From Phycisphaera sp. (lineage in GTDB: Bacteria; Planctomycetota; Phycisphaerae; Phycisphaerales; Phycisphaeraceae), in NCBI GenBank assembly GCA_016125215.1, contig WGMF01000037.1, positions 1 through 32,503 of the forward strand: a stretch of 32,503 nt of DNA, read 5' to 3'. The stretch's first letter is position 1. Each line of letters opens with the position of its first letter. The position numbers were made by a program, and so were the translations under genes. Below the pieces are notes generated by a model. It saw only the letters and a list, made by a program, of their open reading frames with translations, was not told the origin of the DNA and made no database searches. Positions 1-32,503 of the stretch are shown here, piece after piece.

Positions 1-4
1 CTTA

Positions 5-31
5 GAGCAAACCTATTCCGTTTGTAGCGTG
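5..31 (+). repeat. IS630 terminal inverted repeat (transposase 3' side)
   Basis: Begins GAGCA directly after TA at 3-4. It pairs with 1034-1060 on the opposite strand at 18 of 27 positions, including GAGCA at the tip and GTAGCG at the inner end. Confidence 0.75.
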
Positions 32-570
32 TACCCACAGTGTCGGTAGCAGTGTGCGGCGTCGTTGGAGGTCACTTGATCGAGCACGGATTGCATTGCT
101 TCCCACAAGGCCTGTCGGGTGCGGCAGGCCAACGACCGCAGCAGGTGCTTGATCTTTGCGAAGACCATCTCGATGGGATTGAGGTCCGGCGAGTAAGGCG
201 GCAGGAAGAGCAGGCGGGCCCCCACCGCCTCGATCCGCTCACGGGTCCGTGTCCGCTTGTGACTCGATAGGTTGTCCATCACCACCACGTCGCCGGGCCG
301 AAGCTCGGGCACGAGCACCTGCCCGACGAAGGCCTCGAACACGTCGGCGTTGACCGCCCCGTCAACCACGGTCGAACACCGCATCCCCTCGATGCCCAAC
401 GCCGCGATCAGCGTCGTGGTCTGCCAGTGCCCGTGCGGCACGGCCTCGACCAGCCGCTGGCCACATGGCGCCCGGCCCCGCATGCGGGTCATGTTGGTCT
501 TGCTCCAGGTCTCGTCGACGAAGATCAGCCGGCGGGCTTCATGGCGGGGCTGCTCTTGCTTCCAGTTCAC
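13..570 (-). CDS. IS630 transposase, DDE catalytic part (orfB)
   Basis: This frame encodes the catalytic half of an IS630-type transposase (185 residues from an internal ATG). The DDE triad is visible: D in LIFVDETW, D in VVMDNLSSHK, and E in LPPYSPDLNPIEMVFAKIK. The open frame continues upstream of the ATG at 570, past the A7 run near 620, and the upstream residues (KKTIRAAEQDRPDVAERR) match the family's usual linker, so the working protein is probably a fusion with the upstream HTH frame made by a -1 frameshift. Expression from the ATG at 570 alone is not supported by a good ribosome binding site. It ends just inside the inverted repeat. Confidence 0.88.
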   Translation of the reverse strand: MNWKQEQPRHEARRLIFVDETWSKTNMTRMRGRAPCGQRLVEAVPHGHWQTTTLIAALGIEGMRCSTVVDGAVNADVFEAFVGQVLVPELRPGDVVVMDNLSSHKRTRTRERIEAVGARLLFLPPYSPDLNPIEMVFAKIKHLLRSLACRTRQALWEAMQSVLDQVTSNDAAHCYRHCGYTLQTE

Positions 571-947
571 GCGTCGCTCGGCGACGTCGGGCCGATCCTG
601 TTCGGCCGCACGGATCGTCTTTTTTTAAAAGTCAGCCCCGCGCGACGCAACGCCATGTCCACCGCCGACCGGCTGCAGGCCACGCCCAACTTCGCGTGAA
701 GTTCCCTGGCTGTGGCGTCGGGCTTTTGGGCCACGAGTTGCCGCAGGCGGTCCAGGTCGATCTTGACCACGGTGGCCCCGCCGCGAGGCCGGGGCGTGGT
801 CTCGTGGTGTTCCCGCCGACGCTGCATGACGCGTCGCACCCACGAAGCGCTGACGCCAAAGAGGTCGGCCACCGCCTTGGTCTTCATGCCCCGATCGCGT
901 GCGGCAATGATCCGATCACGAAGGTCTTGTGAGTACGCTGCGCCCAT
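567..947 (-). CDS. IS630 transposase, N-terminal HTH part (orfA)
   Basis: DNA-binding half of the transposase, 126 residues starting MGAAYSQDLRDRII, the standard IS630 opening. A first helix-turn-helix is visible in KTKAVADLFGVSASWVRRVMQ and a second, winged-type segment in ATARELHAKLGVACSRSAVDMAL. The start at 947 was chosen over an upstream ATG at 1025 because AAGGAG lies seven bases before it and because the family starts here. The frame ends at 567, overlapping the orfB ATG by four bases, but beyond the A7 run the residues no longer match the family; the natural product is the frameshifted fusion. Confidence 0.85.
   Translation of the reverse strand: MGAAYSQDLRDRIIAARDRGMKTKAVADLFGVSASWVRRVMQRRREHHETTPRPRGGATVVKIDLDRLRQLVAQKPDATARELHAKLGVACSRSAVDMALRRAGLTFKKRRSVRPNRIGPTSPSDA
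619..630 (-). other. Probable -1 frameshift site of the transposase
   Basis: Minus-strand sequence TTTTAAAAAAAG. The orfA frame reads TTT AAA AAA AGA; moving back one base gives KKT and enters orfB. Frame arithmetic (offset of 2 between the starts at 947 and 570) confirms that -1, not +1, is needed. A-run slippage of this kind is known in IS630 elements. Polymerase slippage adding one A would give the same protein. Confidence 0.75.
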
Positions 948-1033
948 CCGTTGGCTCCTTGAACACTCGACCGTGAGTGTGAGCACAACGTACACGCAAG
1001 CCGCCCAGGGCGCAATACCTAACAAGCGCCGAA

Positions 1034-1060
1034 CGCGCTACGGATGGGTTGGGAATGCTC
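1034..1060 (-). repeat. IS630 terminal inverted repeat (transposase 5' side)
   Basis: Partner of the repeat at 5-31; the tip TGCTC abuts TA at 1061-1062. Confidence 0.75.
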
Positions 1061-1062
1061 TA

Positions 1063-1403
1063 GAGGGTCAAGTCAGCCGCCGCCTTGTACGAGCCGGGCA
1101 AAGGGCCCCACTTGCAAGCCCCGATCGGTCGCACCTGGCCGCCGACGGTTTGACGCCCCGCGACGACTCACGGGGCACGGTGCCCGAACACCGGACTTGT
1201 TCATTATTCGTCGCGCCCGACACAAGTCAATGATTTTTTATCGGGCTTTTGTGTGCCGTCAAGGGATCACGGACAAACCGACGGCTTCGGGGATTCTGTC
1301 TCACTTCCGGGGGTTTGGCCGATAAAACACGGTGTTGTTCAGGGATAGCGATGCAAGTACGGCGGTTGGCGCGGGCTGACCTGCCTTGGGGAACACGACC
1401 CGC
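1063..1403. other. Gene-free stretch between the IS and the GT41 gene
   Basis: No convincing gene. It contains a loose inverted pair (CCCGA near 1218 and TCGGG near 1240) around a T-rich run, and a segment at about 1305-1326 that shares CTTCCGGGGGT and an ATAAA tail with repeat family C. No clear promoter was identified for the downstream gene. Confidence 0.5.
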
Positions 1404-3692
1404 ATGACCGTAACCGCCGCGATGAATTTGTTGGAGCAGGCCCTGGAGGCCTACTCAGCCCATCGACTCGACACGGCCCGTGAGCGGTGTCAAAAGTTCC
1501 TCAAGGATCAGCCTCGACACGCGCAGGCGTGGCACCTGTTGGCGGTGATCGAACTGGCCCACGGCGACCCGGACGCTGCGCTGCGTGCGGCGAACAAGGC
1601 CGCCGGGTTGGGCCCGCGACACGCCGAGTTTTTTCATACGCTCGGCCTGGTTCACAAAGCCCTCGGTCAGAGCGACGCGGCGATCGGGGCTTATCGCAAG
1701 GCCATTGAACTCAACCCCGAGCTGGCCCCGTCGCTCAACAACCTGGGCAACCTCCTGCGGGAGTCGGGCGGCCACGGGGAGGCGGTCGTCCTGTTGCGAC
1801 GGGCGGTGGCGTTGTGCCCCTCGCTCACCGAGGCACACAACAACCTGGCCTCGTCATTGCGTCAACTGGGTCAACACGAACAGGCGCTGCACCACTACCG
1901 TGAAGCCTTGCGCGCGGACCCCGACAACCCAGTGGCAAGGGAGAACCTTGCGGGGGCTTTTGCCGAGCTGGCCCAGCGGCACCTCGACCGCGGCGCGGCG
2001 GCCAAAGCGCTCGAGGCCGCGGCGGAGGCGCTGCGTGTTGCGCCGGATCACGTGCCCGCCCTGATCGCGGTGGGCAATGCGCTCGTGCGTGTGGGTCGAC
2101 CGACCGAAGCGGTCAGGGTGTTTGAGCGTGGCATCGAACTCGACGCGCGGCACGCCGGTGTGCACGTGGGCATGGGCAACGCGCTGCACGCGCTGGGCAG
2201 GATCGAGGAAGCTGCGCAGAGTGTGACCCGTGCGCTGGAGATCGATCCCACGCTCACCATTGCCCACAACAACCTGGGCAACCTTCACGCGGCGCGGGGA
2301 GACATGAGCCAGGCCGAGGCGTGTTATCGCAGGGCGCTGGAACTCGACAGCCATTTTTGCGATGCGCTCAACAACCTCGCGGGTGTGCTCGTCGAACTCG
2401 ACCGCCGATCGGACGCCATCGGTGTGTATCGGAGGCTGCTCGAACTCAACCCGCACCAGCCCGATGCGCACAGCAACCTCATCTTCAATCTCGACCTGGA
2501 CCCGGACACGACCGCCGATCAACAATTGCGGGAGAAACTGCGGTGGGATGAGGTTCATGCCCAACCGCTGTCACGTTTACACAAGCCCTTCGACAACAAT
2601 CGGAACCCGGACCGGCCTCTGCGCGTGGGGTATGTCTCGGCGGACTTCCGCAAGCACTCGGCCGCGGCCGCGTTCGGGCCGGTGGTGCTGAATCACAACC
2701 GTGAGAACATCCAGACTTTTCTCTACTCCAACGCCGCGACGCGCGACAGGATGACCGAGCGCTTCGAGTCGGCGGGCGTCTTCCGCAAGATCGTCGGGCA
2801 CGACGACGCGCGGGTGAGTGAACTCATCCGCGGCGACGGGATCGACATCCTCGTCGATCTGTCGGGGCACTCGGCGTTCAACCGTCTGACGCTCTTTGCG
2901 CTCAAGCCCGCGCCGGTCCAGGTGACGGCGTGGGGTCTGGCGGTGGGCACCGGGCTTAGCGCGATGGATTACCTTTTCACCGACGCAAGCATGGTCCCCG
3001 AGGGCGAAGAACACCTGGTCCGGGAGACGCCGTGGCGCTTGCCCTGCGTGCTGGCGTTCGAGCCGCCGTGCGACGCGCCCGAACCCCGGGCGAAACCCGA
3101 CGGTGACGCGGTCGTGTTCGGCTGCATGAACCGCTTCTCCAAGGTCACGACGCCGATGCTCCGGTTGTGGGCTTCGCTGCTCCGCCGCGTGCCGAAGAGC
3201 CGACTGCTGCTCAAGGCGGTCTCGCTCAACGACGAGGTAAGCCGGCGGCGCGTCACGGGCGTGATGCGTGAGGAGGGCGTCGATCCCGCGCGCATCGAAT
3301 TGCTCGGCGGGACCACGCACGTCGAACACCTGGCCACGTTCAACCGCATCGACGTGCTGCTCGACCCGTTCCCGCAGACGGGCGGCGTGAGCCTGCTCGA
3401 GGGGCTGTGGATGGGCACACCCAGCGTGACGCTGCGCGGCGGGACACTGCCCTCCCGTGCGGGGTCGGCGTTGCTCGCGCAGGCGGGCTTGCCACACTGT
3501 GTCGCCCACAACACGGACGGATATGTCCAGATCGCCGCGACGCTGGCAAACGACCGTCACACACTGGCGAACCTTAAAACGCAACTGCGCGACCGGCTGC
3601 TCAACGCCCCCGTCTGTGACCGCGTGGGCTATGTCAACGCGGTGGAGTCGGCCTACCGCCAGATGTGGCGCAAGTGGCTAGATGGCTCATAA
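1404..3692 (+). CDS. TPR-repeat O-GlcNAc transferase-like glycosyltransferase (GT41, SPINDLY-type)
   Basis: About 762 residues. Residues 1 to about 370 are ten or eleven tetratricopeptide repeats of 34 residues (recurrent NNLGNL, A..YR.ALEL.P). From about residue 405 a GT41 domain follows: GYVSADFRKHSAA (family GYVS.DF..H), CMNRFSKVTTPML (the region holding the nucleotide-binding lysine in OGT), GGVSLLEGLWMGTP and TLPSRAGSALL (UDP-sugar site). Such bacterial proteins are thought to move sugar from UDP-sugars onto proteins or surface polymers; the acceptor here is unknown. No signal peptide, so probably cytoplasmic. The start is uncertain: TTG at 1386, ATG at 1404 and ATG at 1422 are all in frame, and none has a strong ribosome binding site. 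The end overlaps the next gene by 11 bases. Confidence 0.9.
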   Translation: MTVTAAMNLLEQALEAYSAHRLDTARERCQKFLKDQPRHAQAWHLLAVIELAHGDPDAALRAANKAAGLGPRHAEFFHTLGLVHKALGQSDAAIGAYRKAIELNPELAPSLNNLGNLLRESGGHGEAVVLLRRAVALCPSLTEAHNNLASSLRQLGQHEQALHHYREALRADPDNPVARENLAGAFAELAQRHLDRGAAAKALEAAAEALRVAPDHVPALIAVGNALVRVGRPTEAVRVFERGIELDARHAGVHVGMGNALHALGRIEEAAQSVTRALEIDPTLTIAHNNLGNLHAARGDMSQAEACYRRALELDSHFCDALNNLAGVLVELDRRSDAIGVYRRLLELNPHQPDAHSNLIFNLDLDPDTTADQQLREKLRWDEVHAQPLSRLHKPFDNNRNPDRPLRVGYVSADFRKHSAAAAFGPVVLNHNRENIQTFLYSNAATRDRMTERFESAGVFRKIVGHDDARVSELIRGDGIDILVDLSGHSAFNRLTLFALKPAPVQVTAWGLAVGTGLSAMDYLFTDASMVPEGEEHLVRETPWRLPCVLAFEPPCDAPEPRAKPDGDAVVFGCMNRFSKVTTPMLRLWASLLRRVPKSRLLLKAVSLNDEVSRRRVTGVMREEGVDPARIELLGGTTHVEHLATFNRIDVLLDPFPQTGGVSLLEGLWMGTPSVTLRGGTLPSRAGSALLAQAGLPHCVAHNTDGYVQIAATLANDRHTLANLKTQLRDRLLNAPVCDRVGYVNAVESAYRQMWRKWLDGS

Positions 3693-4590
3693 AAAGCAGC
3701 CGAGTATGGACGCGGCTACCGATCCCATGACACGCTTTGACGCGGACCTCAAGATGACCACCGACACGACACCCCCGATGTCCGCAGACCGCATCGACCT
3801 GGTCGCCATCGACCTGGACGACACGCTGTTGCGCAGCGACGGCTCGGTGAGCCAGGCCAACGCCCAGGCCATCGGCAAAGCGGTGGCGCAGGGTGTGAAG
3901 GTCGTGCTTGCCACAGCCCGGCCCCCGCGCGGGTGTCGTAAGGTGATGGCGCAGCTTAAGCTCGACACGCTTGTCATCAACCACAACGGGGCGCTGGTCT
4001 ACGACTTCGTCCGCGACAAGCCCGTTCGGCACTACTACCTCCACGGCCAGCTCGTGCGTCAGGTGATCGAACTGGCCTACCGCATCGACCCGAAGCTCTC
4101 CGTCGGTGTCGAGATCATGGACCAGCTCTTCGTGGCCAAAGGGGCCAACCCCCTGGTGAGCGAGCCGTCCATGGCCACGGCCCAGCAGGGAGTCGGGGCG
4201 CTGGATCAAGTCCTCGACCGCGATATCACCAAGGTCGTGGTGCTGGGGTCTTCGGACAGCCTGGGCGAGCTTCACATGGAACTGCGACGCGCGGGCAAGG
4301 GCACGGTCTCGACCGCCTTCACGCACAACCGCCTGCTCTCGGTCGTCCACGCCCAGGCCAACAAGGGCAACGCGCTGACGATGGTGGCGGAGCGTTACAA
4401 AATCTCAAAGCCCAACATCATGGCGGTCGGCGACGCGCCCAACGACCTGGACATGTACCACCACGCGGGCCTGAACGTCGCGGTCGGCAATGCGTGGGAC
4501 GATGTCAAACGCCACGCTCACTTCACCGTCGCCGCGTGCAACCTGGACGGTGTGGCGGAAGCGATCAACCGTTTCGTGCTTGTGCGTTGA
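3682..4590 (+). CDS. HAD-superfamily (Cof-like) phosphatase
   Basis: 302 residues. Motif I is DLDDT at residues 44-48 (nucleophile Asp44 and general acid Asp46), motif II is in VVLATARP, and motif IV is VGDAPNDLDMY near the C terminus, giving the Mg-binding GDxxND. The layout and large cap insertion match the Cof/type IIB family, which dephosphorylates sugar phosphates and similar small molecules; the substrate cannot be read from sequence. The chosen ATG overlaps the glycosyltransferase gene by 11 bases, suggesting co-translation. The first 30 or so residues are not family-like, so the true start may be the ATG at 3754 or 3778 (MSADRIDLVAIDLDDT). It could supply or clear sugar phosphates for the neighbouring glycosyltransferases, which is inference only. 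Confidence 0.88.
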   Translation: MAHKKQPSMDAATDPMTRFDADLKMTTDTTPPMSADRIDLVAIDLDDTLLRSDGSVSQANAQAIGKAVAQGVKVVLATARPPRGCRKVMAQLKLDTLVINHNGALVYDFVRDKPVRHYYLHGQLVRQVIELAYRIDPKLSVGVEIMDQLFVAKGANPLVSEPSMATAQQGVGALDQVLDRDITKVVVLGSSDSLGELHMELRRAGKGTVSTAFTHNRLLSVVHAQANKGNALTMVAERYKISKPNIMAVGDAPNDLDMYHHAGLNVAVGNAWDDVKRHAHFTVAACNLDGVAEAINRFVLVR

Positions 4591-4605
4591 TTGAAGAACC
4601 GTCGA

Positions 4606-4869
4606 TCAGGCCGCGGCTTTGTGCTCCACACACCACCGCATCGCGTGGCCGAGTTTCCGCTGGGCGCTCATGCCGTGGACCATCGACCGCACCAGACCGT
4701 CGACGTTTTGCATGGTGGCCTCGAAGACGCCACCGGTGGACTCTTCGAGCAATTGGCCGGTCCGTTCGCCCAGCGCCTGCAATTCTTCGAGCGTGGCCTG
4801 TCCCCGGCGCATCCGAACGCGGATACCCACGAGTTCTTCGAGAAGGGCGTCGAGTTGCGGCTGGTTCAT
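4606..4869 (-). CDS. Small hypothetical protein, predicted helical
   Basis: 87 residues, starting MNQPQLDALLEELVGIR. It is rich in Leu, Glu and Arg with heptad-like spacing and no hydrophobic segment, so probably a soluble helical or coiled-coil protein. GGAGG lies seven bases before the ATG, which is the main reason to accept it over the plus-strand frame that also covers this DNA. It converges on the HAD gene with 15 bases between stops and is transcribed away from the next plus-strand gene. I do not recognise a family. Confidence 0.6.
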   Translation of the reverse strand: MNQPQLDALLEELVGIRVRMRRGQATLEELQALGERTGQLLEESTGGVFEATMQNVDGLVRSMVHGMSAQRKLGHAMRWCVEHKAAA

Positions 4870-4995
4870 CGCGCGGCCTCCATTTCACGGTTGACCCCGG
4901 TGGGCTTTGCTTGCATCGGCAGACGGCGGGGTGGTCAAGAGCAAAGCCGGCGGATTTTCTTCCGCATTCGCCGGGGATCAGCCGATAACCCATTC

Positions 4996-6087
4996 ATGGA
5001 GTGGCACGTGGTCAACGTCGTCTGGGGCGAGCGACACACAAAGTTGTGGCTGGACGTGGCGGTGCCCGCGCTGCTCGCCGACGGCAACCTGCCCGCGCTG
5101 GCACACGGTGGACATGTGACCTATCGCCTTTACACCCGCGCGCAGGAGCTGGCGGTGATCCGCTCGCACCCGACTTACAGATTGTTACAGTCTTGCTTCG
5201 AGGTCCATGAGTTCGTCAACGACCGACTCGATTACTCGGGCGACAAGTACAAGGTGATGAACCTCTGCCACTGCCACGCGCTGCTCGAAGCGGCGCGCGA
5301 GGACGCGGCCCTGGTGTTCTCCTGCCCCGACGCGGTGTGGTCGGACGGGTCGCTGGCCTACGCTGCGCGTTCGATTGAGAAGGGCCACCGCGCGGTGATG
5401 ACCGCGGGGGTACGGGTCGACATGCGCTGTGCGCTGGAGTCACTGCTCCCCGAGACGGAAGGCGGCGTCCTGCGGGCCTCGCCCGAGCAACTGGCCGGGT
5501 TGGCCTCGCGGAGCCCACACCCCTTGACCGCGGCGATGACCGTCGGTTCACCGGAGGTCTGCGCTATGGCGACCCACCTCTACTGGCCCCACCCGGCGGG
5601 CGGGTTTCTTGTCCGTGCGATGCACACTCACCCCCTGGCGGTCTGGCCCAGCGTCAAAAACAGACTCCCGGGGGCCACGGTGGACTCGGGCTTCGTCTCC
5701 GCGGTCTGCCCCGAATCGGCCACGTGGGACTTCGTGGACGACTCTAACAACGTGTTAGGCGTCGAGCTCAGCCCGTCGGACGAGGGCGTGATGAAGACGT
5801 GGGTCTTCCCGCCCCGCCGTGCGGTGGAGCTTGGGCTCTGGGGCCTGACGGACGGGGACTTTTCCCAAACCGACCTGCCCCCGCAGGCCGTGGTGATGGC
5901 CGCATTTCTGAGGCAGCACCCCGACCCCTTTGCGCGGGTCGCGCTCGAAAGAGCGTTATGTGTCCATCTTATTCAGGGCGACTCGGGCTGGGGTCGGTTG
6001 ACCGCTACGAGCCTGGGTGTGGCCCGACAGGTCGTGGCGTGGGCCTCTGAGCGAGCACCTCTTCCACGCGTGCCCAAAGTTGCGTGA
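4996..6087 (+). CDS. Hypothetical protein, possible glycosyltransferase-like
   Basis: 363 residues from the ATG at 4996 (MEWHVVNVVWGERH). The frame is open back to 4591, but that part overlaps a well-initiated minus-strand gene and reads as low-quality sequence, so the later start is preferred although no strong ribosome binding site is seen. The N-terminal half (WG.RH..LWLDVAVPALLADGNLPAL, then FSCPDAVWSDGSLAYAARSIEKGHRAV) resembles GT-A-type transferases in having an Asp-containing turn after a hydrophobic strand, but I cannot assign a family. Neighbours (GT41, HAD, GT9) support a sugar-related role. Its 3' end overlaps the convergent GT9 gene by 83 bases. Confidence 0.7.
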   Translation: MEWHVVNVVWGERHTKLWLDVAVPALLADGNLPALAHGGHVTYRLYTRAQELAVIRSHPTYRLLQSCFEVHEFVNDRLDYSGDKYKVMNLCHCHALLEAAREDAALVFSCPDAVWSDGSLAYAARSIEKGHRAVMTAGVRVDMRCALESLLPETEGGVLRASPEQLAGLASRSPHPLTAAMTVGSPEVCAMATHLYWPHPAGGFLVRAMHTHPLAVWPSVKNRLPGATVDSGFVSAVCPESATWDFVDDSNNVLGVELSPSDEGVMKTWVFPPRRAVELGLWGLTDGDFSQTDLPPQAVVMAAFLRQHPDPFARVALERALCVHLIQGDSGWGRLTATSLGVARQVVAWASERAPLPRVPKVA

Positions 6088-7096
6088 AGTTGACCCGGCT
6101 GATGAGCGACTGGTCGTCGGGGTTTTTTCGGTAGCCCCTGCGGTCTTCGGGGCGGACGCCCTCGGGTTCGACGACCGCGTCGGGCCTGCGGTACGGGCCG
6201 ACTTTCGCCGGGTCCGTCGGGCCAAAGACACTGACGATCCTGCGGTCAAAACCGACCGCCACGTGCAGCGGCGCCGAGTCGTTGCACAACAATATCTCGC
6301 ATCGGCCAACCAGCGCCATCATCTGCCCCACGCTCGTCATCGGCACGATCACACGCTTCTCCAGGCCCGCGTCGCGAAGCCCCGCAAGAAGCGGTTCGAC
6401 CTGGGCCTGCTCACCCGGGCTGGCGATGACCACCAGCTTGCGACCGGCGAGGCCCGAATCTAACAGGCGCTTAGATGCCCGGGTGTAGCCCTCGATCGGC
6501 CAGCACTTGCACCGCCACCTCGCCGTCGGCGCGACGCACGCAAAAGGCTCGTCCACCAGCGTCCGCGACCACGCCAGGTCCCGGTCACTGACATACAGAC
6601 GCATGTCGTGTGAAAGTTCAAGCCCCATGCCCCAGAGCACCGCAAGCATCCGGTCCACGGCGTGCAGCGACGGGTCGACATCGATCTTCCGGTTGTAGCC
6701 CAGCCAGCCCAGTTCCCGCGCGTTGCGCTCGCCCACGCGCAGCGGCGCACCGGATAGCCTCGTGAACAGCCCCGATCGAAAAAGCCCCTGCAGATCGACC
6801 ACCAGGTCGTACCGTGCCCCGCGCAGCGACCTGACCCACTCGCGTGCCAACCGGAGGTTCTGGCTTGGGCCCAGCAGGTTGCCCAGCACTTCACGTGAAT
6901 AGGCCACCACACCCGCCAGGTCGGGGTGGGACGCCACCGCGTCGGTGAAGAGGTCCCGCACAAGCCAGTCGATCCGTGCCCCGGGGAATGCCCGTTTGAG
7001 CGTGACCAGGGTCGGCACCGTGCGACACACGTCCCCCAGCGCACTGGGCCTGACCAGCAGGATCCTGTGTATGGGTCGGCCCCAAAGCTCGTCCAT
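6005..7096 (-). CDS. Glycosyltransferase family 9 (heptosyltransferase-like)
   Basis: 363 residues. The start HRILLVRPSALGDVCRTVPTL is the GT9 signature (hRILlirpsslGDvv...P). Other matches are RIDWLVRD, YDLVVDLQGLFRSGL, LLCNDSAPLHVAVG and VSVFGPTDPAKVGPY, the last two forming the ADP-heptose-binding half in ADP-heptose:LPS heptosyltransferases such as WaaC and WaaF. Expected role: adding a heptose or related sugar to lipopolysaccharide core at the inner membrane face. The exact step is unknown. ATG at 7096 is preferred over GTG at 7114; neither has a Shine-Dalgarno sequence, and a -10 box lies so close that the mRNA may be leaderless. The last 83 bases overlap the end of the convergent gene. 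Confidence 0.9.
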   Translation of the reverse strand: MDELWGRPIHRILLVRPSALGDVCRTVPTLVTLKRAFPGARIDWLVRDLFTDAVASHPDLAGVVAYSREVLGNLLGPSQNLRLAREWVRSLRGARYDLVVDLQGLFRSGLFTRLSGAPLRVGERNARELGWLGYNRKIDVDPSLHAVDRMLAVLWGMGLELSHDMRLYVSDRDLAWSRTLVDEPFACVAPTARWRCKCWPIEGYTRASKRLLDSGLAGRKLVVIASPGEQAQVEPLLAGLRDAGLEKRVIVPMTSVGQMMALVGRCEILLCNDSAPLHVAVGFDRRIVSVFGPTDPAKVGPYRRPDAVVEPEGVRPEDRRGYRKNPDDQSLISRVNFTQLWARVEEVLAQRPTPRPVGPHPGS

Positions 7097-7102
7097 AAGG
7101 AC

Positions 7103-7108
7103 ACTATA
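7103..7108 (-). promoter_or_regulatory. Candidate -10 box for the GT9 gene
   Basis: TATAGT on the minus strand, seven bases before the ATG at 7096, which would place the transcription start at or next to the start codon. No good -35 box is visible; the 7116-7128 repeat arm lies between the -10 and the -35 position. Confidence 0.35.
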
Positions 7109-7115
7109 TCTCACG

Positions 7116-7225
7116 TTTAACAGTGTGTTTGCCCGCCCAGGGTCGCAACAACGACCTTCCCTGTCGGTGCCCGATTTTCCTCACAGTTTTCTCACGATTG
7201 CAAAACCCGCACACACACTGTTAAA
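7116..7225. promoter_or_regulatory. 13-bp inverted repeat in a divergent promoter region
   Basis: TTTAACAGTGTGT at 7116-7128 and its exact reverse complement ACACACTGTTAAA at 7213-7225, 84 bases apart. One arm sits at the GT9 promoter and the other at the response-regulator promoter. Each contains TTAACA, the hexamer found in some Pho-type regulator sites, so autoregulation by the adjacent PhoB-like protein is possible. Confidence 0.45.
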
Positions 7226-7226
7226 T
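7198..7226 (+). promoter_or_regulatory. Candidate sigma70-type promoter for the response regulator
   Basis: TTGCAA (7198-7203), 17-base spacer, TTAAAT (7221-7226). The -10 box overlaps the right arm of the inverted repeat, so binding there would be expected to affect transcription. Confidence 0.4.
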
Positions 7227-7252
7227 CATGCTTCGTGACAGCGACCTACACC

Positions 7253-7981
7253 ATGACGAGCAACCGCAACGAACCCGAGAAGCTCAGCCGGCCGCGGTTG
7301 CTTGTGGTCGAAGACGAGCAGGACCTGCTCGACCTGTTGCGCTACAACCTCGAACGCGATGGATATGAAGTGGTCACCGCGGTCAACGGCGAGCGTGCCC
7401 TCAAGCTGGCCCGGGCTGAGCACTTCGACCTGATCCTGCTCGACCTCATGCTCCCCGGCACCGACGGGCTGAGCGTCTGTCGGTCGCTCAAGAACGACGG
7501 CGAGACGCGCAACACGCCGGTCGTCATGCTCACCGCCAAGGGTGAAGAGGCCGACATCGTCCTGGGCCTGGAACTCGGTGCGGACGATTACATCACCAAG
7601 CCCTTCTCGCCGCGCGTGCTGATCGCCCGCATCAAGGCGGTCCTCCGCAGGCCCAACACCACGCTGGACGATGATTCCGAATCCGGTGCCCAGACGTTGC
7701 ACTACGAGGGCCTGACCGTCCACCGCGACCGCCACCAGGTGCTCATCGCCGACGAAGAGGTCCAGCTCACCGCCACCGAGTTTCGACTCCTTTGCCTGTT
7801 GCTCTCCAAGCCCGGGCGGGTCTTCACTCGCCAACAGATCATCGAAGCGATCCACGGACGCCTCGCCGCCGTCACCGACCGCAGCGTCGACGTGCAGGTC
7901 GTCGCCCTGCGTCGCAAGCTCCTGGACAAGGGCGACATGATCCAGACCGTGCGCGGCGTGGGCTACCGCCTCAAAGATTAA
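7253..7981 (+). CDS. OmpR/PhoB-type response regulator
   Basis: 242 residues. An N-terminal receiver domain carries the acidic pair Glu20-Asp21, phosphoacceptor Asp64 (ILLDLMLPGTDG), Thr94 and Lys116 (ADDYITKPFSP). A C-terminal winged-helix follows, with LTATEFRLLCLLLSKPGRVFTRQQI and the end VQTVRGVGYRLK typical of OmpR/PhoB regulators. It binds DNA as a dimer when phosphorylated. The partner kinase is the next plus-strand gene, 268 bases downstream. ATG at 7253 is preferred over an in-frame GTG at 7235. PhoB-like phosphate control is the best guess, based on the kinase architecture and the TTAACA-containing repeat upstream, but no phosphate transport gene is in view. Confidence 0.92.
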   Translation: MTSNRNEPEKLSRPRLLVVEDEQDLLDLLRYNLERDGYEVVTAVNGERALKLARAEHFDLILLDLMLPGTDGLSVCRSLKNDGETRNTPVVMLTAKGEEADIVLGLELGADDYITKPFSPRVLIARIKAVLRRPNTTLDDDSESGAQTLHYEGLTVHRDRHQVLIADEEVQLTATEFRLLCLLLSKPGRVFTRQQIIEAIHGRLAAVTDRSVDVQVVALRRKLLDKGDMIQTVRGVGYRLKD

Positions 7982-8037
7982 ACACCTCTATCACATTGAC
8001 CACCCCATGCGCACGGAAAAATCCGGGTGCGGGGAGC

Positions 8038-8128
8038 AACCGCAGATTGCGCAGATTTCACAGATCAATGCAGATTGGGATCAGAAAAATCTGTCTTGAA
8101 TCTGCGTCATCTGCGTAATCTGCGGTTT
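8038..8128. repeat. Palindromic repeat family A, copy 1
   Basis: Left arm AACCGCAGATTGCGCAGATT and right arm ending AATCTGCGGTT, both built from CGCAGAT units. It lies between the response regulator and histidine kinase genes and could fold as a hairpin in the transcript. Confidence 0.75.
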
Positions 8129-8249
8129 CTGTCTCGGTGCATTGTTTACTCGGATCGCTGTGGTTCAAGTCGTTGACTGCCTTCACGACTGACCCGCTTG
8201 TTCTTCGTAGCAAGCCCCCGTCCGCGCTTGACCGTAAAATGTCAGCCGT

Positions 8250-9572
8250 ATGGTCCTGGCGTTCTCCATCCAGACCGCCCTGCTGCTGGGCAGCCTCGCT
8301 GCGCTGTGCACAGCGCTGGTGATGATCCTGCGGACCAACAGGGCTGTCGACCGCCTGCGTGAGGCTTCCGAACAATTGGCCAAGGGCGACCTGGCCACGC
8401 GCGTCGACCCCAGCGGCCCACGCCGCGTGGGCACCGTCGCCGAGGCGCTCAACCGCATGTCGCTCGAACTCGACATGCGCATCCAGACCGCCATCAGCCA
8501 GCGCAACGAACTCGAAGCCGTGCTCGCCTCGATGACCGAGGGCGTCGTCGCCATCGACATGGACGAGCACATCATCAAGATCAACACAGCCGGCGCTGCG
8601 TTGCTCGACGCCGACCCGGTCCGCTCGCTGGGCCGCAGCATCCAGGAAGTCGTGCGCAACACCGCGCTGCAGCGCTTCGTCGCACGCACCCTCGTGAGTG
8701 ACGAACCGATCCAGACCGAGCTGTCCCTCCGCCTGCACCCCGGCAGCCTGACCAACGCCGAGGAACGCCAGCTCCAGGTCCACGGCACGAACCTCAACGA
8801 CGCCCAGGGCCATCGGCTCGGCGCCCTCGTGGTGCTGTCCGACATCACCCGCCTCCGTCGGCTCGAATCCGTCCGCCGCGACTTCGTCGCCAACGTCTCG
8901 CACGAACTCAAGACCCCCGTCACCGCCATCAAGGGCGCGATCGAAACGATCCTCGACGGATCGGACCACGACCCCGATGAGGTCCGCAGGTTCATGGGCA
9001 TCATCGCCCGCCAGAGCGACCGCATGCAGGCCATCATCGAAGACCTGCTCACCCTGGCCCGCCTCGAACGCGACACCGTCCAGCAATCCGTCGAGGTCGT
9101 CCCCACACGCCTGGCGCGCCTGCTCACCGCCACCGCCGAGACGTGCCAGGTCCAGGCCGAGGGGAAGAAGATCCGTATCCACGTCGACTGTCCGCCGGAC
9201 CTGACCGTCCCGATCAACGCGGCGCTGCTCGAACACGCCATCGTCAACCTGCTGGATAACGCCGTGAAATACAGCCCGGTAGGCTCGAACATCCACGCCA
9301 ATGTCGAGGTGGGCACCGACGAGATGGCCATAGCGATCCGGGACGAGGGCTGCGGCATCGAGCCCGAACACCTGCCGCGCATCTTCGAGCGTTTCTACCG
9401 CACCGACCGCGCCCGCAGCCGAGCGCTCGGCGGCACGGGCCTGGGTCTGGCCATCGTCAAACACGTCGCCCAGATGCACCGCGGCCGCGTCAGCGTCGAA
9501 TCCGCCCCCGGCAAGGGCAGCACCTTCCGAATCCACCTGCCCACGGCAAGAGCGATTGTGAAGTCGGCCTAA
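8250..9572 (+). CDS. Sensor histidine kinase, PhoR-like
   Basis: 440 residues. One membrane segment at about residues 4-27, a HAMP linker (about 28-80), a PAS domain (about 85-200), a dimerisation domain with phosphoacceptor His218 (NVSHELKTP), and an ATPase domain with N box HAIVNLLDNAVKYS (Asn333, Asn337), G1 RDEGCGIE, F box FERFYR and G2 GGTGLGLAIVKH. It autophosphorylates and should phosphorylate the upstream regulator. PhoR proteins usually have one or two membrane segments and little extracytoplasmic sequence, which fits. An in-frame stop at 8235 rules out a longer N terminus. The pair is separated by a repeat-bearing spacer. Confidence 0.92.
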   Translation: MVLAFSIQTALLLGSLAALCTALVMILRTNRAVDRLREASEQLAKGDLATRVDPSGPRRVGTVAEALNRMSLELDMRIQTAISQRNELEAVLASMTEGVVAIDMDEHIIKINTAGAALLDADPVRSLGRSIQEVVRNTALQRFVARTLVSDEPIQTELSLRLHPGSLTNAEERQLQVHGTNLNDAQGHRLGALVVLSDITRLRRLESVRRDFVANVSHELKTPVTAIKGAIETILDGSDHDPDEVRRFMGIIARQSDRMQAIIEDLLTLARLERDTVQQSVEVVPTRLARLLTATAETCQVQAEGKKIRIHVDCPPDLTVPINAALLEHAIVNLLDNAVKYSPVGSNIHANVEVGTDEMAIAIRDEGCGIEPEHLPRIFERFYRTDRARSRALGGTGLGLAIVKHVAQMHRGRVSVESAPGKGSTFRIHLPTARAIVKSA

Positions 9573-9582
9573 CCATGCAAAG

Positions 9583-9603
9583 CCCGGACTCTCCGAGTCC
9601 GGG
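9583..9603. terminator. Hairpin after the histidine kinase
   Basis: Perfect 9-bp stem CCCGGACTC / GAGTCCGGG with a TCC loop, ten bases after the stop. There is no T run, so it is either a weak intrinsic terminator or a small repeat hairpin; a similarly built hairpin occurs at 26110-26130. Confidence 0.5.
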
Positions 9604-9639
9604 ATCGTGTTGTAAGAATCGCAGGACGGGTTATGTTTT

Positions 9640-9748
9640 CGTAGGGTTGGCCAAGTCTTCGCGGTCACCACCCGAAACGACCTGTCCCGCATGCCCCGAA
9701 AAACCTTGCCACGAAACGGTGGGCCGCGCAGACTTGGCCCACCCTACG
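9640..9748. repeat. Palindromic repeat family B, copy 1
   Basis: About 109 bp bounded by CGTAGGGT and ACCCTACG. Inner arms are GGCCAAGTCTTCGCGG and CCGCGCAGACTTGGCC. Related copies are at 13880-13984 and 25749-25853. It lies between the kinase and the polysaccharide lyase gene. Confidence 0.8.
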
Positions 9749-9866
9749 GCGTCAAGCCTAACCTACTTGCTGTCGTGAGCGTCAAAACACGATTGCCGTG
9801 CTGTTCTTCGCTAAAATAACACCGAGCACGGCGCATGCCGGTGCTGATTCAGGAAACAGATGAGTC

Positions 9867-11948
9867 ATGACATTGGGCAACATGTTCAAAATGTTCGTTG
9901 TGGTTTGGGTGCTGTTTTCTGCCGCAGCGGTGTGGGCACAGGCGACGGACATCGAGACCATACGCGCGCGGTATGTGGCGTCCCTGATCAAGACCCAGAA
10001 GACGGACCAGATCAACAGCTATCTCCGTGGGCTTCGCGAAGACGGGAGCTGGCCGGACATCGATTACAAGGACAAAGATCACGCGAATTGGGACCTGTAC
10101 AAGCATGTCCGACGTCTTCTTTCCATGGCCCAGGCCTATCGCCAGCCGGATGGCGAACTTCGTGGCAACGCGGAACTTCGGGCCGCGATCGTGCGTGGGC
10201 TGGAGCACTGGGTGGCGAAGGGATACACCAATGGCAATTGGTTTTCCAACGTGATCGCGGTACCCAGGCCCGTGGCCGAAACGCTGCTCCTGATGGGGGA
10301 CGACCTGCCGAAAGACCTCGTTGAGGAGACGACCCGGAAAGTCGTCAGCAAGGCGAAGGGGGGCGGCTTGACCGGTCAGAACACGGTCTGGGTCGCAGAG
10401 ATTACGTTCGTGCGCGGCCTTTATGAAGGCGATCAGGGCACGCTCATGCGGGCGAGGAAAGCGATTCTGGGTCAGGTCCGGGTGACGACCCGGGAGGGCG
10501 TGCAGCCGGATTGGAGTTACCACCTGCACGGGCCGCAGCAACAGTGGGGCAGCTACGGCGGGGCGTTCGCCAGCAGCGTGATCGAATGGTGTGAACTCAT
10601 GCGTGGCACGTCGTTGGCGATCGACGGGGAGGAGTTGGAGTTTCTGCGTAATTACCTGCTCGAGGGTCCGACCTGGATCACCTGGCGGGGCCGACTCGAT
10701 TTAAGCGGCTGCGGGCGTAGGCTTGACGAGGACTGCCAACTGGGCAAGGGGCACGCCGTCTTGCGGAGATTGCGCCAGATGTGCGAAATCGATGAGGCCC
10801 ACCGCGCCACCTACGAAGCGCGTCTGGCCGATAACGAGGCGGACAGTGCGAATACGCTCGTGGGCAATAAACATTTCTGGCGGTCGGACATGACCGTGCA
10901 TCGGCAACCCGATTGGTATGCCTCGGTCAAGATGAGTTCCAATCGCGTTCGCGGCACCGAGTCCATCAACGGCGTGAACCTGCAGGGCCTGCATCTGGGC
11001 GATGGCGCTTTGTACGTCCACCGCACCGGCGACGAATACAGGAATATCCTTCCAGTCTGGGACTGGCACCGCCTGCCAGGGACGACGTGCGACCAGTCCA
11101 TCAAGAACCTCATTCCCAGCAAGAATAATGATCGACCACCGGTTGATTTTGTCGGTGGGGTGAGCGACGGTGCGACCGGCGTGGCGGCGTTCGATTTTCG
11201 TCGGGACGCGTTGAGCGCGCGCAAAGCATGGTTCTTTGAGTCAGACCGGATCGTCTGCCTCGGCACCGACATCACGGCAACCGACGGCGGCCCCATCCTC
11301 ACCTCCGTCCAGCAGTCGCTACTGCAGGGGCCGGTCGTCGGTCCCGATGGTGAGATACCTCCCGGCACGCGCGAGATCAAGGCGGGTGCCTGGGTGCTTC
11401 ACGCGGGGATCGGTTATCAGATACTCGACGCAGCAAAGCCGGTCCTGCAGATTTCGCAGCAGAGCGGCGCGTGGCAGAATCTGACCCAGGAAGTTCGGAA
11501 CGACAAGCCATTAACCATGGACGTATTCAGCCTATGGCTGGATCACGGCGTAAAGCCAGCGGGGCAGACGTACGCATACGTGATGTTCCCGGCCGCAACG
11601 GCGGCGGACATGCCGCGGATGTGCAGTGAGTCTGGTGTGTCGATTCTCAGCAACACCCCCGACCTTCAGGCGATCAGCATCGGGGATGGCGATCAGGTGC
11701 GTGCCGTGTTCTACCGCCCAGGCGTTCTGGACATCGGCAACGGCCGGACGCTAGAGACCGACGCGCCCTGTCTCGTGACGCTGGACCGCAAGAAACTGTT
11801 TGTGGCCGAACCGACGCACAAGCTGAAGGCCTTGCAAATCACGATCAACGGGCGAGCCGTTCCTGTCACCCTGCCGACCGAAGGCGATGCCGGCCGCAGC
11901 GTGCACGGTAACATGGAGATGGCGTTTTTCACGACGGTGCATCCATGA
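9867..11948 (+). CDS. Secreted polysaccharide lyase family 8 (hyaluronate/chondroitin/xanthan lyase-like)
   Basis: 693 residues with a signal peptide (residues 1 to about 25, cut after VWAQA). The N-terminal alpha-toroid carries GNWFSNVIAVPRPVAETLLL, TGQNTVW (Asn172) and DWSYHLHGPQQQWGSYGGAF, with His221 and Tyr230 nine residues apart, the spacing of the catalytic pair in chondroitin AC lyase. The beta-sandwich part has NGVNLQGLHLGDGALYVHR and NILPVWDWHRLPGTT, strong PL8 marks. PL8 enzymes cleave uronic-acid polysaccharides by beta-elimination; the exact substrate (hyaluronan, chondroitin, xanthan or a marine or algal polymer) cannot be told. The protein should be periplasmic or secreted. The stop overlaps the start of the next gene as ATGA, so the two are translationally coupled. 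Confidence 0.88.
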   Translation: MTLGNMFKMFVVVWVLFSAAAVWAQATDIETIRARYVASLIKTQKTDQINSYLRGLREDGSWPDIDYKDKDHANWDLYKHVRRLLSMAQAYRQPDGELRGNAELRAAIVRGLEHWVAKGYTNGNWFSNVIAVPRPVAETLLLMGDDLPKDLVEETTRKVVSKAKGGGLTGQNTVWVAEITFVRGLYEGDQGTLMRARKAILGQVRVTTREGVQPDWSYHLHGPQQQWGSYGGAFASSVIEWCELMRGTSLAIDGEELEFLRNYLLEGPTWITWRGRLDLSGCGRRLDEDCQLGKGHAVLRRLRQMCEIDEAHRATYEARLADNEADSANTLVGNKHFWRSDMTVHRQPDWYASVKMSSNRVRGTESINGVNLQGLHLGDGALYVHRTGDEYRNILPVWDWHRLPGTTCDQSIKNLIPSKNNDRPPVDFVGGVSDGATGVAAFDFRRDALSARKAWFFESDRIVCLGTDITATDGGPILTSVQQSLLQGPVVGPDGEIPPGTREIKAGAWVLHAGIGYQILDAAKPVLQISQQSGAWQNLTQEVRNDKPLTMDVFSLWLDHGVKPAGQTYAYVMFPAATAADMPRMCSESGVSILSNTPDLQAISIGDGDQVRAVFYRPGVLDIGNGRTLETDAPCLVTLDRKKLFVAEPTHKLKALQITINGRAVPVTLPTEGDAGRSVHGNMEMAFFTTVHP

Positions 11949-13837
11949 AGCAGAGTTTCGCGAGTTGTATTTTGATCATCCTCACAGGCATTCGCATGGC
12001 GGGACCAACATGGGGTGCCGAACTTTTTCGAGTCGGTACCGGCGAAAAGTATCAAACCATTTCGTCGGCACTCTTGGAAATGCAACCCGGTGATACCTGC
12101 ATCATCCAACCAGGGGTTTATCGTGAAAGGATCCAGATCACCCAAGACAATATAACCCTGCGTGGTGAGGGTCGCGTCGTTGTCACAGGGTGTGACGAAG
12201 CAGGCGAGGGGACGCCCGTTAAGGTAAACGGTGCGGATGCCCTTGAGTTTAGTGTGCAGGGCCCGGTCTACGATGCGTTCTGCGGCAACACCTACATGAT
12301 GCCGGCGCGCTACCCGAACAAGACCTCGTCCATGACCAGCAACCTCGACTGGGCGGAAACGGTCATCGGCCCGGACGGAAACATCGCCTTCACCGGACCG
12401 GCCGGGGAAGACCTGCCGCGGGTCTGCGACGGGTATTACGTTGGACTCCACGGTCGGGCGCCGAGCAGCAACGGCACACTCTCAAGCTGGTATTCCATTT
12501 CCGCCCCCATCATCGGCGTCACGGACAGCGGCCTCGTCCGTGTCGACCAGGACAAGGCGTCCAGTGGCTTTCTGGGCATGTTCGGCCAAGGCCACGGCCT
12601 GGGCTACATCATCGGTGCCAAGGCCGTCTGCGACGCACCTGGAGAATGGTACTCCGATGGGCACAAAGTCGTTCTGATTCCTCCGAAGCAAGGCGATGGC
12701 GAATACGAACTGCGAACGCGCCTCTACGGGTTGGTGGTCACCGGCAACGGTGTGCGCGTGGAGAATCTCCGATTCAAGGCGGCCGCGGCACGAATCGAGG
12801 GGAACAACGCTTATCTCGGCGGTTGCCTCTTTGAATACATCTCGCCCTTCCAGCATACGCCGAACGAAGACCCCAGGTACAAGCGGGGACAGAGCATGAT
12901 CTGTGGCTGGGGAACCCCGGACAACGGCACGGCGGGTGTGTTCGTGACGGGCGATGGCTTCGTGGCGGAGAACTGTCGATTCGCGAGGAGTTGGTGGTGT
13001 GGCATGATGCTCAGAGGAAACAAGGCGCGGATCGAGAACTGCTTGTACGAGGACGTGAACTGGATCGCCAAGCGCTGTGCCGGCCTTTTCGCATGGGGTG
13101 ACGACAACGTGGTGCGGTACTGTACCTTCAGGAACCTGGGCGGCGGCGGCATCGAAGGCGGCAACGCGGGCTGGGTAGAACAATACGCCAGGCAGAATGT
13201 CTGGGAGTACAACTATATTGAAGACATCTGCAAGCTGATCGTGGATCAGGGCTTCTTCTACGTCAACCATCAGTCAGGAGACAACCCGAAGGCCAATTCG
13301 ATCTGGCGTTACAACGTCGGCAAGGACGGCAACGGGCCCGAGAAAGGAAAGTGGGCCAACAGCGTCGGCGGCTATTACGTCGACAACAACTCGTCCGGCT
13401 ATCGCATTCACAACAACATCGCCATCGACGTGAAGCAGGCCCTTAAATACAACGACTTTCGCGACGGCGCCCAGGCCGGCAAGGACGTCTGGCTCTACAA
13501 CAATACCCTCTACAAGTGTCCCGCGATCGGCATCGGCTGCAACGGCGAGCCCGATGCGCAAGTGCATCTGATCAACAACATCTCGCTTCCCCAAGGCCGC
13601 CTTCGCTTCTCCGCACGCGGGCGCCAGGACCTGTGGCTGAACAATGCCGACTCCCTGACAGACGAGGCGCTCAAGGACCCGGCCAAAATGGATTTCACAC
13701 CCGTGGATGAGAAACTGAAGACCGGTGGGATTCCCGTGCTGGGACAGGAGATCCCCTACATGGGCGCCGTGGATCCGGCCAAAGGTATGTGGCGCTATGG
13801 TGCCGATGAATCAAAGTTGCCCGAGCTTGACAGATGA
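11945..13837 (+). CDS. Secreted right-handed beta-helix protein, putative polysaccharide-active
   Basis: 630 residues with an N-terminal signal sequence (cut near GPTWGA). The opening FRVGTGEKYQTISSALLEMQPGDTCIIQPGVYRERI is typical of extracellular beta-helix proteins (DUF1565/NosD-like), followed by many helix rungs such as GNGVRVENLRF, GDGFVAENCRF, GNKARIENCLYEDV and DDNVVRYCTFRNLGGGGIE. This fold is used by several polysaccharide lyases and glycosidases, but I cannot point to a catalytic motif or a named family. Four-base overlap with the PL8 gene suggests that both act on the same polymer. The sequence is less GC-rich at its 5' end than its neighbours. Confidence 0.8.
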   Translation: MKQSFASCILIILTGIRMAGPTWGAELFRVGTGEKYQTISSALLEMQPGDTCIIQPGVYRERIQITQDNITLRGEGRVVVTGCDEAGEGTPVKVNGADALEFSVQGPVYDAFCGNTYMMPARYPNKTSSMTSNLDWAETVIGPDGNIAFTGPAGEDLPRVCDGYYVGLHGRAPSSNGTLSSWYSISAPIIGVTDSGLVRVDQDKASSGFLGMFGQGHGLGYIIGAKAVCDAPGEWYSDGHKVVLIPPKQGDGEYELRTRLYGLVVTGNGVRVENLRFKAAAARIEGNNAYLGGCLFEYISPFQHTPNEDPRYKRGQSMICGWGTPDNGTAGVFVTGDGFVAENCRFARSWWCGMMLRGNKARIENCLYEDVNWIAKRCAGLFAWGDDNVVRYCTFRNLGGGGIEGGNAGWVEQYARQNVWEYNYIEDICKLIVDQGFFYVNHQSGDNPKANSIWRYNVGKDGNGPEKGKWANSVGGYYVDNNSSGYRIHNNIAIDVKQALKYNDFRDGAQAGKDVWLYNNTLYKCPAIGIGCNGEPDAQVHLINNISLPQGRLRFSARGRQDLWLNNADSLTDEALKDPAKMDFTPVDEKLKTGGIPVLGQEIPYMGAVDPAKGMWRYGADESKLPELDR

Positions 13838-13879
13838 ACGTGAATTGCGGTCACGCCAAGCATGTAGCGTGGGCCTTTT

Positions 13880-13984
13880 GTAGGGTGGTGCCGAGTCATC
13901 GAGGCCCACCATTGACATTTACGACCGGCAATTGCTCTGGAATTATACTGTGATCGTGGGTCGCGAAGACTTGACCCGCCCTAC
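13880..13984. repeat. Palindromic repeat family B, copy 2
   Basis: Starts GTAGGGTGGTGCCGAGTC and ends GACTTGACCCGCCCTAC. On the minus strand its last bases GTAG provide the TAG stop of purD. Copies 2 and 3 also share flanking sequence (GGGCCTTT before GTAGGGT). Confidence 0.8.
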
Positions 13985-15318
13985 TTTTTCATCACGCGAT
14001 ATCCGATGTCCCGGCGGAAGAACGCGCCTTCGAAGTGAATCTTGTCGCACGCGGCGTTGGCGCGTTGTTGGGCTTCGGCCAGGTCTTCACCCATCGCGCA
14101 GACGTTGAGCACTCGGCCGCCGGAGGTGACGACCTGGCCCTCTTTGTTCAGCGTGGTGCCGGCGTGGAAGACTTTGACGTTGGGGTCTTGTTCCGCGGCT
14201 TCGATGCCGGTGATGATTTTGCCTTTTTCGTACTGGCCGGGGTAGCCGCCGCTGGCCATGACGACGCAGCAGCAGCAGCGTTTGTCCCAGGTGAGGGAGA
14301 CTTCGTCGAGCGAGCCGGCGGACGTGGCAAGCATGATCTCCATGAGGTCGCCTTGCAATCGCATCATGAGCGGTTGGCACTCGGGGTCGCCGAAGCGCGT
14401 GTTGAACTCGAGGACCTTCGGGCCGCCGGCGGTGAGCATCAGGCCCGCATAAAGCACGCCCTTGAACTCCACGCCTTCGCGTTTCATCGCATCGACCATC
14501 GGCACGAGGATGTCGCGCTCGACGATCGCCATGATCTTGTTGTCCATCAGCGGTGTCGGACAATAGGCGCCCATGCCGCCGGTGTTCGGGCCGGTGTCGC
14601 CCTCGTGTGCTTGTTTGTGGTCCTGCGCGGGGTCTAACACATAGATATTCTTCCCGTCCACGAGCGCGAGCACGGAGAGCTCCTGACCGACGAGCCGTTC
14701 TTCGATCACCGCGGTCGCGCCCGCATCGCCGAACGCCTTGTCGATCATGACTTGTTTGACCGCGTCCTCGGCTTGCTCGGGGTTGTCACAGACGATGACG
14801 CCTTTGCCTTTGGCAAGGCCGGCCGCTTTGACGACAACGGGGGTCTCGTGGGCGTGGACGTAGGAGAGGGCTGCGTCGGGGTCGGTGAAGATGCGCGCCT
14901 CGGCGGTGGGGACGTTGGCGGCACGCATGAGTTGTTTGGAATAGGCTTTGTCGGCTTCGAGTCGGGCACCGGCGGCGACCGGGCCGAAGACTGCGCGGTC
15001 GGGCCGGGCGAGGCGGTCGGCCAGGCCCTGCGAGAGCGGGTCTTCGGGGCCGATGACGACGAGGCCGACGTTGTTGTGGCGGCAGAAATAATCGATGGCG
15101 TCGGCGTTCTTGGTGTTGACGGGTTCGATGGCCAGGTCGATGTTCTTACCGACTTTGGCGGTGCCTGCGTTGCCGGGGGCAAAGAAGATCTGCGCGCAGA
15201 GCCTGGAGCGTTTGAGTTTCCAGCCCAGCGCGTGCTCTCGCCCGCCCGAGCCGATGACGAGGACGTTGGTCGGGGTGGTGACGGGAGAGATGGGTTTGTT
15301 CTTGGTTCGTTTGCTCAT
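13981..15318 (-). CDS. purD: Phosphoribosylamine-glycine ligase (GAR synthetase)
   Basis: 445 residues; second step of purine synthesis, joining glycine to phosphoribosylamine with ATP. NVLVIGSGGREHALGWKL opens the protein (family vLviGsGgREHAl), followed by APGNAGTA, IGPEDPLSQGLAD, KAYSKQLM, PVVVKAAGLAKGKGVIV (ATP-grasp), DHKQAHEGDTGPNTGGMGAY and LEFNTRFGDPECQ, all purD hallmarks. The N terminus has about 18 extra residues (MSKRTKNKPISPVTTPT) before the usual start. An odd point is four consecutive Cys (RCCCCVVMASGGYPG) where one or two are usual. Its TAG stop falls in repeat family B. Confidence 0.95.
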   Translation of the reverse strand: MSKRTKNKPISPVTTPTNVLVIGSGGREHALGWKLKRSRLCAQIFFAPGNAGTAKVGKNIDLAIEPVNTKNADAIDYFCRHNNVGLVVIGPEDPLSQGLADRLARPDRAVFGPVAAGARLEADKAYSKQLMRAANVPTAEARIFTDPDAALSYVHAHETPVVVKAAGLAKGKGVIVCDNPEQAEDAVKQVMIDKAFGDAGATAVIEERLVGQELSVLALVDGKNIYVLDPAQDHKQAHEGDTGPNTGGMGAYCPTPLMDNKIMAIVERDILVPMVDAMKREGVEFKGVLYAGLMLTAGGPKVLEFNTRFGDPECQPLMMRLQGDLMEIMLATSAGSLDEVSLTWDKRCCCCVVMASGGYPGQYEKGKIITGIEAAEQDPNVKVFHAGTTLNKEGQVVTSGGRVLNVCAMGEDLAEAQQRANAACDKIHFEGAFFRRDIGYRVMKK

Positions 15319-15392
15319 GGCGTGGCCATGTTAGAGGCCGGGGAGAATGATGCAAAACGGCAAAGGACTGGCGCCCGTCTATCGGGCAATAG

Positions 15393-16322
15393 TCACAAAT
15401 AGGTTTCCAGTCTCTGAGCGACCTGTTCGCAGGCGGGCAGGTGCGAGTCGCCGAAGCGGTGGGTGTGGTGCATGAGGGTGTGCATCCAGTAGATGAGGCA
15501 GCGCCGCTCGAAGCCGGGGCGCGGCGGGTGGCGTTTTTCGTAGGTGTTGAAGAAGGTTTCGTCGACGGTCTCGAAGAGTCGCAGGTGGGCCAGTTCATAC
15601 TCGGCGTCGTAGAAGTAAGCGCCGCATCCGAGGAAGGCGGTGATCGCCGGTTCGTCGGGGTCGTGGTCGTCGATGAAGATGTTCTGGGGCAGGAGTTCAC
15701 CGTGCACGAGTGTGGGCTTGCTGTTGCTGGGGATGAGCGTGTCGAGGTGGCGGATGACGTTGGCCATCACCGCGCGCGTGCGTGTGGAGAGCTTTTCACG
15801 CACGGCGTGGAAGACCATCTCGAAGTTGGGGCCAAACTTGTCGAGCCAGCGGTCGTATCGGGCCGGCTCCAGGGCGTGGCCGAACTGTTCGCGGTGGATG
15901 TCGTGGAGGTTGGCCAGGTGTCGGGCCAGGTCGATCTGGACGAGCTTCCAACCTGCGGGGGTGAGGCGCTTTTTGTCGAGCGCGCGGCCGGGGGCTTTCT
16001 CCATGAGTAACACCGTTCCACGGAATGCGGGTGAACCGTAGATGAATGCGTGAGGCTGCGGCACGGGGAGCAGGGAGTTTTTCGAGAACCACGAGAGCGT
16101 GGCAAACTCGCGACGCAGGGTTGGCTCTTCCTGTTGAAGGTGAATTTTGGCAATGATCTCGCCCGGCTGGGCGGTGACGGTCCACAGCGCAACGCTGCGA
16201 AAGGTGGCGCGGGAGAGTTCCTTGATGGCGGTCACACCGATGCGCGGGTCGAGGTAGTCGTATACCAGCCGCGTGGCGGTGGCGGTGTCGATCTCGACTC
16301 TGTCAGGTTGCTGGACGGCCAT
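15393..16322 (-). CDS. APH-fold phosphotransferase, probably catalytically altered
   Basis: 309 residues from the ATG at 16322 (MAVQQPDRVEID); an upstream in-frame start at 16412 would overlap dprA. The fold is that of aminoglycoside or choline kinases: N-lobe strand with IIAKIHLQQEEPTLRREFATL, then LVHGELLPQNIFID and DAEYELAHLRLF. The catalytic loop normally reads HGDxxxxN; here it is HGE (His207, Glu209, Asn213). The metal-binding Asp of the following strand is missing (ITAFLGCGA, residues 227-235). It may be a pseudokinase or bind rather than phosphorylate a ligand. It is divergent from dprA with 77 bases between starts and has no clear Shine-Dalgarno. Confidence 0.8.
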   Translation of the reverse strand: MAVQQPDRVEIDTATATRLVYDYLDPRIGVTAIKELSRATFRSVALWTVTAQPGEIIAKIHLQQEEPTLRREFATLSWFSKNSLLPVPQPHAFIYGSPAFRGTVLLMEKAPGRALDKKRLTPAGWKLVQIDLARHLANLHDIHREQFGHALEPARYDRWLDKFGPNFEMVFHAVREKLSTRTRAVMANVIRHLDTLIPSNSKPTLVHGELLPQNIFIDDHDPDEPAITAFLGCGAYFYDAEYELAHLRLFETVDETFFNTYEKRHPPRPGFERRCLIYWMHTLMHHTHRFGDSHLPACEQVAQRLETYL

Positions 16323-16399
16323 GGGCGATGCGGGAAATGAAGGGGGTCTGGGGTATCCTATCCTGCGTTGAACCGCGTGGGTACCCGGGAAGATTTGCG

Positions 16400-17593
16400 A
16401 TGACGACGACAAGCACAGACACCAGACCCACGGACGGCGACCTTGGCCCGGTGGCTAAGCGCGATTGGGTGGCGCTGTCGCTTGTGCGCGGACTGGGTCC
16501 ACGGTTGACGGCGCGGTGTCTCGAGTTGATGGGATCGCCACGGCGTGTGCTCGAAGCGTCGTCGGCGGAGCTTGCGCGCGTGGAGGGCATCGGCCCGGCG
16601 CGAGCCGACGCGATGCGCCGCGACATCCAGAAAAACGCCGGCGAAGGCGCGATCGACCGGGAACTCGACCTGATCGCCGAGATGGGGGTTGAGTTGATCG
16701 CGTTGGATGATTCAAGATACCCCCGGCTGCTCCGGTTGATCCCCGACCCGCCCCCCGTGCTTTATGTGCGAGGAACGATCGAAGAGCAGGACGCGGTGTC
16801 TGTGGGCGTCGTCGGCTCACGTCGTTGCTCGCACTACGGGCGTGAGCAGGCGGACCGTTTTGCCTCGGTGCTCGCGCAGTCGGGTTTGTGCATCGTGTCC
16901 GGTGGGGCCATGGGCATCGACACCGCGGCGCACGTCGCGGCGCTGCGTGCGGGCGGCCGAACAATCGCGGTGATCGGTTCGGGCCACGCCAAGCCCTACC
17001 CCCCCTCTAACAAGGCGCTGTATGACCGCCTGGCTGAATCGGGCCAAGGCGCGGTGGTCAGCGAACTACCCATGACCGCGCCGCCCCTGGCAGAGAACTT
17101 CCCCGCGCGCAACCGCATTATCTCCGGCTTGTCGCTGGGCGTGCTTGTCATCGAAGCCGCGGTGCGCTCCGGGGCGCTCATCACGGCGCGCCTGGCTTCT
17201 GAAGACCACAACCGTGAGGTCATGGCGATCCCCGGCCGTATCGATACGCCTCACGCGCTGGGGAGCCTGAAAATCCTGCGCGAGGGCTGGGCTGGCATGG
17301 TCATCCAACCCGGCGACGTGCTCGATGCGCTGGGCGAAGCCGGCCAACTGCTCAAGGCCCAGATGCCCGGTGAGAACCCAAGCCCCAAAGCCACGCTTTT
17401 CGATCAGAACCTGGGCCAGACGCAGAAACGCCTGCTCGAACTTCTCGAAGAACCCCGCACACTCGACCAGCTTGCCCTGGCCTCGGGCTTGACCGTGGCG
17501 CAGGTCCAGAGCGACCTCACGATCCTGCAGGTGCGCAGCCTGGTGGCCAAACAAGGCACCGCCTGGTCGCGTAGACTTTCGGGTAAATCATGA
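16400..17593 (+). CDS. dprA: DNA-processing protein DprA/Smf
   Basis: 397 residues. An N-terminal helix-hairpin-helix segment (RVEGIGPARADAM) precedes the Rossmann-like DprA domain: GVVGSRRCSHYG, VSGGAMGIDTAAH, AVIGSGHAKPYPPSN, ENFPARNRIISGLSLGVLVIEAA and GALITARLASEDHNREVMAIPG. A C-terminal winged helix (LLELLEEPRTLDQLA) follows. DprA loads RecA onto incoming single-stranded DNA in natural transformation. ATG at 16400 was chosen because GGGAAG lies eight bases upstream; an in-frame start at 16328 lacks this. The stop overlaps the hisD start as ATGA. Confidence 0.95.
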   Translation: MTTTSTDTRPTDGDLGPVAKRDWVALSLVRGLGPRLTARCLELMGSPRRVLEASSAELARVEGIGPARADAMRRDIQKNAGEGAIDRELDLIAEMGVELIALDDSRYPRLLRLIPDPPPVLYVRGTIEEQDAVSVGVVGSRRCSHYGREQADRFASVLAQSGLCIVSGGAMGIDTAAHVAALRAGGRTIAVIGSGHAKPYPPSNKALYDRLAESGQGAVVSELPMTAPPLAENFPARNRIISGLSLGVLVIEAAVRSGALITARLASEDHNREVMAIPGRIDTPHALGSLKILREGWAGMVIQPGDVLDALGEAGQLLKAQMPGENPSPKATLFDQNLGQTQKRLLELLEEPRTLDQLALASGLTVAQVQSDLTILQVRSLVAKQGTAWSRRLSGKS

Positions 17594-18915
17594 CGCTCAA
17601 AATCATCCAACTCGACTCGGCTGCCGCTCTGCTCGATCAGCCGATCTACCGCGAGCTGCGTGCCTCGGCCACACTTTCAGATGAAGCCAGCGACACCGTG
17701 TCTCGGATCATCGAAGACGTGCGCGGACACGGCGACGACGCGGTTGTGAAATACATGCGTCAGTGGACCGACCCGGCCTTCGACGCCTCACGCATCGCTG
17801 TGCCCCCGGGAGAGTTGGACAAAGCCCTTGATGCCACGCCCAAGGCTATCCGTGATGCGCTTGAGCTTGCGATTGAAAACGTCGCGGCCTACCAGCGGCA
17901 CATCAAGCCCGCCGACCCTGAACCCGTGACCCTTGCCGGGGCGGAGCTTGGGCTTCGCTTCACACCGATGGCCAGCGTGGGCCTCGCGGTGCCGGGGGGC
18001 AAGGCGTCGTATCCGTCGAGCGTCGTCATGCTTGCCGTGCCCGCGATTGAAGCGGGTGTGCCCCCGGAAGCCTTGAGCATTGTCAGCCCTCCCCCAACAA
18101 GGCGCGAGGGTGAAGAGGCGGGGGATATCTCACCGTTGGTCCTGGCGGCCTGCAGGCTTGTGGGTGTGAAAAAGGTCTACCGCATCGGCGGGGCACAGGC
18201 GATCGCTGCGCTGGCGCTGGGCACACAGCGCGTTGAAGCTGTTGATTTCATCGCCGGCCCGGGCAACCTCTACACGCAACTGGCCAAGCAGCAGCTCATC
18301 GGCCGCGTGGGCATCGACGGGTTCTACGGCCCGAGCGAGATCGTGACGATCGCGGACGACACCGCCGACCCCCGGAAGGTTGCCTCGGACCTGATCGCTC
18401 AAGCCGAGCACGACCCAGGGCGTTGCCTGCTGATTTCGTGGTCGCGCGATGTCATTGATAAGATCAATTCTGAACTATCTAATCAGGTATCAAGACGTGG
18501 CCGCCGCGCCGCCATCGAACAGTCGTTCGATAAGTGGAGCGCGGCCTTTGTCGTGCCCTACGAGACGGCGGCCATCGCGGTGTGCGACCTGTTCGCGGCC
18601 GAGCACGTGAGCCTGGCCGTGGCCGACCCGGTGGCACTGTTCAAGAAACTCAAGCACGGCGGGGAGTTTTTCCTCGGTGACACGACCCCGGTGGCCGCGG
18701 GGGATTACTACGCCGGCCCTTCGCACTGCCTGCCCACCGCCACGACCGCGCGCTTTGCCAGCGGCGTGAGTGTCTACACCTTCCTCAAACGCTCGGGCAC
18801 CGTGCGCTACCCCGGCAAGACGATGCCCCCGGAAGCGGTCCAGGCGATCACGACACTCGCCCAAGCCGAGGGCCTCGACGGCCACGCGCACTCAGCCAAG
18901 CTGCGAGGGGAGTAG
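17590..18915 (+). CDS. hisD: Histidinol dehydrogenase
   Basis: 441 residues; last two oxidation steps of histidine synthesis, histidinol to histidine with NAD. Zinc ligands by comparison with E. coli HisD are Gln271 and His274 (QAEHDPGR), Asp372 (GDYYAGPSH) and His432 (EGLDGHAHS); the catalytic pair is Glu338-His339 (AAEHVSLA). GLAVPGGKASYPSSVVM and FIAGPGNLYTQLAK are family signatures. Residues 167-180 (SPPPTRREGEEAGD) form a short insertion relative to the usual SPP..G.I. Coupled to dprA by a four-base overlap. The TAG stop is formed by the first bases of repeat family A copy 2. Confidence 0.95.
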   Translation: MTLKIIQLDSAAALLDQPIYRELRASATLSDEASDTVSRIIEDVRGHGDDAVVKYMRQWTDPAFDASRIAVPPGELDKALDATPKAIRDALELAIENVAAYQRHIKPADPEPVTLAGAELGLRFTPMASVGLAVPGGKASYPSSVVMLAVPAIEAGVPPEALSIVSPPPTRREGEEAGDISPLVLAACRLVGVKKVYRIGGAQAIAALALGTQRVEAVDFIAGPGNLYTQLAKQQLIGRVGIDGFYGPSEIVTIADDTADPRKVASDLIAQAEHDPGRCLLISWSRDVIDKINSELSNQVSRRGRRAAIEQSFDKWSAAFVVPYETAAIAVCDLFAAEHVSLAVADPVALFKKLKHGGEFFLGDTTPVAAGDYYAGPSHCLPTATTARFASGVSVYTFLKRSGTVRYPGKTMPPEAVQAITTLAQAEGLDGHAHSAKLRGE

Positions 18916-19058
18916 CCGCAGATGAACGCAGATGAACGCAGATAGAACCCATTCAAGACCCGAAAGCCATAGTTCATGCTCACGCACGTTGATTACTATT
19001 TTTGTTTCATCAATGCTTATTGCCTTGATCTGCGTACATCTGCGTTCATCTGCGGCTA
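18913..19058. repeat. Palindromic repeat family A, copy 2
   Basis: Left arm TAGCCGCAGATGAACGCAGA (continuing with a further unit to 18943) and right arm ending TTCATCTGCGGCTA, separated by a less GC-rich loop. Arms of about 30 bp pair almost fully. It fills the hisD-bioA gap and its first three bases are the hisD stop. Confidence 0.8.
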
Positions 19059-19065
19059 ATTCCCC

Positions 19066-20505
19066 ATGCCCGATCTTGCCCAACGCGACCTTGACGTGCT
19101 CTGGCACCCGTGCAGTCAGATGCGGGACTACCGAGCCTTCCCACCCTTACATGTGGTAAGTGCGGAGGGCGTGCGCATCAGGCTCGCCGATGGGCGTGAG
19201 TTGATCGATGCGATCTCGAGCTGGTGGTGCAAGACGCTGGGCCACCGACACCCCAGGCTCATCGCGGCGCTGCGCGAACAAACGGGTAAGTTCGAGCACG
19301 TGATCCTTGCCAACACGACCAACGAGCCGATCGTCCGGCTGTGCCAACGACTCATCGAGATGGCGAACGGGTCCGGTACCTCCCACTCACCCCTCACCCG
19401 GCACCCAGCACATTTCACAAAATGCTTCTTCGCTGACAACGGATCGACCGGCGTCGAGGTGGCGCTCAAGATGGCGCTGCAGGCCCAGACCCAGCGCGGC
19501 CGCCCCCGGAGGACGAAGTTTGCCTCTCTAATCAATGGTTATCACGGCGAGACCGCCGGAGCGATGTCCGTCAGCGACTGCGACCTCTACACGTCCCCCT
19601 TCGGCCCGATGATGTTCGGATGCACGAAGCTGCGCGGGCTGCCATACCGCACGGGCCCAGACGACCCGCGCTGGCTTGATGCCTCCGACGAGTGGCCCAC
19701 GATCGAAGCGCAGCTCGACGCGGTGAGAGACGAACTCGCTGCGATCATCTACGAGCCGGTGCTGCAGGGCGCGGGCAACATGAGGCTCTACAGCCCCGAC
19801 CTGCTCGTGCGGTTGCGCAGGTGGGCGGATGCTCACGGTGTGTACCTCATCGCCGACGAGATCGCCGCGGGGTACGGGCGGTTAGGCACGATGTTGGCGT
19901 CGCAGTTGGCATTGAATTCATTTCAACCACACGGGGGACCGGCGATGATTCCGGGGGCATCGCCGGCTTTATGTGAGAATTTTCCACGTCCCGATTTTGT
20001 TGTGTTGTCCAAAGGCCTGACCGGCGGGTTCCTCCCCATGTCCGTCGTGCTCACCACGCAGGAGGTCTACGACCTGTTCGACGCGGACTACCTCGAAGGC
20101 AGGGCATTTCTGCACTCAAACACCTACGCAGGCCACGCGCTGGGGGTTGCCCTGGCGCACGCGGTGCTCGACGTGTTCGAGCAGGACGACATCCTCAGCC
20201 ACGTCGCACGCATCGGCCCAACGCTCCTCGAAGGTCTTCGTTCCCTTGCCCCCTCCCGGCCCTACCTCCACAACTACCGGGGCTGCGGCATGATGGCGGC
20301 GGTCGACCTCCGCCAACCCGACGGCTCACCCTTGCCACGTGAAAACCGCACCGGCTACCGTGTCTATCAGGTAGCCGTCAAACGCGGTGCCCTGCTCCGG
20401 CCCCTCGGCGACACGATGTATCTCTTCCCTCCGCTCGTCACGCAGCCCCCGGATGTCGACGCCATGATCGCCATTCTGGCTGACAGCCTCGACGCGGTGA
20501 TGTGA
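19066..20505 (+). CDS. bioA: Adenosylmethionine-8-amino-7-oxononanoate aminotransferase
   Basis: 479 residues; the biotin-pathway aminotransferase making diaminopelargonate from KAPA. HPCSQMRDY (family HP.tqm.dy), ISSWWCKTLGHRHP, FFADNGSTGVEVALKMA, GYHGETAGAMSV, EPVLQGAGNMRLY, IADEIAAGYGRLGTM and LSKGLTGGFLP with PLP-binding Lys316 identify it clearly. It is 30 to 50 residues longer than usual. The excess lies in two stretches: residues about 104-117 (TSHSPLTRHPA) and about 281-306, the second of which contains a copy of dispersed repeat C in frame. Both are placed between conserved blocks, so activity may be kept. No other biotin genes are in the window. Confidence 0.93.
   Translation: MPDLAQRDLDVLWHPCSQMRDYRAFPPLHVVSAEGVRIRLADGRELIDAISSWWCKTLGHRHPRLIAALREQTGKFEHVILANTTNEPIVRLCQRLIEMANGSGTSHSPLTRHPAHFTKCFFADNGSTGVEVALKMALQAQTQRGRPRRTKFASLINGYHGETAGAMSVSDCDLYTSPFGPMMFGCTKLRGLPYRTGPDDPRWLDASDEWPTIEAQLDAVRDELAAIIYEPVLQGAGNMRLYSPDLLVRLRRWADAHGVYLIADEIAAGYGRLGTMLASQLALNSFQPHGGPAMIPGASPALCENFPRPDFVVLSKGLTGGFLPMSVVLTTQEVYDLFDADYLEGRAFLHSNTYAGHALGVALAHAVLDVFEQDDILSHVARIGPTLLEGLRSLAPSRPYLHNYRGCGMMAAVDLRQPDGSPLPRENRTGYRVYQVAVKRGALLRPLGDTMYLFPPLVTQPPDVDAMIAILADSLDAVM
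19933..19973 (+). repeat. Palindromic repeat family C, copy 1, inside bioA
   Basis: 41 bp with arms ACCGGCGATG and CATCGCCGGC around ATTCCGGGGG. It starts on a codon boundary and encodes GGPAMIPGASPAL (from residue 290). Same unit as 21504-21543, 22754-22792 and, in shortened form, 25920-25950. Confidence 0.8.
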
Positions 20506-20567
20506 ACGATCAAGCGTCATCACATCGCACATGTTCGGCGCAGTTGTTGCGCGACGACCCAAAAACT

Positions 20568-20614
20568 AAACCCCCCCACGCCGCTACACCGATGGACAAA
20601 CGTGGTGGGTGTTT
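20568..20614 (+). terminator. Possible bioA terminator
   Basis: AAACCCCCCCACG pairs imperfectly with CGTGGTGGGTGTTT across a 20-base loop, 63 bases after bioA. The long loop and lack of a T run make it uncertain. Confidence 0.35.
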
Positions 20615-20692
20615 AAGCCATCGTAAGTCCATCGTAATCGGTCGAAGGATTCGGCCGACCCGTCCCCTCACGCGAACATGGAGGTTCGTCGC

Positions 20693-21439
20693 ATGTCCAC
20701 CGCCCGTATCAATCTATTCTGGCTGGTCCTGTTCACACTAACGCTGCCCATCGCGGTGGTCGTCTCCACACGTTTGGCCGGCCGTAGCTTCGAGCGCGTC
20801 AAGCTCGGCCAGCAATCGGTGAGGGTCAAGGGTTATGCCGAGAAGAAGATCGTCTCCGACCGCGCGTCGTGGTCGGCTGGAGTCGTCCAGCGTGACGCCG
20901 ACCGCACCACCGCCTACCAGGCCCTCGAACGCGACACCCAGACCGTCCTGGCCTACCTCAAACAGCACGGCTTTGCGGACGAGGCTGTGACGCTCGGCCC
21001 GGTCTCCATCGAGCAGGTCTACGCCCGTGACGCCAAGGGCAATCGCACCAACACCATCGAACGCTACGAGGTCAGCCGATCGCTCTCGATCACCTCGACC
21101 GATGTCAACCGCATCACCGAGACCGCGCGCGAGTCGGGCGTCCTCGTCGGCGAGGGTATCGAGCTTAACGCCTCATCGCCCAGCTACCTCTACACCCAGC
21201 TCGACGACATGAAACTCACCATGCTCAGCGAAGCCACCGCCAACGCCAGGGATCGTGCCAAGCTCCTCGTCGAAAGTGCGGGCAACACGCTCGGCTCACT
21301 CGTCGAGGCCAGCCAGGGCGTCTTCCAGATCACCCCCGAGTTCTCCAGCGAGGTCTCCGGCTACGGCGAAAACGACACCTCGTCACTCAACAAAGTCATC
21401 AAAGCCGTCGTCACCACCGAATACCTCATCGCCCACTGA
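20693..21439 (+). CDS. SIMPL-domain (DUF541) protein, membrane-anchored
   Basis: 248 residues. A hydrophobic N-terminal segment (about residues 7-27, INLFWLVLFTLTLPIAVVVS) anchors it, followed by a SIMPL/DUF541 domain: SVRVKGYAEKKIVSDRASWSAGVVQRD opens it, and KLTMLSEATANARDRAKLLVESAGNTLGSLVEASQGVFQI is the strongly conserved later part. Members are periplasmic or membrane proteins of unclear function, sometimes linked to stress or oligomerised surface assemblies. ATG at 20693 was chosen over ATG at 20678 because GGAGG (20680-20684) sits eight bases before it and overlaps the upstream ATG. Monocistronic as far as can be seen. Confidence 0.85.
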   Translation: MSTARINLFWLVLFTLTLPIAVVVSTRLAGRSFERVKLGQQSVRVKGYAEKKIVSDRASWSAGVVQRDADRTTAYQALERDTQTVLAYLKQHGFADEAVTLGPVSIEQVYARDAKGNRTNTIERYEVSRSLSITSTDVNRITETARESGVLVGEGIELNASSPSYLYTQLDDMKLTMLSEATANARDRAKLLVESAGNTLGSLVEASQGVFQITPEFSSEVSGYGENDTSSLNKVIKAVVTTEYLIAH

Positions 21440-21762
21440 CCCCCCAGCCCCCGACCCCCCGGAAGTTGTGCCCCGGAAGATGTCCCCCGGATGTCTCTTT
21501 CCTCATAAAGCTGGCGACCCCCGGAAGTATCGCCGGTCCCCCCCGCATTCCCTGTTCCTGCGGCCTGCCAAAACGACACGCCCGACGCCCCATCCAAGCA
21601 CGTCAAGGCAGACGGTGGACGTGGATCACCCAACCCCCGCCCACGCCCGAAGAACACCAAGTTAAACACCAACAGTAGTTTACGGCCACAACCCAGCATG
21701 CCAGCTACCGGGGAAAACGGCACTGGCTTTGCCTCTAACCCTGTAGAGGATTCTCTACCCCT
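21440..21762. other. Gene-free stretch with CCCCGGA repeats
   Basis: It holds repeated CCCCGGA(A/T)G units from about 21458 to 21490, then family C copy 2, then unremarkable sequence. Just before the next gene, GTAGAG and CTCTAC (21743-21758) form a 6-bp stem. Confidence 0.6.
21504..21543 (-). repeat. Palindromic repeat family C, copy 2
   Basis: Reverse orientation relative to the bioA copy: CATAAAGCTGGCGACCCCCG continuing through ATCGCCGGTCCCCC. Copies 2 and 3 also share a CCCCCGGATG lead-in about 20 bases upstream. Confidence 0.8.
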
Positions 21763-22356
21763 ATGGTCAATGTGCGCCAACATTTCGACGCCTTCAACCC
21801 CGACCGTGGTGATGCGATCCCCCGACCGAGGCTCAACGTCCTGCTCACCGAGGACCGCCCGCGCGAGCAGTGGCATTGGTCCCGCCAACTCGTCGAACTG
21901 CTCAAGCCCATGGGCGTCGCGGGTTACGTCGTCCACACCGGCCGCGAGGCCCTGGACCTGGCAGAAAAACTCGAACTCCACGCCGCGGTCATCGACCTGG
22001 GCACCCCGCTCGACCCCGTCCACACCCCGCCCGGCCAGTCCCGCCTGATGAACCGCACAACCACGCAACCCACCGGCGAACTTTGGCTCCTCGAACTGCT
22101 CCGCCGACTGCCTGCCAAGCCGCCCGTTGTCGTCATCCAGAGCCGATCGTTCACGCAGGCCCAGGTCGACCGCGTCCTCTCCGAGGCCCTCCGCCTCGGC
22201 GCGTTCTCCGTCCTCAACAAACCCATCGCACTCGAACAAATCCTCAGCGTCTTCCAACGCCTCCTCGACCGCCGATACCGCGGCACCTGGCCCCCCCGGA
22301 ACCCCCGGAACCCCCGGAGCTTTCCCCCCGACGAAACACCACCTTCTAATCAATAA
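21763..22356 (+). CDS. Receiver-like (CheY-fold) protein upstream of groES
   Basis: 197 residues. The core looks like a response-regulator receiver: LNVLLTEDRP (acidic Glu30-Asp31), AAVIDLGTPLD (Asp78 at the phosphoacceptor position), VVVIQSRS and GAFSVLNKP (Lys153). A 20-residue insertion (about 84-106) follows the putative phosphoacceptor, so signalling by phosphorylation is not certain. No output domain. The C-terminal tail WPPRNPRNPRSFPPDE is read from repeated CCCCCGGAA units and is probably a recent extension. It lies 63 bases before groES on the same strand, so it may be cotranscribed with groESL. No strong ribosome binding site is visible. Confidence 0.7.
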   Translation: MVNVRQHFDAFNPDRGDAIPRPRLNVLLTEDRPREQWHWSRQLVELLKPMGVAGYVVHTGREALDLAEKLELHAAVIDLGTPLDPVHTPPGQSRLMNRTTTQPTGELWLLELLRRLPAKPPVVVIQSRSFTQAQVDRVLSEALRLGAFSVLNKPIALEQILSVFQRLLDRRYRGTWPPRNPRNPRSFPPDETPPSNQ

Positions 22357-22377
22357 CCACTCGCCACTCGTCACCAA

Positions 22378-22405
22378 TCACCAGTCACTATTCACCAGTC
22401 ACTAC
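22378..22405 (+). repeat. Two tandem 14-bp repeats before groES
   Basis: TCACCAGTCACTAT followed by TCACCAGTCACTAC, with a partial TCACCAA unit before them. They end six bases before the groES Shine-Dalgarno region. Confidence 0.7.
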
Positions 22406-22419
22406 AAGGAGACTCACTC

Positions 22420-22734
22420 ATGGCCACCGCCACCGCATCGCAAGTCAAGGTCCGACCCCTCGGCGACAAGATCCTCGTTAAGCGCGTCGAAGCCGAAACG
22501 AAAACCAAGTCTGGCATCTTCCTCCCCGAGTCCGCCAAGGAGAAACCGCAGGAGGCCCAGGTCATCGCCGTCGGCGACGGCAAGCTCCTCGACGACGGCA
22601 AGCGCGCCCCGTTCCAGGTCAAGAAGGGCGACCGCATCCTCATCACCAAGTGGGGCGGCACCGAATTCAAACTCGAAGACACCGAATACCTCATCATGTC
22701 CGAGGACGACGTCCTCGCCGTCCTCGAAAAATAA
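22420..22734 (+). CDS. groES: Co-chaperonin GroES
   Basis: 104 residues, usual length for the family. VRPLGDKILVKRVEAETKTKSGIFLPESAKEKPQEAQVIAVG contains the mobile loop that contacts GroEL, and KKGDRILITKWGGTEFKLEDTEYLIMSEDDVLAVLE is the conserved C-terminal half. It forms the heptameric lid of the GroEL folding chamber in the cytoplasm. AAGGAG lies nine bases upstream of the ATG. No CIRCE operator (TTAGCACTC-N9-GAGTGCTAA) is present upstream, so HrcA control of the usual kind is not indicated. A family C repeat begins right after the stop. Confidence 0.96.
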   Translation: MATATASQVKVRPLGDKILVKRVEAETKTKSGIFLPESAKEKPQEAQVIAVGDGKLLDDGKRAPFQVKKGDRILITKWGGTEFKLEDTEYLIMSEDDVLAVLEK

Positions 22735-22753
22735 CCCCCGGATGCCCGCGCTT

Positions 22754-22792
22754 CATAAAGCCGGCGACCCCCGGAAGCATCGCCGGTCCCCC
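22754..22792 (-). repeat. Palindromic repeat family C, copy 3, between groES and groEL
   Basis: CATAAAGCCGGCGACCCCCG continuing through ATCGCCGGTCCCCC; nearly identical to copy 2. As RNA it could fold between the two chaperonin genes and alter their relative expression. Confidence 0.8.
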
Positions 22793-22856
22793 GGTCCCCC
22801 GGTCCCCCTCCCGTTAACCCACATTCACCTTTGCTCAAACAATCGGAGTTAATCAA

Positions 22857-24497
<1,641 letters not shown>

Positions 24498-24500
24498 AAA

Positions 24501-24533
24501 ACCCCGGCCAAGGATGGCCGTCCACTCCGGGGT
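24501..24533 (+). terminator. Hairpin directly after groEL
   Basis: ACCCCGG at 24501 pairs with CCGGGGT ending at 24533, with an inner GGCC/GGCC pair. It starts four bases after the groEL stop. No T run follows, so termination strength is uncertain. Confidence 0.5.
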
Positions 24534-24559
24534 GACAAGTCATTACGATTGCCACACGC

Positions 24560-24585
24560 AACGGGACGGCGAAAGCCGTCCCGTT
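24560..24585 (+). terminator. 11-bp perfect hairpin with GAAA tetraloop
   Basis: Arms AACGGGACGGC and GCCGTCCCGTT around GAAA, a very stable fold. It ends six bases before the Shine-Dalgarno of the AT-rich gene at 24603, so it may be a groEL terminator or a 5' leader structure of that gene. Confidence 0.6.
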
Positions 24586-24602
24586 GTATTGAGGAAGTCT
24601 GT

Positions 24603-25727
24603 ATGAACAAGACAAGCCCAATTAGGCGGAGCGTGAAATATGTCGCTTGGGCTTTGACAACCTTTGTCTTTCCTACAATCGCAATATATTTTGCTTGGCC
24701 CTCGAAAGCACCAAAGCTAGAAGTACATGTCCATTCAACAATCCCTGAGTTTTTACGACTAAATTTCTGGAATCTTCCAATCAAGACGTATTGGATCGAT
24801 CAGAATAACCTTGATCTCGCGCCCAAAGAAGTTTCGCTCGTTCAAGTAACAATTGTTTCACTTCGCAATACCGGTAGCTCTCCATTCAAGTGGACGAAGG
24901 TTGTCGATGATAAAATTAAGATCAGTATCAACGGGAGTAAAGGCGAAATATTGTCTGTAAAGAGAGCTCCATGGCACGATGGTGAATTTAATCGAACTAC
25001 CCGCTTAGAAACACACAAACTCAATGGTTACTTCACTGTAACCACTGATTTTCTAAATGCCAACGAGAGTCTCGATTTTCTGGTTATACATACTTTTGAT
25101 AAACTCGATGTCAATGCGAGCGGTCGAATTGAGGGGCAGCACAACATTAAAGTTGTTCGAGAAACATCGAACAATACCCAATTGCAGGGCATAGTGGGGA
25201 TTCAGTATTTTACACTATATGCTTATTGTGCTGGCTTATTCTCGGTGGTGTGCGCGAGATACTATTTCGTCATGAAAAAGTCGTTTATAAAATCCCTACT
25301 ACCCTCAATACATGTAGTAAGTATGCCTTTTAGTATCATGCTTACGTTGACTCCTCGGATCACTTCGATATTGTCTGCGTGCAACGCGCTGAACATCTAT
25401 TTAGCTGGAATCGTGTTCTTGGGCCTATTAATCGGCGTGCAAATACTCTGGCTGCGTGTATTTTGCGATGTGCGCGAATTGCGCGCGCTGTTTGCATTGA
25501 CTAAAACTGAGTTTAATGAATTGTTCGCTGGAAGAAGTCTTGTGGTTGGGTTTTTTTCTCTTGAAGATGACAATTACGATAAATTATCCAAATTTAGGAA
25601 GCTGTTTATTAGTGATCGTAAATTTGTTTATAAAAAAAGTATTCTCAATAAATCTGACTCTGAGCAAGAGAAGCCGGCGGCGGGTGGCACTGGCGGCTTG
25701 TCCACCGGTGAAAATGCACACGAATGA
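24603..25727 (+). CDS. AT-rich orphan membrane protein, probably acquired
   Basis: 374 residues. Membrane segments at about residues 12-31, 199-221, 233-251 and 262-286; residues about 40-195 form a likely extracytoplasmic beta-rich domain (VSLVQVTIVSLRNTGSSPFKW), and the C-terminal 85 residues are polar and lysine-rich. No family was recognised. The gene is strikingly more AT-rich than every neighbour, with runs such as those at 25560-25660, and uses codons rare elsewhere in the window, which suggests horizontal transfer. GAGG lies before the ATG at 24603; an upstream in-frame start at 24549 would run through the hairpin. The last 20 or so residues (PAAGGTGGLSTGENAHE) are suddenly GC-rich and come from repeat family E, which also supplies the stop. 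Confidence 0.75.
   Translation: MNKTSPIRRSVKYVAWALTTFVFPTIAIYFAWPSKAPKLEVHVHSTIPEFLRLNFWNLPIKTYWIDQNNLDLAPKEVSLVQVTIVSLRNTGSSPFKWTKVVDDKIKISINGSKGEILSVKRAPWHDGEFNRTTRLETHKLNGYFTVTTDFLNANESLDFLVIHTFDKLDVNASGRIEGQHNIKVVRETSNNTQLQGIVGIQYFTLYAYCAGLFSVVCARYYFVMKKSFIKSLLPSIHVVSMPFSIMLTLTPRITSILSACNALNIYLAGIVFLGLLIGVQILWLRVFCDVRELRALFALTKTEFNELFAGRSLVVGFFSLEDDNYDKLSKFRKLFISDRKFVYKKSILNKSDSEQEKPAAGGTGGLSTGENAHE
25688..25710 (+). repeat. Repeat family E, copy 1, at the end of the AT-rich gene
   Basis: CACTGGCGG and CCACCGGTG arms around CTTGT form an imperfect hairpin. The same core GGCGGCTTGT(C/T)CACCGGTG recurs at 25863-25882, and both copies are followed about ten bases later by ACGAATGA, whose TGA is the stop of this gene. 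Confidence 0.65.
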
Positions 25728-25748
25728 AAGCAAGTAGGACGGGCCTTT

Positions 25749-25853
25749 CGTAGGGTGGTGCCGAGTCTTCGAGGCCCACCATTTTGTGATCTTTAACCCG
25801 TTGTGAAATGACATGCCGTTGTGGTGGGCCGCGCGGACTTGGCCCACCCTACG
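25749..25853. repeat. Palindromic repeat family B, copy 3
   Basis: Bounded by CGTAGGGTGG and CCACCCTACG; inner arms TGCCGAGTCTTCGAGGCCCA and GGGCCGCGCGGACTTGGCCC. 105 bp, the same length as copy 2. Confidence 0.8.
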
Positions 25854-25858
25854 CCGGG

Positions 25859-25882
25859 TTCCGGGCGGCTTGTTCACCGGTG
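25859..25882 (+). repeat. Repeat family E, copy 2
   Basis: GGGCGGCTTGTTCACCGGTG, with ACGAATGA following, as at copy 1. Copies 1 and 2 flank family B copy 3. Confidence 0.6.
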
Positions 25883-25919
25883 TCTGTGACGAATGACGGG
25901 CGGGTCCGATGATTGATCC

Positions 25920-25950
25920 GGGGACCGGCGATGACATCGCCGGCTTTATG
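25920..25950 (+). repeat. Palindromic repeat family C, copy 4 (short form)
   Basis: GGGGACCGGCGATGACATCG followed by CCGGCTTTATG. It equals the bioA copy without the inner nine bases TTCCGGGGG, so GGCGATG and CATCGCC are separated by a single A. Confidence 0.75.
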
Positions 25951-26032
25951 TGTGGCCTGTCCACACGTGCGTTGGATGGTCGGCCTTTTCAGTGGCGCGC
26001 GGGTCGGCGGTGGCACACGTTCACGGTGGTCG

Positions 26033-26058
26033 TCTGCGTGATCTGTGAAATCCGCGTT
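26033..26058 (-). repeat. Single arm of repeat family A
   Basis: Contains GATCTGTGAAATCCGCG, which differs by one base from the reverse complement of part of the left arm of copy 1 (8050-8066). The partner arm is missing. Confidence 0.55.
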
Positions 26059-26109
26059 GGGTCGGGGGTGGTCGCCGATCGTGCGGGGTTTGGGGGGAGG
26101 TTGATGTGA

Positions 26110-26130
26110 CCCACGGTCGGAGACCGTGGG
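26110..26130. repeat. 9-bp perfect hairpin
   Basis: CCCACGGTC / GACCGTGGG with a GGA loop. Same build (9-bp GC-rich arms, 3-base loop) as the hairpin at 9583-9603. Confidence 0.6.
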
Positions 26131-26496
26131 CGTTCGGGGGATGGGGTGCGTGTTGCAAACGGGGCGGTGGAGCGCGTGCACCCCCGGTTGCACGCGGCTT
26201 GATTTACCGTTCGCCGAATTCACCAAACCCGTGGAGCGTCGACACCCCCGGAAAAGTCGGCGGCTTAGCATTGAATGCGGGCCGGTGGCATATTGCCACG
26301 TGATGACTTGGTAGGGACGAGCGTCTGTCCGGGGTTCCGGGTGTGGGGGGGGGGTTGGTTGCGGAATTGAGCCCGGGCTACTGCTAAAGTCCTAATGTAT
26401 TTTTATTTTGATCCACCCCATGGCTTGCCTGCTTGCACTTCGGTTTAGGCAAGACAGTGAAACTGGAAAGCGGTCGAACGGGGGTGCTTGCAGTGG

Positions 26497-26524
26497 GTGA
26501 CACTGGCTGGCAAGCCGCCCGTGG
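26497..26524 (-). repeat. Repeat family E, copy 3 (degenerate)
   Basis: On the minus strand GGGCGGCTTGCCAGCCAGTG, matching copy 2 through GGGCGGCTTG and then diverging. Confidence 0.4.
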
Positions 26525-26581
26525 CACACCGATAGTTCTCACACGCATACTGAACGGGTGTTGATCGGTTTCGTGGTGATT

Positions 26582-27433
26582 TTATTTTCCCCACGCTTTG
26601 GGGAAGAGGTACCCGCCTGCCCCGACGCCGGCGCCGTTGGCCCAATTCATGTCGTTGAGCATGTTGTTGGACATCACATCGAAGCGTTTCACGCTGCCGT
26701 CGGTCCTGGCGAAGTTGATGCCGGCGTTGCCGTCGATGTTGCCGTAGTAAAGAGGCTTGTAGGTTTGGGGGAGCCCTGTGACCATGGACCCGCCACGGAC
26801 ATGGCAGGTCTGCAGGGAGCTGTATGACGAGTCGTGAACCCGCCGACAGATGTCGGAGGCCAGGATGTCGTACTCCTGTCCGCTGGTGCCGGTGTAGGCC
26901 CCGAAGATGTTGGTGTCGTCGGGGCCGCGCAGGGTGTCCTCCGGGTTTTTGGGGACGGCATTGCCGTTGACGTCGTTGACTGTTCCATTCTTCAAGCCGC
27001 CGAGCTGGTTGGCATACACGGCGTAATACGCCAAGGCTCCCGAATGCGTCGGCGTCGCTTCGGTGGGCGTGCTCCCGGGATAGACCAGGATACCTTGCGG
27101 GCACCGCCAGACACGGTTGCGCCATGAGCAGTAGTCGCCGTTGTCGTGTTCGCCGCCCATGTATTGGGAGAGCATCGAGAGGTTGTTGCGTGTGTTCCAG
27201 GCCTTGGGAAACAACGGGTATTCGGCTGGGTACACCATCTTGTTGTCAACGCTGTAGGCTGTCAGCGATATGGCAATCTGCCGGAGGTTGCTCTGGCAGA
27301 CCGCGAACCGGGCTGTGTATCGGGCTTCACTGACAGCGGGCAGCAGCACCGCGACCAGCAGCATGACGAGGGTGACCACCACCAGGAGCTCGACCAAGGT
27401 GAAGCCACGTGGGGGTCGTGGCGTTGTGGGCAT
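26582..27433 (-). CDS. Prepilin-type N-terminal cleavage/methylation protein (type II pseudopilin-like)
   Basis: 283 residues. PPRGFTLVELLVVVTLVMLLVAVLLPAV is the type IV prepilin signal: cleavage after Gly10, Phe11 as new N terminus and Glu15 at position 5. The rest has AVCQSNLRQIAISLTAYSVDNK (common in planctomycete prepilin-like proteins) and a C-terminal NFARTDGSVKRFDVMSNNM, close to the H.gG.nv.F.DGSV motif. Planctomycetes carry many such proteins of unknown role, assembled by type II secretion or pilus systems. ATG at 27433 was chosen because the signal starts ten residues later and GAAGGG lies upstream; a longer frame exists but is not family-like. It follows the PEP-CTERM gene on the same strand. 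Confidence 0.88.
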   Translation of the reverse strand: MPTTPRPPRGFTLVELLVVVTLVMLLVAVLLPAVSEARYTARFAVCQSNLRQIAISLTAYSVDNKMVYPAEYPLFPKAWNTRNNLSMLSQYMGGEHDNGDYCSWRNRVWRCPQGILVYPGSTPTEATPTHSGALAYYAVYANQLGGLKNGTVNDVNGNAVPKNPEDTLRGPDDTNIFGAYTGTSGQEYDILASDICRRVHDSSYSSLQTCHVRGGSMVTGLPQTYKPLYYGNIDGNAGINFARTDGSVKRFDVMSNNMLNDMNWANGAGVGAGGYLFPKAWGK

Positions 27434-27587
27434 GAAAGCATCCCTTCGGTGTCGTGTGCGTGCTCGTACCTTCAAACATCGGCCGCGTGGCATTGCCGGG
27501 TAAACAGCCGTCGGAGGGAGGCCTCTCGAACTGATAGGACATTTGATTCCAGACGGGCCCGGGTCCATGCGCTTGGGGGTGAGGGGT

Positions 27588-28280
27588 TTACCTGCGACGT
27601 TTGACGATCATCAACCCGCCGAGGCCGATCAGCGCCAGCGTCGTCGGCTCGGGCACGGGGTACGGGGTGATCGTGAAGCTTGTCATGCCGCCGCCATTGA
27701 CGCCCGTGACGCTCAGGGAAATCTTCGTATCCGCAGCCACATGGGCAACAGTTGCACTTGTAAAGTCGATCACGCCATCATCGTTGCCACCCAGCGTGTC
27801 GGCGTGTGCGTTGAACGAAAACGATCCGGTCTCGCCGTCGAACGACCAGCCGGGACCCGTTTGATCATCCGCATTAGGGACCGCGGGGGTGGTGACCCAT
27901 GCGCTCGATGTGAGCTTGAATGGCGTGTTGTTCAGATTGGTGGCGAAGGTAAAGCCGTCGAATGAGACTTCCTGGTCCAAGCTGAACTCCCACAACGAGG
28001 TGTTGCCCCACTTTTCGTTGCTCGTGCCCATCGTGCCGTTGGCGATCTTGAGCTGGGTTGGGGTGCCTTGATCCACCTTGATGTTTGTGAGGTCGATCGT
28101 GCCGCCGCCATCGGCTGGACTCAGGGTCAAGGTTGTGGTCGTGCCCGCGGTATCGCCATCGAGAGCGCCGCCATTGGCACCGGTCGATGAGACGTCAAAA
28201 ATAGTCGCCGCGTTGGCCGATCCTGTGGCCAGCGCCGTGCAGACGGTGAGTGCGGTAAGCAGTGATTTTGTCGGGAACAT
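27588..28280 (-). CDS. PEP-CTERM sorting-domain protein, secreted
   Basis: 230 residues. Signal peptide (residues 1-24, LATGSANA), then a Thr/Gly/Ser-rich, beta-strand-type domain, and a C-terminal VPEP (209-212), hydrophobic segment LALIGLGGLMIV and KRRR, the PEP-CTERM sorting signal processed by exosortase. Likely exported and attached to, or released into, extracellular matrix. The middle domain is not recognised. AGGAGG lies eight bases before the ATG, which fixes the start. A good promoter lies upstream and the gene is divergent from the XylR-like regulator, which may control it. Confidence 0.88.
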   Translation of the reverse strand: MFPTKSLLTALTVCTALATGSANAATIFDVSSTGANGGALDGDTAGTTTTLTLSPADGGGTIDLTNIKVDQGTPTQLKIANGTMGTSNEKWGNTSLWEFSLDQEVSFDGFTFATNLNNTPFKLTSSAWVTTPAVPNADDQTGPGWSFDGETGSFSFNAHADTLGGNDDGVIDFTSATVAHVAADTKISLSVTGVNGGGMTSFTITPYPVPEPTTLALIGLGGLMIVKRRR

Positions 28281-28356
28281 GTTTCGAACCTCCTTTGATT
28301 GAACCAAGTCTGATTCCACTGGCAGGAAAATGATCGTAAGTATCTTGCCATAAAAA

Positions 28357-28385
28357 ATGTAAAAATGCTTTGCGCCTGGTGTCAA
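28357..28385 (-). promoter_or_regulatory. Sigma70-type promoter for the PEP-CTERM gene
   Basis: On the minus strand TTGACA (28385-28380), 17-base spacer, TTACAT (28362-28357). This gives a leader of about 70 bases to the ATG at 28280. Confidence 0.6.
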
Positions 28386-28401
28386 AATACTTAACAGCGA
28401 G

Positions 28402-28407
28402 TATCAT
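28402..28407 (+). promoter_or_regulatory. Candidate -10 box for the XylR-like regulator
   Basis: TATCAT ending seven bases before the GTG start at 28414, so transcription may start at the codon itself (leaderless). A similar AGTATCTT occurs about 60 bases upstream (near 28340) and could be a regulator half-site. Confidence 0.35.
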
Positions 28408-28413
28408 TTCCGT

Positions 28414-29589
28414 GTGAAAACCAAGGGACATCACCCGAAGAAGTCGGACCGGCAGGTTCGCATCGCGGTCTTGATGGATCGCAGTGCCGCGATCATCGAG
28501 CCGATGCTGCCGGGTGTCCGACGGCTTTCGGAGAACGACGGTCGTGTGGTCTTTACCGTGCTGTCTGACAGCAGTCTGCGTCATGAGAAAGTGATCGGTG
28601 AGTTCGACGGTCTGATCGGGGACGTGAGCCACGAAGACCCGATCGTCCGGTGGATCATCGAGCGTCAATTCCCCGCGGTCTCGATCCGTGGCCGGGGTGT
28701 GGCCATGCCCGAGTATGGGATGGACCAGGAGGCCGCGGTCCGGATGGTGGTCGACCATTTTCTTGAACGCCAGATCGGGCGTTTCGGTTTCTTCGCGCTG
28801 CGGGGTGAACGCCGCTTGGTGTTGAGGCGAGCCGAGGCTTACCGAGAAGTCCTGAACCGGATGGGCCATGAATCCGAGTTGTTCGGCATCGACCTTCGGG
28901 CCCCGGGCGATACGGAAGGTGAACTGCCGGGGTTTGAAGAACTCGTGAATTGGATAGGTGATCGTCAGCGGGGCTACGGGCTGTTGTGTGCCAACTATCT
29001 CAGTGGCTCGCTGGCGATTTCCGCTGCCCATGCGGCGGGCATGCGTGTCCCGGAAGATATTGCGGTTGCCGCCATCGGGGGGAATGAGACGCTCTGTCGC
29101 TTCTGCAACCCGCCGTTGTCGAGCGTCCACTTCGACTCGGAACGAATGGGACGCGAAGCGGCACAACGCTGCCTTGCGATGATCCGCAAGCAGACCCCTT
29201 TCGAGGCAGGCACGACCATGATCCCCCCCAAGGCCCTGAGCGTCAGGGGGTCGAGCGATGTCTACGCCATCGAGGACACTGACATCCGACGATCACTCGT
29301 GTTCATCCGTGAGAATCTCGACCGGAAGGTTCGGCTTGAAGACCTTGCGGAACACGCGATGGTCTCCCGCAGCACGATCGACCGGAAGTTCAGGGAACTG
29401 CTGCACATGACCCCGGGCCAGATGATCCGCAGGACACGCCTGCAACGGGCGGTGCAGTTGATCCGTGAAACGCGGCTGCCGTTTGTCGAAGTCGCGGTGT
29501 CGTGCGGTTTCAGCGGGGTGTCCCAGCTCAGCCGGGACCTGAAAAAATACACGGGCAAGACCCCGTCCCAGACCCGAGCCGGTGCGTGA
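28414..29589 (+). CDS. XylR-like transcriptional regulator (LacI-type sensor + AraC HTH)
   Basis: 391 residues. About residues 14-280 form a periplasmic-binding-protein-like sensor: VRIAVLMDRSAAIIEPMLPGVRRL, FDGLIGDVS, FPAVSIRGRG, GRFGFFALRG, and the LacI-type VPEDIAVAAIGGNETLCRFCNPPLSSVHFDSERMGREAA. About residues 290-388 form an AraC-type double helix-turn-helix: VRLEDLAEHAMVSRSTIDRKFRELL and FVEVAVSCGFSGVSQLSRDLKKYTGKTPSQ. This architecture is that of XylR-type regulators, which sense a sugar. The ligand is unknown. The GTG at 28414 is the only reasonable start in frame and has no Shine-Dalgarno. Divergent from the PEP-CTERM gene. Confidence 0.9.
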   Translation: MKTKGHHPKKSDRQVRIAVLMDRSAAIIEPMLPGVRRLSENDGRVVFTVLSDSSLRHEKVIGEFDGLIGDVSHEDPIVRWIIERQFPAVSIRGRGVAMPEYGMDQEAAVRMVVDHFLERQIGRFGFFALRGERRLVLRRAEAYREVLNRMGHESELFGIDLRAPGDTEGELPGFEELVNWIGDRQRGYGLLCANYLSGSLAISAAHAAGMRVPEDIAVAAIGGNETLCRFCNPPLSSVHFDSERMGREAAQRCLAMIRKQTPFEAGTTMIPPKALSVRGSSDVYAIEDTDIRRSLVFIRENLDRKVRLEDLAEHAMVSRSTIDRKFRELLHMTPGQMIRRTRLQRAVQLIRETRLPFVEVAVSCGFSGVSQLSRDLKKYTGKTPSQTRAGA

Positions 29590-29603
29590 CCAGACACCCT
29601 GTT

Positions 29604-29631
29604 GGCTCTGACGCTTTATTGGCTCAGAGCC
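29604..29631. terminator. Shared hairpin between convergent genes
   Basis: GGCTCTGA and TCAGAGCC (8-bp perfect) around a 12-base loop, located between the regulator stop (29589) and inside the last codons of the protease gene. It could end transcription in both directions. Confidence 0.5.
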
Positions 29632-30545
29632 TTATGGCGTCGGTGGGCACAGAGCACGCAGCCGAGGGCCAGCAGGACGATCGAGGTGGGTTCGGGGATG
29701 GGCACGCCCTGGCTCAGGAGGTACGCGGCGTTGCTGGCGGTCATGATAGGGGCCCAGACCGAGATGTCGCCGTATTCGGAGTAGGCACCGAAGCTGTTGT
29801 AACCGCCGCTGAGGACGCCGACGATCTGGTTGCCCTGGCCGAAGTCGACGACGAGCGGTCCGCCCGAGTCGCCCGCGGCGGTGGTGCCTTCGAGTGCCAG
29901 GGGTGTGGCTGAGCCGTAGGTGTTGGTGTTGAGTGCGGGGCTGTCGAAGTCGGAACGGATGGTCGATCCGGCCACGTCGAGGGTGTTGGTCGCGGCACGG
30001 CGGAGGCCGTCGAGGTTGTTTTCAAAGGGTGGCGTGCCGGTGCCGTTGAGGCCGTAGCCCACCATGGTGCCGACCTTGTTGAGCGGGTTCTTGGTGGACA
30101 GGCCGATCGGCGAGATGCTCAGGAAGGGCGAGGAGAACGTGAGGATGGCCAGGTCGTAGCTGGATGAGCCGTTGGAGCTGCCGTAGTTCGGGGCAATCGA
30201 GATCGAGGCGATCGATGTGATCGAATATGAGGGGCTGTTGACGTTGGTGCCGAAGCGGATGCTGTAGTTGTTGAGCGTCTTGTCGACGATGCCGTCATGG
30301 TTGGAGTCCACCACGTGTGCGGCGGTCAGAAACTGCGTTGAGGAGACGAGGGTTCCCGACCCGATGGTGCCGTTGGTGTAGATGCGTCCCACAGCGGTGA
30401 ACGGGGCAGCCAGGTCGAAGTAATCCTGCGCGGGGACGTCGCCACGGATGGAGATCGCCGACGCCGACCCGCTCCAAAGCGTTGACAGGGTCAGTCCCAC
30501 CAGAACAACCCGGGTCGCCCGGTGGATCGCTTGTTTACGAGTCAT
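29616..30545 (-). CDS. Trypsin-like serine protease with PEP-CTERM signal
   Basis: 309 residues. Signal peptide (residues 1-30), then an S1 protease domain with His77 (TAAHVVD), Asp131 (SSYDLAIL) and Ser227 (TAAGDSGGPLVV), so all three catalytic residues are present. The C terminus has PEP (284-286), a hydrophobic stretch and HRRHK, an exosortase sorting signal. A secreted or surface-held protease is expected. AAGGAG lies seven bases before the ATG. It converges on the XylR-like regulator with 26 bases between stops. A 16-bp palindrome lies 85 bases upstream of the start. Confidence 0.92.
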   Translation of the reverse strand: MTRKQAIHRATRVVLVGLTLSTLWSGSASAISIRGDVPAQDYFDLAAPFTAVGRIYTNGTIGSGTLVSSTQFLTAAHVVDSNHDGIVDKTLNNYSIRFGTNVNSPSYSITSIASISIAPNYGSSNGSSSYDLAILTFSSPFLSISPIGLSTKNPLNKVGTMVGYGLNGTGTPPFENNLDGLRRAATNTLDVAGSTIRSDFDSPALNTNTYGSATPLALEGTTAAGDSGGPLVVDFGQGNQIVGVLSGGYNSFGAYSEYGDISVWAPIMTASNAAYLLSQGVPIPEPTSIVLLALGCVLCAHRRHKALSQ

Positions 30546-30886
30546 GGCATTTCTCCTTTGCCCTGAAAAGATTGAACAGTGGAGCGTGACCCGTGTTGAA
30601 TCATCTCCAGGCGGCAGGGGTATTCAGATGTAGGGTATACCCTACCAACCGCGCATTACGAAACAAAAAATAGCACCGCGATTTGGTTTCGTCAATACCC
30701 AATCATTTGGGATTAAGATCGATTCGGGGTGCCTGGATCGTTGTTCACCCGTATGACGCGCCTTGTCTGGATGGCCAAGCCACCGTGTCGCGGTATCTCC
30801 GGGGTGTGCATGGCCATCGCTTTATCCTGAAGTGGATATCCGCTACCATGCCCGTTCCTCAATCATGTCAATCAGGAAAGGTTGTT
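30546..30886. other. Divergent intergenic region, no gene seen
   Basis: It holds the palindrome at 30630-30645 and a small CCCAA/TTGGG stem at 30698-30711. A plus-strand frame is open from 30683 into the oxidoreductase gene but carries no family-like sequence before 30887. Confidence 0.55.
30630..30645. promoter_or_regulatory. 16-bp perfect palindrome GTAGGGTATACCCTAC
   Basis: Located 85 bases upstream of the protease start. It could be an operator, but both halves equal the outer ends of repeat family B (GTAGGGT and ACCCTAC), so it may instead be a remnant of that repeat. Confidence 0.5.
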
Positions 30887-32065
30887 ATGTCTCAGGCCAG
30901 CCCCAACAAAGTCCGTCTTGCGATCGTCGGTTGCGGGAACATGGGTTCGTCGCACGTCGAGAACATCACCAAGAACATCGAAACCGCCACCATCGCCGCG
31001 GTCTGCGACACCAACCCCGAGAAGCTTCAACAGGCGGTTGAGAAGTCCAACGGCTCAGCCAAACCGTTCTCGAATCACCACGACCTGCTCAAGTCCGACG
31101 CCTGCGAGGCGGTGATCGTCGCCACGCCGCACTACGGCCACACGACGATCGGCATCGACGCCTTCAAGGCCGGCAAGCACGTGCTGGTCGAAAAACCCAT
31201 CTCCGTACACAAGGCCGACTGCGAACGGCTGATTGCCGCCCACACCGACAAGAAGCTCGTCTTTGCCGCGATGTTCAACCAGCGGACCGACCCGCACTAC
31301 AAGACACTCAAGAAGATGCTCGACGCAGGCGAACTGGGCGAACTGGTCCGCGTGAGCTGGATCATCACCAACTGGTTCCGTACGCAGAACTATTACGACG
31401 GCGGCGGGTGGCGCGCGACGTGGGCCGGCGAGGGCGGCGGCGTGCTCTCCAACCAGTGCCCGCACCAGCTCGACCTCATGCAGTGGCTCTTCGGCATGCC
31501 CACCAAAGTCATGGCGTTCTGCGGCCTGGGCATCCGTCACAACATCGAGGTCGAGGACCAGGTCACCGCGTATCTTGAATACGCCAACGGCGCCACGGGC
31601 ACGTTCATCACCTCGACCGGCGAAGCGCCCGGCACCAACCGACTCGAAGTGGTCGGCGAAATGGGCAAGGTCGTCATCGAGCGCGGCAAGTTCACATTCA
31701 CACGCAACGAAATGTCCGCCATCGAATTCCTCAAGACCAGCGACAAGGCCTTCGCGTCGCCCAAGACCGAGGTCGTGGACATCCCCATCGACGGCAACGG
31801 AGGACAGCACCGCGAAGTGCTCGCCAACTATGTCGACGCCATCCGCAACGGCACACCGCTCATCGCCCCCGCGGCCGAGGGCATCCACTCCGTCGAGCTG
31901 GGCAACGCGATGGTCTACTCCTCGATGACCGGCAAGCCCGTCGTGATGCCCCTCGACGCCGCGGCTTACGAGAAGAAACTCAAGGAACTCATTGCCAACT
32001 CGACCTTCGTGAAAAAAGCCGCCCCCGTCGCCGCCGGCGTCACGGACCTGAGCGGGAGTTTCTGA
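30887..32065 (+). CDS. Gfo/Idh/MocA family oxidoreductase
   Basis: 392 residues from the ATG at 30887, chosen because AGGAAAGG lies just upstream and the protein then starts MSQASPNKVRLAIVGCGNMG, with the NAD(P)-binding GxGxxG at once. Other marks are VIVATPHYGHTTIGIDAFKAGKHVLVEKPIS (the EKP motif with its catalytic lysine), NQRTDPHYKTLKKMLDAGELGELVRV and GGGVLSNQCPHQLDLMQWLFG (HQLDL carries the conserved His). Members oxidise or reduce sugars and inositols with NAD(P); the substrate here is unknown. It is followed, after a large palindrome, by a sugar isomerase-like gene, a common pairing in planctomycete sugar degradation. Confidence 0.93.
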   Translation: MSQASPNKVRLAIVGCGNMGSSHVENITKNIETATIAAVCDTNPEKLQQAVEKSNGSAKPFSNHHDLLKSDACEAVIVATPHYGHTTIGIDAFKAGKHVLVEKPISVHKADCERLIAAHTDKKLVFAAMFNQRTDPHYKTLKKMLDAGELGELVRVSWIITNWFRTQNYYDGGGWRATWAGEGGGVLSNQCPHQLDLMQWLFGMPTKVMAFCGLGIRHNIEVEDQVTAYLEYANGATGTFITSTGEAPGTNRLEVVGEMGKVVIERGKFTFTRNEMSAIEFLKTSDKAFASPKTEVVDIPIDGNGGQHREVLANYVDAIRNGTPLIAPAAEGIHSVELGNAMVYSSMTGKPVVMPLDAAAYEKKLKELIANSTFVKKAAPVAAGVTDLSGSF

Positions 32066-32083
32066 GGACCAGGCCTGGGGCAT

Positions 32084-32352
32084 TCACCACAGAGGACACG
32101 GAGCACACAGAGAAAACAAGGAATAAAGAGTGATCCGCAGATGACGCAGATTTCGCAGATTCAAACAGAGGAATAAACCGCGGAGAACGCAGAGTGCGCA
32201 GAGAAGAGTGGTATGAGTTCATAACGTGGACCCGTTGGCTTTCTCAGCGCTCTCTGCGATCTCTGCGGTAAATCTGCCGGATCGAAGCTGCGAAATCTGC
32301 GGATCGGTTCTCTCCGTGTCTTTCTCTGTGATCTCTGTGTCCTCTGTGGTGA
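32084..32352. repeat. Three-layer nested palindrome (family A-type units)
   Basis: Outer arms TCACCACAGAGGACAC (32084-32099) and its exact complement at 32337-32352. Middle arms GATCCGCAG...GCAGATTTCGCAG (32132-32158) and CTGCGAAATCTGCGGATC (32288-32305), the latter lacking one nine-base unit. Inner arms of GCAGAG units at about 32174-32207 and 32244-32272. It fills the gap between the oxidoreductase and the next gene. Confidence 0.85.
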
Positions 32353-32389
32353 GTTTGTTTTACAAGACGACCGTGAAAGGATTTTGAAA

Positions 32390-32503
32390 ATGGCCTGGGT
32401 ACTCAGTGCGTTTGCCGACGAGGCGGGTGGGAAGACCTCCGAACAGATCGAGGCCTGCAAAAAGGGTGGCCTGAAGTTCATCGACCCGCGCAACGTCGAT
32501 GGC
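32390..32503 (+). CDS. Sugar phosphate isomerase/epimerase-like protein (partial, 5' end only)
   Basis: The first 38 codons read MAWVLSAFADEAGGKTSEQI and on to KKGGLKFIDPRNVDG at the window edge. The pattern of a short first strand ending SAFADE, then a helix, then the second strand GLKFIDPR resembles xylose-isomerase-like TIM-barrel proteins (LSAFADEaa.sl.eqi.al...Gl.yve.R). AAAGGA lies eight bases before the ATG. Same strand as the oxidoreductase. The rest is outside the window. Confidence 0.75.
   Translation, partial: MAWVLSAFADEAGGKTSEQIEACKKGGLKFIDPRNVDG

Follow-up and report, generated by a model that had tools for sequence, protein, structure and literature searches.

The bioA gene of the window (the whole stretch of 32,503 nucleotides that was analysed) contains in its reading frame a hairpin-forming sequence that also occurs between genes. 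The locus raises the question whether a dispersed repeat has become part of an enzyme here and, further, whether the same place in the protein has received repeats in related genomes.

The hairpin element of bioA and its family

The bioA gene occupies positions 19066–20505 of the plus strand and is an intact open reading frame of 479 amino acids encoding adenosylmethionine--8-amino-7-oxononanoate transaminase. The product scores 425.7 against the TIGR00508 BioA model (cut-off 405), and BioA structures are both its best PDB relatives and the top PDB matches of its predicted model. The element lies at 19933–19973 on the same strand (41 bp, residues 290–302, translated GGPAMIPGASPAL). The first-pass annotation described it as a palindrome starting on a codon boundary. 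The start was placed correctly: the first base of the element is base 1 of codon 290, hence the element is in frame. A hairpin is indeed present as well, but it is not a perfect palindrome, being composed of a GGGGGA head, an 8-bp stem (CCGGCGAT/ATCGCCGG) with a 12-base loop, and a CTTTATG tail. The element is contained in an extra segment that is absent from canonical BioA (approximately 19912–19986, plus strand, residues 283–307) and has a lower G+C content than the gene. The inserted residues noticed earlier correspond to a real additional segment, of which the element provides only 41 of approximately 69 extra bases, about 28 being foreign to it. No Rfam match was obtained in the region 17500–27500 of the window at E values up to 0.1.

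Two intergenic copies are located on the minus strand, at 21502–21542 (62 bp 3' of a DUF541/SIMPL gene) and at 22752–22792 (17 bp 3' of groES and 64 bp 5' of groEL), and an intergenic short-loop form of 34 bp is located on the plus strand at 25919–25952. All three had been pointed out before, at coordinates that were off by a few bases (21504–21543, 22754–22792 and 25920–25950), and the orientation of the first two, reverse relative to bioA, was given correctly. Over the first 25 bases of the element, the best other match in the window has one mismatch. In controls for these 25 bases, the lowest number of mismatches was five both in 200 local shuffles and among 188 other 25-mers of bioA. When all 41 bases are compared without gaps, the best other match in the window differs at 14 positions, as many as the lowest shuffle (14), because the other copies in the window lack two bases of the loop. 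The match of the bioA element to the repeat family exceeds chance.

A genome-wide BLAST search yielded 17 matches including bioA itself. One of them, an intergenic copy beside a NusG-like gene on contig C38, is identical to the bioA element in 41 of 41 positions. A covariance model (R1), whose stem was one column out of register, gave 60 matches in the same genome. The corrected model (R2; stem of 8 pairs, 94.3% of cells paired), run only on the stretches fetched around R1 matches, gave 59 matches; five of these are opposite-strand duplicates, which leaves 54 distinct sites. Thus the genome-wide search for the unit, suggested in the first-pass annotation, finds about 54 sites, and the family extends to a part of genus g16: R1 matched 29 times in G023, 10 in G025, 6 in G024 and once in G027, did not match in G026 or G028 of the same genus, and gave 0–3 weak matches in each of the other genomes. 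Members range from 34 to 43 bp and occur in two forms, one of 34 bp and one of 41–43 bp with TTCCGGGGG in the loop; the consensus is GGGGGACC...CTTTATGA.

According to our own simple gene finder, 46 of 57 element rows are intergenic and 11 overlap open reading frames. Most of the intergenic rows (32 of 46) lie no more than 70 bp from the 3' end of a gene, and in 29 of these 32 the CATAAAG side faces the gene, so that the polarity is nearly constant. The bioA copy has the opposite polarity.

Other in-frame copies in this genome are found in the Pfam-supported long reading frames of DnaK and ValS, and further ones in proline-rich or unassigned reading frames. In DnaK the element is at about 264 and the HSP70 Pfam match resumes at 281; in ValS it is at about 489 and the best tRNA-synt_1 stretch stops at 470, though breaks of this kind can have other causes. 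DnaK was considered as a clean second case of capture. This candidate is weakened by the length of the loop holding the copy, which has 44–82 residues in 22 of 27 DnaK loci of the family anyway (matches with E under 1e-150 among 51 family genomes), 9 residues in four, and could not be parsed in one. The long DnaK stretch precedes an VFDLGGGTFDVS motif, often with an VSLSTKLNPEAC-like core (loci L341–L367).

The BioA loop in distant and related proteins

The loop that holds the element has 30 residues here versus 7 in 77 of 80 distant BioA loci (64 read by script and 13 by eye), the 80 being those kept among the matches listed from 585 relatives. Two of the exceptions have loops of 11 and 17 residues, and one is unreadable. 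According to the first-pass annotation, the insertion would be refuted as ordinary coding sequence if distant BioA proteins had the inserted residues with no similar DNA repeat; the prevalence of the 7-residue loop leaves the insertion standing. Moreover, most profile and PDB alignments of the window BioA break at residues about 280 and 307. Structural modelling, which had been proposed as a further check, placed the insert in the least certain part of an AlphaFold model that is confident elsewhere (mean pLDDT 89.8; below 50 at residues 289–296), computed from an alignment of 55 sequences, 54 of which come from the 80 distant loci. The predicted structure is consistent with a disordered loop.

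BioA matches with E under 1e-60 occur in 11 of the 51 family genomes, and eight genomes (that of the window and seven others) encode the close type, with identity of 62–68%. In an even sample of 397 genomes from the class, three BioA proteins fell under E 1e-90, all of them already in the close set. Between the GR and PDF motifs, which are separated by 13 residues in canonical BioA, there are 36 residues in the window protein, 43 in G034, 41 in G032, 47 in G009 and 40 in G012, and 34, 25 and 15 residues in the orthologs lacking a clear hairpin (G008, G043 and G014, respectively). Five of the eight close orthologs, belonging to five genera, carry an in-frame hairpin repeat in this loop, a recurrence that goes beyond the first-pass annotation. 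The repeats are of four kinds: the element described above, GATGTTC, GATGGC (in two genera) and GGGTAC. The inserts of the four relatives are inverted repeats with arms of tandem heptamers, GATGTTC/GATGTCC in G034, GATGGCA in G032, GATGGCG in G009 and GGGTACA in G012. The inserts of G032 and G009 are of one heptamer type and may go back to a common ancestor. The loops of G008 and G043 are 21 and 12 residues longer than the canonical one and have no clear palindrome, and in the 28-residue loop of G008 folding detected no hairpin (z 0.5); therefore, the loop can grow without a hairpin.

The bioA gene of G009 also carries a second in-frame hairpin, of the GGGTAC type, in another BioA loop (L026:2651–2710). 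The matching site in the window protein, residues about 101–110, is the next weakest stretch of its model.

The expected frequency of such inserts was estimated from 400 kb of G020, which contain 27 inverted repeats scoring 15 or more, versus none in one local shuffle; an internal inverted repeat is present in only one of 284 genes of this region. Given this rate, borrowed from another genome, and assuming independence, the probability that at least four of the seven other bioA orthologs carry an insert is 5e-9, or 1.5e-6 for at least three of seven if the two GATGGC inserts are counted as one event. With an assumed rate of 3% the respective probabilities are 3e-5 and 9e-4. With other hairpin repeats in the same loop in four related genera, the BioA loop gives the impression of a site where repeats land again and again and become part of the protein.

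Heptamer repeats and other enzyme sites in the relatives

The heptamers are dispersed in the genomes that have them in bioA. Counting overlapping matches and not separate elements, the pattern GATGGCRGATGGCRGATGG occurs 93 times in G032, 53 in G011, 29 in G009, 1–9 times in four others and in none of the remaining 44 of 51 family genomes. The pattern GATGTBC occurs 10 times in G034 (four of them in bioA) and nine times in three others together, and is missing from 47 of 51; GGGTACR occurs 90 times in G012 and 34 times in G014, and is missing from 49 of 51. Reversed patterns, used as a control, had zero matches except two in G036, with none in the genomes carrying bioA inserts. In G014 the GGGTAC repeat is present in the genome but there is no insert in bioA.

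We classified 106 heptamer sites of 13 relatives, taken among the matches listed, with some sites at contig ends left out and the four bioA inserts counted in. Twenty-five of them lie in frame in the interior of reading frames, with 50 or more coding-scored codons on either side; 26 are near the ends of reading frames, and 55 are intergenic or at edges. By our test, arms in both orientations are present at 35 of the 106 sites and a single array only at 71; for internal sites these numbers are 11 and 14 of 25. In G012, bioA is the only internal site of 23 among the sites listed. Pfam was run on 27 reading frames of the relatives with internal or terminal sites. The Pfam match is interrupted at the insert or stretched around it in Dus (L114), PurL (L118), an SMC/RecN-like protein (L112), MiaA (L266), HisA (L128, L294) and Maf (L160), and the remaining inserts are terminal, between domains or in unassigned proteins.

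By visual inspection of 19 copies from three genomes, the arms are alike within a genome and the spacers between them look unrelated from copy to copy (L112, L335, L265–L267 and L270 in G009; L152, L160, L327, L329, L330 and L334 in G014; L118, L336, L274, L276, L277, L279 and L280 in G032). Some spacers of G032 hold another GC-rich hairpin. The absence of stop codons from the heptamers was considered as a special adaptation, and this found no support: the tested coding heptamers contain no stop in any of six frames, a property shared by 72% of random heptamers at 65% G+C.

A comparison outside bioA comes from Dus in genus g13. Its loop has 11 residues in G016 and G017; at the same site it measures 38 residues in G019, where it contains a GGGTCTC/GGGTTTC hairpin, and 32 in G020, where the hairpin is of the GATGGCG type. 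All four reading frames are open across the insert site, and the fifth genome of the genus, G018, gave no Dus match. In G014, GGGTAC units were seen by eye ahead of the same GSGDIW motif. The pair of motifs delimiting the loop was found in eight of 30 Dus loci, one of them with an implausible gap of 120 residues, and with so few readable loci the Dus claim draws on four species of one genus, plus G014 by eye. Alignment of short and filled loops revealed no obvious target duplication, loop bases being replaced as well as added.

The linker of MutL holds GATGGCA units in G011 and GATGTCC units in G019. This linker varies in length (25–60 residues) in all 24 of the 30 loci that could be parsed, with repeat signatures in four. 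Inserts in MiaA (G009 and G011) and in HisA (G011 and G025) share the site and the heptamer type within each pair, and hence may be inherited.

Possible origins, known repeats and Y1 transposases

Dispersal of the repeats, their in-frame position, recurrence in one BioA loop and intactness of the genes are observed directly. As an explanation, we consider it probable that the hairpins are repeats of a selfish or neutral nature, that they persist only in places where a flexible loop can accommodate them, and that the BioA loop has been colonised repeatedly by the active repeat of each lineage. Such repeats would spread by copying and would be retained in genes only where they leave the reading frame open and add a floppy loop that the protein can bear. 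The BioA loop preceding the strand that leads to the SKG lysine motif would be one of a limited set of tolerant sites, and for that reason would be colonised again and again. More weakly, the hairpin form of the repeats points to a Y1 (HUH) transposase that would act in trans and move them via single-stranded DNA; the search for a linked enzyme gave none. Several points are against this account: simple copying of whole elements does not predict unrelated spacers between the arms; by our test, 71 of the 106 sampled heptamer sites have a single array only; the bioA element is beside none of the seven Y1 loci within the flanks fetched; two of the five bioA inserts are of one heptamer type; the loops of G008 and G043 are enlarged without a clear palindrome; and the DnaK loop with another copy is long in most family members anyway.

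Colonisation could also have been preceded by a single ancestral enlargement of the loop in this bioA lineage, with later repeats landing in or overwriting a dispensable segment. The recurrence at this site would then be due to its earlier enlargement, the canonical loop not being a target. The enlarged loops of G008 and G043 without a clear hairpin would fit such a history, as would the approximately 28 of 69 extra bases of the window gene that do not belong to the element, the presence of at least two extra residues in all eight close orthologs and the heptamer type common to G032 and G009. On the other hand, the loop of G014 is nearly canonical (+2 residues), and Dus, short in G016 and G017 and filled with two different hairpins in G019 and G020, indicates that repeats also enter short loops. 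We find the ancestral enlargement unlikely on balance, albeit deserving of attention.

Only tentatively do we extend the explanation to a limited, shared set of open enzyme loops that would take any active repeat in frame, repeatedly and independently. Candidates are the BioA loop before the lysine motif, the Dus loop before GSGDIW and perhaps sites in MiaA, HisA and the MutL linker. As heptamer arms are shared and spacers are not, the repeats of the relatives might then be paired inverted arrays written by some process around local or random sequence rather than copies of whole elements.

It is improbable that the recurrence reflects a hot spot at the DNA level, that is, a sequence or replication feature of bioA attracting hairpins, and not selection at the protein level. 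The extra residues begin directly after LASQLA or LATHLA in the window protein, G034 and G009, and after LASHLA in G008 and G043, which lack a hairpin. However, the repeats are not alike, no target motif common to them was apparent, and other genes carry comparable inserts within unrelated sequences.

Still less credible is a domesticated control element regulating bioA as an mRNA structure or as an extra loop. Five genera have been hit in one loop, the element elsewhere lies just 3' of genes with a preferred polarity (29 of 32), as a transcript element might, and the inserts of G009 and G012 fold with unusual stability (z -8.0 and -3.7). Yet the repeats have neither sequence nor size in common, three of the eight orthologs have no clear hairpin, and the window bioA copy combines the opposite polarity with unexceptional mRNA folding (z -1.1; 54 of 128 gene windows are equally or more stable). 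Finally, ordinary coding sequence of a hypervariable loop, matching the repeat by chance or through an assembly artefact, is very hard to believe: such loops do vary somewhat, two of the 80 distant BioA being longer, but the identity in all 41 positions to a copy lying between genes on a different contig, the shuffle controls for the first 25 bases and the in-frame repeats of independent assemblies, one of them a single contig (Dus of G020), all argue against it.

The repeated colonisation that we favour has partial precedents, compared here on the basis of excerpts of the cited papers. Rickettsia palindromic elements and their Wolbachia equivalents are dispersed, occurring between genes and in frame in conserved genes, where the enzyme tolerates them (PMC2229807). 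Our element is likewise dispersed between genes and in frame in the bioA, DnaK and ValS reading frames. The likeness had been proposed in the first-pass annotation, and to judge from the sequences it appears sound: the repeat is dispersed and in frame, and distant BioA lack the segment. It concerns the mode of working rather than kinship in sequence, and the elements differ in length (34–43 bp here versus 105–146 bp in Rickettsia; PMC2229807). Unlike the Rickettsia elements, the repeats of the relatives have heptamer arms and unrelated spacers, and different repeats recur in one loop in several genera.

The GTAG/CGTC REPs are short palindromes in many copies, mostly intergenic near 3' ends and in some cases in frame; in two Xanthomonas species different REPs occupy about the same site of recB (PMC3733652, section 15). 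Our element resembles these REPs (20–40 bp) in size, copy number and mainly intergenic 3' position. Unlike what the excerpts describe for the REP superfamilies, its consensus has no GTAG or CGTC tag at either end, and it does not lie beside the Y1 (RAYT) genes found. The bioA recurrence also differs from intragenic REPs in spanning five genera and four kinds of repeats. Tandem heptanucleotide repeats are represented by the hairpin-forming cyanobacterial STRR (PMC2670836), by the GGGACCG elements of Geobacter metallireducens, which are dispersed tandem 7-bp units, partly intragenic (PMC2700814), and by the G-rich heptamers of Xanthomonas and Nostoc, partly intragenic in Nostoc (PMC4692102). The bioA inserts of G034, G032, G009 and G012 resemble the STRR type in their tandem 7-bp units, whereas the element of the window bioA is not a heptamer repeat. 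Unlike the tandem heptamers as given in these excerpts, the inverted arms in the relatives often enclose unrelated spacers and stand in frame at orthologous enzyme sites. In nematomorph mitochondria, inverted repeats lie within translated genes and both arms encode conserved residues (PMC6649704); here, in contrast, the arms fall in extra, variable residues.

Hence, as far as these excerpts go, coding palindromes (Rickettsia), intragenic REPs and intragenic heptamer repeats (Geobacter, Nostoc) are already in print, and what is new is that different repeats have been captured repeatedly at a single orthologous site. Among the best matches listed from open-licence PubMed Central, we came across no description of one orthologous site being filled by different repeats in different genera. 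The old observation that repeats become protein in Rickettsia is thereby turned into a comparative test: the filling of one loop by different repeats in several genera, set beside the short loops of sister species, makes it possible to measure how often, and at which protein sites, new sequence is accepted. The recurrence of insert-bearing enzymes in the family bears on annotation, structural modelling and the gain of protein loops, and heptamer arms with unrelated spacers raise the question of how such repeats are made.

Seven Y1 matches, six of them over the cut-off, were found in the genome of the window. The bioA element was seen beside none of the seven loci, in flanks of up to 1.5 kb (less at contig ends), and R2 gave nothing below E 0.07 on them. 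At least five loci (L181, L185, L189, L191 and L194) are flanked on both sides by other repeats, as judged by inspection. L191 has the single occurrence of an 8-base stretch from the element, but not the tail. The linkage of the element to a RAYT was therefore rejected for now. In L181, L189, L191 and L194 each Y1 match has its own distinct hairpin repeat on both sides, and the genome contains several pairs of a REP and a transposase.

A second REP-like family (GGTGGGCCGCG..ACTTGGCCCACCCTACG) is present in the window at 9718–9751, 13955–13988 and 25823–25856, with further stretches at 9640–9664, 13858–13913 and 25728–25783. Its GTGGGCCGCG motif flanks the Y1 gene of L185 (contig C51) on both sides, and the family may be a product of this gene. 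Just upstream of bioA, at 18907–18943 and 19028–19064, inverted tandem arms based on GCAGAT surround a spacer, and such arms are also located at 8035–8130 and 32135–32301. Their layout is the same as that of the heptamer-armed repeats of the relatives, but the unit is longer. Inverted arms based on CTCTGTG lie at 32084–32115 and 32321–32352, 205 bases apart and 91% complementary, and CTCTGTG arrays occur also in L171 of G043.
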